64,000 bases of DNA, from the NCBI RefSeq assembly GCF_026151205.1, contig NC_087072.1, positions 22,038,103 to 22,102,102 of the forward strand, in the 5' to 3' direction. A program made the position numbers and the translations under genes. Numbering within the stretch: position 1 is the stretch's first letter; each line of letters begins with the position of its first letter. Under the pieces are notes generated by a model. It saw nothing but the letters and a program-made list of their open reading frames with translations. It was not told the DNA's origin and did not search any database. Source of the stretch: Bolinopsis microptera (lineage: Eukaryota; Ctenophora; Tentaculata; Lobata; Bolinopsidae). This document shows, in pieces, positions 1-64,000 of the stretch.

Positions 1-1530
1 AGTTCGTCTCAAGTGACCTTCGTATTTCTGGACAACATTCACCAAGTCATTGTCACTTCCATAACTGGAGATGACTCTGATTGGTATGGCTGATAGCGGG
101 GATTGTTCATTAGGCTCGACCGTACTCTTCCTGACTAACACTCTTTCCATGCCAAGGACTTTGTTAGCTATGTTGTCAGCCATTTTACTAGGGTATCCTG
201 ATTCATGAAACGCCCGTTTGAGAATGTTAAGCTGGGTCTCTAATCTCTCCTTTGAATTGATTATCCTCCTGAGGCGTAAACACTGGGAGTATACAATTCC
301 TGAGAATATGTGATTGGGGTGACTACTGCTGAAATGTAGGTAGGACCTGGAGTCTGTTTCTTTTACGTATACTTATAGATCAGTTTGAAGCTCTCCTTGA
401 TGGTCGAAAGTAAACTGTACATCTAGAAAACTGACATATTCAGCTGTATTTTCTGCTTGGAATTCATCTATTTCAAGGCCATCGGGAGCGATGTTTTCGT
501 TGACCTTCTTTATCCATGCTGAAAACTGTCTGGTAGTACCTGTAAACTGACCTGCTCCGTCGTCAATGTATCTCTTAACAGATGCTACTTGGTCCATTAG
601 TGTGGGGTTTGAGTAGATAACAGCGATGTTTGCCAGTTGAACACATAGAGAACCTCCAGTAGGTACACCGTGTATTTGTTTGTACCAAGCATTCTCGAAA
701 AAACCTATAGATGATTTTAGGCTGTGGTTCACCAAGTAAATTAGCCAAGCTTTGAAGTTCATAGACCAGTCGGGTCTTAATTGGTCCATGGCAAATTCAA
801 GAGCTACGATGACAAGGGAGGGGCTGAGTGAGTCGTAAAGGCCCTTGAAGTCAAAAGTAAACGGTTTATATGTTTTCTTTTCAACTTGGGGTTTATTAGA
901 GTTGATTTCGTCGAGCCAAATTAATGCATCTGTTGTGTCTGTAAGGAGGTCTTGGCAGAAGTCTTTTTCCAGGGGTCTTAAGTATTTCGTGGCTACAAAC
1001 ACATCACTCTTTTTACTGATACCTTCTTGAAGTGCTGTAATAAGTCTCACTGGCGGTTCAACTCCTGGGATAAGTTGGTCTTTCCTCAGTTTGTGGACTT
1101 TCAAGGAGGGGTAAAAGTAGCTCTTTCCCGGTTTATGGTGGGGAGCTGTACTTGGCCTGTTGGTCGGGCCTGTGCCTGCCTTATTTGTGTTGTCTGAAAT
1201 ACCCATCACAGACTTTGCTTCTTCAGGTGTAATGAAGCCTCTTGTCTTACCTTCGACCCAAGTGTCAAAAAGTTCACCGTGGAGGGTATGGAGTGGGTCG
1301 GAATTATCCCTTATTTGATCAGTCACATAAGCTTTTGACGGTGGGTGGTTGATAGAACTTGTGTGTGATTCTCCCTTTTTCCGATGATACCGACTTTTGT
1401 GTGAGGACAGACTTTGCTTGTTTGCGAATTGTTTATCGCAGAGAGGACAAAACACCGACATCTCTGATTGAAATGAATTTCCAACCTTGTTCTCTTTATA
1501 TACTTGGTGACTGCTCAGCAATTTACTCAA
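1..1530 (-). pseudogene. Penelope-like retroelement reverse transcriptase, interrupted and open at the window edge
   Basis: The first reading frame (1530 to 373, 385 codons) begins with a C2H2-type finger (Cys28, Cys31, His44, His49). A reverse transcriptase core follows. It has a lead-in around residues 138-205 (a KVHK motif, then a conserved DTT near 198) of the kind seen in Penelope-like elements, motif A near residue 227 (FTFDFKGLYDSL), motif B at 288-301 (GVPTGGS...), motif C YIDD at 321-324, and FLDVQF at 368-373. A TAA stop at 373-375 ends the frame, but the same frame stays open from 372 to 1 with residues typical of the next stretch of such RTs (YVKETDS, then an SSSHPNHIFSGIVYSQ-like block). 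The stop looks like a 6-bp insertion in an otherwise intact frame. Any GIY-YIG endonuclease would lie left of the window. This is a selfish element, probably dead in this copy. Assignment to Penelope-like is by motif order; the exact lineage is uncertain. Confidence 0.65.
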
Positions 1531-1736
1531 ACATCGCTCAATTTTGCTTGAATGTTGTTTTGATATTGTTCAGTCTTGTTGCATCGTCACCAGTTCTAGA
1601 CCCTGGAATGTTTTGCGTGATGTTTTATGAAAATTAGCACTGTTACAAAATGATCATCATATAATTCAAAAGGGAAAACGGATTCGGTTGAATAAACTGA
1701 AAACTGTAACTGGGATTTGCTTCAATCTGTAATTAC

Positions 1737-1853
1737 CTGGTGTGGCATGCATCTCGTGAAGGTGGATATCATAGTTCTCCCTAGCCAGAGTCTCAAACGT
1801 AGAGCTCCTAGCTGTGAGTTCCACTACATGGTTTATGTCCGTAAGGAGTAATA
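1737..1853 (-). CDS. Candidate internal exon of an unidentified gene
   Basis: On the minus strand a 117-nt open block lies between ...ACGATACAG and CCAG|GTAATT. It reads 38 codons with phase 1 at both ends, including TFETLARENYDIHLHEMHAT. Symmetric phase-1 exons are common in modular animal genes. I do not recognise the protein. Neighbouring exons, if real, would lie left of the window or be hidden behind the Penelope-like insertion. It could be a chance frame. Confidence 0.3.
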
Positions 1854-1859
1854 CTGTAT

Positions 1860-2700
1860 CGTGAAAGGATTAACGGTCACGTGATTGGATCACTATCTGT
1901 TATTGACCCCTGTAAATTTAGTTGCAATATTTGACAGTCCTATAATTACTCAATTTTAAATCTTACAATATGATGGAAGCGTAAAATTAATGCTTCCGGA
2001 ATTAGCAAAATGAAGAAAAACAAGATGTTGTTGGAATACGTAGAATACTCAACAATTGAAAATTTTATATACATGTTTCAACCGCGCTACTCTTCCAGTT
2101 TAACATTATGACTGACTCACCTGACAAACTAACGTTTTGTTGCAAGTCCCAGAATTGAAAAATTGGCACCTTTTCAGTCACTTCTCTTCGAAATAACAAC
2201 AAATAATCATATTTACAAAATTGGTAAACGAATTTCAAGTAAATCAGGCGTAATACGGGGGAGCAGGTTTGACAATATTCAACATATCACGGTCTCATGA
2301 TACATTTATGAAATCCTCTCTTCAAACAATTGTCGCACCTCAAAATAATAATGCAGCGTCAATTGTTGCTACTAGTTCTGTGTGTCCGGAGCTTGAGTTC
2401 AAGTTGAAAATTAAAAACGGACTTGTGAAATACTATGTAGCATTACTAGACATCAAGTGTAAACAAAAATTGGTCAAGATCTCGCCGTGTCGTAGATTGC
2501 TGTTTCAAAGATAACACATATGAAATTATGATAAACATAATAATTCCGGGAGTGATCACGCGGAGATCGGGAGGGTAAGTTGAAATATGATAGTGTAGAT
2601 TTTGATATAGCAAGTACTTGCTGCAAATTGTGGGACCTATTGCTCTGGGAGGGTCGGGTTCACACCGAGGGATTTATTGCAATAAAAGTCCTCGTGCTCT
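1860..2700. other. Intergenic stretch without recognisable feature
   Basis: AT-rich sequence with short open frames only. No splice-bounded exon, RNA gene or repeat family was recognised. Confidence 0.4.
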
Positions 2701-2984
2701 AAGAAAGATCACACCGGACTTGCGGATCTTAGGAACAAGGGCCCGGGACAGTTTTGTGTGCCCCGTGAACAGAATATTCGCTACAAAATAAAAATATACT
2801 TACATCTGAGATGTCTTGTTCCAGTCCGAGAGTAAGGTGTGAAACTAAACAATCGAACTCAACAACAAATGAACGATCTCTCGAGGGTCCCCGGAGCCCG
2901 TTACGAGGATATTTCACACCTGGCTCACAGAGAGCCCGTTCCGGGGGAGTGCCCGTTGCTGTGGTGATTGTTGTTGCGATTATT

Positions 2985-3140
2985 TGCCCCTGGTTCCCGG
3001 GGCAGCTCCCCAGCTCCCCGGGGCAGTTCCCAAGCTCCCCGGGGCAGTTCCCAAGCTCCCCGGGGCAGTTCCCCAGCTCCCCGGGGCCGCTCCCGGGGGC
3101 AGCTCAGCCCGGGGAGGCCCCGGGGGCAGTTCACACCTAG
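2985..3140. repeat. GC-rich 20-bp minisatellite
   Basis: The unit is about CCCCGGGGCAGTTCCCAAGCT, repeated some five to six times with drift. It is an abrupt GC island in AT-rich DNA. Overlapping Pro/Gly/Ser-rich frames here are by-products of the repeat. The flank at 2700-2900 is also GC-richer than average and has no recognisable gene. Confidence 0.85.
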
Positions 3141-3249
3141 GTGTCCGCCGGTCAGGTGTATGTATATTTACTACTACGTGACTTTTTCAACCCGTTCTCT
3201 AGCTGGTCCTGAACGACTACTCGAAACCTTAACCCTTTTATAATCTGAT

Positions 3250-3269
3250 CCCAACCCTAACCCTAACCC
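3250..3269. repeat. Short interstitial telomere-like repeat (CCCTAA)n
   Basis: Two to three perfect CCCTAA units sit inside a longer degenerate CCTAACC-rich stretch (about 3228-3310). This matches the metazoan TTAGGG telomere unit on the other strand, but it is far too short to be a chromosome end and genes continue on both sides. Confidence 0.6.
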
Positions 3270-3791
3270 AATCCTTAACAAAAGCATATGCTGAAACTCT
3301 AACCCTAATAACGAGAAATTAGACTAACTTCCTTATAATACGGTCATATCTATTACGTGATCGAGACAGTTTTTCGCCAATATCTCGTCAGGGGAGCATT
3401 TTAACCATATATGTCATGAGGGGTGATTCGGAATCAGCGTCCGAAAATACATCTATTGAAGTTGGATTCAACTGTCGGGGGCCCCTAAAGAACAATATCG
3501 AAGATCGACTGTAGAGTGATTTAGCACGCTCGACTGTTTCTCAAAAGTATGTTGTTTCTGATTTTTCAAACATTGGCTGTAAAGCATTGCTCAAAACGTG
3601 AACCCACTGTTAATTATTAAACAATGGGTATGTTAATGTATTATACTATTATACGCTATTAGTATTTATATTGGCTATATAATATACATTTTCTATACAA
3701 TATAATTATATATATTATCTCTACTATAAGTATAATTCAAAGAATTATTTATGTCTGTCTGTAGAATGTAAAAGTTAATACTGAAATGCAG

Positions 3792-3899
3792 GACCAGGGT
3801 AGTTTGATAAAAAAGGTTTCCATAAAGCTAGAAATCACTGATGCTATGAGCATGGACTATTTCATGCACGAAAACCCATTCGATGAAGATGATATGTAA
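3792..3899 (+). CDS. Candidate terminal exon of an unidentified plus-strand gene
   Basis: An acceptor (...ACTGAAATGCAG) precedes 36 in-frame codons ending in TAA at 3897-3899. The tail is acidic (MDYFMHENPFDEDDM). AATAAA occurs about 55 nt downstream (near 3955) and again near 4146, as expected for a 3' end. I found no convincing upstream exon in 1-3790 and do not recognise the protein. The Tyr/Phe/Asp-rich C-terminus and the polyadenylation hexamer favour a real gene end over chance. Confidence 0.4.
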   Translation, partial: DQGSLIKKVSIKLEITDAMSMDYFMHENPFDEDDM

Positions 3900-4767
3900 T
3901 ATTGGTCGGCACAAATGTAATTATGGTTTTACCACCGTGTTTTGGTTCAGCCGAAATAAATTTTACTTTGATGTTTACATAATGTTTCTCACTCCAGCTG
4001 CAGTCTTGTAGTGTTAAGTTTCATGAATATTTTTCTAGCTCTCTAGAGAGACACTGATCATGTACACATATTTTAACATTTTTACTGCTTAACGACTGCT
4101 TTTCTTACTTACTGTATATAAAATGGATTTTAAAATCATTTGCTGAAATAAAAACGTTTTTAAAAATGAAAAACATTCGGATTTTTGATGGTTTTGAATG
4201 CCTTCTAGCGTTCATATTAATGTCCGTTCATAATTATGTCCGTTCATTTAATGTCCGTCCAAACAAGGTCCGATAAGGTATAAGAGACGGAGCAGATTTG
4301 ATTAAGCAGTGATTACAAAAGTAAATGAAAATGTATCTGCACAATGGCTGAATAGAAAAATGAAATGTTAAAAGTTTATGATAAACTCTTTACTTTACAC
4401 CAATTTCACAAGCTGAAAATAAAACAAAACTACTCTTCTTGAAGGCTGAAGCTAATATTAATAAAACTGTATCAGCATCTTTCTGTTAGTCCAGTCATTT
4501 AAACACATCATTGGCATACAACCTAAAGATTTCCAAATTCTCTAGAAACTTTGCTAATGGGTTAACATATCGAAACATTTCGATAAGTTAAACCACTAGA
4601 AAGGTTTGTCAAAGTTTCCGGAAAAAATGAAGATTTGCAGGTATATGTGCATAAATGAAGGGCCATATAATATTATGTACGATGAGGCTTCAACTCTGTA
4701 ATTTTATCTACATGCGAACCAAAATAGCAACCAAGATCCAATCCTCTCCAACACTATGTTTCCATTG

Positions 4768-6397
4768 TCAATTATCTTCGTGATCCTTTTCGTAAGTGTC
4801 CTTGTTGGTATACCCTACTACATAACCATCATCTTCAATGACGTCCTCCCTTCCCTCCAGACCTTTACCTTTTCCGTCCGTTCCGAATCTTTCCTTGTGG
4901 CTTCCTGGATGTAGGCGGCGTTAGTGACAATTTGTATAAAAAATATGTTAAAAATTGTTTCATATCTTCAAATTGAAAATGGCTCCTCAGAGAATAATTT
5001 TACGATTGTAATTTTAGTGGACTTGCCGAACTCGAACTTAGCATGATCTTGTCAAAAACTAACTAACCAATCAGAACACAGAAAACTAACCTGTATATTT
5101 GCTGGTATCAGTTAGACGATCTGTTCCTCCCTTCTTGCTGACCTTCTGCAAAAGAAACATCGTTAAAAACTAAAGTCATTATTGTGGTTGACACACGCTG
5201 TATACCTATTTTCGCGCGGAAACCGCGCCTTATCTAAGAAAAGATTTAACGGCCAGGTAGCGTAGTTGATTAGAACGCCAGCTTTGCAATCGTGAGGTTG
5301 CGAGTTCGAATCCCACTGTCTGCCTGGTCGTGGGGTGAGCGTCGTTGACGTTCAGCTAAGGATCCTGAGTGGTCTATGCAGCCCCCGGTCTACTCAGCCG
5401 AATACTCGAGAAATCAGGTGTGAGGGTTAAATGAGGAGCTGCACATTGCAGCAAAGTCTCGGGCGAAGAAAGTATGGTACACACTACCTTTACTGTCGGT
5501 GGCCAAAATAAATCCTTCAGCTTCCTGTAAGTGTAATTGGCTGGTTGTACTTGTGTAACAATGTTGCTGTTGGAATACTCCGAAGTAAAATTAGTGTCTC
5601 GATTAAAAAAAAGAGGTATACAACGTGTAGCAAGATTGTGGCCGGGGGCAAAACAAATTCGATACATTCGCAGTTTTCCTTGTATATGTAATTGTGTCCA
5701 AGTACGTTCAGCTGACAAAAATTCTCGAAAGTCTTAGCGTATTAATATAAATAATAGATTCAATTATGACTGCGCTAAGGTACTCATAATTCTACATTGT
5801 TAATTAATCTGACCAGATTGCATTATATAAGAATATATAAGACTAATTCCAAACTTTAACTAGCAGATCGTCAAAAGAGAAACTAAGGTATAGTTACTAG
5901 ACTAGAAATTAGACTAACCGTTGTTCCTTTAGTCTTTGGTCCCTTTCCAGCGATAAGAGTCCTGATAGCTCCCTTCTTCTCATCTAGTGTTTCCTTTTTA
6001 GGAAACCTTTTTACGCACAGCTCGTCCAGTATCAAGTTAAACTCTTTCAGGGTTATCGTTCTACCTCCTTTCCTGAGATGTAGTTATTTTAAATCGCTAC
6101 CAGCAAAGGAATTGAGATGAACGAGTGTCATATTTTATTGTGTTAACATTAACTCGTACGAGGTTTATATGTAAAATCTCCGCGCGATACTATATGAGCT
6201 AAATTGACAAGCGCGATAAAAAATTAGTTCTCTTACGGTTTATATTTGGAGAAGATGATGTCGACATCTGTAGAAGTGACAAGTTTTCCCATAATCCCGG
6301 AGTCTTTACACAGCTTGCTGAATTTCTTGTTATCTAATTCCTTTCCGGTTGACTTAGAGTCTCCAAACTTTGAAAAGTTCGCAAATGTTTCCTCCAT
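4768..6397 (-). CDS. TPPP: Tubulin polymerization-promoting protein (p25-alpha family), copy A
   Basis: Four coding exons on the minus strand: 6237-6397, 5919-6072, 5091-5145 and 4768-4904. All junctions are GT..AG, phases agree, and the product is 168 residues, close to the short TPPP3-like form. Exon 1 starts MEETFANFSKFGD and contains SKLCKDSGIMGK...TSTDVDIIFSKYK, the p25-alpha core. Exon 2 continues GGRTITLKEFNLILDEL; exon 3 carries TDRLTDTSKYTG; exon 4 carries GSHKERFGTDGKGKGLEGR and ends DHEDN. The family binds and bundles microtubules and, in many animals, marks cilia, sperm or neural cells; this role is inferred from family. The start is the only ATG ahead of the conserved core in that frame with a short leader. 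The exon 2-3 intron carries a mobile insert absent from the neighbouring paralogue. Confidence 0.93.
5188..5634 (+). mobile_element. Insert with inverted termini enclosing a tRNA-derived SINE (copy A only)
   Basis: The insert is flanked by direct repeats ATTGTGG (5181-5187 and 5635-5641). The paralogous intron of copy B has a single ATTGTGG near 8740, which gives the empty site. The outer ends are imperfect inverted repeats (ACACGCTGTATACC against ACACGTTGTATACC). Inside is a SINE: a tRNA-like head at about 5250-5325 with A-box-like TAGCGTAGTTGATTAGAACG and B box GAGTTCGAATCC, then a body containing CTCAGCCGAAT and AGCTGCACATTGCAG, and an A-rich tail ending near 5612. Confidence 0.75.
5250..5612 (+). 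mobile_element. tRNA-derived SINE, plus strand
   Basis: The head has internal RNA polymerase III A and B boxes but does not fold as a clean tRNA, so it is not called a tRNA gene. The body shares a central block with the minus-strand SINE at about 15900-16217 (GCTAAGGAT, CTCAGCCGAAT, TGAGGGT/TTAAATGAG, AGCTGC.CATTGCAG, CTCGGG), although their heads derive from different tRNAs. It ends in A8. Confidence 0.75.
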
Positions 6398-6399
6398 TT

Positions 6400-7590
6400 T
6401 CTGGTGACCGGACTAGAAGTTTCTATAAATGTTATAAATATCATGTTTCCGATCATGTTATGTTTGCTAAATACTTACATTTTATGAAATTTTCGAATTT
6501 TATTTTCATCACCACGGTGTGCATATTTAAATTTAATATTGGCATTTGTGAAATTTTATGGATATAAACAACTAAGACAAAAAATTGGCATAAACAACTT
6601 AACAAAGCGTTAAAAACTCAGCAAATGATATTCAGAACTAATCTATACTTATAGCATATGATATTTTTCACAACTATAGGCATAGCATATGATATTTTTC
6701 CATTTTCAATATATTAGACAAAGTTAACGCCTAGCCTATATCTTACGTGAGCAGATGATCTTAGATGCGAATAAGTGATTTAATATAGACGATCGAGATG
6801 AACGAAGCAAATTATATTAATAAGATGCGACTGAAAATTTGGAACGACGAACAAAATGAACGTCATTCTCATGAGTGGACCGTAAAAAATTTCAAGCATA
6901 ACATATATGCGTTTGAGTTTTAAAATTCTTATGTACTTAAAAATCTTAATAAAAGCGTCGTGCACGCGATCAAATCTGGAGCATAATTACTATTCAATAT
7001 CGAGTACAATAACCATTTTTAATTATATTCAATGGACCAAAACTTTATTTGTAAATTCCATGAGTTTCTTTGTTCAAAATTCACACCCTTAATTAAACTA
7101 TATTTGGCCACAATAGCTTGGTAACCATGAAAACATTTTCATATTCCTTACGATGTAACGAATAACTTGTAAGTTATTATACATATCTATATATACTATT
7201 AGTGCATACTATTTCATCAATGTTAGTGCATAATACTATTATATGAAAGCGATTCACGCCCTATTAAAGTTAAATCTTTTTTAATAGAAATGAAACCAAA
7301 TAAATCCTATGCCGAACGTTGCTATACATTAATAAGTATCGACAGAAATTCTATTCACTATGAAATTGTAAATTGTATAATTTATTGGTGACAATTCGAA
7401 ATGACAAAAAATTATTTAATGAAAATTTATAAATTGATAATCTGCAGAAAATATAAATGTTACAGACACTACGATACTGAATGGTAAGGATGGTGGCTCG
7501 CTGTGTCTAACAGAAGTGTTGGCATAAGAAATGTTGGGCTTGGAAATTTTATATCTAAACTTTTAAAAGGCATTTTGGGTCAAATAATAA
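6400..7590. other. Upstream flank of TPPP copy A
   Basis: AT-rich sequence that is largely repeated upstream of copy B (11330-11890), so it is part of the segmental duplication. It may contain the promoter, but no distinct element was recognised. Open frames here are short and not conserved between the copies. Confidence 0.45.
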
Positions 7591-8321
7591 CTATGAGAGA
7601 CGGAACAGATTTAATCAAGCAGTAATTATAAAAGTAAGTGAAAGCATATCTACACAATAATTAAATCGAAAAATAAAATGTTAAAAGTTCATGTTTAACT
7701 CTTTACTTTATGCCATACTTTCACAAGCTGGAAATAGAATAAAACTACTCTTCTCAAAGCTAATATTAACAAAACTATATCCGTACCTTTCTGTTAGTCC
7801 AGTCATTTAAACACATCAAATTGGCCTGAACATTTTCAGATTCTCTTAAAACTTTTCTAATGGGTTAACTTATCGAAACACGCTCGGAGACAAACAAGTT
7901 ATCATGGGAATAACCACGCCCATATTGGCCCAACGATACAACTGCCTTTTTGCGTCTGAAAGTTGTAGAGACTTCGGAATCAGCTTAATATGCTTGTTTA
8001 TATAACACAAGTTACTGACAAACATATTACCTTAACCCTTTACTTTTCATAACAAACGAGACAAAAATGGCAAAATGTTCTCCGAACGTGTTTCGATAAG
8101 TTAATAAGGAAGGCCTGTGCAAAGTTTCCGGAATTAATGAAGATTTTGCACCAAAACTAAAAGAGCGACCAAAATCCAATTTAACGGGTGATACTCGTAA
8201 AATATTTGTTTCAAATATTGTTTCAAGACCGTCGACGAATCCAACTCGGCGCGCGTCTTGGTAGGTTATAAACTTAAAAAGATCCAATCCTCTCCAAGAT
8301 TTTATTCCATTGTCAATTATC

Positions 8322-11320
8322 TTAGTGAGCCTCACCGTAAGTGTCCTTGTTTTTATACCCTACAACGTAGCCATCATATTCAAGGGTGTCCTCCCTAGTT
8401 CCTTTCAGACCTTTACCTTTTCCGTCCGTTCCGAATCTTTCCTTGTGGCTTCCTGGATGTAGGCGGTTTTACTGGTAGTGGTATTTGTATTAACCATATT
8501 ATGTTGAAAATGGTTTTATATCTTCAAAGTAAAAATAAAAACACTCCTCAAAAAATAATCTTACGATTGTAATTGTAGTAGACTTGTCGAAGTTAGCATG
8601 ATCTTGCCAAAAACTAACTAACCAATCAGAACACAGAAAACTAACCTGTATATCTGCTGGTATCAGTTAGACGATCAGTTACTCCCTTCGTGCTGACCTT
8701 CTACAAAAGAAACATCATTTAAAACTTACGCCATGGTTGTATTGTGGCCCGTGAACAAAACAAATTCGATGAATTTGCAAAATTACTTGTAATTGTGTGC
8801 CTAAAAATTCTCGAAAATGTTAGCGTATCAATAGAAATATCAAATAATAGATTCGAAATATGACTTGCGCTAATCTACAATCTACATTCTGCATTGTTAA
8901 CTATTTGAACAGATTACATAAAACTAATCCTAAACTAGCATCTGTCAAAACAGAATCTAGAAATTAGACTAACCGTTGTTCCTTTAGTTGTTGGTCCCTT
9001 TCCAGCGATAAGAGTCCTGATAGCTTCCTTCTTCTCATCTAGTGTTTCCTTTTTAGGAAACCTCTTTACGCACAGGTCGTCCAGTATCAGGTTAAACTCT
9101 TTCAGGGTTATCGTTCTACCTCCTTTCCTGATATTTACATATTTTAGATCGCCACCAGCAAGGAATTGAGAGGGGGGGGGGCCAATGGCATAAAATGGAG
9201 ACTTTTTCTATGGAGAAAATGGAAAAACCCATGAGTAATTCTCCATTTTCTCCATTTTATGCCATGAATTTTGTCTTCGAAATTTCATCTTTAACAACAT
9301 TTAACACCTAAATTGGACATCCTAACATGCTTATTTACGCTTACTAGGGGCGTAACAAGCTTATAAAAAGCTCATAATAGGCTACTAGATGCTTATACTA
9401 GGTTAGTAGAGGCACACTTCAGGCAAACTCATAATTACTCAAGCCTAGTGTAAAGTTATTTCTACAGGCTACAGCAGGGGTGAGTAATAGGGGAGAGTAA
9501 TAGGCACTGAGAAGTGAGACCTACATCCTCGAAAGTCTAAACCAGCTCGCACTGCAAAGGGGAGGCCTGCCTTCCGAGATGCATTACCAGGGGGAAGCCT
9601 CGAGTCCAAATTTGTGTATCGAGGGGTAGGTGCAGACTTCGTTGACCCGAAAAACCAAAAAAATATTTTCGGCTAATAATGAAGAGGGTAGCATGAAACG
9701 TGGAGAAAAGTGGTTTTTAGAAAAACTTTGAAAAATTTTGACTTAGAAAATTTTCGGCCCGAGTCATTCACGATACGTACCACTCGCATCGAGAGCTCCC
9801 GATTCCGAGCTCGTGTTGCAAAGGGGAGGCCTGCCTTCCGAGATCGCATTACCAGGGGGAAGCCTCGAGTCCAAAATTGTGTACCGAGGGGTAATTTTCT
9901 AAGTCAAAATTTTTCAAAGTTTTTCTGAAAAACACTTTTCTCCACGTTTCATGCTACCTTGTTGGTTATAAGCCAAAAAAATATTTTCGGCTAATAATGA
10001 AGAGGGTAGCATGAAACGTGGAGAAAAGTGGTTTTTAGAAAAACTTTGAAAAATTTTGACTTAGAAAATTTTCGGCCCGAGTCATTCTCGAAACGTACCT
10101 CTCGTATCGAGAGCTCCCGATTCCGAGCTTGTGTTGCAAAGGGGAGGCATGCCTTCCGAGATCGTATTACCAGGGGGAAGCCTCGAGTCCAAAATTGTGT
10201 ACCGAGGGGTAATTTTCTAAGTCAAAATTTTTTAAAGTTTTTCTGAAAAACACTTTTCTCCACGTTTCATGCTACCTTGTTCGTTATAAGCCAAAAAAAT
10301 ATTTTCAGCTAATAATGAAGAGGGTAGCATGAAACGTGGAGAAAAGTGGTTTTAAGAAAAACTTTGAAAAATTTTGACTTAGAAAATTTTCGGCCCGAGT
10401 CATTCTCGATACGTACCTCTCGCAACGAAAGCTCCCGATTCCGAGCTCGTGTTGCAAAGGGGAGGCCTGCCTTCCGAGATCGCATTACCAGGGGAGGCCT
10501 CGAGTCCAAAATTGTGTACCGAGGCCGAGGGGTAATTTTCTAAGTCAAAATTTTTCAGTTTTTCTGAAAACCGCTTTTCTCCACGTTTCATGCTACCCTC
10601 TTCATTATTACCCGAAAATATTTTTTCGGTTTTTCGAAATTACACAATTTTGGACTCGAGGTAATGCGATCTCGGAAGGCAGGCCTCCCCATTGCAACAC
10701 GAGCTCGGAATCGGGAGCTCTCGATACGGGAGGTACGTATCGAAAATGACTCGGACCGAACATTTTCTAAGTCAACATTTTTCAAAGTTTTTCTGAAAAC
10801 CACTTTTCTCCATGTTTCAAGATACCCTGTTCATTATTGGCCGAAAATATCTTTTTTTAAATAATTTTTCTCGAAATTCTAAATTTTTCAGGTTTTCAAT
10901 GGCATAAAATGGCATAAAATGGCATAAAATGGCATAAAATGGAGACTATTTCTATGGAGAAAATGGAAAAACCCATGAGTAATTCTCCATTTTCTCCATT
11001 TATGCCATTGGCCCCCCCCCCCCCCCCCCAATTGAGATGAACGAGTGTCATATTTTATTGTGTTAACATTAACTCGTACGAGGTTTATATGTAAAATCTC
11101 CGTGCGGTAAAACTATATGAGCTAAATTGACAAGCACGATAAAAAATTAGTTCTCTTACGGTTTATATTTGGAGAAGATGATGTCGACATCTGTAGAAGT
11201 GACAAGTTTTCCCATAATCCCGGAGTCTTTACACAGCTTGCTGAATTTCTGGTTATCTAATTCCTTTCCGGTTGACTTAGTGTCTCCAAACTTTGAAAAG
11301 TTCGCAAATGTTTCCTCCAT
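8322..11320 (-). CDS. TPPP: Tubulin polymerization-promoting protein (p25-alpha family), copy B
   Basis: Four coding exons on the minus strand: 11160-11320, 8974-9127, 8646-8700 and 8322-8452. They use the same splice phases and the same sizes as copy A for the first three. The product is 166 residues. Differences from copy A are conservative in the core. Exon 3 reads KVSTKGVTDRL, and the tail changes to LEYDGYVVGYKNKDTYGEAH, ending two residues earlier. The frame is intact and splice sites are conserved, so both copies look functional. The first intron is expanded to 2.0 kb by the G-run element at 9172-11029. Function as for the family: microtubule bundling and stabilisation. An isolated open frame extending upstream of the ATG is the unspliced 5' flank, not extra protein. 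Confidence 0.92.
9172..11029. mobile_element. Non-autonomous DNA element with poly-G/poly-C termini and 8-bp target duplication
   Basis: The element is 1858 bp and sits in the first intron of TPPP copy B. It starts with 10 G and ends with 18 C, followed inward by inverted CCAATGGCATAAA. The flanking direct repeats AATTGAGA (9164-9171 and 11030-11037) occur once at the matching place in copy A (about 6104), so the empty site is present in this same window. Each end also holds a self-complementary block (ATGGCATAAAATGGAG ... CTCCATTTTATGCCAT). No transposase frame is present. The 8-bp duplication fits hAT-like transposition, but a G-run terminus is not the usual hAT end, so the superfamily is left open. 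Confidence 0.88.
9674..10855. repeat. 318-bp tandem repeats of long palindromes inside the G-run element
   Basis: Units begin with TAATAATGAAGAGGGTAGC at 9674, 9992 and 10310 (period 318). Each unit is itself an imperfect inverted repeat: the left arm (GTAGCATGAAACGTGGAGAA...) is matched by the right arm (...TTCTCCACGTTTCATGCTAC) around a GC-rich centre. A fourth, partial unit at about 10620-10850 lies in inverted orientation, and a fragment precedes the array near 9545-9640. Several short open frames on both strands arise from this repetition and are not genes. Confidence 0.88.
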
Positions 11321-11889
11321 TTTTTGGTGATCGGACTTAAAAGTTTCTATGAATTTTATGAATAACATGTTTCCAAACATGTTGTTTTCTAAATATGGAC
11401 AACTAAAACAAACAATTGGCATAAACAGCTTAATAAAGCGTTGGAAACTCAGCAAACGATATTCACAATAGCATTATAGGATATATTTAAATTTTCAATA
11501 TATATTCACACACGTAATTAAAATGTATTTGGCCACAATAGCTTGGTCACCATGAAAATATTCTCATATTCCTTACCATGTAACGAATAACTTATAAGTT
11601 ATATCATATTTACACTATTAGTGCATAATACTATTATATGAAAGTGATTTACGCTCTTATAGCTAACCTTTTTTAATCGAATTAGATGAAACCAAAAATC
11701 CTATGCCGAGCTTTAATATGTATTAACAAGTATCGGCGGAAACTCTATTCACTATGAAATTGCAAATTCATGCCTACAAAGGCATTATAATTTATTGGTG
11801 AAAATTCGAAATGACAAAAAAGATAATGAAAATTTATAAATTGATAATCTGTAAAAAATATAAATATGTTACAGACACTATGTAACTTC

Positions 11890-12883
11890 TCCTATGTTAA
11901 ATTCAAATGTTTACAGTATCATTTCGCTAAATTTTACTACGACAACTAATTATTATTATTCTGCTCATAAATTAATATTAAAATCCTAAATTCGACTAAT
12001 AAATATTCATAAATTACTGCAAACGTAGATTAAGAAGACACGACGATCAAACGTTCAAAAAACTGTGCAAAGTAAATTAACAGTTGACACTGATAATAAC
12101 TTTCTGGAAAACAGGACACCTAGTTTTAAGGTTATGACATAAAGTTAATTTTCACTGCAATTTCGGTATTTCATTACCGTTTTAAAAGGCTACCAAACTT
12201 CCTTTAAAGGTCAAATTTCTTAAAAAGTGTACAAGTATCATATAACAATGTTCTGAGATAATTCGCATTCGACTCGAGAGAGATATCAGACAGGACGACT
12301 TTTTCAGAGTGGTTAATTCTAACAAATTGGAGTAATTAAGTTCAAGTCAGGCTCATTAAATAGAGAGACAGGGCCCTACGATAACAGTTTGATCTAGAAT
12401 ATAAAACAAGCGTCACACAAAACAACACACAGTAGTTCAGTTTAAATAGCTTTAAGGTAAATGTGAGTAATTTGCTGTGTTCATTGTAGCAGGTTACAAG
12501 CCAACATTCCACATTCCACTTGGTAAAAACAAAGCAAATAAGTCGCATTGTCTATACGTACAAATCATCATCAGCAGGACACAGGATCAATTAAAACTAA
12601 CGAACGCACGAAAAGGACACAGTAAAAAGCTAGAGTATCAGCTCAGGACAAAAACACGCAAATTCTGATAAAACATATGGTAGTTTCTGAGAATGTTATT
12701 GACACAAGGTAAACAGATATGCACAAGGTTAAATTTTCAATAAAAACAGCCAGTCCATCGAATTTGTTTTTCAAGTTAAGGTGATGTTAAGGTGATGTTA
12801 AGGTGATGTTTCATATTGGTGTGAGGAGAATGTTTAAAAAAGCCTAGTTTCACAGATAGGTGCCCATCCTGTACCACCACAGA
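11890..12883. other. Region downstream of CAMTA, probably including its 3' UTR
   Basis: AT-rich with no splice-bounded exon. A short tandem GTTAAGGTGAT (three units, about 12777-12810) lies close to the CAMTA stop codon. No gene is recognised on either strand. Confidence 0.4.
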
Positions 12884-15800
12884 TTAGTAGAAACCAGTGT
12901 TGCTCGCCAGACCCAGGACTCGTCTCTGTCTTGAAGTCTGTCTCCAGCACCGCTGTATCGTCTTCGCTGCTACCTCCTTGGTTTTCATGTGGTCTCTGTA
13001 GGACTGCTGGATGATAACCACTGCTCGCCTCATCTGCTCAAATGTACACTGCTGTTTGTATGTTCTGAATCTGAGGGTAAAAAAAGAGTGAGACGAGAGC
13101 TGGAGGGGGCGGGGGGGGGGGACAAGAGTAAACAGATAAACAGAAATATACCATGCCTGTACGATGCTTGAATTAACTTATTATTTTGGTATTTATATTT
13201 TTATTTGTTATTATTTGTACAGCAAACAGACCTGGTTTGAATCCTAATAGCAGCGTCGTTTAGTTTCTTCTGTTTGTAAGTCCTGTAGTGCAGCTGTATA
13301 GTCCGAGCAGCAGTCTCCCCCTTCTTGTTACCCAGACTAGTTTCATAGACCTCCCTGATGGGACGACCCCAGCCGTCCCTGGTACCCCTCAGTCGGGGGC
13401 AGCATCTCAGCAGGATGTAGATAGTGGGGGTGTGGCCCCCCACACAGGCCCACACCAAAGCGTTGTTCCCCATGTCGTCTAAAGAGCAGGGGTTACACTC
13501 CTGGAGCGAGGAGAACTTCAGGAGAAGGAGGAGGAGACGGGAGTAGCCGACAGCAGCTGCCAGGTGGACCAGTCTCAGACCTCGAGGAGCTCGGGGTAGC
13601 TTATCTGTTCTGGAGAGTTTTTTTAGGATGGTCTGGGAGATGGAGCACATCCTGGTTTGTAGGTCCCCGGTGAATTGGGTCGAGGACAGCATTCGAACCT
13701 GGAAAAACAAATAATTCGTGAAACAAATTCATAACCTGAGAAACTAGAGTAGGTAAATAATGAAACGTAAAATTCTATCGAAAATAGAATAAACTAAACT
13801 AAAAAATAAACTATCAGCTTGAAGTTGTGGGTTCAAAAAAACTATTGACTGAGCCTTCAATGTCGGAATGAAGTCTGCTGTGTCAGTTATAACTGTGTAA
13901 TAATACCTGTGATTCTAGCGCCTCCAGCCGGTTGATAAGAGAATACTTGAAGTTAGAGTCCACAACATTGAGCCACTGACTCGGACTGTGTTGTTCTCTG
14001 TATGTAAACTTGGTCTGTGAGTCTGTGATGATTACACCCTGCCCTACAATGTGGACAGTAACCACACCCGGGTGGGGTGAGGCGGGGCATACGACTTGTA
14101 ACACACCTGGGACAGAGAGGGGGAGTGTGATGTTGAGGGTTATTGTAATTACAACACAACAAATCTATTACATTTATTGAGGAAGTTACAGAAGGAATTG
14201 ATTTAGTGTAGTTGGAGGAGTTCTAACTCTCCTCACGTCCATAAATGGAGTTTTCTTTGTATCATATATGAAGTCTCGATAAGTATTGAATTAGTACTTT
14301 AGTATCAAAACAGGATGATAATTCTGTGCCCAAAAGATAAAGATCCTTTTCAAGTATCTTACCATTTCGAAGGGGCTGAGCTGGTACCATTGTGTTACCA
14401 AAAACAACACAACATGGTCCCTGTATCCGTTCCCAATCCCCAACCAAAACTACCTGAAGTTGAGCTTGATGTTAATTGTTACTGAAGATTGCGCCTTTAT
14501 AAATAATACAGATTCTTGAGTAAAATAATATCTAAACCAAGTAAGGAAGGAAGATAGTTGTGTTATTAATGCAGTTCAATTAATTAAGTTCATCTCAATA
14601 TGCCATGTTCATAATTAAAATTGCGAGTCTACTTTGGAAATCAGTGACAGACTCACAGGTACATTAGTCAACTAGTTAGTCATCAGATGACATAGAGACG
14701 ATGAACTAACCTTCTCTCCCCCAGCGAGGAAGGCCCACTCCGGGCTGATGGTTGTGATTGAGATACGGTACTCCGAAGTAGGAAGGACAGGGCTCGCCTC
14801 CGCTGATGACACAGGCTCCCTGGTGTACGAGTAACCATTCTCTGAGGGAGAGCTCTGAGCGACAGTGGTGATGCTCTGAGCGACAGTGGTGGTGCAAGGT
14901 GATATGGTGGTGATGTTGGGTGATATGGTGGTGATATGAGGAGAAACCGACGCGTCTAGCTCCATGGTATTGTTCTCAGTGTTACTGCTGTACTTCCTCT
15001 TTTGTCCAACTGGAACGTTCTCCTGCTCCCTTACATCAACCACTGAAATAACGGTGGATATTAATTTGGAGAGGTGCTTCATGTATCAGATGTGTGGTTT
15101 TTATTGAATATTATCTTAATTAACAAAACTATGTAGCACCTCACCAGTAGTGTGCAGAGATGCAGTGGGATCGTGTTGAAACGGAATATCTGGGCAACCA
15201 AACGACTCATGATTGGATGCCATATCAGCTTCTTCAAACAGTTCAAACAATTTCGAATCCTGCAATGCAATTCATCAAGGAGGAAGGAGGAGGAAGATTG
15301 TAGAATTTAGTTCAATTGTAATATATGCTACAACAGTAAGGCGAAACGGTCAAACGGAGCAGGTTCACTGATGACTTCAATGTCCACAGCTCTCATAACT
15401 TGAATCAGAATTTCCAAATTAAATGTAAATCGGGTGATGATAACCCCTGTGTTCCTGTGATGGATACTATACATCTCTCATCTCAGTACAGAGTGGTCTG
15501 CAATGTCTGTAATTGCCTGTTGTTTACGATACTTTGTCTTTTTTAAATTATTCGGTTTATCAACTTAGTAATTAATAAAAAAGGACCCAAACCTTGTCCT
15601 TGAGGGACGCCAGATCGTACTTCAGTAAATCTGGGTTGTTAAAGAACATGTCACATTCGTTCTTATTGTAAGAACTGGAGCCGGCGTCATCATGGCCCTG
15701 ACAAAACAATGATATCATTCATCGACAATCGCTACGAATATATAAACAACAACACACAACAAACAACACACAACAAACGCCCGTACAAAAGTAGAAATAA

Positions 15801-18800
15801 TAATCACAAAATATAACTCACCAAGTCACGGGGGGGGGGGGGGGGGGGGGGGGGGGATGGGGGTCACATAATGAATAACAGTCGAGGTACTTATTTTACA
15901 ACGGTTTATCCAACAGCCTTATGGCTATGCATGGTTATGTAACCGCCAATTATAGGAACCGGAAGAACAATTAGGTTAGCGACGGTTGAGGAAGTGTTAC
16001 TCCCCCGAGGCTTCTCTGCAATGGGCAGCTACTCATTTACCCTCAATCAGAGTTGCCCGATCATTCGGCTGAGTCAACCGAGGAGAGTTACACATATTTT
16101 TAACGTTGAATAGATCCAACGGAATCCTTAGCTTACTCCCTAGACTAAGCCGGTATTCGAACCGCCTACGCTCGGATTGAAAGTTGGGAATGCTAACCAC
16201 TCGGCCACCTAGCCACTAAAAATGTTATAAAATCAAAAAAGGCTCAAAATTCGAAGCACATACATTGCTAAGAGAAGGAAGGATAGGATCAAGGAAAGGG
16301 TTGAGATCATCACTGCTAGAGTTGCTGAGGAGAGGGTTGTGTTTGCTGACCAGTAAAGAGTTTTGTTCCAGGTCCTCCTCCTGATTGTTGTGGACACTTT
16401 CCGTGTCCATCCGCTCGCTCTCTTTGCTTGTAGAGGGTACCGGACTCAAGGAGCTGTTACTGTGCATCACGCTGTCGTGCATCGTGCACGTGCTGTTAGA
16501 CGTGCCGTTTTGAGTCGCGCATGCACCATTTCCTTCACAGCAGGAGTGATGTACGCTGGTACTTTGTATACATTTATCTGTCTGCGTATCTTTATCCTCC
16601 ACCAAATTACCATTTTTACTGTCCTGAATTAATCAATTAATAATCACTTAGTCTTAATCATCTTCTAGACAAGATTGATAATCCTAAATTGAAAATGATT
16701 AATACCATCATTATAAAGTGAAGCAAAAAGTGAGAATTGAAACTGCTCACAAAGTAAAGACCTGGTAAATGAGCTGTTTGAGCTGATGACCCTGTTTCCT
16801 CAAGATTAGAAGGAGTTGTGAAGCCCGAGTTGAGTCCACCTCCGGAGAGGGTTGATCCTGATTTTCTTGTATCTCAGATGTGGGCGGTGAGCCGTTTTGG
16901 GAGGAAGTCACTGATCTCAACAGCTCATCCTCTGGTACGTTAACTGAAGGGGACAATGTTACACATTTACACGCTATTGCAAGAAACACGCAGTGTATAA
17001 AATATCAAAGTGGAACAAGCAAAGAGGTTGAATGTTAACATGGTCTAACATTATATGTTAAATGTTAGCATGGACTAACATATATGTTAAATGTTAACAT
17101 GGACTAACATATTTTAAATGTTAACATGGACTAACATATGTTAAATGTTAACATGGACTAACATATGTAAACACTAACATATGTTAACATGGACTTACAT
17201 ATGTTAACATGGACTAACAAATGTTAAATATTAACATGGACTAAATGTTAAAATGGACTGACATATTTTAAATGTTAACATGGACTAACATATTTTAAAT
17301 GTTAACATGGACTAACATAATATGTTAAATATTAACATGGACTAAATGTTAACAAGGACTAACATATGTTAAATGTTAACATGGACTAACATATGTAAAC
17401 ACTAACATATGTTAACATGGACTAACATATGTTAACATGGACTAACATGTGTTAACATGGACTAACATATGTTAACATGGACTAACAAATGTTAAATATT
17501 AACATGGACTAAATGTTAAAATGGACTGACATATGTTAAATATTAACATGGACTAAATGTTAACAAGGACTAACATATGTTCTGAAGTTGGGAGATAGCG
17601 TTATGAAGCTGTGAGATAGGTGGCGGTCCAGTCTGCACCTCCTCTGCTACGTACAGATAGTGTACTAGTACCACTTTAGGAGTCTGCAGGGGAACATAGT
17701 GTTAGTACAGTTAAGAGGACAATTTAGATGAGTTAGATAATAATATGTCTGAGAGCACCTGAAGCCTTACTCGGCAACCTCTCCCAACATTAACAACTAA
17801 TTGTAACTTCTTAAACAACCAATTTGTTGCTGCAGATTTTGGATACTTGTGTATCGGTCGTGATGAGCCCAATTCACTATTAAAGAGGTTGTTAACTGTT
17901 AAGTCCGCTAATTTGGATGATACTACTACTAAGCCTGCTCAATGGTAATGTTCAGATCAAATGGTCAGGTCTGCAGCTGATGTCACATATTTTCTATTGA
18001 AGTATTACAGGATACACGCCAACTACTCCAACAAGCATGAATCTAAATCAGCACTAAAAAGCAAAAGTAAACGTTTCCTCGTATGCTTGTTAACTGTTCA
18101 TGATGATCACATCCCCCGGGTCAGGGCTTTGTATTCTTGTGTCTTGGTACTATATGTTCGACGTTGCATATTGCATAAACATAATATAATATTGCATAAA
18201 GTGTATATCGAGTTACATGGCTCTACGCACGGTTTCGCCCGATGTGTCAAGACACGCATTAAGTCATAGCACATTGTAGTGGTCTGAATACATGGTTAAT
18301 TTTCAAGTTTCGACTACGGTATAATCGATACCCCTCTTGCAGTTAAATAGATAGTGAGATAGTGGTTAAATTGAACTTGTTTTGTGTTAACAATTGAACT
18401 CTTCACTTCTTATTTGTGACAGAAGGAGCAGAGTTTTCATTAGTTCATGTTATGAGGAAACAGGGAGGAGGAAACAGGGAGGAGGAAACAGGGAGGAGAA
18501 AATAGGGAGGAGGAAACAGGGGGAGGAAACAGGGAGGATGAAACAGGGAGGAGGAAACAGGGAGGAGGAAACAGGGAGGAGGAAACAGGGAGGAGGAATC
18601 AGGGAGGAGGAAACAGGGAGGAGGAAACAGGGAAGAGGAAACAGGGAGGAGGAAACAGGGAGGAGGAATCAGGGAGGAGGAAACAGGGAGGAGGAAACAG
18701 GGAGGAGGAAACAGGGAAACATGTTATGCATGTTGAGGGATCAGGGCTCAGATAACTGATAAGGTATATGAATACTTCTAGTGAAACAGTAAGTTCAAGA

Positions 18801-21800
18801 GACATCATGCAACTACTACAGTACTAAGTACACACTACCAAATAGAATACTGTACAGGTGCAGTTTGTTTGTTTCTGTCTGAAAACCGGTCCCCTGCAAG
18901 AATCTAAAAATAGTATTGATATGCAGTATTTAAACGATGACGTCATAATGAAGGTGGGAACTCGTGATGCGAACGTAATCTTATCCCTTCTTTCCTTGTA
19001 GCACTTCCATGCGCCTAATTTCGCTTTACTCGATATTTCAATTTGATTATGCCTAAGTTATAAACATTATATTTACCGGTATAACGTTTCTCTCGCTTAG
19101 CCATTTGTCTTTGTGAGCGTTCACTTTGTATGTACATTTTGTGTACAATTCTTTGTCTTTAATTCGCATCACACTTTAATCTTTCAAGATGACTTTCCTA
19201 TTTTAGTATTATATTTTAGTTCCTACTATTAGTAATCTTTTAGGATTTCAACTTGTCTTGATTATTCTACTTTCTAAATATCCCTACTCTTCTCAAGATG
19301 CAAACACTCTGATTCTGATTTGAATAGTAGAATTAAATAGAAGGTGGAGGCCTGGAGGGGATATTTAAAACATATAAGTGATACGAAAGGATTTTATTAG
19401 CAGGAGCTTTCAAATTACTTGTGTAAATCGTCTTCAGAAGGTGGGGGATTTATTAACTTTAAACCTGGTGGCACAGATTCATCAAACTTTATAGGAGTTT
19501 TAGTTTTTAGTCAGCTTGGGTATACTACAACTTGCTACTTAATAATAACACCAATGTTTATATAATAGTCAATGTGTACGAATACGAGGGACTATTTGGA
19601 GACAGTACTGAAGGATCAGAAAGCGAACATAACAGTGAGACCGGAGGATGTTTCATTTTGGGTGGTTGTCACTGACAGAGACCTATTTAGCTGTCTTCCT
19701 GTTGAACGTCAGCGATACTTGATATCGACCCCTTCTCAAGAGCTGGTAATTAACAATAGTTTAACTGATTTCGTTGATAAGCGAGTCTTTAATGATTACT
19801 ACGACATCCTCACGGAAGAAAGTCAGAGGGAAATAGTATTCGATGACACAGTACTCAGTATAGGGGACAGTGAATACAGACTACTTGATAATAGAGTATC
19901 TGTGCATCTCTCCCTGCTGAGGACGCTAACAGACAAATCAGTATTGGTTGATGTCCTGGATTGTACTGTCTGGTTTCTCAGCAGTCCAGATAGGCTATTT
20001 AAGTATCTTGTTCAGCGTTATGGCAACTCAATCATTCACACTTTAGTCGACCATCAGAAAAAACGACTTTACATCCGATCCACATTGGACATAGTTCGCA
20101 ATTTAACAGTTTTGAATGCTATGAAGATGAGGTTGAACAACAAGAACACCTTAGAACTGATGGAAAAGCACGAAGGCTGGATCTCCGATCTTCAGAATGA
20201 ACTAGAAGGTACTATCTCAAACAAGGACTCTATCCACGTCATCGGATTTATCTCGGAGTTGTGTTTTGTGCTGCGGCTCTATAGAGACACAGTTACGTAC
20301 GACAGGTATTTACACGACGATCAGGTGCAACTCATAAACCGGTCCATTTACAGACTCAACTCAACAACCATTTCCGCTGTGTTAAAACAGACTTTTATTT
20401 GTGTTAAAAAGATGTGGCTTGACTCGCCGGAAGACAAGGATATTGTTATAGAACTTCTGGTTTACATCAAGAAAATAGTCCGCAGAGTAAGGATGTCTTT
20501 GGGAGACGCAGATGATTTCAGTACTGTCATCAAAAAGACTTCAGCCGGGGATGGTACGTTTATGATTGATGATCTGTTGGATCTCATCAATTCTTCGTCA
20601 CGCTCACAGAGTTCCATACAAAAGGAGGATTTGCATATTCTTATTTTGTCGTTTGACATCCTCCAGATCGTTACTTACGTCCCTAGAAGCCAAGAAATGG
20701 GCAACGAAATAGTTGCAAATTGGGCCCGTTATCTTCAGAAGTGGCGAAATCAGATAATTTACAGTACAACCACGGTACTCGCTAAAGTCAGATCAATACT
20801 ACTTGTTGAACAGTGTTCAAAGATATTTAGCAACGTGCTTCTCCGGATACCAGAAGTTCAGGAGTATTCCCATGATTTTAATAGCCGGCATCTTACCGAT
20901 GAACAGATTTCAGATGAGCTGATCAATTGTATGATAACTTTAATCAAAGAAATATCAGCAAATCTGATAGAGTGTCCTCTAGAAAGCTATGATAGACTAC
21001 TATTTTCCTATTCTGTACCTTCTTCAGAAGGCAGATCATCCTTCTCCCTGGATACAAGATCAGAAGACTTGAGCTCAGATTGGATGAGAATATCCTGGCT
21101 ATTTAACAACAATAAAGACGAATATGTGAAAGAGCTGAAGAAAAGGTTGCTTAAATGTGTAAAAGTGTGCACCAGTTTTGATGAACAAAACTTGGGGCGA
21201 CTAACACGAATGATATTGCAGAAAATAATTCGTGAGGTCAGGCAACCAGCATTAGAATGTATCTTAAATATTTCGTCTGAGATATTGGACAAAAATGCCG
21301 TGACTGAGATGACACGGTTAACGTTCACCCTGTTGATCAGAATACCAAAATATCTCTCAAGCTTTTCGGGTACTGACGAAAATACTGGTGTTGGTGAGAT
21401 GGACGCTCAAATGAAGCCGCTTATACCTAGACTATTGGAGTTTGCGATAAAACACAACCATCATGCAATGGCCTATCTGACCATGTGGTACACCTCCAAC
21501 TACTTCAAGATAAACGTGGCCAACTTACATCAGTCTGTGTACCTGTCTAATGATTATCTCAAAGACGTTGACTCCCAAAACGTTATACACTCCATCGAAG
21601 ATTTCAAACAAGAGGCTGGGGCCATAGTTACATTTTTAGAAAAATGTGCCAACTTTGAACCAAGTCAACACAACCTGGCCATGGAAAAACTCTTTGCCCA
21701 CACTAAAGTTGTGCTCAACTCTATCAAGTGTCCCAGGGCACAATGTGAGGCTTTGGTCCACTGCCAAGATTTGTGGGGGAAACTTTCACAGATATTTCTA

Positions 21801-24800
21801 AAAGTGCCGTTTGGAAGCCACGCCGTGGGCATCTTCTTCGACATAGTTCATGAAATCTGCCGCAATCGAGACAAAAATATAACCAGTTCTAGATGGAGAA
21901 ATAAGGCGATTAGCATTATTTTACAAGTTTCAAGCAGCAATGGTCTTCAACTTACAGATATAATTAGAAACTCGTTGCACGTCCACAGGATTTCAGATCG
22001 GAACAAAGTGTGCTACCTATCAGTTGTAAAGATGCTCAGTTCCCTAGTTAGCGGACCCCCTTATTTCTACCCTCTTTTCATCGACAAACAGATTTGTTTA
22101 GCATTATTGGGTGGCCTTAAATTCATAAAGGAGTCCGGGCAATCGTTTAAAAATGGAGAGTTTGACGATGTGGTAGCAGGTACAGCCAGAATCCTCAGCG
22201 CATGGGGATGCAACTATCCAGAAGATTGTTCGAAAGCATTCGACAAAACAACAAGAATCTTGATTTTGAAGCTGGACGCTTTGGAGATAAAAGAGTTTTA
22301 CAAACGGTACTTGGAGGAGCGGGAACACAAATGCTATACCATGACGTCCAAGAAGGAATACCTTATGAGACTTTTCCAAGTTTCACACTACGGAGACTGT
22401 ATTCAGCAGTGGTACATGATATTCTTCGGTTTGCTCTATCTGAGCCATGATGTACGTTCCAAACAATTTGATTTGGAAGATTTTCTACTCAATTTGATGA
22501 TATTCCTGCTGTCATTTCTTTCTATGATCTACACTAACTATCTGTCGTTTGAGGCTCGTGTGCGACACAATAGAGATACGTTTACTTCGGATACTGTTAT
22601 ATGGGAGGGGGAGCAGCCTGATGATGGATCTACAATTTTAAGGAACAGAATACGGTATTATCTTATACCTTTCTCAAACAGCTTTTCTTATAATAACGTT
22701 TTAACTTTCCTGCAGATGCGACTGATTTTGGACGTGAAAGAGATTTTGAACCACAAGCCACAACTTATTCGGGTTCTTGAAAGAAAGATTAAAAACTTGT
22801 CCACACTCAAGCTTTACTTGAAACTTTGTGGTATTGTCAGTATGATTTTGCATTCGTTAGTGATCGCAAAAGTCATTCTCGCAACGGAGACATTCGGCGA
22901 CTTGTTGCCAAACAAACAGGATGCAAATGAAACAATCCATGAAATCACAGATGCACGTGACATATTTCATTTCTTCTCCGTCATCTCTAACTCACCAATA
23001 ACCTTGAAGATAGAACTCGCAATAGTGTTGCTATCAATGATTTGGAGTGCCTACAGCACTGGAGATAGTTTAGCTACATACGAAACAAATAGTAGCAGTT
23101 CCAACGACCGGCAGTTCCTCATTCTAACAGTACATCACTTCGTTGCGATACTCTGCCGTCTGATACTAGTGAACTTGATCTATTTTGTAAGTGGTACTTT
23201 TGCCCTCTTCTTTGTCGGTGTGCACACTTCCATATCCTTCCTACTAAACCTTCTTACCTCCCACAAATACCACGATCCAGCCTTAGATGAAGAGAAACAG
23301 AAAAGTGCTCTTCAGAGGCCTATCTTGCTCGCTCTCAGACGATCCACAACATGGGTTCAGGCTACCAGTCTCCTATTGAGGCTCCTGGCCTTCTCTGTTT
23401 CCGAAACCTTGATCGTCTCTGTGAGACATCCGATAGACATGCTAGATGCAATATACCACGAGTGGCACGAGAAGGCTGAATTTGACCTAGCTCCTACTTT
23501 TATATTACACATTGTGGAAATACTACTAGCCGCGGTCATTTTACAGAACTCTCCTGTTTTCATTATTATATGCATTTTAAACATTTCATCTTGGATCGTC
23601 CTGGTGGTCTATCTTAAAGCACGAACCAAAAAGGGGAACGAATGGGAATCAGAACAGAACACGTTTTGCGATGAGACCGTTGCCGTATGTAATGTTGAGA
23701 CCTATGGTATTTGATTAGTTTTTTTAAAGTACCGTGTGTAAATGTTTGCCAATGAGATGGAGCTGTAAACTTTAGCTAGTAATCTGCAGTTACATTTCAG
23801 ATAACATAAGTAATTACCATATTGGTGTGAATGAAGAAATTTGAGCTTAACCAGCTTACTACGTGGTTAAATATTTTATAGTGATTATATTTACAGTTAT
23901 TATGATTTTACACCACGTAATTATGTGTTGGGTTTTGAGTTTGATGGTTCAGAATTCTGTATTATTTTGAGATAAAAATTATACAAATAAGTACTCAAAT
24001 TAAAGATTGAATACTCATTTTGAAGACATTGAACGATAAGTAAATTGTAAAGTCCCTATTTTGCCATACGTACCTTTAATTTCCAGTAGCAACGGCGATG
24101 AAAGTTGGGCACTGCTTCATTGTGTACATACGCCCCGTAGAGACACTGTAAGTAGAAGTACTAGTGTAAATTGTGCTAGTGTTGCATACAATAGCACTTC
24201 TAATTATGAAAATTACTAATACAGCTCCGAGCTTAATTTGCCAAATGTATTGTACACATGTTTATGACAAACGCGCGCACTTCGAGCGATCAATTCCGTT
24301 GCACTAAGTTTTGGCACCAGAGTACTTTAAGTAATAATTGAGCTCTAAAACTAGCAATAGAAGGGCCGCGCGATGGTGGTATCATAGGCAATATCTATTA
24401 TACGTTGCACCTTAAAGAAGCTACAGTAAAAATGATCATGCGAAAAAATCTATCATTGGCTTAATACGATAACTTAAATTTTTGAATCAAACTCAACATC
24501 AAGAAATACGATATGACAGAGAGTAGGACGACAGTCTCAGTGAATAGACTGCAGCAGTCAAAACAGATATTGTCAGGTTTCTTAGTGCGATAAAGTTAGT
24601 GCACAAGCTGTGATAATGACATAACAAGCCTTAAACTCTGTCTATATTTTCATGGCTGGCTAATTTAAAGAGCAGAGAAGAGTAAAGTTCCACGAAACAG
24701 TAGGGAGGTGGTACTAGACGCAAGTTTAGTGTACATTTTGAAATGCACGTGACTACTAATCAGCTTGCAGCAACCGTTCAAATTCCAGGATCGCTGTCAG

Positions 24801-27800
24801 CTGCATGTTAAAACAAACTTGTACTAAATGTTGCCATCTATTAGCTCAGTGTTAGAGCTATGTCAAACTATTTATTAGGAAATAAAGTACCGAAGTGTTG
24901 TTACCTCGACTCCGTTAACCTTTAGTTTCATGTGATCCTCTCTAACATTTTTACCGTCTTTTCTTTTCTTCCACTCATATCCATCTGTCTTGTAACGCAC
25001 CTAAGATAAATTTCAAATTAGTAGGATACAAAATCAAGGGATGATTCAATGTATAGACTAGAAACTATAGTTCATGATTAAGACCAGTAGATGGGGGTGA
25101 TGCAACGTCAATAAATGTCAATTAATGTCAATTAATGTCAATTAATGTCAATTAATGTCAATTAATGTCAATGTCAGTTTTGCAAAATTTTGGAATACTG
25201 ACATTAATTGACACGATATTTTTCGACCAGAGATTATGTAGTTCTACCATATTTTTAGCACTTTAGAACGTTTATATCATCAATTTATTCACTACTATCA
25301 CATATGGAAATGTGAAATGTGAAAAAAATTCAGATCATTAAACAATAAAACTAATATAATACGGTTTTCCTAAATTTAATTTTCTTAAATGGGCGTGGCC
25401 ATCCAAGGGCGTGGTTCTCAACATCATCAGAACTTAAAACCCACATTAAACGAAATGCCTTCATGACATTTATATTTGAATAACGAATCTTAAACAGCTA
25501 ACATTACTCCTTCATACTAAAAAAGCCGATTCTAGATATTTTACCTGTATAAGAAACCAATAAAATATGGGCGTGGCCGGTGGGGACCGAAGATGGAAGA
25601 GTTGGAAGCTGAAATTTTTTTTTGTGGTCTTTGAACCTCAGGATCAACAGATAAGAACATACTCATAATTATTCAAGGACATTTTGTTTTTTTGAACCGG
25701 TCTAACTTACATAGACGTGAATATCTGGAATATTTATCGAATAATGATAATCTCAAATTTCAAGACAAATTAATGTCAAATTAATGTTTTACAAACTATA
25801 TCCTTATGTCCCTAGAAGGGTGTTCTGCTAACAGTTTTCGACTGACTTGAATGTCCTGCACAGCAGATTGAAGCTTCTTAAATTATTTTTTATTCTTATT
25901 GTATTACTGTGTAAATTTGATTCTAATTCTAATTCTAATTCTAATTAATGTCAATTAATGTCAATTAATGTCAATTAATGTCAATTAATGTCAATTAATG
26001 TCAATTAATGTCAATTAATGTCAATGTCAGTTTGGGGTTTTTATGAAATACTGACATTAATTGACGTTGCATCACCCCCCAGTAGATTAGCTGAAAGCCT
26101 TGATAGTTGATAAAGAATCTTTTTATAAGTTCCATGTAATTACACGACATTTTCGTCAAAGATCTGCACCTTAATTACACTCTATATGCCGTACACTAAT
26201 AAGTAATAATAGAGTTGTATGTGTTACGTCACAATACAATTATTCTAGAATCGAAAGGAAATTCCATTCGAATAGCTAGACAGCTCTGTTATGAAATTGT
26301 ATTTTAGTATTTGACGAAGGAGAGCTGTTTACCTTGACATATTTAGCGATCAAAATATTTAACGTATGCAACGATCCTAAGTCAAATAACCTAATTACAT
26401 GACGACGAAAACAAAATTTTAAACATTTTAGCAAGGGTATCATGGTATGGCTAACTTGATATTTAAGCACTATTATCATCAGCTGTATAATTATCATTTC
26501 TTCAGGACAAATATCGTAGTTAGGTATTTATATACTGCATCCTAGCACAATGCACATTCAGACAGATTTATACTATTTTCCATGCCAAGTGGTCTTGAGG
26601 TATTTTAATTTGATGTGAAATAGTTTGGAGCTTAGACGAAGTGAGCCTTATCGCAACTTTTCTTTTTGATAAAATAAAATTAGAACTCGAGTTCATTGCC
26701 AAAATGAGGCTGGGAAATGAGAAAGAAGTATTTCTGACACCGCTATGAATATAATAATGCTGTTCTAATTATTAGTGCACAGTATAAAATGAATAGCAAA
26801 ATGGGAGTGAGCGGTTACGTTACTTACGGTGTCCTTTCGGTGATAGTTTATGGTATTAATTAATGTTATGTCACAACTAATCAACTTATCAATAGGAAAG
26901 AGTATGAGAAGAGGGGCAACTACACAATCCAATTTTTTGGTTTGTAAAAACATAATATATTCGCCTCACGACATGTTCTTGGTAACCTTAAATACCCCTT
27001 AAAGGTCCCTAGAGTAACATTCCGGTCAGGAAAATTTCTGTGGAATATTCAAGAATGTGACGCAGCTCTACAGTTTTGTGCACATAAAATACCATTAATT
27101 ATGCCTTTAAAGGTTTATGATTTGGTTGAATCACCTGCTCCGCTAATATAACACTTAAATTTAGAGGCTCCGTGTCCTGTTACAAACTTCATAAAATATA
27201 TCGTTGCCATTTTCAGATTCAATTTCTCGATTTGAAAGTTTATGATATTACTTATGTTATAAAAGTATAATTATTTAAAGTATGATGTATCTAAGATGAG
27301 GTTACCTTGGTTCTGTCGAACAGTAGCATAGCTCCATTCTTGGCACGTACTATGTGTTTCTTCTTTAACACGTGAAAGTTCAGGCAAGCGTAGTTCAAGT
27401 ATTGCAATATCTCCTGATAATGAGATAGTTTATTAACATTCAAGGCCACAGGGGGGGTCCAAGACCAAACAAATTTTTCCCCCCAGTTGGCAGACCACGT
27501 ACTACCTGACGCTCGCGTACCTCCCCTAGCCCCCCAGAGCGCCTAGTTTGTCGTAAAATTGAGGTTAACATTGCCTATTTTATTAGTTAACATCACAAAT
27601 AACCAGTTCTTAACATTTTGTTGCTCTCATCATAAGTTAAACTTATTCATGGGTACCAATTGGCCGTCCAACGTCAACAAAACTATTATATGCCCTTTAT
27701 TTTGACGTTAACATATTTTCTTAAAAATCAGTCTTTTGGCTCTCCTGAAAACACCTTTAAAATCTATCTTCTCCTAGAGCTTTCATCCGTTTCAGCTCAA

Positions 27801-28871
27801 ATTTGGAACACATGTTCCTAAGATAGTCACAGTTAGGAAGTATGGGGCGATTTTTAAAATTTTGCTTCTAACTCTTTTTATGAGGTTGACTGTCGAAAAT
27901 TGTCGAAAATATCGTGACGCATACTTATTGTTAACCTCATATCTCAGCTTAGGGGCAAAATATCAAAAACCGCCTCATATTTCCGTTGGACAAGACCTTG
28001 AAAAACACTTTTGCCAAGTTACAAGGCCCATGATGTAAACTGTAAAAGATGATAGATTTCTGCCAAAACCTTAAGTTTTCATTTACAATAGAATTACAGG
28101 TAAACCTAAAACTTTGACACGCGATATCTACAGATGGGAAACTTTTTTTTCGTTGAGGACAAAAGCATTTGAAAATTTAGATCGAGCTCTACAACATATC
28201 TCAAAATCTCAGAAATGACCTCGGACCCCCCCCCCCCCCCCCCCCGCCCCCCGCCCCCCCCCCCCTCCTGTGGCCTTAAGTGTTGAGGTGATGCTGAAAA
28301 TGAGGAATATATAAATAGGCTGACTATAATTCTTCAGCTAGGCTTGGTGTGATATGCTTCGAAACGAATTAAAGAGTTTACAGTTGCTTAATTTAAAATT
28401 ACCTGATCCAACTTCTTATAGTTCATAGAACCAATCTTTATAATTACAATCAAGATAATCAAGATAAGATAGAATTAGGATAGAAGATACACAATTAAGT
28501 AGGTAGAAAACAAATTAAATTTAACGTTTCAAGAGAATACAAATCTAACATTTCAGGAGAATACAAATCTAACGTTTCAGGAGAATACAAATCTAACTTG
28601 AAATCAACTGACCTCGTTAGTATTCCAACGGTACTTGCATTCTGGAACTGCAAGATGAAATCATTTGACTGAATTGAATCCCAGAAATCAAGAGTTAGAG
28701 ACCGTTGAAATTAAGAAGTGACACAAAAGAAATTGAAGATTATTTAGACAGGATCCCTAAAATCATGCAAAATCGAGGAGAAACTCTTGGACGAGAAGAG
28801 GATTATTTAACCCAATTTACGGATTTAAATGAATAATCTTATTTATACTTACTTTTCTCAATTCCCACCAT
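12884..28871 (-). CDS. CAMTA: Calmodulin-binding transcription activator (CAMTA)
   Basis: Fifteen coding exons on the minus strand, all GT..AG and phase-consistent, total 825 codons: 28853-28871, 28613-28647, 27306-27413, 24905-25000, 24074-24145, 17575-17683, 16762-16943, 16264-16623, 15593-15697, 15145-15259, 14711-15042, 14363-14453, 13907-14106, 13232-13698, 12884-13070. The start ATG follows an in-frame stop and gives MVGIEKIPECKYRWNTNEEIL. The CG-1 DNA-binding domain follows (GYEWKKRKDGKNVREDHMKL, FHRRCYW, VLVHYL). Then come a long acidic/serine-rich middle, an IPT/TIG fold (ISPEWAFLAGGEK to about TKFTYRE), ankyrin repeats (VHLAAAVGYSRLL, ALVWACVGGH) and IQ motifs (AAIRIQTRFR, AAKTIQRCWRQ) that would bind calmodulin. 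It is shorter than vertebrate CAMTA1/2 but in complete domain order. It acts in the nucleus as a Ca2+-responsive transcription factor (family knowledge). The first tiny exon is the least certain part. Confidence 0.93.
15829..15860. repeat. Homopolymeric G run in a CAMTA intron
   Basis: An almost pure run of about 28 G, followed by ATGGGGG. It is next to the 3' end of the minus-strand SINE and may be its tail or the relic of another G-run terminus. A similar G-rich tract lies at about 13107-13121 in the last CAMTA intron. Confidence 0.8.
15900..16217 (-). mobile_element. tRNA-derived SINE, minus strand, in a CAMTA intron
   Basis: Read on the minus strand, the head at 16217-16140 is Ser/Leu-tRNA-like: GGTGGCCGAGTGGTTAGC (A box) and GGCGGTTCGAATACCG (B box). 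The body then contains AGCTAAGGATTCCG, CTCAGCCGAATGATCGG, GAGTAGCTGCCCATTGCAG and GAAGCCTCGGGGG. The same body blocks, in the same order, occur in the plus-strand SINE near 5340-5470, whose head is different. The CAMTA exon at 16264-16623 lies just beyond the SINE head. Confidence 0.78.
17035..17580. repeat. Minisatellite abutting and containing a CAMTA 5' splice site
   Basis: On the minus strand the units read about ACATATGTTAGTCCATGTTA plus ACATTTA, with many variants of about 20 to 35 bp. The CG-1 exon 17575-17683 ends ...AACATAT|GTTAGT, and this donor belongs to the first unit of the array. Most following units repeat (C)ATATGTTAGTCC. The array occupies most of the intron up to about 90 nt from the next acceptor. 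Confidence 0.88.
18455..18716. repeat. 13-bp purine-rich minisatellite (GGGAGGAGGAAACA)
   Basis: About 20 units of GGAGGAGGAAACAG with small variants lie in the large CAMTA intron. On the CAMTA-sense strand it is a long pyrimidine tract (CCTGTTTCCTCCTCC), about 770 nt upstream of the acceptor at 17683. The plus-strand Arg/Glu/Gly frame through it is repeat-derived. Confidence 0.9.
19572..23714 (+). CDS. Large intronless gene nested in a CAMTA intron: helical solenoid plus XK-related-like membrane domain
   Basis: An uninterrupted frame of 1380 codons. An in-frame TAG lies two codons before the ATG. Residues 1 to about 940 are predominantly amphipathic helices with Leu/Ile spacing like an ARM/HEAT solenoid, with no catalytic motif that I recognise. 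From about residue 943 to 1355 there are around eight to ten hydrophobic segments (WYMIFFGLLYL, LLNLMIFLLSFLSMIY, VLTFLQMRLILDV, LAIVLLSMIWSAYSTGDSL, LILVNLIYFVSGTFALFFVG, ILHIVEILLAAVIL). Their order and spacing resemble XK-related (XKR) scramblase-type proteins, notably the SMIWSAYS and FALFFVGVH-like helices. A short acidic cytosolic tail follows (ETVAVCNVETYGI). There is no N-terminal signal. The gene lies wholly within CAMTA intron 17684-24073 on the opposite strand, and intronlessness amid intron-rich genes suggests a retrocopy origin. The gene is well supported; the XKR relationship is a pattern-based inference and could be wrong. Confidence 0.85.
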   Translation: MCTNTRDYLETVLKDQKANITVRPEDVSFWVVVTDRDLFSCLPVERQRYLISTPSQELVINNSLTDFVDKRVFNDYYDILTEESQREIVFDDTVLSIGDSEYRLLDNRVSVHLSLLRTLTDKSVLVDVLDCTVWFLSSPDRLFKYLVQRYGNSIIHTLVDHQKKRLYIRSTLDIVRNLTVLNAMKMRLNNKNTLELMEKHEGWISDLQNELEGTISNKDSIHVIGFISELCFVLRLYRDTVTYDRYLHDDQVQLINRSIYRLNSTTISAVLKQTFICVKKMWLDSPEDKDIVIELLVYIKKIVRRVRMSLGDADDFSTVIKKTSAGDGTFMIDDLLDLINSSSRSQSSIQKEDLHILILSFDILQIVTYVPRSQEMGNEIVANWARYLQKWRNQIIYSTTTVLAKVRSILLVEQCSKIFSNVLLRIPEVQEYSHDFNSRHLTDEQISDELINCMITLIKEISANLIECPLESYDRLLFSYSVPSSEGRSSFSLDTRSEDLSSDWMRISWLFNNNKDEYVKELKKRLLKCVKVCTSFDEQNLGRLTRMILQKIIREVRQPALECILNISSEILDKNAVTEMTRLTFTLLIRIPKYLSSFSGTDENTGVGEMDAQMKPLIPRLLEFAIKHNHHAMAYLTMWYTSNYFKINVANLHQSVYLSNDYLKDVDSQNVIHSIEDFKQEAGAIVTFLEKCANFEPSQHNLAMEKLFAHTKVVLNSIKCPRAQCEALVHCQDLWGKLSQIFLKVPFGSHAVGIFFDIVHEICRNRDKNITSSRWRNKAISIILQVSSSNGLQLTDIIRNSLHVHRISDRNKVCYLSVVKMLSSLVSGPPYFYPLFIDKQICLALLGGLKFIKESGQSFKNGEFDDVVAGTARILSAWGCNYPEDCSKAFDKTTRILILKLDALEIKEFYKRYLEEREHKCYTMTSKKEYLMRLFQVSHYGDCIQQWYMIFFGLLYLSHDVRSKQFDLEDFLLNLMIFLLSFLSMIYTNYLSFEARVRHNRDTFTSDTVIWEGEQPDDGSTILRNRIRYYLIPFSNSFSYNNVLTFLQMRLILDVKEILNHKPQLIRVLERKIKNLSTLKLYLKLCGIVSMILHSLVIAKVILATETFGDLLPNKQDANETIHEITDARDIFHFFSVISNSPITLKIELAIVLLSMIWSAYSTGDSLATYETNSSSSNDRQFLILTVHHFVAILCRLILVNLIYFVSGTFALFFVGVHTSISFLLNLLTSHKYHDPALDEEKQKSALQRPILLALRRSTTWVQATSLLLRLLAFSVSETLIVSVRHPIDMLDAIYHEWHEKAEFDLAPTFILHIVEILLAAVILQNSPVFIIICILNISSWIVLVVYLKARTKKGNEWESEQNTFCDETVAVCNVETYGI
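25093..26079. mobile_element. Non-autonomous DNA element with GGGGG...CCCCC ends and 8-bp target duplication
   Basis: The terminal inverted repeats read GGGGGTGATGCAACGTCAAT. They are flanked by direct CAGTAGAT (25085-25092 and 26080-26087). Subterminal arrays of the 10-mer TCAATTAATG sit at both ends (about six units left, about twelve right), followed on both sides by a TGTCAGT...ACTGACATTAATTGAC hairpin. No coding capacity. It lies in a CAMTA intron. Confidence 0.88.
27442..28277. mobile_element. Fold-back or MITE-like element with AAGGCCACAGGGGGGG ends
   Basis: The left end AAGGCCACAGGGGGGGTCC is matched in inverse by the right end, GGACC followed by about 50 C (two interruptions) and CTCCTGTGGCCTT. 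It is 836 bp and lies in a CAMTA intron between the exons at 27413 and 28613. No clear target duplication was seen. No open frame of note. Confidence 0.75.
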
Positions 28872-29862
28872 TGAAAGAGAAAATATGTTTTATGCTTTCA
28901 TTCTGGTAGTTGTTCAACATTTTCCATCTGGAAGATAGTTAAGGTTACAATTTTCTTTATTGTACATTATTCTACACTTTTGAAACAACATGTATAGTAC
29001 TACAAATAAAAGACGAAATTAAATAAAAAGATTTACGTAATCTTTTCTTATTTTTTACTCGCTGACATCGTTTACCATGGGTGTCAAGCACGTCAGCTTT
29101 GTGACATCCCACTAAAATAACGACTACATTGATTTTACATTTAATTATCCATTATCAAGCTTGATGCAAGTGTTACATTAACCACATGAAGATAACAACA
29201 ATAATCCTCATGGCTTTAGTCTGGTAATCTCTCAAAGGTAGCGGCTTACACTCGAATAAGATACTACTATCTGTAGTATCTATAGTATATCTTTCATTAT
29301 TATTATTTAATCTCTATTATAATTTAGAGTTGTCTTTGTGTCTGACTACCCACCGTACATTACATTCAGGATTGTCATGGTTTACTGTACAACAACTAAG
29401 AAATTGCACAAAATATTGCACCAAATATTGACTGCCCACTTACAGATTAGGTAACAATTTTGCAGCTGTACATTAACAATAATAATAGGGCGTAAGTAGA
29501 CATGTGCACAGATTTTTGGAGCGTCATTAGTCAGGAATTCTATTGTTAGAGATAAAACAGTTATGTTAGAAATTTACAAATCTTTGATAAGACCACACTT
29601 TGAATATTATGTACAGTTGTGGAACCTGCTACTCATGGTAGTTGGCAAATCATCCTTGAGTTGAAAGGTTTAAAGGGTTGAAAGGGTTAAAGGTTGAAAG
29701 GGTATTGGTATACAGCATGCAGCTTGGAAATTCGGAATTTAACTACATTGGTGAAAGGAGAATTCGCAGAGATCTCATAGAAATCTTCAGTGGTTTAGTA
29801 GAATACAGTTAAGATATTTTTAATATTAGTAGATCAAGTATGAATATTGTGCAATATTAAAA

Positions 29863-29898
<36 letters not shown>

Positions 29899-30528
29899 AA
29901 TGGGTATTTTTTTGTGAAACTTGATTTCGAGATAGCAGTTGACCAACAAACTAGGACCAAACTGCATAGTCTGTTTAAATGTGGATACTAAGGCGTAAAT
30001 ACCCCAAAAAATGAACAAAACTGCCCGTATCTTCGTTCGCAATATTCGCAGAATTGATTTCATTTATTTTGAAATAACTCAATCAGTTTTTAAAATTTTT
30101 GTATGAAATTTTCGGAGTCGACTCTAAATCGCATTTCCACTTTATTGTAGGAAGCTGATTTTTAATTTAGGCCTCCAAAAAATTTGGCGGCCAAATTCTT
30201 AAATTTTCCCGGCAAAATTCAGAATTTGCCGGGAAAGTTAAGGAACTTCATAAAGTCTTTCTTTCCGAGAAATTTTAAGATTTAAAATCTAGAGTGTTTT
30301 AAAAAGAATTGTATCCTAAATGAAATTTATTATGTCTTTATCATTGGAAAGTGTCAGATTAGGTGAATGGTGATAAGTACTAAGTAGGAAAAGAAGGTGT
30401 CATTATTATTTGAGTTGATTCGATTAGGGCTGTTGAGCCTGATAGCTCATAATTTGAAATGTCTGATTTATTAAAATTAACTTTGTAGATGATCTTATTA
30501 TTGATGATCTTATGTATCGATCATTATT
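28872..30528. other. Upstream region of CAMTA with a long G run
   Basis: Contains the presumed CAMTA 5' UTR and promoter area. A 34-G run at 29863-29896 is followed by CCAATGG, the same junction seen at the ends of the 9172-11029 element; a matching opposite end was not found. A short inverted repeat based on AATTTTCCCGGCAAA lies near 30200-30240. No gene recognised. Confidence 0.5.
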
Positions 30529-31714
30529 TTGTTCCTGCTGGGAAAAGAAAAGCAGGTACAGACGACCGGAAGGAGAGTCGTGGTTTTGGGATCCTGAGTG
30601 GGTATCGGGATTGGATAGTGCTGTCAGACCTTGAGGGGCAGCTTAAGTTTCCCAGTGAGATTGTGGAAACACGGCTGAGGCCGGACCTTGTGATATTCTC
30701 AAGGTCGGCAAAGACAGTTATTTGGTGGGAGCTAACAGTACCATCTGAAGAGCGGATCGCTGAATCGCACGAGTACAAGCTCGACCGATACAGCGGTCTG
30801 CAGGCTGAGATTCAGGCGAAAGGTTGGTGCTGTTATAATGCCGCAGTCGAAGTTGGAGCTAGGGGAGTGGTTGCGCAGAGTTTGGAGAGAGCTGCGAGGA
30901 GGATTGGTTTTAGGGGAAGAGAGCTGAAGAAGCTGGTACGGGACAGCGGGAAAGAAGCAGCCCACTGTTCCAGATGGATTTACTTGTTATCGAGAAAGAG
31001 GGAATGGGAGTTCAGGAAGGTTGGAGCTTGAGAGTTCACTATAACATCTAGAGGTACCATAAACGTTATCTCGTCGCCAATTGCGAGCTCTAACGGGTCT
31101 CCTCAAGTGACTCTCGGATCAGATGGTGGTTCAAGGGTGGACTGCTGGGGCGCCTGACAGGAAACCGTATTGCGATTTAAGCCCCGAAACGGTGTCAGGT
31201 TGGTAACTGATGATTCTGATCCATGCTCCTGTGAGTTTGCTGTTGTATCTCAACTCGCTAAACTGAGGCATCTCCGCATCTTGGGTGAATATGAGTACAT
31301 CTTCATACTAAACCCAGGTGTGGCATGTGTCAGTGAATACGGGCGAGCGGATGCAATAGCGAAGGTGGTGTGGCAAGGCCTAAAAGACACAGTCAGATAG
31401 TTGTCAGCTCGCTGACTGTAAGGGAGAAGGTATATCCGTATTTCGCTGCTACTGATGCAGTCCTTGATCTGGCAATCAAGGCTTCTCTGTTTTTCGTCTA
31501 ACTATGTACCGTTGGGCTTGTGGAACCCTTAGGGGGGACATACATAGGTTAGAATGGTTTTGTGCACCAAGAGGAGTGAGGGAATGAGGGTTGAAGAGAG
31601 AGAGCTAGAGAGTTGTTAGGGTGGTTAGGATCAGTAGGTGGAGTGTTTGGTTGGAGCGTTCTGTTTTTGCTGTATAGCATTTTAGTCACTCCGCAGTTTA
31701 TTAACTGTGTCTCA
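30529..31714 (+). mobile_element. 5'-truncated non-LTR retrotransposon with endonuclease-like C-terminal domain
   Basis: An open frame runs through the insert to 31031 and reads FVPAGKRK..., then RPDLVIFS....VIWWELTVPSEER, YKLDRYSGLQAEI, and VEVGARG. This resembles the C-terminal restriction-like endonuclease region (PD...ELT...K) seen in R2-type and related elements that are abundant in invertebrates. About 680 bp of 3' sequence follows, without a poly(A) tail. The insert is bounded by a 31-bp perfect direct repeat (30498-30528 and 31715-31745), as expected for a target-primed insertion. A second partial copy of that target sequence follows at about 31778-31812. Confidence 0.7.
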
Positions 31715-31745
31715 ACTCTGATTATTGATGATCTTATGTATCGAT

Positions 31746-33560
31746 CATTATGTATTTTTTATTGAAATTAACTTTATAGATGATCTTATTATTGATGATC
31801 TTATGTATCATTATGTTTTGATTTTATTTGATTTCTAACAATTAGACATTTTCACTTCTGAGGGTGTCAATATTCGATATTAACAAATTGTATTACATAT
31901 GTTTCGATCTCATCCTTAACTACCGATCTTTGGTTTATAAACTCAGTGTCTTACTCTGCAACTGTAATAACGAGACTAAGTATGTAGTAGATAATGCTGT
32001 TAAGTGTTAATCTGGACACTGAAGCAGTAACAGTAAGAAGTCCTTTTGATAAGGCCTGGTTCAAACTTCAATTTCAAGTTAAATGCAAAAGACTGTGTTG
32101 GGAAGGTCAAAGGTGTTACATTATTGGGGACCATCTGTAATGATTCTTATTTATCTATTTACTTCAGTTTATGTTAATATTTACTGGTGTTCTAAATTGT
32201 TCAAGAATGCTATCTTTACCTCAGTGACTTTAAGTCATCCTGAATAAGGTTGCTTTACTTCTACTTCACCATCTCAAACACCTGCTCTAAAGACAAATGT
32301 ACTTGAATTTCTAAAAGTTAAGTGTATAGCGAGCATATTTAACAATTTTTATGCAATAATGTGTTGCGAGCAGCTGTGACTTAAATATCGCAAAATCATA
32401 TAACTCAAAACTAAAATTTTACTGGAATACGATGCAAACTAATACAAAATTAATGTCAGACCCGTCGCCACTCTCAGCAGTCATAAAAGCTTAACAGCGC
32501 CTGGTATGGGTCCTTTCACCAACTGTGCTAATGTGAGTGGCGGTGTGGTAAGACCCTTTTTAACAGCGTGTATACTGATTAAATACAAGCGCGCTAGCTG
32601 CTAGCATACTTGTATCATTTAATTTTAAATCAAATTTATTCGGATAAATATTTATTGATTGGTGATAAATAATAAAATTGTCTTTTCTCAAAAATTATAT
32701 TTTCTTAGTAAGAGCTGTATGTATTAAATGGTGCCTTAGAGTATACTATGAGAATGGCAGAGCCCCAGTAATAATAATAATAATAAATTAATGTTATTTT
32801 TATACAGTTTAAATAATTTAAACTTAACCCTTATGCTCAGCTGTAAATGATACCTAATTGACAGTGGAGATTTTGCATCTCGCCTTGGACGGGGTGAAAC
32901 TATTAGAAAAACAGACGTTTATAACTGCAAATTAAATCCTGACTAAATAAGGCAGATGCACCTAACAAGGAGTAATAATATCCCTCCAGGTTTACAGGTT
33001 ATTTATTATTATATCGGATCTCAATAAGAGGTCTCGACTGCCTAGGCATCAAACCTTGGCAATCGGTAAATTTCCTCTGGCCCGGAGTCAGCAGACCCTA
33101 GGGACCAGAGGATAAAGACGTAGAGACTGTGTGTATCTACAAAAGTGGTCCTTTTTACAAGAGACAGGGCTTACAATGCAAGAAAAGAAAAATGGGAGAA
33201 ACAATCACAAAGTGCATATTATATGCTTACTTACTTACTTACTAAAGAAAATATCGCCGAATGACCTTACATGTCTTGACAAGTGACAGAGTGTAAACAA
33301 AATTAGGGACACCGAAACACCAGTTGACTAGTAAACTGATCATAACAATTACATCGGGCCCTATATGCACCTATAAGTGAATCGATGCTGCAACCAAGGC
33401 ATGCTAGGTTTATTTCATTGAACTAATAAGGTTACAGCCTAAAATATAAATATGGTAAATAACAATGTACCATAGATCATAATTATAAACACACTTTATG
33501 ATGGTAACAACACTAATTGATGGTCATTATTGAACAAAAATGGTTTATCGACACATAGTT
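31746..33560. other. Intergenic stretch, no recognised gene
   Basis: AT-rich with scattered short repeats. No exon with convincing splice signals, RNA gene or intact element was recognised. Confidence 0.4.
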
Positions 33561-33564
33561 TAAT

Positions 33565-33818
33565 TTGACTATTGTTAATGATTTGGCCCGGCGCGCGCTA
33601 CTTCGTAGCACTTGCCATCGGGCCATTTCGAGAAGAAAGCGGCGCGCGCTACTTTGAAGAAATTTAGACGCGTAACATCCGTCAAAGTTGAAGAAGGATA
33701 GTTAAAATTTTAATAAATGTGGTCTGTGGAATGGTTTATATGTTTGACGGATGTTACGCGTCTAAATTTCTTCGAAGTAGTATAGCGCGCGCCGGGCCAA
33801 ATCATTAACAATGGTCAA
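33565..33818. mobile_element. Fold-back MITE with GGCCCGGCGCGCGCTAC arms
   Basis: The left arm (TTGTTAATGATTTGGCCCGG then CGCGCGCTACTTCGTAGC) is answered by an inverted right arm ending GCGCGCGCCGGGCCAAATCATTAACAA. The arms also share AAATTTAGACGCGTAACATC in inverse. The GC-rich ends stand out from the AT-rich surroundings. Confidence 0.8.
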
Positions 33819-33838
33819 TTTATATGTTTATGTTATAG

Positions 33839-34739
33839 TGTACGCGTGCGCGTACTTAACCATCTGTAGGCCAACATATTTAGTTTATGCTTAATTTCTT
33901 TATATATTATGTAACCACCATGGTGCCCAATACTTTTAGTGAAGGTCTGATGTAGAACTGTCAACCACCAACTGTGGTATATCAAAAAAACCATGTTTGT
34001 ACGCGTGCGCGCGCGTACTTAACCACCTGGTATGGCACAGCATCGAGATATCACCATAATTCCAAAAGCAGAATACACCACTTAGGTGCCCAAAACTTTT
34101 GGCTATGGTCCCAATGCAATACCATAAAACCTTAAATGTGGCCTCAATGTGGTTAAAACAGTACATGTTTATATTTTGGACCTTTAGTCAACAGAAGCCA
34201 TCACAAATTAATTATTATTCAGCAACCACCGAACTTTTGGTGCCTTATTTGTTTTGATATTTGATTATGAGAGATAGCTGAAGGATAATTAATAAATGAT
34301 TTTAAAGATAATGCACCAGAATTTGTGGCCGTATGGCGGTTAAAACGTCCAAAAACACTGATTTAGGTCAATTTTAGACCTTGCTTGACGATGTCAACCC
34401 ATTGAGCATTGAGATCGTTGCTCTGCTTCGCAGAGCAACGATCGACGATGCGAAGCAAGAATGCTAGTTCGCGCGGCGCGTCGAAGCTTGCTCTAACCAG
34501 AGCCCTCTCGCTTGCAGTAGCGCGCGACCGCCGGAGGCACATGGCTATGTGAAGACCTTTATTAACCATGCTGGATGCAACAAAGGACTCAGCAATGTTT
34601 CTGTGTATATAAATGAGCTGTTAGTTATATCTAAATAATGCAGCATGGCCAGCTATAGCTTTACAAAGTTAATATATGCTCTAAAAATGGTTAATTAGTG
34701 CAAATATAGTGTATTTTCAAGACATTTTAACCACCTTAG
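33839..34739. repeat. Repetitive spacer with TTAACCACC and GTGCCCAA-ACTTTT motifs
   Basis: Recurring blocks (TACGCGTGCGCG...TACTTAACCA at 33841 and 34001; GTGCCCAA(T/A)ACTTTT at about 33930 and 34090; CCACCGAACTTTTGGTGCC near 34225) and further TTAACCACC-rich sequence at 36900-37400 suggest a dispersed family interrupted by the MITE copies. A GC-rich patch at 34400-34540 contains a hairpin around CTTCGCAGAGCAACGATCG. No gene supported. Confidence 0.5.
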
Positions 34740-34852
34740 CTTTGACGGATGTTATTCGTCTAAATTTCTTCGAAGTAGCGCGCGCCGATTTCTTCTCGAT
34801 GGCAAGTGCTACGAAGTAGCGCGCGCCGGGCCAGATCATTAACAATGGTCAA
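34740..34852. mobile_element. Second copy (half element) of the GGCCCGGCGCGCGC MITE
   Basis: Reads as the inverse of 33565-33675: TTTGACGGATGTTATTCGTC, AAATTTCTTCGAAGTAGCGC, GATGGCAAGTGCTACGAAG and the terminal GCGCGCGCCGGGCCAGATC. Only one arm is present. Confidence 0.75.
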
Positions 34853-35589
34853 CCTTAGCTGCACATTGATCGGAATGCATAAACTTCGAGTCAATTGTGC
34901 ATTTGCAAACTCTCTCTCTCTCTCTCTGTTTCTGGCCTCTTACTAAAATGATGGAGGCCTTATCACCGTGCCCACAGAACGCAACTCCTGCTAGCTGCAC
35001 GCCAGGACTCCCAAAGTATATACGAAATCATAAAATAATATATATCAATGCAACAGACCCCTGGAGTCTTGAAGCTGTCACTACCTGTCTCAGAGCAAAC
35101 CCACTTCCGTTGTAATACTTCTGCGGGCAGACAAGGGACTTCCGAGCAAGGTCAAAGCCTGGGAGATATGTCTCTATGGGCCTAGGTTGAGTTCCTAGTA
35201 TGGGATTTAGCGAAAGTTCCTGGTGAAGAATCCTAGGAGGTTACCCAAAAGGGTTTTCCCTATCCAGTCTTGTCGACTGTTCCACAAATTTGAAGATATG
35301 ATTGTAGTTTACTGTTGTTAAGGTAGAGTTTACCAATTATCCTCATTCTGAACGTCATGATCTGGATGCACTGGCAGAGGAGGTCCTGGGATGTTTCTGC
35401 TTATCCTGAAAAGTGTTCACAATCTTGCGTCTCGAATTTGACGTTGTTTACCACGTTCTGAAAATAAACTAGTGGGCTGTGACCTATCCTGAAAGCGACC
35501 ATGTTAGCCATCTGATGTGAGTTCCAGAAAAATTAAAGTTCCTGTATTTATATTTGTTGAGGAACATCTCAAGTGGAATGTTCCTCTGT

Positions 35590-35945
35590 CACTGAGTGTG
35601 GCCTAATTGGGAGGAAGGGTTCTGGTCCTATGGGGATGTTGTTGCATTGATCTTTCATTGTTCTTTACCGTGTACTCCTTCATGTCCTGGAACGAAGTTC
35701 TACTCGATGAGAATACCTAGTGAGTTGAGTTGGTCTGAGATGTTCAGATCGAACCTGGAGTTAAAACTGGTGCTGTTAAGCGCTTTAAATGCAGCCTGGG
35801 AATCTGAGAGGAATTTATGATTGATGGAGATCCTAAGATATCATTTGTCCAGATACTTGCCATGTGTAACGCAAATAGCGGGTACGATTTCCTCAATGAA
35901 CCTGAAGAAGGAATATCTGTCCTGAATTGATACCATGTAACGTCG
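35590..35945 (-). pseudogene. Decayed LINE RNase H domain
   Basis: On the minus strand the translation contains FLSDSQAAFKAL and, after about 25 residues, a NFVPGHEGVHG motif. This is the SDSQAA...W.PGH.G..GNE signature of the RNase H domain found at the C-terminus of several LINE clades. Stop codons interrupt it several times. The surrounding 35100-36300 is probably the rest of the same relic. Confidence 0.6.
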
Positions 35946-37469
35946 AGCTAAAAAATGAATCAAAAGTTCGAGTAAATCGTTAAACGTTGTATGTCCTATT
36001 TGCATCCCCTAAGCATTGCATTGATGTTTATTCCTGGCCCAGTTAGCTTTGCTTCTCAGAACTAAAGAGGTCCACTATGCTTTGGTGAGCTATGCTGTCC
36101 ACCAGGGTACTGTAGATCTAAGGGTTCCCCGTGTAATGGGGCAGGCTGTGATAAAGCATCTCTGCAGGATGTCCGAGATGAACTGTTTTCGAGTGTTGAG
36201 AACTTCCGCTGTAGAAACTGAATAGAACCAGTAAGAGTGTCAGTCAAACTCTGCTGCTACTAGATGATTGTAGAGCGTCCAGTCACACTTCAATAAAGAG
36301 TGTGCCAAAGCTAACCCGGTCCCCTGAAAAGTGGTTACTGGAGGAAGAAGTGCCAGGAATTCTCGCTATCAGTGTGTCCTCGTAGTCAGAGTTGAAATAC
36401 CTAATTCTGTCTTATCACGAGCCTGTGTCTAGCGTGTGTCAGCCCTTACGCATTAGCTGTCTTAACTGAAAAGACCTGAAAAGTGGTTACTGGAGGGAGA
36501 AGTGCCAAGACTACTCATTATCAGTGTGTCCTTGTAGTCAGGATGAGCGAATTAAAATCCCTAGCTCTGTGGTGGGTGACTTCGATGGGACCTGAAAGCT
36601 GAAATAGAATTTCCTGGTGATTTAATAGCTCTTAGAGCTAGGTATCTGTGTCTAACATATCGTCATTTGTGTGTGTACTATCTTGTAACCTGATATCTGA
36701 AAGAGAAATTTCCTGGTGCTTGGTAGCTGTTAGTGTTGACTTCCTGGTTCCTTTGGGAACTGTGAGTTGGCAAGTCCCAACCTTTGTACTCAACAAGAGA
36801 GCACACCACCCGTTAGTGCCAACCAGGCCACACTACGTGGAGGTTCGGAGAGGATTTTACTTTAATAGATCTATGCCTTGTTCAACAGCCTAGCAAGTCA
36901 TATAGCCCTTTTAACCACTTTTATGACAACATTTCTTGATAACTTTTATCAAAACCCTTCAAATGTCCTTTGTTGACCAGAAAAATTTGACTAAAATCAT
37001 TAATATTGTTTTGATTGGTGGTTAACAAAATATTTTGATGTTTTAACCATCTTTTTACCACTTTTTACGAATATTAACCACTTAAAATTAACCATACTAT
37101 TAAATTGCACATTTGTGATGAAAAATTATCATCCATGTACAAATGAACAACCACCACTATACATCTATAACCAGAGCAATATTTATTGCTCATTCTCATC
37201 TTCCATTTAACCACCATTAGGACCACAAAATGCCCCCAATGAGGGTTTTAAACTTTTGTTAATAGTTGCACCATGGGATGATCTACTCAGTTCATAATAT
37301 CATATCTCAAAATGGTGGTTAAACCTAAAACTGGTATTTTAACCACCATAGTGGCCACATAGAGGATTCATTAACCTCAATTATTAAACATAACTGTACT
37401 GCAGTGTTTTGTGCACCAGAAAAACATCACTCCAACATTGAGATTAACCACAATAATCTGCAATATCAT

Positions 37470-37870
37470 GTTGAAGTCAACATACACAAATTTTGTGAAA
37501 AAAGTCAATGTCCACCAAGTTTCCCCAGATTTGCTGCTATTGCTGGAGTCTAACAAGTTACATATAAATGCAGGGAAAAGTTGTTATATGCATTTTCAGC
37601 CAGGTTTGTCAAGAGCAACACAGACCTGTGCTAGAACACGGCCCTTTAACAGGAATCTAACGATTTCAATAGATGGCAAAAAGCTATAAAAAGTTCAATG
37701 TACAAAGTTTCTTGGGGTGATAATAGACGAACAGCTAAGTTGGGAACCACATCTTAATCATTTATCTTTAAAGCTGAACTCCAGTATTGTATTGATTAAG
37801 AGAATTTGCAAATTCATTCCCAAATCTGAATATTTGAAACTAAACTTTTTATGTCACATCTTAGCTATTG
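37470..37870 (+). pseudogene. Decayed LINE reverse transcriptase C-terminal fragment
   Basis: The translation contains NKLHINAGKSCYMHF, then ISIDGKKL, an in-frame TAA, and KFLGVIIDEQLSWEPHL with K..SS...L. These are the NKLSLN..KT..M.F and KFLGV.ID..L.W..H blocks that follow the catalytic core of LINE RTs. It is truncated at both ends. Confidence 0.65.
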
Positions 37871-38257
37871 TATAATAAAACAAATATTTAATAAAACAAA
37901 TATTTATTTTTACGGCACAATCAAACAATTATATCAATAATAAATAAATCAGGGGAGATTTGAAGAGGTTTCAAGTGCCGAAGGCCACTGCTTATCTTTA
38001 GGATTTGAGAGTGACCTGTGCTTGAAACCCCCTTAACCATTTACTACGTCAATATACTTATTATACAAATATAGAAAAATATAATTATCTAAAATTGCTT
38101 ATTGGTCTAGTTTGGTGACACAGGAGAGCCCAGTTGAGTTTTAGTTTCGGTTTAGGTTTTAAATCATAGTTTAAAAGGTTAGCCATGTTTCATGGCAGAG
38201 AGAGATATCATGTGTGCAGAGCCGTACCGGATGTAGAATTTGAGATACAATATAGAT

Positions 38258-38515
38258 TAGTTACCATGTATTAGGGTCATCTCGATGTTGAAGGGATAGC
38301 AAGTGCTTTTTAAGGTTAGATTTAATAATACCTGACGAGGCTGATAAGTCTGAATTTTTGGAAGAACCCGGGATTATTATCCCATCTTTATTAGCATCAC
38401 ATATTTCGAATACATAGGGGATGAGATCGTTCCAAATTTTTGTAGAGGTGTACAAAAAGTTCTGTTGGGAGATATCTAACCTCAGTAATGGGACAATCAG
38501 ACGAAGTTTTTCATT
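38258..38515 (-). pseudogene. LINE 3' terminal fragment
   Basis: The minus-strand frame reads NEKLRLIVPLLRLDISQQNF, YTSTKIWNDLIPYVFEI and NLKKHLLSLQHRDD. This is the typical tail of LINE polyproteins (F...KIWN.LP...FK..LK..L). It is opposite in orientation to the RT fragment at 37470-37870, so the two come from different insertions or a rearrangement. Confidence 0.55.
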
Positions 38516-38561
38516 TCTAGGACAGAACTTGAAAAGATCTTTAATCGAATGGGGGACTCAA

Positions 38562-39015
38562 ATTTTTAGAAGTAATACCGATATTTCAGTCATTTTAAAC
38601 GTTTTTTTTGCTGATTTTTTTACTGAACATTATTTACAATCCGTACAAGTAATCCTTTAAAGGATTTGTAATTCAACAATAAATGACGAAGTTACAGACC
38701 AAACAAGGTCGAGAGAGGCAATATTGAAATTTTTGCAAAAAATCAAAGTTGTTTATTTATACTAAGTCGTTTGAGGCCACATTTCATACCTTAAAACTCA
38801 TAATTGAGAGAAATCCTGTTCAAAAAGTTGGATATGATTATCAGCTACACTCACAAGAATTTTTGAAGCGATATCTTATGACCTGGGTGATTGGTAAAAT
38901 ATACCCAGTTATAAAATCCTTTTAAGGATTACTTGTACGGATTGTAAATAATGTTCAGTAAAAAAATCAGCCAAAAAACGTTTAAAATGACTGAAATATT
39001 GGTATTACAGTGACA
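38562..39015. mobile_element. Fold-back element with about 95-bp inverted arms
   Basis: The arm at 38562-38660 (AGTAATACCGATATTTCAGT ... AAGTAATCCTTTAAAGGATT) is repeated in inverse at 38919-39010 (AATCCTTTTAAGGATTACTT ... ACTGAAATATTGGTATTAC). The loop is about 260 bp. It ends about 215 bp before the RAB23 start codon and may lie in its promoter or 5' UTR. Confidence 0.82.
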
Positions 39016-39228
39016 GACTTCTCAAAATTTCCAAAACTTTCGAAAAAGAAAATAATTTTTTTTCAAATGTGCGTACTCTCAAAAAAATTTTTCAATGCCT
39101 CAAATCTTACAGTCGTTATCTATACTTTCATAATATGAAGTCAAATCCCGGGTCCCAGAAAAAAAGGTTTTGGTGTATGTCCCCTTAAATCCCACAAGCT
39201 CACGGTCCCACACTATGTAGCTAGAGAG

Positions 39229-42200
39229 ATGTGTGATATGACAGAAGACGATTTTGAGGTTCCTATCAAGGGTGTTATTGTAGGAAATGGAGCTGTCGGC
39301 AAAAGCTCTATGATTCAGGTAAAGCTATATGATTCAGGTAAAGCTCTATGATTCAGGTAAAGCTCTATGATTCAGGTAAAGCTCTAAGATTCAGCCTTCA
39401 GGTAAAGCTCTATGATTCAGGTAAAGCTCTATGATTCAGGTAAAGCTCTATGATTCAGGTAAAGCTCTATGATTCAGGTAAAGCTCTATGATGCAGGTAA
39501 AGCTCTATGATTCAGGTAAAGCTCTATGATTCAGGTAAAGCTCTATGATTCAGGTAAAGCTCTATGATTCAGGTAAAGCTCTATGATTCAGGTAAAGCTC
39601 TATGATTCAGGTAAAGCTCTAAGATTCAGGTAAAGCTCTATGATTCAGGTAAAGCTCTATGATTCAGGTAAAGCTCTATGATTCAGGTAAAGCTCTATGA
39701 TTCAGGTAAAGCTCTATGATGCAGGTAAAGCTCTATGATTCAGGTAAAGCTCTATGATTCAGGTAAAGCTCTATGATTCAGGTAAAGCTCTATGATTCAG
39801 GTAAAGCTCTATGATTCAGGTAAAGCTCTATGATTCAGGTAAAGCTCTATGATGCAGGTAAAGCTCTATGATTCAGGTAAAGCTCTATGATTCAGGTAAA
39901 GCTCTATGATTCAGGTAAGGCAATCAGGAAATGTCGTTTTAAACTGCTCAAACCAACTTTTCTATATCTTCATCAAGTGAGGCCTTGACATGAATTAAAA
40001 TTTGCCACTTCTGAATCGGACTTCCTCGTTGGAAAGAAAAGTTTAGCTCTAATCAGGATCACATGATGTATTATTATTTTTATTTTATTGTAATGTACTC
40101 CTTCAGCGATACTGCAAAGGAATTTTCACATCAGAATATAAAAAGACGATCGGGGTAGACTTTTTAGAACGACAATTAAGGTAATTTCATATTTTTCTTT
40201 TAATGATTTCGAAACAACAATAACTGTTGTGAAAAAGTGGAATTTCTAGACTAATTTACTGTCCTGTACTTTCATATTCTCCACTGTTATACTGCACTCA
40301 GCACTGTTACACTTCACTGTTACACTTCACTGTTACACTTCACTGTTACACTGCACTGTTACACTGCACTGTTATACTTCACTGTTATACTTCACTGTTA
40401 CACTTCACTGTTACACTGCACTGTTACACTGCACTGTTACACTGCACTGTTAAACTGCACTTTTACACTACACTGTTACACTGCACTGTTACACTGCACT
40501 GTTATACTTCACTGTTATACTTCACTGATATACTGCACTTTTACACTACACTGTTACACTGCACTGTTACACTGCAGTGTAACACTGCACTGTTACACTG
40601 CACTGTTACACTGCACTGTTACACTGCACTGTTACACTGCATTGTTACACTGTACTGTTACACTGCACTGTTACTCTGTACTGTTACACTGCACTGTTAC
40701 ACTGCACTGTTACACTGCACTGTTACACTGCACTGTTACACTGCACTGTTACACTGCACTGTTACACTGCAATGTTACACTGCACTGTTATACTGCACTG
40801 TTATACTGCACTGTTACACTGCACTGTTACACTGCACTGTTACGCCGCACTGTTACACTGCAATGTTACACTGCACTGTTATATTGCACTGTTACACTGC
40901 ACTGTTACACTGCACTGTTACACTGCACTGTTACACTGCACTGTTACACTGCACTGTTACACTGCACTGTTACACTGCACTGTTACACTGCAATGTTACA
41001 CTGCACTGTTATACTGCACTGTTATACTGCACTGTTACACTGCACTGTTACACTGCACTGTTACACCGCACTGTTACACTGCAATGTTACACTGCACTGT
41101 TATATTGCACTGTTACACTGCACTGTTACACTGCACTGTTACACTGCACTGTTACACTGCACTGTTACACTGCACTGTTACACTGCACTGTTACACTGCA
41201 CTGTTATATTGCACTGTTACACTGCACTGTTACACTGCACTGTTACACTGCACTGTTACACTGCACTGTTACACTGCACTGTTACACTGCACTGTTACAC
41301 TGCACTGTTACACCGCACTGTTACACTGCACTGTTACACTGCACTGTTACACTGCACTGTTACACTGCACTGTTACACTGCACTGTTACACTGCACTGTT
41401 ACACTACACTGTCACACTGTACTGTTACACTGCACTGTTACACTGCACTGTTACACTGCACTGTTACACTACACTGTCACACTGCACTGTTACACTGCAG
41501 TGTTACACTGCACTGTTACACTGTACTGTTACACTGTACTGTTACACTGCACTGTTACACTGCACTGTTACACTGCACTGTTACACTGCACTGTTACACT
41601 GCAATGTTACACTGCACTGTTATACTGCACTGTTATACTGCACTGTTACACTGCACTGTTACACTGCACTGTTACACCGCACTGTTACACTGCAATGTTA
41701 CACTGCACTGTTATATTGCACTGTTACACTGCACTGTTACACTGCACTGTTACACTGCACTGTTACACTGCACTGTTACACTGCACTGTTACACTGCACT
41801 GTTACACTGCAATGTTACACTGCACTGTTATACTGCACTGTTACACTGCACTGTTACACTGCAATGTTACACTGCACTGTTATATTGCACTGTTACACTG
41901 CACTGTTACACTGCACTGTTACACTGCACTGTTACACTGCACTGTTATACTGCACTGTTATACTGCACTGTTACACTGCACTGTTACACTGCACTGTTAC
42001 ACTGCACTGTTACACTGCACTGTTACACTTCACTGTTACACTGCACTGTTACACTGCACTGTTACACTGCACTGTTACACTGCAATGTTACACTGCACTG
42101 TTATATTGCACTGTTACACTGCACTGTTACACTGCACTGTTACACTGCACTGTTACACTGCACTGTTACACTGCAATGTTACACTGCACTGTTATATTGC

Positions 42201-44659
42201 ACTGTTACACTGCACTGTTACACTGCACTGTTACACTGCAATGTTACACTGCACTGTTACACTGCACTGTTACACTTCACTGTTACACTGCACTGTTACA
42301 CTGCACTGTTACACTGCACTGTTACACTGCAATGTTACACTGCACTGTTATATTGCACTGTTACACTGCACTGTTACACTGCACTGTTACACTGCACTGT
42401 TACACTGCAATGTTACACTGCACTGTTATACTGCACTGTTACACTGCACTGTTACACTGCAATGTTACACTGCACTGTTATATTGCACTGTTACACTGCA
42501 CTGTTACACTGCACTGTTACACTGCACTGTTACACTGCACTGTTATACTGCACTGTTATACTGCACTGTTACACTGCACTGTTACACTGCACTGTTACAC
42601 TGCACTGTTACACTGCACTGTTACACTGCACTGTTACACTGCACTGTTACACTGCACTGTTACAGTATAGAAGAAAACGACGTGAGGCTGATGTTATGGG
42701 ACACAGCTGGACAGGAAGAGTTTGATGCTATAACCAGAACCTATTACCGAGGTGACTTTAATTACAGAGATATTAGTATTCCTTTTTACCTATATAAGCT
42801 GTCAGTTATAAACTTTAACTAAATAAGAGATATTAACAAGGATGTAGGCAACATACGTGGTAACCATGGTTACCAATGTATATTTAGGTGGTCAAATAGC
42901 CGTCTTAGCATTTTCAACCACTGACAGAGATTCATTTGACGCCATACCTTCTTGGAAAACGAAGGTAATATTATTTTCTCCATCTTTATACATGCCTTTT
43001 TATACATACCTACAATATTCTAAATTTCTAAAATCTTAATTTCCTACTTTGTTGCACGTAATAGTGACTCGTACAATCAGTGAACGAATATTCGTGTTGT
43101 AAAGTTGATGACGTCACATTGTAAAGCTGATGACGTCACATAATCAAATTGTAACTTTTATCAGGTAGAAGATGAAGTTGGTGATATAGTTATGGCTTTG
43201 GTTCAGAATAAAGTGGATCTTATTGATGAGGCCCAGATGACTGTGTGAGTTGGTTATTTACGGTTATTAGATTTAGGTTGTTAAAGTGATAGCTACATCT
43301 TTTCATTACTTACAATTAGATTGGGATTTAGTAAATGAACATCTCGACTTTCACAACGTTGGAAATCCTGCTGAATCCTGATCTTGTCGCTTTGTTTAAA
43401 TTTAATTTGATCAGATTTTTCATCTTGCTGCTTTTTCAGGGAGGAGGTTGAAGAAATGGCAAAAAGGCTAAAAGTAAAGCTATTTAGGGCCTCAGTTAAG
43501 GAGGATTTCAATATAGAAGAATGTGAGTATCTGGTGACATTTAATACTCGACTGATATTAAATTATAGGATTACTGTCCTATTACATACCATTGATCTAA
43601 CACTAAGCATTATTAGAAGGGATCTTCATTTCAAATTTAAGATACTTATTTAATTTCTTAAAGCCAGCCGTTCACTTGATGTTGCAGATGGCATACTTTA
43701 ATTTGATTATGGGGACACCGATTGATTCTCTTATTATTAGTTATTACGATTGAGAAGTTTGGAAATGGTTTGATTGCCGAGTTCAATTCTTACAGTAGAT
43801 TAATTGCTGTGGTCAAAATGTAGACAAACTCAAAAGTTACTTTTGATTGGGTTCCAAGCGATATCTAATAGTTGGATATGTGAATTGTCTGCTTAACAAT
43901 GGTGTCTGGTATTATGTTCACCCAAATCTACAGTTTTTGCGTCAATTTGTTACTTGACCCAAGCGCCGTAGTCTGCATAAAATTTTTGCTACGAATGCAT
44001 ATTTTAACGTCGGGCGCAATATTAATTTTACATGGCAAACAAAAATTGTTTGTCTGCAGTATAGCATTTTGTGCGTCGCGCAATAGCGTGCATGACGTGC
44101 GCGTGGCTCTCTGTCTTAACTTACCGATTAACCTCCTTTTCAATTTCGAGGTTGTTTTCACTGACCTAAACTTATTTTCAGTATTCAAATATTTAGTCTC
44201 CTCCTACTTATCAACGCGAGATAACGTAGTACAATTAACCGTTCCCGAACACAAGCGTCCAGCAAATCCAGTCACAGGTACTCGTCACGCTCAGCTTGTT
44301 TGACAGCCTGCCTAGCAACAGCGTGTGGATCATATCGTTCACTAATTAGTGCTTGATATTGTTGCATCACTGAACTTATAATATAGTTTACTTATCATAG
44401 ACTTTAGACACTACTCTCTGTCTCAACGACATAATTGGTTATCGATCCACCGTGTTGCTATGTTACCGCAGAGCTGTAAATTGACCTACTAAACTTTCTT
44501 GTTTCAGATAATCATAGCAGTAAGCCTAGTCAACCAGATAATAACCCCACTATAAGACTTCCTGTTGCGTCTGGAGGGCCGGAATCAGCATTTGAACTGA
44601 AACCTAGTAGGGGGAACTCTAGCAAGAAAGTGAAAGCCCCCGCATGTACTCTTTTGTAG
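39229..44659 (+). CDS. RAB23: RAB23-type small GTPase
   Basis: Eight exons, all GT..AG and phase-consistent: 39229-39318, 40107-40180, 42666-42751, 42888-42964, 43165-43244, 43440-43522, 44182-44277, 44508-44659. The product is 245 residues. The G motifs are all present: GNGAVGKS (19-26), switch I TIGVDF (44-49), WDTAGQEEF (66-74), NKVD (124-127), SVKED (154-158). The diagnostic VGNGAVGKSSMIQRYCKGIF, AITRTYYRG and STTDRDSF blocks identify RAB23 rather than other Rabs. The C-terminus CTLL is a prenylation-type CaaX box (Leu favours geranylgeranylation), unlike the double-Cys ends of most Rabs. In vertebrates RAB23 acts at cilia and restrains Hedgehog signalling; that role is family knowledge. 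Introns 1 and 2 hold large tandem arrays built on splice-site sequence, yet the reading frame and all canonical sites are intact. Confidence 0.96.
39319..39916 (+). repeat. 19-bp minisatellite that multiplies the RAB23 exon 1 splice donor
   Basis: The exon ends AAAAGCTCTATGATTCAG|GTAAAG. The array repeats GTAAAGCTCTATGATTCAG about 31 times directly after it, so almost every unit recreates exonic TCTATGATTCAG and the CAG|GTAAAG donor. A few units read GATGCAG or TAAGATTCAG, and one copy carries an extra CCTTCAG. The last copy runs into GTAAGGC. Because 19 is not a multiple of three, downstream donors shift the frame, and those that restore it meet TGA first. Confidence 0.95.
40278..42665 (+). 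repeat. 13-bp minisatellite filling RAB23 intron 2 up to the exon 3 acceptor
   Basis: The unit CTGTTACACTGCA is repeated about 180 times, with recurring variants (ATGTTACACTGCA, CTGTTATACTGCA, CTGTTATATTGCA, TTCACTG early on). The variants reappear in the same order, which suggests higher-order repeats. The array ends ...GCACTGTTACAG|TATAGAAG, so the acceptor AG is a one-step variant of the unit. The unit has no AG and no stop in any forward frame, so three very long repetitive open frames result. None is a protein gene. Confidence 0.95.
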
Positions 44660-45144
44660 CTTTATAGTGAGATTAAAGAATATTTATGATGTTGTAAAAT
44701 ATTCAATTTGGTACAATGATGAGTGAAGTTTTGAGTTAATGTGATCAGTGAATTTGGCAGTATTATTAGACTTTTGTGTTCTTCTGTAAATAGGTAAAAA
44801 GATAAAGCACCTCTCTCAAGTTATGTTTGACGGAAATTTATTGCCGGGTATAAGATTTTTATGCGGGAGGGAATTAATCCCATCGATGTAAACTGTTGGG
44901 GGAGGTGAATCATATTTTTTTCTGACACTTAACAGCGATAAAATATTTAGCTTCCAGCGTTTACTAATAAAAACCAAGAATCACTGTCACGTGTCAAAAC
45001 AAATATAGTTTAATAGTTAGCCTACCCGTCAGTATCCTGATCTGTTTTTGTTCCTTCGAATTTGTTTATTGGCAATAACATCGAGTGAGTCGATGATGAT
45101 TTCATTCAATCATTCCCGTGGATCAATTATTGCGCTGTCGATAG

Positions 45145-45171
45145 CAGTGGCGTAGCCGTAACGTTGCCTGT

Positions 45172-45205
<34 letters not shown>

Positions 45206-45426
45206 CCGAAAAAGCGCCCCACTGTTGGCGCCCCCTCCCCTTTTGGCGCCCCTCCCTTAAATTGAACAAATTAGGTGATTTTAGAGGATACGCCGGTAAA
45301 ATCTCTAAAAAAGTGTGTTACTAAAGCAAAACGCACAGTTTTGCTGGTACCTCAGTTAAGTTTTTCAAAATTGTCCCACATTCAAACGACGATTTGGTGC
45401 CCCCGGGGCCCTTCGTTACGCCACTG
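45145..45426. mobile_element. hAT-type MITE with GTCGATAG target duplication
   Basis: Terminal inverted repeats begin CAGTGGCGTA, which is typical of hAT elements (CAGTGGCGTAGCCGTAACG against CAGTGGCGTAACGAAGGGCC). They are flanked by perfect GTCGATAG (45137-45144 and 45427-45434). It is 282 bp, with an internal run of about 30 C followed by repeated GGCGCCCC motifs. Non-coding. Confidence 0.92.
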
Positions 45427-45434
45427 GTCGATAG

Positions 45435-46475
45435 TATTTAAGAGCTGTCGCAGCTGTCATCGAATACCTCTAATTGAAACCATGAGTAATCTGAATCAGA
45501 GTACTGGAATGTCAGTATTTTGAAACTCAGACTTCCATGTCTTGAAGTTGATTTTGGTAAAATCTGCAATCGTGAATTACTCAAATACGTCTTTAAATGT
45601 CAAAACTCCACGGTTTATTTCTCATGGCAGACGAAAAAATGAGGTAATGACGTCGTTATGGGAATCGACGAGCATAAATCGATTTTATTACAAGTCGTAA
45701 AATCTTACGTTTACCTTCAAACGTCATCTTATATTTTGTATATTTGTCTAAAAATCTTGAATGATGCAATCATTCTCAAAATTCGAAAGTATGTATTTCT
45801 TTGAAAGATTTATAATTGAAACCGACAGTTATCAAGACGTTTTATTGGTTCACATAAATTTATTGATTCATTGTAACCATCCAATGGATGGGAAGTTTGA
45901 AGAGCAAATTTAAGTATAACAATAATTAATATTCAATGTTCTTAATGGTCATAATGGTATTCTGATACAATAGATGTGTGGGGGAAATGCTCACACTATA
46001 GACTGAAGTTATCTAAATTCTGAATAATCACAAATTAAATTTCTATCTTGATGCTTCCAAACAAATTCCAATTAAGTAATACACTATTGTACAAACATAA
46101 AATTATCGCATCAAAAAATGTGTACATTATTCTACATTCTACAAGGCTACAGCATTCACATGACGCTATCCTAGGCTAGATCAAAATGGATAGACATAGC
46201 CTACTTAGTTTTCTACGATATCATGCCGTTGTTAATGATGCTAACTGCCAGTTTTATCAACATCCAAGACTCTGAATACTCAATACTGCTATCAAATGGA
46301 CAGGAGATATTTCTCATAGTTAAACAAGGGTCAGTTATAAGATCGTGAAATGTGAATTAAAGAACGCATCATTAGTATATTAATAATAACAGTGAATAGT
46401 AACAAGTTTTAATAAGATAAAGTGAAATGTTCACTAGGGATAGTGAATTTCGTTTCAGTCGTCTGAAAATGGGGT
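45435..46475. other. Intergenic stretch
   Basis: AT-rich with no recognised exon, RNA or repeat family. The right part is probably the 3' flank of the minus-strand gene that ends at 46476. Confidence 0.4.
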
Positions 46476-47180
46476 TCATTCATCCTCTGTCTGAGAGCTA
46501 GTATAACTAAGCTGATCACTGTGTACATACCCACTGGTACAAGACACCGGAGACATCCTGCCCAGGGCACGCTCCGCCAGCCGCTCAACATCAAGACAGT
46601 CTGACACAAAGTAGAACCTCCCCCGGGTGAACTCTAAGATCCCCTCTGCTACTGATATATCTCTCTTGAACTGAGTGTATTTTGAAGATTTGCGAGGGGC
46701 TCTTAAAACGTGTTCCTCTAGCCGTGTGCTCGACCTTCTAACTCCAGTAATGCAGCTTTCTGAGAGAACTCTGTGGTCTTCAGACCCGATGTGGTCTAGT
46801 CTGAGCCAGGCTGTACCCGCTCGTAAGGTTTTTCCCGTTGTTAGAACGTAAAATTTGGTGTCCTGTTCCACTCGGATGGGAGGATCGAACAGGGCCCCGC
46901 AATATGGTTTAGGACGGAGCATAGCAGTTGGAGTTACAATAAAAGCAGTGGGGGTTGTCGTAACCAGCAGAGTAGACACCACAAGGACAAAGAAAACGAA
47001 CTGGTGTACTTTCCAGAAGCTCCAGCCCCTGAGGATCAGGGTGAGAAGGGAGCGAGCCAGGGCCACAAGAACTGCACAACCGACAGGAAAGCAGTAGATC
47101 ATGGTAACAACATTGTCTCGGGTCTGGGAAGCGGTTATCAAGTTGAGGACACTGTCGAGGTACTCCTCTCTGTTGCTCAT
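46476..47180 (-). CDS. Intronless two-TM protein of unknown function
   Basis: 234 codons from ATG 47180 to the stop at 46476. Two hydrophobic helices lie at about residues 28-51 and 58-82. A largely hydrophilic remainder follows, with a few Cys (CGALF, SCITG, SDCLDVE, SCTSG) and basic clusters (RRSSTRLEEH, RAPRKSSKYTQFKRD). The tail is Ser/Thr/Glu-rich (SSQTEDE). There is no signal peptide ahead of the first helix. Codon usage and the length without stops support coding. I do not recognise the family. The first 25 residues (...LITASQTRDNVV) are too weak a hint to name one. Confidence 0.6.
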   Translation of the reverse strand: MSNREEYLDSVLNLITASQTRDNVVTMIYCFPVGCAVLVALARSLLTLILRGWSFWKVHQFVFFVLVVSTLLVTTTPTAFIVTPTAMLRPKPYCGALFDPPIRVEQDTKFYVLTTGKTLRAGTAWLRLDHIGSEDHRVLSESCITGVRRSSTRLEEHVLRAPRKSSKYTQFKRDISVAEGILEFTRGRFYFVSDCLDVERLAERALGRMSPVSCTSGYVHSDQLSYTSSQTEDE

Positions 47181-48811
47181 CTTCTTCTTGGTTGAAGACC
47201 AACTCGATTCTCTGCCCTAGGTTAGAAGGTGTGCTTTTGTCGGTTGTTTCTTTGTGTAGCAATTTGGTGTAGAGATTTGTTAGACTTAACAGATTTGGAA
47301 TAGACTGTTTATTTTTACTATCAAATACAATCGCTCCTATTCATAGCAATCTGTGGTTAAAGCCAGTGCACGGTCGATGTATGAAACCATTTCACATTGC
47401 CCTGTGATATCATTATAGTTACATTAATTTTCAATATTTGAATACTAGGTATACACGGCAGCATAACATCTTAACACTAAGGTTAAGAAACGACACCACC
47501 CACAAAATATAAAACCTTCTCTCTTAATACAGCGAAATTGAAGTGAAATAGAATCTATTGTGCATCTATTATTACTAAACAGCCAAAATTAATAAAGTCG
47601 CAAGGACCAATATTGAATATTTATTAGACAAATGGGGCTACTACTAGTGCTACTAGTGGCCATGTGACACACTAACATATTGCTTTACATTAGGACTGCT
47701 TTGAAGCACCTAATAGTAATAATATAGCTACTTCGACGGCATCGACAAATGCTAAGAAAGGTCCATTATAACTGTACGACGTACAGTACAGTAATGTAAT
47801 TTTAGGCTTAAGCTCTGCTTTTTAGCACTGGAGCGTCAATTCGCTCTCTAAAAAGTTAAAATAAGCCGCTAATTGATTGTTTCGTCTAATGTAAGCATGC
47901 GGCAAAATACGTATCTAAAGACCTTCTAGTCTTCACTGTTAAAGTACAAAGTAATCATCGTTTAAGGAAGCGTAAAGGTTTGTTCGATCATTAAGCAGTT
48001 AAAATCGCAATAAATCTTGGTAAAATTCACAAAGAGAAATGGAGACAGCGGTTATTGCCTGCTAACAACCTAGCTCAAACGACCTTTTCAATTATCTACT
48101 GGAAATGACGATAACAAAATAATAGTTAGTCTCCTAGGATGCAGCTGAATAGTACATTACTTGAACCTTGGTCCCAGAGCCGGATATGGGCTCAAGCTAA
48201 ACGGACCATCTAAACGCACGCTTCTGTAATAGTTAGCATGGCTCATTATAACTCTTACTCGCTTATATCTTATACAGTACATCATGTACTTGTTTTCTTA
48301 TTGTATAAATGAGGATAATGTACCGTAAATTTGTATAGAGGAATTTTAGGCAAATTTGTGATTAGGCGTTGAATCGTTGATAGCACAAAAACTAAAAGAA
48401 ACAATTTACATTTTGTTAAAAATTGAAAAGTTATCGAAATCAAAAATACATATTACAGTCATATTTACAAATTCTCAATTCAATATGTTCATAAGAAAAA
48501 ACAGTCAGCAAACAATCATTGTAACTTTAAAATATGAATTCTTCAAAATACTCATCTGCAATTTCAAATTAAATCAATAAAATCTTTAAATGTTCCGTTT
48601 TTATTAACAAAAATAATCAATTATTCAATTATCAAAAAATTTTCAGAAACGCTTGCTTATAATTCAAAAGACATCTTGATTTATATAAAACACTAACAGT
48701 CTGTTTTTAGAAGGATTGTTCACAGCTCCTTACTGAGCTCACTAACCAAACCGAACATTGCAGCATATAATTAGCATCCAAACTTCTGACTTATCTCCAA
48801 CTAGCCAGCTC
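47181..48811. other. Intergenic stretch
   Basis: AT-rich with no supported gene. The right edge is probably the 3' UTR of the receptor kinase gene that ends at 48812. Confidence 0.4.
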
Positions 48812-51800
48812 TCAAGTGTTCATGTAGTCTGACCTGGTGATCTCTGCCATGCCTCTCTCGTCAACAAATCCGACGTTGACCTGTATGGTGGATTATTTTT
48901 ATTAGCGCGAGGATCATGCTAACAAATTGTGCCATACAATGTGCAGTGATGTGAAAGGTTCCAACAGCTAGATCAATACTTAACAGACTGCTAGACTCTT
49001 TTACAAACCGGTTGAATCTCTGCTGGAGCCTCAGAATTAGGTCTCACCATCTCCACTTGAGCGTACTCGGTACCCAGAGGATCACCAACTATCGTATCCT
49101 CCGGCTGGAGACATGGCTTTAACTCTGCGGGTGATTTGTGTTCCTTGTAGTCGTTCTTGAAGACCACACTGTCCCCTTTGAAAGCCACGTTTTTGTACTG
49201 GAGTCCCGGCACCTCTCCCCCGTTGCTTGGACCCGGTGGATCGGGGGTAATTTCTACCTGTCAGACACAATATTGGGCTTCGTTGTTGCAAAATTTAGCA
49301 TTTTAAAAATTATTAATATCAGATAACAGAAAACCAGGGGCAAAATATATGAAATTTTGGGTGGAGGGACATAACATACCACTTGAGCGACGGAGGGGCT
49401 ATCAGCAGGATCTTCTATCTGCAATATAGTTTCGTTGTCTACGGGTACGTACTCCGATGCTGTTTTCTCCTGTTTACAAGATTATTTGATTTTATATTCT
49501 TTAAAATTTGCAAAAATTGTATTGTGCAAGTTAGAATCATCAAAGAGTTAATATATAAAAACTTCCTACCTTGAAATCCAGGAAAGCTTGGTAGTGATTG
49601 ATTTGTCCTTCTATGAAACTTTTGATTTCAGTGAAGCTCGGCCTATCCGCTGACTTGAACTCCCAACACTGAATAGAGACGGAGTATCATATTATGTTGA
49701 TATTATGTTATGTCGATCAATAAAAAGTCGGTACCTTTTGGTTTGTTTCATGATAGCGGGAATTATTTTAAGTGAGACCGAGTACCTACAAAGCTACAAG
49801 TTCCATGTACCTGAAGCATAATGGAGTAAATGAAGTCAGGGGTACCATTAGGAGCTGACATCCGGAACCCGTTAACAAGTCTATCCCTAAGAAGAGAAGG
49901 GTCTATACCCGGATACGGGCTCCCACCTGTCAGGGATTAGTTGGGGATTAGCTGGCATTAGTTAAGGGTTGACTGGTTACTGATTAGTTTCTATATTTTG
50001 AGATCAGGGTATAGCAAAAGAGATTTGACGATCAGCTCATTACTAAATCTCTAAATAAGCTAACTACATGATATGGGAGCGCTTAAATTATCAGAGACAA
50101 GTTTACTCGGATCTTCAAATCTACCGCTTAACACTTACCCCATGAGAAAAGCTCGTACATGAGCACACCAAACGACCACACATCACTCTCTGTGGTGAAC
50201 TTGAGCTCGAATATGGCTTCAGGGCTCATCCACTTTATCGGGAGTCGACCACCCTCGCTTTGGTATTCGTCGTAATTATAAAGGTCTCGTGCCAGCCCGA
50301 AGTCGGTTACTTTGCACTGTTTGTTCGTGCTGATCAGGATGTTACGAGCTGCCAAGTCCCGGTGAACGAAGTTTTTCTTGCTAACATACTCCTGGAATCA
50401 TTGTGTCAGGTTTTGATATGTAGCATAATGCATATAATATGAGGAATTATAAAGAGAGACTTTTCTCACATGAAAGACCGAGTTCAATAATCCCTGGTAT
50501 TACCATGCCATTAGAGATCTGCCATGCGAAGAAGACTTGATCCTCTTGAGAAATGCAAGCCTGGTTTTTCTCTTTATTCTTCTGCAGGAAGTTCATCAGG
50601 TCACCCCCATCCACATACTCCAAAATCAGGCAGTACGGCTGATACACGACAATAGAGCCAACGATTCCAACAATATTGGGGTGGTTTCCTAGCTTCTTGC
50701 TCAGCCTTATTTCTTCCAGGAACATTATTCCGTCCCGTTCAGTAGCTACATCTGATGGTTGTGTTTGGCTTTAAGTTTCAGAACATTCTTAAAAATATGC
50801 CTTAAAATTGTCCACATCTCACAGCGAGATGCCAATATTACAGTAATCTGAGTAATCAAGCGATCAAAAATAAAATTGACAAAATATAAAATAGCCACAG
50901 ATTTAGTCATCATTATACAAAATAATCACATAGAAGCTGATCTAGAAAAAATGAAATCGCCAAATAATTAAAGCACAGTTCCGGGAATCATAGCCATCGG
51001 ACAACATTAATTAATTAATTAATTAATCCCGTCACTTTCTAGTTTGTTAGGATGGCGTAAAATAAATTTACCATAAAAGCGTTATAACCCCGATAAAAAT
51101 GGTTTACTTACTGGAAAGTTCCTTTACAGCCACAACAATTGAGGAATCGTATTTAGGTTTAGTCAGAAGACTTCCCTTGAACACCATTCCGAAAGCTCCC
51201 TCGCCCAACTTGTCTTGCAGTTCCAGATGCTCCCTCTTTACCTGATATATAGACATGTCAACTGACAGTTACAAAGAGAGTCGAAAGAAATGGAGATGAT
51301 TTCCATAGAAAAACGGCTTCATACCTACCAAAAACCAGTATATACATTCAGTAAGTGTAGCGAATAGCGATGGTAATGGTATTCGGATCGTTTTTCAACA
51401 ACAAAACATTCTTGATGATACAATAAGTTATTTATACTTTTACCGAACTGAACGTTCGACTTCGGTAAGAGTTCGATCGCGGTGATTGCTTTTTAAAGTT
51501 TTTGGAGTTTGGCACCTTTTAAAGTTCATTGAGTGCGTTTTCTCGACTATGCATCCTGGTATTTGCTGTTGTGTTTTCAAGTGTCCATCTAGAACAGGAC
51601 ACTAATGGATGGGAACAACACTACAGATACAAACCTCGCTCTAAACACGTAGTTCCTCAATTACTGGGCCGAGAATCTGGAGAGAACGGAGTATAAATCT
51701 GATATTCCTTACGGCTTACACTGCTACAGTTAATTAATAATTATTTTATCGCCTGATCCTCAAATATATTCCTGATTAGGCCAGGGTATCGGTTCTAAAA

Positions 51801-54800
51801 ATGATATCCTTTAATTCAAGATATCTATCGAACAGCCTTGGAAATATAAATAACAATGATTAAGCAATGGTTATAATGCTCTCCAACTTAAAATAAAACA
51901 GGCAAACTGTGAAAGTTCGCCGATTAAAATGATGCCCTTAAATTCAAGTTATCAATTGCTCAAAACTGACACAGTTAATCGAATACATAAAGCTTCATTT
52001 CTTCGTTTATTGATATTTCCTTGTGTGTAACGTGATATTGAGAAAGTTTTCGCTTAAAATTAATCGTTATGCCTACCATCTTTATTGTCTATATATATAA
52101 TATATATTATAAATAATACCTATTATAAATAAAGAACATGAGGTCCGGATTTTAAAAGTTTGTTTAATAAGCAAAACCGTTTGATAGTCCTCGAGTAAAA
52201 TTGTTGAGCTCAAATCAGTTCTAATTCTCAAAGTCAAGCCATGATAGCCCTCATGCTACATAAATTTAATAGCTAAGAACTAGTTAATCGCATATTTTGT
52301 TATAAAATAAGTGAAATAGTAACTTCAACCCCTACTTGTAGATCATCCGAGACAAAATCTATTAAAAATAGTAACCTGCAGCTGCGGACCCATTTAAATA
52401 GCACAGCATTTGCGCGCTTATATATCAGTCTGAGTGCACAAGGGCGGGATGATATTTCCTCTGATCAATGTCAGTGTCAGCCAAGCCAATGGCGTAAAGC
52501 TGTATTTCAGTACATGGTTCGGCACAGTCAAACTCAAACAGTTCGGCTGATATGTGCGCAGCCGCGGACCAAATATTCAACTTATGTGTCTGTCTGTGTC
52601 AACTTTAAACCACACATAAACTTATACCGAAAGCGTCGCGTTTCAGCTACTTCCGGTCGCGTGGGTAAACTATTCGGCTTTTACAGCATAGTGGGCAGTG
52701 GCGACAGTAATAGCGCTGTTACGTACTCCTTCGTTACCTTGGTTACTGCATGCAGATATTGCAAGGTCTCTGAATCTGATTGTGTGCAGCCAATTTACGA
52801 TTTACAATCTCCACTGATTATAAATCTGCACAGTCAGCTAAATGAATCTTCTTGAAGAATTCTCACAATACACACCTCTAGTACGATAAAGAATAATATA
52901 TTATTATAGTCCTACCTCCCAATCATCAGTAAGACGCTTAACTCTGAGCATTTCAGCGCGTGTAGCTTTAGCTTTCTTGAGGAAACAAGCAGCGGGGAGC
53001 ACGAACACAATGATAGCTGCAAGGATCCCAATCACAATCCAATGTGTGTCTGAGAAGCAGATTAATTGTTATTATCTTCATATTTTGCAACAGAATTGTG
53101 TTATATGCTATAGTATCTCAAATGCAATATATCGTTGCATTCTTCAGAATTTTTCTGTGGTAGGTTCAAGGTTGAATTGCGCTGCAATTTATTATATTAT
53201 TAAATCAAGTTTGTTATACCGCTAAAGATATAGATAAGCATTAACAGTTTAAGGAGACAGCTCCTCTGTCGTCTGGATGCATTTTTAGATATTATAGAAA
53301 AATTTATTTATTTTGATCGTTCAGGTTGAAAATTCGGAATGAATTTAAGTGAAGAGAGAAATCGGGTTTTTATATTAATGTTTAAATTCTATCGTGTTGA
53401 AGATGTATGCCTGCCTATATTCAATAAGTCAATACCAGGCATGTTGTCATGGTAACAGGCACTTGTAACATCTCTATTTAGTGAACTTGTCAGCGTTAAT
53501 TACTTGTCAGCGAATTATTGGTATAATGTTCAAGATGAAGCCACGCTATTTCTACCCCGCTCTAACGATTTAAGTGTGGCATTATTACCAAAATGTCATA
53601 AGTCAAAGTGACCTATACTTTATCAAAGTAGCGAAGTTTTATTCAATAATTTAAATATTAAAATATTTGATGCCATTAAATATCTCATTACTTTAGTCAT
53701 TCGTATTTGATATAAGATAGAAATCAGCTCATCTCTAAGAATTAATAGTTAAATTTAAAATCGCGATAGGGTGAAATTTGAATGTTAGGTTAACTTAAGT
53801 TGTCCATTTCAATAAACCATGAAATTTAAGATCGAGCAGACACAATCATCTCAAATTGCACGATTGTCGTAATAATTAGATAACCATACAAATACAAATA
53901 TTTATTAAATTATACTCGAACAGATTTGGTAACCACTCCACTTGCCACTAGAGCTCGGTTCTTGAGGGGGATTGACAACTTTGCACACTTATGTTGTTAA
54001 TCTTCTAAAACATATCGGTGATAATATGACAAATCCAACCAACGCAATGCAGCTGAGTTGTAAAAATTCGGTAAACGTTTGAAAAAAATCACCCGAACTT
54101 TAGATCATTTGAAGTAAATTTTCAGTTAATTGACATTTTTTAACTTTAACAGTTTTTTTATAATTTTCGTCCGATTGCTCAAAATTTCTAACTTGATGAA
54201 GAAAATCCATTCTTTAAAAATTCATCATTCTACACATCGGTTATATATGGGTATATTGAATACATGTTATGTGTTGTTGCTTTCAACATAAGTTACCTAC
54301 GACGAAAAATGTGAGCTAAGATATCTCGTCTAATCTTATTCTTTGTGATTAGGTTACTTCGCTAGCACGTTTAAATCTTCCAATCAGTCTCATTAAAGTT
54401 AAACTTAAATATCCTGCAAAAACTTTAATCTCAGAATATCTGAACCAGGTCGTTCCCGTCAAACCAATTTTATAAATTTGATGACCCAGTTCAATGTCTG
54501 TAACTAGCATCAGAACACTCTTCACTACCGACTACACTTCACTACCGGCGAGAAATTTACCAATCTTTTCTTGACATGTATCAGACATAACCTGACACAA
54601 AATATCTGACACGAAATCTTAATGTGAACGAAAGTAATTCCGTGGAAGATCGCTATTGGAACGTACCGGTTTGACACAACTGTACTTGTAGCTGACATGA
54701 TAGTTGGGTACATCTGACATGTGACTAATGGATATCGGACGCTGGTTATAGACTACCACAGTACCCCATACCTAGCAACTCAGACAGCTGGCAGCCGGAC

Positions 54801-57800
54801 GGGAGCTGCTGCAGGGAGCTGCTGTTACTGGCCTCACGTCACACTATAATATTATCTCTTATACTGAGAGATGCCGCATTTTTCCAGTACCCTTGTCTTG
54901 CACTCTTTCTGTCTGGGGTTGTCGGACAAGAATTGTAATTCCTCTGTAGCTGGTCGGCTGCTTGATCTTCCGTAACATCTGCATACCTCGTACGCTCAAC
55001 TAATGATTTGGATAGCTGCTTTGTGACCGAGTGTAAAGGACAGTGCTGGACAGTGAAGGCAGGTGGTAGATTGCGTGTTACAAATCTGTAGTGCTAGTTC
55101 ACCTCAGGTACCGGATTATCTGTACAAGTATGAAAACTTTTTAACAGCGCATTCCGCCCGTTAAAGCGGCAATTTAAATAATTGACGCACTAAAAAGGCT
55201 CGGATCGGTAAAATTACGACTGCTAGAGCTTGTTTAACACTAACTTCACCTAACGGATCCGGCAGCTGAGGAATGTGACTAGTTGACTGCTTTGATGGCT
55301 CGTTAGGCGCCTCTTCCTTTTGATTGGTCGTATACAAATCCTTAAACTAGTCACTCTTACATATTGTTAATTAGTTTATACGTAGTAATATAATTATGTA
55401 TAGAGTGCCACGAAGTTGTATTCTGTTGTTGTATTTTGCTTGGACAGTGTTGATTTAATCTCGTAAAAATTGAAGTCAATTTTTAAATTCTGATGCTATT
55501 TAAGTTGTGATAAACATAACATTTTACTTCAAACGGGTTCACAAAGTTGACCGCGTGAGCTCAAACAGGGTCTTCCTCCCGTGTGAGTTTTATCAGTTTT
55601 ATGAGTTTTTAAGGAACTTGTTGAAATTCCAAATATCTTGATTGAGCATGCTATAAATTTTCATCCATTATTAGGATTAAATTGGACTATTTATCACTTT
55701 GTTTCATGCTGACGTACGTTTAACTGAATTTGATTGCTTATATTAAGATTTGTGTGGAGGGGTCATTATATAGAGCAGTGGCACCTGCTCCGGAGAAAAC
55801 AGACACTCCTTCAACCTTCTTCTACATGTCTTTTGATTTTAGGTTCTTTACTAGTTTTCAGTCGCAAACCCTTTGACAAGTTCATTTTGACATGATATTT
55901 TATAATGAAACTGAATGTCTCAGCCAGGCTTTTCCGCCGCCGCCTGGTCTCAGCATTCCCGAAACAGTTTTTTCTCAAGGGTCGACTGAGTCCTCGGCCT
56001 CGGCCTCGGTTTAACCGAGGAATAGCGATTTTTCCTCGGCCTCGGCCTCGGTTATATCAAAGCAAAATTTCCTCGGCGTTGGCCTCGGTCGCAAATCCTG
56101 CCCTCGGTCGACCCTTGTTTTTTCTACTTCAACAACCTTGATAGATTCCTTTGTTTCTTATGCAAAACCTCGACACGTTATTAATTTTTTGAAATAATCT
56201 TGCTTATTATCCTATTAAATTAAATTTATCCAGCTGTAAAATATTTAAAAACCAGACTTACTTGTCCCCGGACACTTTTCCTCATCGAGTCCGTCCGCAC
56301 AGTCCTCGTTACCATCACAAACCAGTTCCGTGTTAATGCACTTCTCCGGGCACTCAAACATGTCATGTTCAACACACGCTGGTTGGAGGAGGTACCTTCA
56401 TATTACGCTCAACTTGATTAATCAGTACACATGATAACTTCTGTATAATAAAAAGCTCCTGTTTAAAAATAGAGGCCCCCCTACTTTGTATGTGATTTTA
56501 TGATATTAGCGAGCAGAATCCGAGTAATAGAGTGGGTTGTGGCTCAGATAAACACATACTGATTGATCATACCACTGTTATACTTTATAGTAGTAACCAG
56601 ACTAAGCAAAGTGTCGAGCAAACCACTCATTATCACTTCGCTGTATTTGAGTACATACAATATACATATTTATTACATATGTATAATGTATATCTTGAAT
56701 AACTTGGGATATGGTCCCAGAAATAGTGGTCCACCATGCAGAGCCGTTAAAACTGTTAGCTGACTCACCTTGACATACTACTTCGCCCGCCGGCTCCCAC
56801 TCTTGCAACTTGTTCTGAGGGGTGCATGTTTTAGTAGCGTTACTATCCACAGAGAGAACGGTAGCTCCCACACAATTGTAAGTTATCTTGTCTCCAGCCT
56901 CGTACAGTGTAGAATTGATCTGACCCTCTGTCTTGGTAAACGTCCCGGAGTCGACCAGGGGTGGCGCTGGACAGATCTCAACTGAGGGGTTTATAATGTC
57001 ACGTGATACGATCAGAATCAGTTGTGCTGGACAGATCTCAACTGAGGGGTTTATAATGTCACGTGATACGATCAGAATCAGTTGTGCTGGACAGATCTCA
57101 ACTGAGGGGTTTATAATGTCACGTGATACGATCAGAATCAGTTGTGCTGGACAGATCTCAACTGAGGATCAGAATCATAAATTAGTTGCTTCATTTTTTA
57201 TTCATGTCTTCCGACCTAATCGAGTTATAAAAGGTCGATATTAATATAATATGTAGGTTCTTTTGCGATAGTCAAAACGCGACAACTAGCGCTGGATGGC
57301 GACAACTAGCGCTATCCAGCGCTAGTTGTCGCTATCCAGCGCTAGTTGTCGCGTTTTGACTATCGCAAAAGAACCAATATGTATATTAATATAATATGTA
57401 TATTAATATAATATGTATGTATATTAATATAATATGTATATTAATATAATATGTATATTAATATAATATGTATATTAATATAATATGTATATTAATATAA
57501 TATGTATATTAATATAACATGTATATAAATATATATATTATATAATATACATCATAAAATATGAACGACTCTCTCCGCTGTAGATACAGCTGGCCAATGT
57601 GTCACGGTTTATTAAAGTTGTTGAACATAGCTAGTCCCAGTTATTGGTTGCACCTTTCACTCCAGCTAATTTCATAGATTAGCCCTAGAGGGTCTGGGAG
57701 TTGGGTGCTGGACCTTATACGTAGCTCTATGTTGTGGGTTACCTGGGTAACCAGTAATGTTGTGGGCTGACAAATTGTTTATCGGCTAACATCGCTTAGC

Positions 57801-60800
57801 AAAACCTATAACGCGAACGACATTTAAGCGATATTGAACTTTAACTGAATGTAGTGAAAATATAATGATCTGAATTAGCCATCTCCTGAAATTTTCGAAG
57901 TCCAATTTTAGAATTCTAGAAACATTTCACCACTATTACCATTCAGATGAGCAGATTTGATTGCTAGGAAGTCGGGAAATATTTTTCGTAATTTTCTTCA
58001 TTCAGGCAACTAAATGTAAACCGAAAATGGCGTACATTGTATCTATTTCCATGTTTCGCTGTTTTCCTCATTTGCCCAAAAAGTCTGTCGATGGAGAAAA
58101 AAGTCTTGCTCTGTCATAGCTACAATGTCACGCCCAGTGCAGCTGATGATGACGCTTTCAATGGATCTCGAACATTGTATTAACAAGTTGCGCGATATAA
58201 AGGCGATTATTTGTTTACCGATTCTTTATTTACCGCATAGAATATATTTATTATAATTATAACTTCTAACAGCATATTGTATAACTATAATCTATATAGG
58301 CTGTCCGCCTTTTCGTATTATTTGTCGATAAGATTCTTGGTGTGTCCCTGTTTAAATGCAGCTGAGCCGTCACATAAAATTAAAGTAGCGGCTTTAATTC
58401 ATGTTGATGTTCTGTCAAAATCGTGGAGCTGATATTTGACGGACTATTGCTTAGAATCCCCAGATAATATACACATCACGTTAACTGGTGATGTGTTCTC
58501 GAAACTTCGGATAATTTGCTTCTTGAACGTTTGGAATTTGGCTAGGAATATACGCTTGATATTTTCCTTACCCACGACGATTTTAGTTTCTGAGAAATCT
58601 AGGTCAGATGCTCGGAAAGTCGATTTGTTAACCTTTTCATTTAACGTTTGTTACCTTAAACTGTTACTGTTAAAGCTAAATTACACTCTTTACTCTTTAG
58701 TGGAGCTACTTAGGGGGACTTACATCAATCATCGGATTTTACTGAATGGGAAAATTCAAGTAATTTTATATTTCTTGCAGCAGTTTTGACTTTGTCACCC
58801 AGCAATAGTCTGGCTACACGTTTAGTGGACTCATTCATGAACCTATTTCTAATGAACATCAATTCAACTATATCATTTCATCTTATCTCAAAATAGCTTA
58901 ACTTCACAGGTCGCATGATATCTGTTTGGACCAAGACGCCTGCTCAAAACCAATCGTGTTATCATTATCCGGGCCGGTTTGTGATAAGAAATGAGTTTTG
59001 TAACACGCGAACACGGGCCGGTAGTTAAGATCAGTGCAATCTCTTATTATGTTTACTGAGCGAGAGAAGGGGGGTACATATAATCAGGACATGGTCGCTA
59101 CACTACTGTTCTAAATACAGAACAGCCATGGGGAGAGAGAGTGAGAGAGAGAAAGAGGGAAGGTTGTTGTGGACGAGCTACTGCGATTCAATCATCTTGA
59201 TTGCCTCTTGTAAAATAGCTGTTTTGGTGAAGCTCACAAGTAACATATCGTAACTATCTACACAGTATCACCATTGGTATTCCCTTTAGTTTAACAGTTC
59301 ATCAACGGATTGGTAATGCCCGAAAATACAAGGGTTCTGTTAATCACATGGAAATTTGTAATAATAATTTGTTAGATAATTCCCACTCTTGTTCCATTGC
59401 GAGGGTTCGACATCATCTGTTTGTTTGTTGTTAACTTTCATGTGATACAAGGCAGTCAGAAACGTCCATTAGATTATTTTAGGTATTTTCGATGGTTACA
59501 ATTGGGTCGCGTAGTAGATTATATTGACAGAGATGTTTGTAATTGTATAATTATTATTTACAAAATGACAAATCTTCAGCATCATGTGAAATGTATTGTA
59601 GGCTTCGGAGGACAACCAGTTCCATGTGATTTCGTCATTTAAAATTTATCAAATCTTCTTGGATTTTGAATATTTTCTTGGATTTTAAAATTTCATTTGG
59701 ATTTTAAATATTATCTCCGAAATTTCAAATCTTCCACAGATAAAGTACTTATGCGCAAACCATGGCACATACATTATACAATTACAGCATTTCTTACGGT
59801 TGTCATAAGAAGAATTTACCATTGTGGTAAATAGGACCACCTTGTCAGTACTTGTCCCCTACCCCAAATTATTCTAGCAACACCAACCTTTAACCACTGA
59901 GTGTTTTGTGTCTTTCTACTAACTTACTTCACAGCTAATTACTACTATTCTGTGAGTCAGGAGTCTTCTTTATTGTTAGTACAAGACCCATTATATGTCT
60001 TTATTGTTACCCTGGCCTTAAAGACTTGGCCTGACGTCATTAGGCCAAGTCTTTAAGGCCAGGGTAGTCCCACGACCCACACGTTTAGTCTTGGTATCGA
60101 CCTTGTTCATAACTTTTTAACTTTCCGCTTAACCGTTACGGATAGGTTGATCAAGGGGGATTGAAGACTGCAGATTTAATTCCGACTTGAAGGTATTTTT
60201 CTTATTCAGTAGTCTGACTCTTAGTCAGTACTTACTTGATTGCACTGTTATGTCTCCTCGCTTGTTCTCTAGGATAGTCCCCCAATTAACCAGAAGATCG
60301 TCCTCATGAACTTCGTTCCTGTTAGAAAGATTTATTATTTAATTCATTTTCATATACGGTTGTATGTATAGACTATAGTTATATATAGTTAGTCCAGAGT
60401 TGTTAATATTTTTTAATTTAAGTTGAGTAATTATGATGAATATTCATTTTATGCATTATGACGGCACGAGTTTCAATGATCAAGGGTATTAATTTTATCA
60501 TTAAAACGTCGAGTCATTTGTTCCGCTGCTAAAAATATAATAAGTTTACGTCATATTTTATGCGGTTAATTGACAGTATTTAACATAAATATTAATAGAG
60601 GTTGTTGGTATATCTTGATGCGTTATTTAACTTTTTTATTTTGTTGAAGTTTAAAATTTTGAATTATTACTTTTACTTAAAGTTTTGTTAGTTCTTATTG
60701 AAAAATTAAATATTTAGTTAAGGTAGCCGCCCTGAACCGAAAATTTGCATTTTATAATATCTATCCTCGATACGAGCGAGATTTAATACCCTGTTTAGCT

Positions 60801-63800
60801 TCATTTAATTCAGTAGTCTGGAACCGCCCAGTGACCCGATAAAATGGTGAAATGTTTTACGTCGAAAACTGCTGAGTTATTGTGTTCAACAAGTTAATGG
60901 TTATAGTATAACGGAACCAGTATAACTTATACTGGTTCGTCCACAACTGGTGTGGCTTGATTATTGCTGTTATACTGGTTCCGTCCACAACTGGTGTGGC
61001 TTGATTATTGCTGTTATACTGGTTCCGTCCACAACTGGTGTGGCTTGATTATTGCTGGTTCCGTCCACAACTGGTGTGGCTTGATTATTGCTGTTATATC
61101 GACTGATCAAAATAAATGAAGAAATATTTCGACCCGTTTCGAACAGGTATGGCCGATATTTCTACGGTAATTTGATTACTAATCAAATTAAAGTCAGGCT
61201 CCAGCTCAAAATATGGGTAATCAAACTCGAAAGACTTAATCCTGACATTATCAACTGACACTTACCACATTCCCGACAAGACACCGCACAGGTGTCATTA
61301 ACATATGTTCCCGAATTTCCCTAATTGTATTAACTCGTCTCACCTATCGACCATGCTTTTGATCTGTTGTGCTGTGAGTGCTTTTCCCCAGAGATTAAGT
61401 TCGGTGATATCACCCCCGAATCCCCGGTATCCTCGGAACGAGTTGAAGCTCTTCATGATCCCCAAATAGACCGTTCCACCACCAGATATTGTCTTCCCCT
61501 TCGTTAGAGTCAGCAGCCCTGAGCAATGTATAGTTTTTCTTAAATATCTTGAATTTTAGTTTTTCTTAAATATCTTGACTTTTAGTTTTTCTTAAATACC
61601 TTGACTTTTAGTTTTTCTTAAATACCTTGACTTTTAGTTTTTCTTAAATACCTTGACTTTTAGTTTTTCTTAAATACCTTGACTTTTAGTTTTTCTTAAA
61701 TACCTTGACTTTTAGTTTCAGCAGCCCTGAGCAATGTACAGTTTTTCTTAAATACCTTGACTTTTAGTTTTTCTTAAATACCTTGACTTTTAGTTTTTGT
61801 TGATCGCTCTACTCAGATATAAGAATATTTAACTCGTTTACACTATTTTAGGAATAGAGCAGTAGGTATATTAGTACTAGTAGAGCAGTAGGTACTAAAG
61901 CAGTAGATATATTAGTACTAGTAGAGCAGTAGGTATTTAGGCTAGATTTTAAGTTTTTAAGTCTACAAAAACCTCTTGCTGTACTTTTATTTATTTTTGC
62001 AGAACATTTATTTTGGCCAAAGTAAGATAATATGCCCTCCATCATTCAGCCATTAATCTTTGCTAGTGAAACTAAAACATCTCTTAACCGTACAGTTAAC
62101 ATCTCCACAGCTTATGAACTACCGACTGGAGATATCAATATTAAATTAAATAGCCGTCAAAAAATTGTTGCACTCTACAGCTTTTAGTCGGGAAGTGCAG
62201 TAAATAGGTGACAAGTAGGAAATGTGCATAAAGCTGATCATTTGGAGCGTCGTTTAGAGTTCAAAGTGTCTCAATAACTGTGCTTATCCGCTCCTAATAT
62301 CGATTATCTCGTATTTGTCATCACTTCCAAACATATTTCTCGGACTATGACACTTTCTACGCCCGTTGCCCCACCTTGTGCTCACGAGGAAAATAACATG
62401 ACATAAGAAGTTGAGGAAGTGATAGCAGGTAATATTAGTTCAAACCTGTCTGGTTGTTGGTGACCTCCTGTCCGTCCCGGTACCCCCTCCAGCGTCCCGT
62501 ATTGTCCCACGTGAAGCAGGTGGTGTACCACCTGTCCGTTGCTATAGCGATGGAGGGAACTGCTCCAACTTGTTGGTCGATCCCAGCCATGTAGAAATGC
62601 ATGTGTGTCTGGGTGTTTAATAAAGGGGATTACAGCAAAGCACCACCATGCGGAGTTATTGTGCCTAAAATCTGGTTACTCGCTCCCAATCATGGAGAGG
62701 TTAGACCTTTTAACGTGATCATTTCCAGGAATTTTAAAGTAAATTTTTGACTGGAAAAGTGGTCTACACTATTTGAAAAGTCATTGAGATCTCATGTTGC
62801 TTAAAAATCTGGTTGATAGCTCAATTCTGTAATCCTGTAATCTTAGGTGCTAAAAGCTTAAATGTGACCATTATGTCAACGTTTACATACGTAATCAAAA
62901 TTGCTCGAATTATCTACCACAAACAGAATGAATCCGCTCTTCCAGTGACTCTCTTACCGATTATATTACGTTACCTTACTTAAAACACTGAAAGGCGGAA
63001 GAATCTGATTGTATAAATGGAGCTGCAATATCAGAAGACCACGTGATAAGGACCAGCTCTTGACTGTTTCATTTCAAATTAGATCAAAGCTCCCAAGTTG
63101 GATTGTGGGCAATATTAATTGAAAAGCCACGTGTTGCTTAAAAATCTGGTTCATAGCTCTCAATCATGGAGAGGTAAGGAATTACAACGTGACCATTTCC
63201 AAGAATTGCGTTTGACTCGAAAAGCATTACCAATAATTATTATATATTATAATGTTAGAACAAATATTTGCTCTCATGAACTTTATAATAAACATTGCCA
63301 GACAGTGAGGGGACCATAAAAAACTTAGCTCCTAAGATTATATAACTCCGTAATCTTAGGTGCTAAAAGCGACCACTATGTCAACTTTTACTATGTATTC
63401 AAAATTTCTCGAATAATCACCATAAATAGAATATGTCCGCTCTTAAAGGCGACCCTGGCCTTTATATTACCTTTCTTTATTGAGGTATTAAAACACTGAA
63501 AGCTAGTTACGCGATCGCGAGTAATTTCAATTCTGCTCGTGCCGAAATGAGAGAGTACAACGTGAGGAATAGCTGTTAACTGTTTCATTTCGTTTTTCAG
63601 CTGATATTTTCTTTAATTATGTCTCAAGCTGTCAAGCCATTATTTGATAGTGTCATTGATTTCTGATCCACTATCGTTTATTTCATATTCTATGTTCATG
63701 CTGTAAGCATTTTGTTCAACATTACCGGTTACCTTATGTTTCTCAAGGACGATCTCTTCTTTGAACCCATCCACTGTTGTCACGTAAGAAAATATCGTTC

Positions 63801-64000
63801 CGATTTTCACGTCTGATTTGATGATTGCACACATCGTAAATTCTGAGGGATAATGTTTGGTAATTATGTCAATGTGCATGCAACCTGGTGAAGTTATTAA
63901 TTATTTATCAGACTTATAGCACTGAGCAAATATTCCAGAAATGAAATTGACAAGTTACCGTGAAACTGCCATCATTTGAAATATTCGTAAAGTCGAAAAA
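48812..64000 (-). CDS. Receptor tyrosine kinase with pentraxin, sushi and LDLa ectodomain (5' end beyond window)
   Basis: Minus-strand exons, phase-consistent: 63733-63842, 62446-62608, 61344-61518, 60236-60318, 56769-56981, 56262-56378, 52916-53049, 51112-51241, 50504-50751, 50139-50391, 49811-49926, 49570-49668, 49380-49469, 49009-49257, 48812-48880. The first four form a pentraxin/LamG-like domain ([10 protein letters not shown]...[36 protein letters not shown]). Next come a sushi domain ([10 protein letters not shown] to VVC) and an LDLa repeat ([16 protein letters not shown]). The TM helix ([20 protein letters not shown]) is directly spliced to the LDLa exon. The kinase shows [37 protein letters not shown] and DVWSFG, so it should be active. 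The tail carries EYVPV, QYKNV, EYAQV and DYMNT, candidate SH2 sites. The sushi and LDLa exons are bounded by phase-1 introns. More 5' exons, including any signal peptide, lie at or beyond 63843-64000. Confidence 0.93.
53050..56261. other. Large RTK intron
   Basis: No exon found. A CCTCGGCCTCGG-rich imperfect repeat lies at about 55988-56115 and contributes to a spurious Arg/Pro-rich frame. A CAGCTG/GCTGCTG-rich patch lies near 54785-54830. The neighbouring intron 51242-52915 likewise has only a short unconvincing frame on the plus strand (52514-52855). Confidence 0.5.
56961..57172 (-). repeat. 60-bp tandem repeat containing the sushi-exon splice acceptor
   Basis: Three full units and one partial unit (starts near 56961, 57021, 57081, 57141). 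On the minus strand each contains AACCCCTCAG|TTGAGATCTGTCCAGC, identical to the native acceptor and first 16 exon bases at 56981. The native site is the last in transcript order. Beyond these bases the copies diverge from the exon (GCACAACTGATT instead of GCGCCACCCCTG). Confidence 0.9.
57256..57375. mobile_element. Near-perfect palindromic MITE with AATATGTA target duplication
   Basis: 120 bp; the two halves are almost exact complements (GGTTCTTTTGCGATAGTCAA ... ), with GCGACAACTAGCGCT repeated in each arm. Flanked by AATATGTA at 57248-57255 and 57376-57383. Inserted in a TTAATATAATATGTA repeat. Confidence 0.9.
57384..57545. repeat. TATTAATATAATATG tandem repeat
   Basis: About nine units of roughly 15 bp (ATTAATATAATATGT) with small indels. 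Target region of the adjacent palindromic MITE. Confidence 0.85.
57546..60007. other. RTK intron, no exon recognised
   Basis: Contains a short GAGAGAGA tract near 59134-59160 and several short open frames without family resemblance. Nothing further is supported. Confidence 0.4.
60008..60066. repeat. Perfect 25-bp-arm palindrome
   Basis: TACCCTGGCCTTAAAGACTT plus GGCCT, a 9-base loop GACGTCATT, then the exact inverse. Probably the minimal remnant of a fold-back element. It lies 170 bp downstream, in transcript terms upstream, of no splice site; the nearest exon starts at 60236. Confidence 0.85.
60910..61095. repeat. About 44-bp tandem repeat in an RTK intron
   Basis: About four units of GTCCACAACTGGTGTGGCTT followed by GATTATTGCTG, with or without TTATACTGGTTCC. 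Not adjacent to a splice site (nearest donor at 61343). Confidence 0.88.
61519..61800 (-). repeat. 26-bp minisatellite upstream of, and copying, a pentraxin-exon acceptor
   Basis: The plus-strand unit TTTTTCTTAAATACCTTGAC plus TTTTAG is repeated about nine to ten times. The native acceptor on the minus strand is ACATTGCTCAG|GGCTGCTGA at 61518. A second copy of that acceptor with the first exon bases lies inside the array at about 61720-61740 and is again followed by repeat units. Confidence 0.88.
62609..63732. other. RTK intron with duplicated AGCTCCYAAG-type segments
   Basis: Two related stretches (about 62640-62990 and 63060-63530) share blocks such as AATCATGGAGAGGTTAG/AAGGA, TAATCTTAGGTGCTAAAAGC and AAAACACTGAAAG. 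This indicates a diverged internal duplication or two copies of an unnamed repeat. No coding exon was found. Confidence 0.45.

Follow-up and report, generated by a model that had tools for sequence, protein, structure and literature searches.

A 19-bp minisatellite repeats the exon 1 splice donor of RAB23 in the ctenophore Bolinopsis microptera

The choice made by the spliceosome among equal donor sites is a long-standing question which has been studied mostly with artificial donor pairs and in a handful of naturally occurring examples, among them the repeats in intron 7 of the factor VII gene (F7), which occur in single-digit copy numbers. As described in the available portion of PMC6627357, the donor of human F7 intron 7 belongs to the initial copy in a series of 37-bp repeats, and splicing uses no donor other than the most upstream one, a preference which that article, citing Borensztajn 2006, attributes to oriented scanning; the available portion of PMC3778950 makes no mention of the F7 repeats. 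Tandem duplication is described, in the accessible text of PMC3443670 and PMC4974935, as a means of spreading an AGGT-bearing segment such that each copy carries both an AG and a GT. In intron 4 of human DOK7, according to the accessible part of PMC5585400, more than one usable donor is present per acceptor, the intron-proximal of two competing donors is preferred and a single canonical message is functional. No report of donor arrays as a genome-wide class was found in the titles and abstract openings returned by a literature search of limited coverage and terms.

The array described here lies at the border of exon 1 and intron 1 of RAB23, within the window (the whole stretch of 64,000 nucleotides analyzed, in whose numbering positions are given), and is, in its layout, a junction minisatellite like that of factor VII, built of a shorter unit which is repeated more often. 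As in F7 intron 7, the repeats start at the exon-intron border with the real donor in the first of them, and every repeat retains an intact donor, CAG/GTAA being kept at all 32 sites of the RAB23 array (the slash marks the exon-intron junction). The F7 unit, however, is 37 bp long, whereas that of RAB23 measures 19 bp and is present in 32 copies, of which the last is the strongest predicted donor. The mechanism appears to be akin to the AGGT-segment duplication outlined above, as far as the accessible text of those articles describes it, although the RAB23 copies stay within one intron, which they lengthen, and require no new intron. DOK7 intron 4 likewise offers more than one usable donor per acceptor for one functional message, but its two donors are unlike each other and the intron-proximal one is preferred (in the accessible part of that source), while those of RAB23 are, in 31 cases, the same over CAG/GTAAAG, and it is the intron-distal donor which must be used. 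The features of the locus are as follows.

39238..39318, plus strand: first coding exon of RAB23, 27 aa (MTEDDFEVPIKGVIVGNGAVGKSSMIQ), carrying the P-loop (PDB match of the joined exon 1 to 6 protein)
39302..39918, plus strand: 19-bp minisatellite, unit AAAGCTCTATGATTCAGGT, about 32 copies, beginning inside exon 1 (TRF, site count and unit typing)
39316..39324, plus strand: native donor 1, CAG/GTAAAG, exon end at 39318 (site scan; ungapped protein alignment over the exon 1/exon 2 join)
39319..40106, plus strand: RAB23 intron 1, 788 nt, including 596 nt of extra array units (gene model)
39335..39901, plus strand: donors 2 to 31, all CAG/GTAAAG, putative decoys (site scan)
39349..39351, plus strand: TGA in the exon 1 frame, included with use of any of donors 3 to 32 (in-frame reading and script joins)
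39912..39920, plus strand: donor 32, CAG/GTAAGG, best predicted U1 pairing and candidate ancestral donor (site scan and pairing prediction)
40107..40180, plus strand: RAB23 exon 2 (gene model, PDB alignment)
40301..42664, plus strand: 13-bp satellite, 182 units, most of intron 2, its last unit GCACTGTTACAG/T forming the exon 3 acceptor (TRF and unit count)
42666..42751, plus strand: RAB23 exon 3 (gene model, PDB alignment)
42888..42964, plus strand: RAB23 exon 4 (gene model, PDB alignment)
43165..43244, plus strand: RAB23 exon 5 (gene model, PDB alignment)
43440..~43522, plus strand: RAB23 exon 6, with a candidate donor, AAT/GTGAGT, at its 3' end (gene model, PDB alignment; exons 1 to 6 traced)

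The protein joined from exons 1 to 6 matches RAB23 chains of the PDB over 160 residues (1z22, E 6e-70; 9rs9, 2.3e-69), and the join of exons 1 and 2 at donor 1 is gap-free in this alignment; judged from its sequence, the gene is intact through coding exons 1 to 6. Exons 1 and 2 had a single occurrence in a search of the genome, which also returned six matches taken, at 31 to 51% identity, to represent other GTPases. In the gene model, exons 1 and 2 are separated by a single intron, made up of the array and the remaining intron sequence. Intron 2 measures 2485 nt, 2364 nt of which belong to the 13-bp satellite, and the two adjacent introns thus look swollen by arrays which lie flush with a splice site. 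The last unit of the intron 2 satellite, with a C to G change, forms the acceptor of exon 3, and the satellite contains no more than two other AGs; AG avoidance was considered as an explanation for this scarcity, but the sample of substitutions was too small to sustain it.

The intron 1 array (32.1 copies, 95% matches, TRF score 1129) is built from a unit composed of the final 17 bases of the exon and the GT of the donor. Its CAGGTA sites number 32 and would end the exon at positions between 39318 (the first) and 39914 (the last); they are spaced 19 bp apart in 30 of 31 intervals and 26 bp apart in the other, and the fifth unit is rearranged. The consensus is matched exactly by 26 of the 32 units, whose types read, in order, ABAACAAAADAAAAAAEAAAADAAAAAADAAA; variants recur at a spacing of 12 units, a pattern such as unequal exchange would leave. 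The array sequence returned one match in the genome, in a search which skips simple repeats. An earlier note, made from the DNA letters, had reported a donor-multiplying array at this border, which TRF and the site count confirm. Its tally of about 31 donors holds for the extra copies, the total with the native site being 32; CAG/GTAAAG, which it read in nearly every unit, is present at donors 1 to 31, donor 32 reading CAG/GTAAGG, and the exon tail which it saw repeated is 17 bases long rather than 12. The last donor is probably the ancestral one: because the GTAAGG continuation is found in the last copy only, duplication appears to have taken place in a GTAAGG allele, exon sequence being placed after each GT and thereby creating GTAAAG.

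The consequences of donor choice for the message were followed by joining each of the 32 donors to exons 2 to 6 by script and tracing the frame. Donor 1 alone keeps the frame open through exons 1 to 6. Donor 2 (+19) precedes the TGA, and its use shifts the frame and leads to a stop in exon 2, while donors 3 to 32 all stop at the TGA at 39349. The claim that only the first donor is productive was thus borne out, and the in-frame TGA assigned to the second extra unit was located at 39349 to 39351. The argument offered for it, from the indivisibility of 19 by three, leaves something out: among the 31 extra donors are 10 that lengthen the exon by a multiple of three (57, 102, 159 ... 558 nt), all of them past the TGA; this TGA, in turn, accounts for the predicted failure of donors 3 to 32 but not for that of donor 2, which is lost by frameshift. 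The wider description of the P-loop exon of RAB23 as bearing 31 extra, near-identical U1 sites, with the first site alone productive, is supported by the site count, the predicted U1 pairing, the PDB alignment and the in silico joins.

The genome contains 10 U1 loci, and a canonical U1 5' end is present in all four for which sequence was fetched. The predicted energy of pairing with U1 is -8.4 kcal/mol for donors 1 to 31 (-8.5 for three TGCAG units) and -11.6 kcal/mol for donor 32, and four other RAB23 donors range from -5.5 to -6.7 kcal/mol. U1 strength cannot single out donor 1, because donors 2 to 31 pair almost equally and donor 32 pairs better, and production of RAB23 would, therefore, require a positional rule. 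Simple competition between donors would favor donor 32 and thereby destroy the message. The view of the earlier note that the first donor has to be picked dependably holds on condition that RAB23 is expressed, the reported human precedent being F7 intron 7. From these observations, we infer the use of donor 1, positional selection and the degradation of errors. Masking of the later donors by RNA structure was also considered, but it was not persuasive: in a single-sequence fold, accessibility was 0.40 at donor 1 and mostly 0.43 to 0.52 at the others, with 0.30 to 0.35 at three variant units and the lowest values at donors 31 (0.26) and 32 (0.18).

The extent to which the junction is special was assessed against a background sample of ten 10-kb segments taken at round coordinates. 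Within these 100 kb, 43 arrays of period 8 to 60 occupied 9.2% of the bases, and AGGTRAG was present in the consensus unit of none of them, nor in that of any of the 20 arrays of the window. Exact three-copy arrays were founded by 310 of 97,973 9-mer words of the sampled DNA; among words composed like the donor, the figure was 22 of 5,527, or 43 of 8,545 once the window was included. As a single word, CAGGTRAGT occurs 4373 times in the genome, its reverse 2576 times, an anagram 4675 times and the reversed anagram 3566 times. At least 18 distinct CAGGTRAGT array loci (15 plus 3), or 16 with paralogous pairs counted once, compare with about 12 to 20 expected from the background word rate (12 to 15 from the sample, about 19 with the window), an expectation which assumes that some 530 of the 4373 sites, by estimate, lie within arrays and which sets searches that mixed A and G against exact sampled words. 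The reversed-word control yielded two distinct arrays genome-wide, both containing TAG/GTGAGT, and the anagram control yielded two families among roughly 100 of its 199 places (the matches listed). Donor words are thus not clearly avoided, and an excess is unproven; some excess at donors may exist, since the control words gave fewer distinct arrays.

Raw counts of triple matches were considerably more lopsided: 493 for CAGGTRAGT versus 7 for its reverse, 12527 versus 744 for CAGGTRA, 399 versus 33 for AAGGTRAGT, and 199 versus 19 for the anagram. The 70-fold donor excess which the first of these suggests was rejected, as long arrays are counted repeatedly and the anagram reached 199 from similar single-word counts; the 7-mer counts were likewise set aside as a measure of enrichment, as a CCAGGTAA satellite dominates the CAGGTRA matches listed. 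Octamer arrays of this CCAGGTAA type occur, among the matches listed, at C1 374516, 1100048, 1969785, 2110449 and 2582480. For acceptors, TTTTCAG triples showed a weak excess (481 versus 196 reversed). A tendency of unit lengths to avoid multiples of three was also discounted, in that the unit of L016 and L017 measures 39 bp and 16 of 63 TRF periods in the sample were divisible by three.

Strong donor words occurring three times in close succession were sought throughout the genome, and 29 loci were fetched: 15 for CAGGTRAGT (the matches listed), 3 for CAGGTGAGT, 9 for AAGGTRAGT and 2 control-word arrays. By eye, 12 of the 29 adjoin an open frame of coding appearance which runs into the first donor (L001, L006, L008, L012, L013, L015, L016, L017, L018, L020, L021 and L029); 10 of these count as independent, because two pairs are paralogous. 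L029, which carries 4 donors, came from the control-word search and yet proved to be a donor array. In the remaining 17, no exon adjoined the array or the case was ambiguous. Among these is L010, an acceptor array in which a 37-bp unit linking TTTCAG to GTAAGT extends from 1223 to 1519 and ends at the acceptor of a TAF2-like exon (Pfam TAF2, 2.8e-14; PDB search TAF2, 0.00063).

Pfam was run on 10 peptides, nine from beside donor arrays and that of L010, with L021 and the paralogues L013 and L017 left out. Matches below 1e-4 were obtained for three of the nine: FAF1 for L018 (5.7e-8, residues 1 to 44 of 48), pecanex for L029 (2.6e-8, residues 1 to 26 of 61 only) and a WD40 of the MABP1/WDR62 type for L008 (1.2e-5, far under the model's own cut-off), the last of which also matched designed and natural WD40 proteins in the PDB. 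The L016 peptide gave weak cysteine-rich matches (0.0014). Five of the nine had no Pfam match, and for one of these, L020, the PDB search was also empty; several of the putative exons consequently depend on their open frame.

At 10 exon-end loci, for which exon ends were set manually and the longest frame was taken, reading beyond the first donor met a stop within 14 codons. The stop lies ahead of donor 2 in 8 of the 10, and the frame is shifted by donor 2 (+41) in L018. At L001, whose exon ends at 1180 (donor orientation), donor 2 (+24) would keep the frame and add 8 residues with no stop, and the proposition that every later donor meets a stop, although true of 31 of 31 in RAB23, was accordingly rejected as a rule. 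As stops are expected in intron-like sequence, they indicate what must be avoided rather than anything unusual. The paralogues L012 and L013, with 13 and 14 copies of the exon tail, are 96.7% identical over 1655 aligned bases including the array. L016 with its continuation L040 comprises 117 units, 109 of which have GT after AG, and the related L017 comprises 30 units, all with GT; the two arrays share a 39-bp donor unit and a cysteine-rich-looking exon and lie in opposite orientation about 50 kb apart on C13, and their 96% match consists mostly of array sequence.

We consider it probable that the RAB23 array is a tolerated junction minisatellite, of which the first donor is chosen while the remaining copies are silent decoys. 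It would have been born by tandem duplication over the border of exon 1 and intron 1, taking in 17 exon bases and the intronic GT, and would have expanded through unequal exchange, in an animal genome in which such repeats abound. The exon-most donor would be taken by the spliceosome and the 31 downstream copies would leave with the intron, rare use of a later donor giving rise to a message with an early stop; the array is proposed to persist because it is nearly silent. Several considerations run counter to this reading: the intron-proximal donor 32 is the strongest by predicted U1 pairing, and in human DOK7 the intron-proximal of two donors is the one preferred (PMC5585400); the later copies are all intact donors, a state that might reflect maintenance; and in L001 donor 2 would leave the frame open. 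A tolerated by-product is nevertheless the simpler reading, given the similar exon-end arrays elsewhere, the richness of the genome in minisatellites and a rate of arrays at donor words near background.

It is conceivable, although we would place it somewhat short of an even chance, that donor arrays, ranging from 4 copies to over 100, recur and are tolerated at exon ends because the spliceosome of this animal scans for donors outward from the exon in strict order and passes over downstream copies of equal or greater strength. If so, the genome would constitute a natural library of competing-donor experiments in which oriented scanning could be tested outside mammals. In RAB23, a single acceptor is shared by 31 donors identical over CAG/GTAAAG and one better donor, and arrays in other genes range from 4 donors to 117 units. 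Use of the first donor throughout would mean that position outranks U1 strength outside mammals too, while its failure would make array length a measurable dial of splicing error.

Were the choice of donor 1 unreliable, RAB23 output would be lost, and the array would be a young and mildly harmful source of error. Such leakiness would suit the identity of 26 of the 32 units, which is consistent with recent growth, and the position of donor 32 as both the strongest site and the nearest to the acceptor; donor-word arrays, however, are not clearly rarer than background predicts, and the coding exons of RAB23 stay intact, and we regard this possibility as unlikely. Rather doubtful, too, is a regulatory dial, by which the later donors would enter into competition for U1, a constant share of the transcripts would splice from them and be degraded, and copy number would tune RAB23 dosage. 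Each later donor is indeed intact and pairs with U1 at least as well as donor 1 (donor 32 better), all 31 would lead to an early stop, and the length of such an array is unstable in principle, as indicated by the 12-unit spacing and by another gene, whose related copies carry 117 and 30 units. Exon ends in unrelated gene types, however, bear arrays of this kind about as often as the background predicts, which argues for tolerance rather than for a device specific to RAB23, and the regulatory ideas raised in the earlier note (a dosage dial, a U1 buffer or decay-targeted isoforms) found no support here.

Serial re-splicing, in which donor 1 would be joined to an AG of the array and thus rebuild exon 1/GTAAAG, would trim the array before a final step in the manner of a recursive-splicing ratchet. 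Ratchet sites have a pyrimidine tract and a branch site ahead of the joined AG/GT. The AG/GT is present, as CAG/GTAAAG in 31 units and CAG/GTAAGG in the last, but by eye the unit CTCTATGATTCAG has no pyrimidine tract ahead of its AG, and neighboring units, 19 nt apart, are too close to form an intron by the limits generally accepted, which renders this scenario very improbable. Misassembly is scarcely credible: the evidence comes from one assembly and includes one irregular 26-bp unit, but variant units fall at interpretable positions, the array gives way cleanly to different intron sequence and similar arrays are found at many loci.

Other repeats and genes were encountered in the course of the analysis. 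On the minus strand of the window, a 60-bp array at 56966 to 57167 repeats CCTCAG/TTGAGATCTGTCCAGC about four times, the unit apparently comprising, by eye, an acceptor and the head of a sushi-like exon, while the whole frame had no Pfam match. Another minus-strand array, of 26-bp units (61531 to 61798), stands beside a weak pentraxin/laminin-G exon (Pfam 0.005 to 0.007) and contains a second copy of the acceptor and head of this neighboring exon. A dispersed satellite, GACTGAAGTACAGACTACT, occurs in blocks about 7 kb apart at C1 4988709, C3 1052956, C4 14834031 to 14941970 and C5 11556997 to 11586117. Tyrosine-kinase exons lie at 50131 to 50770 of the window, on the minus strand (Pfam PK_Tyr_Ser-Thr, 6.3e-38 and 3.2e-13).
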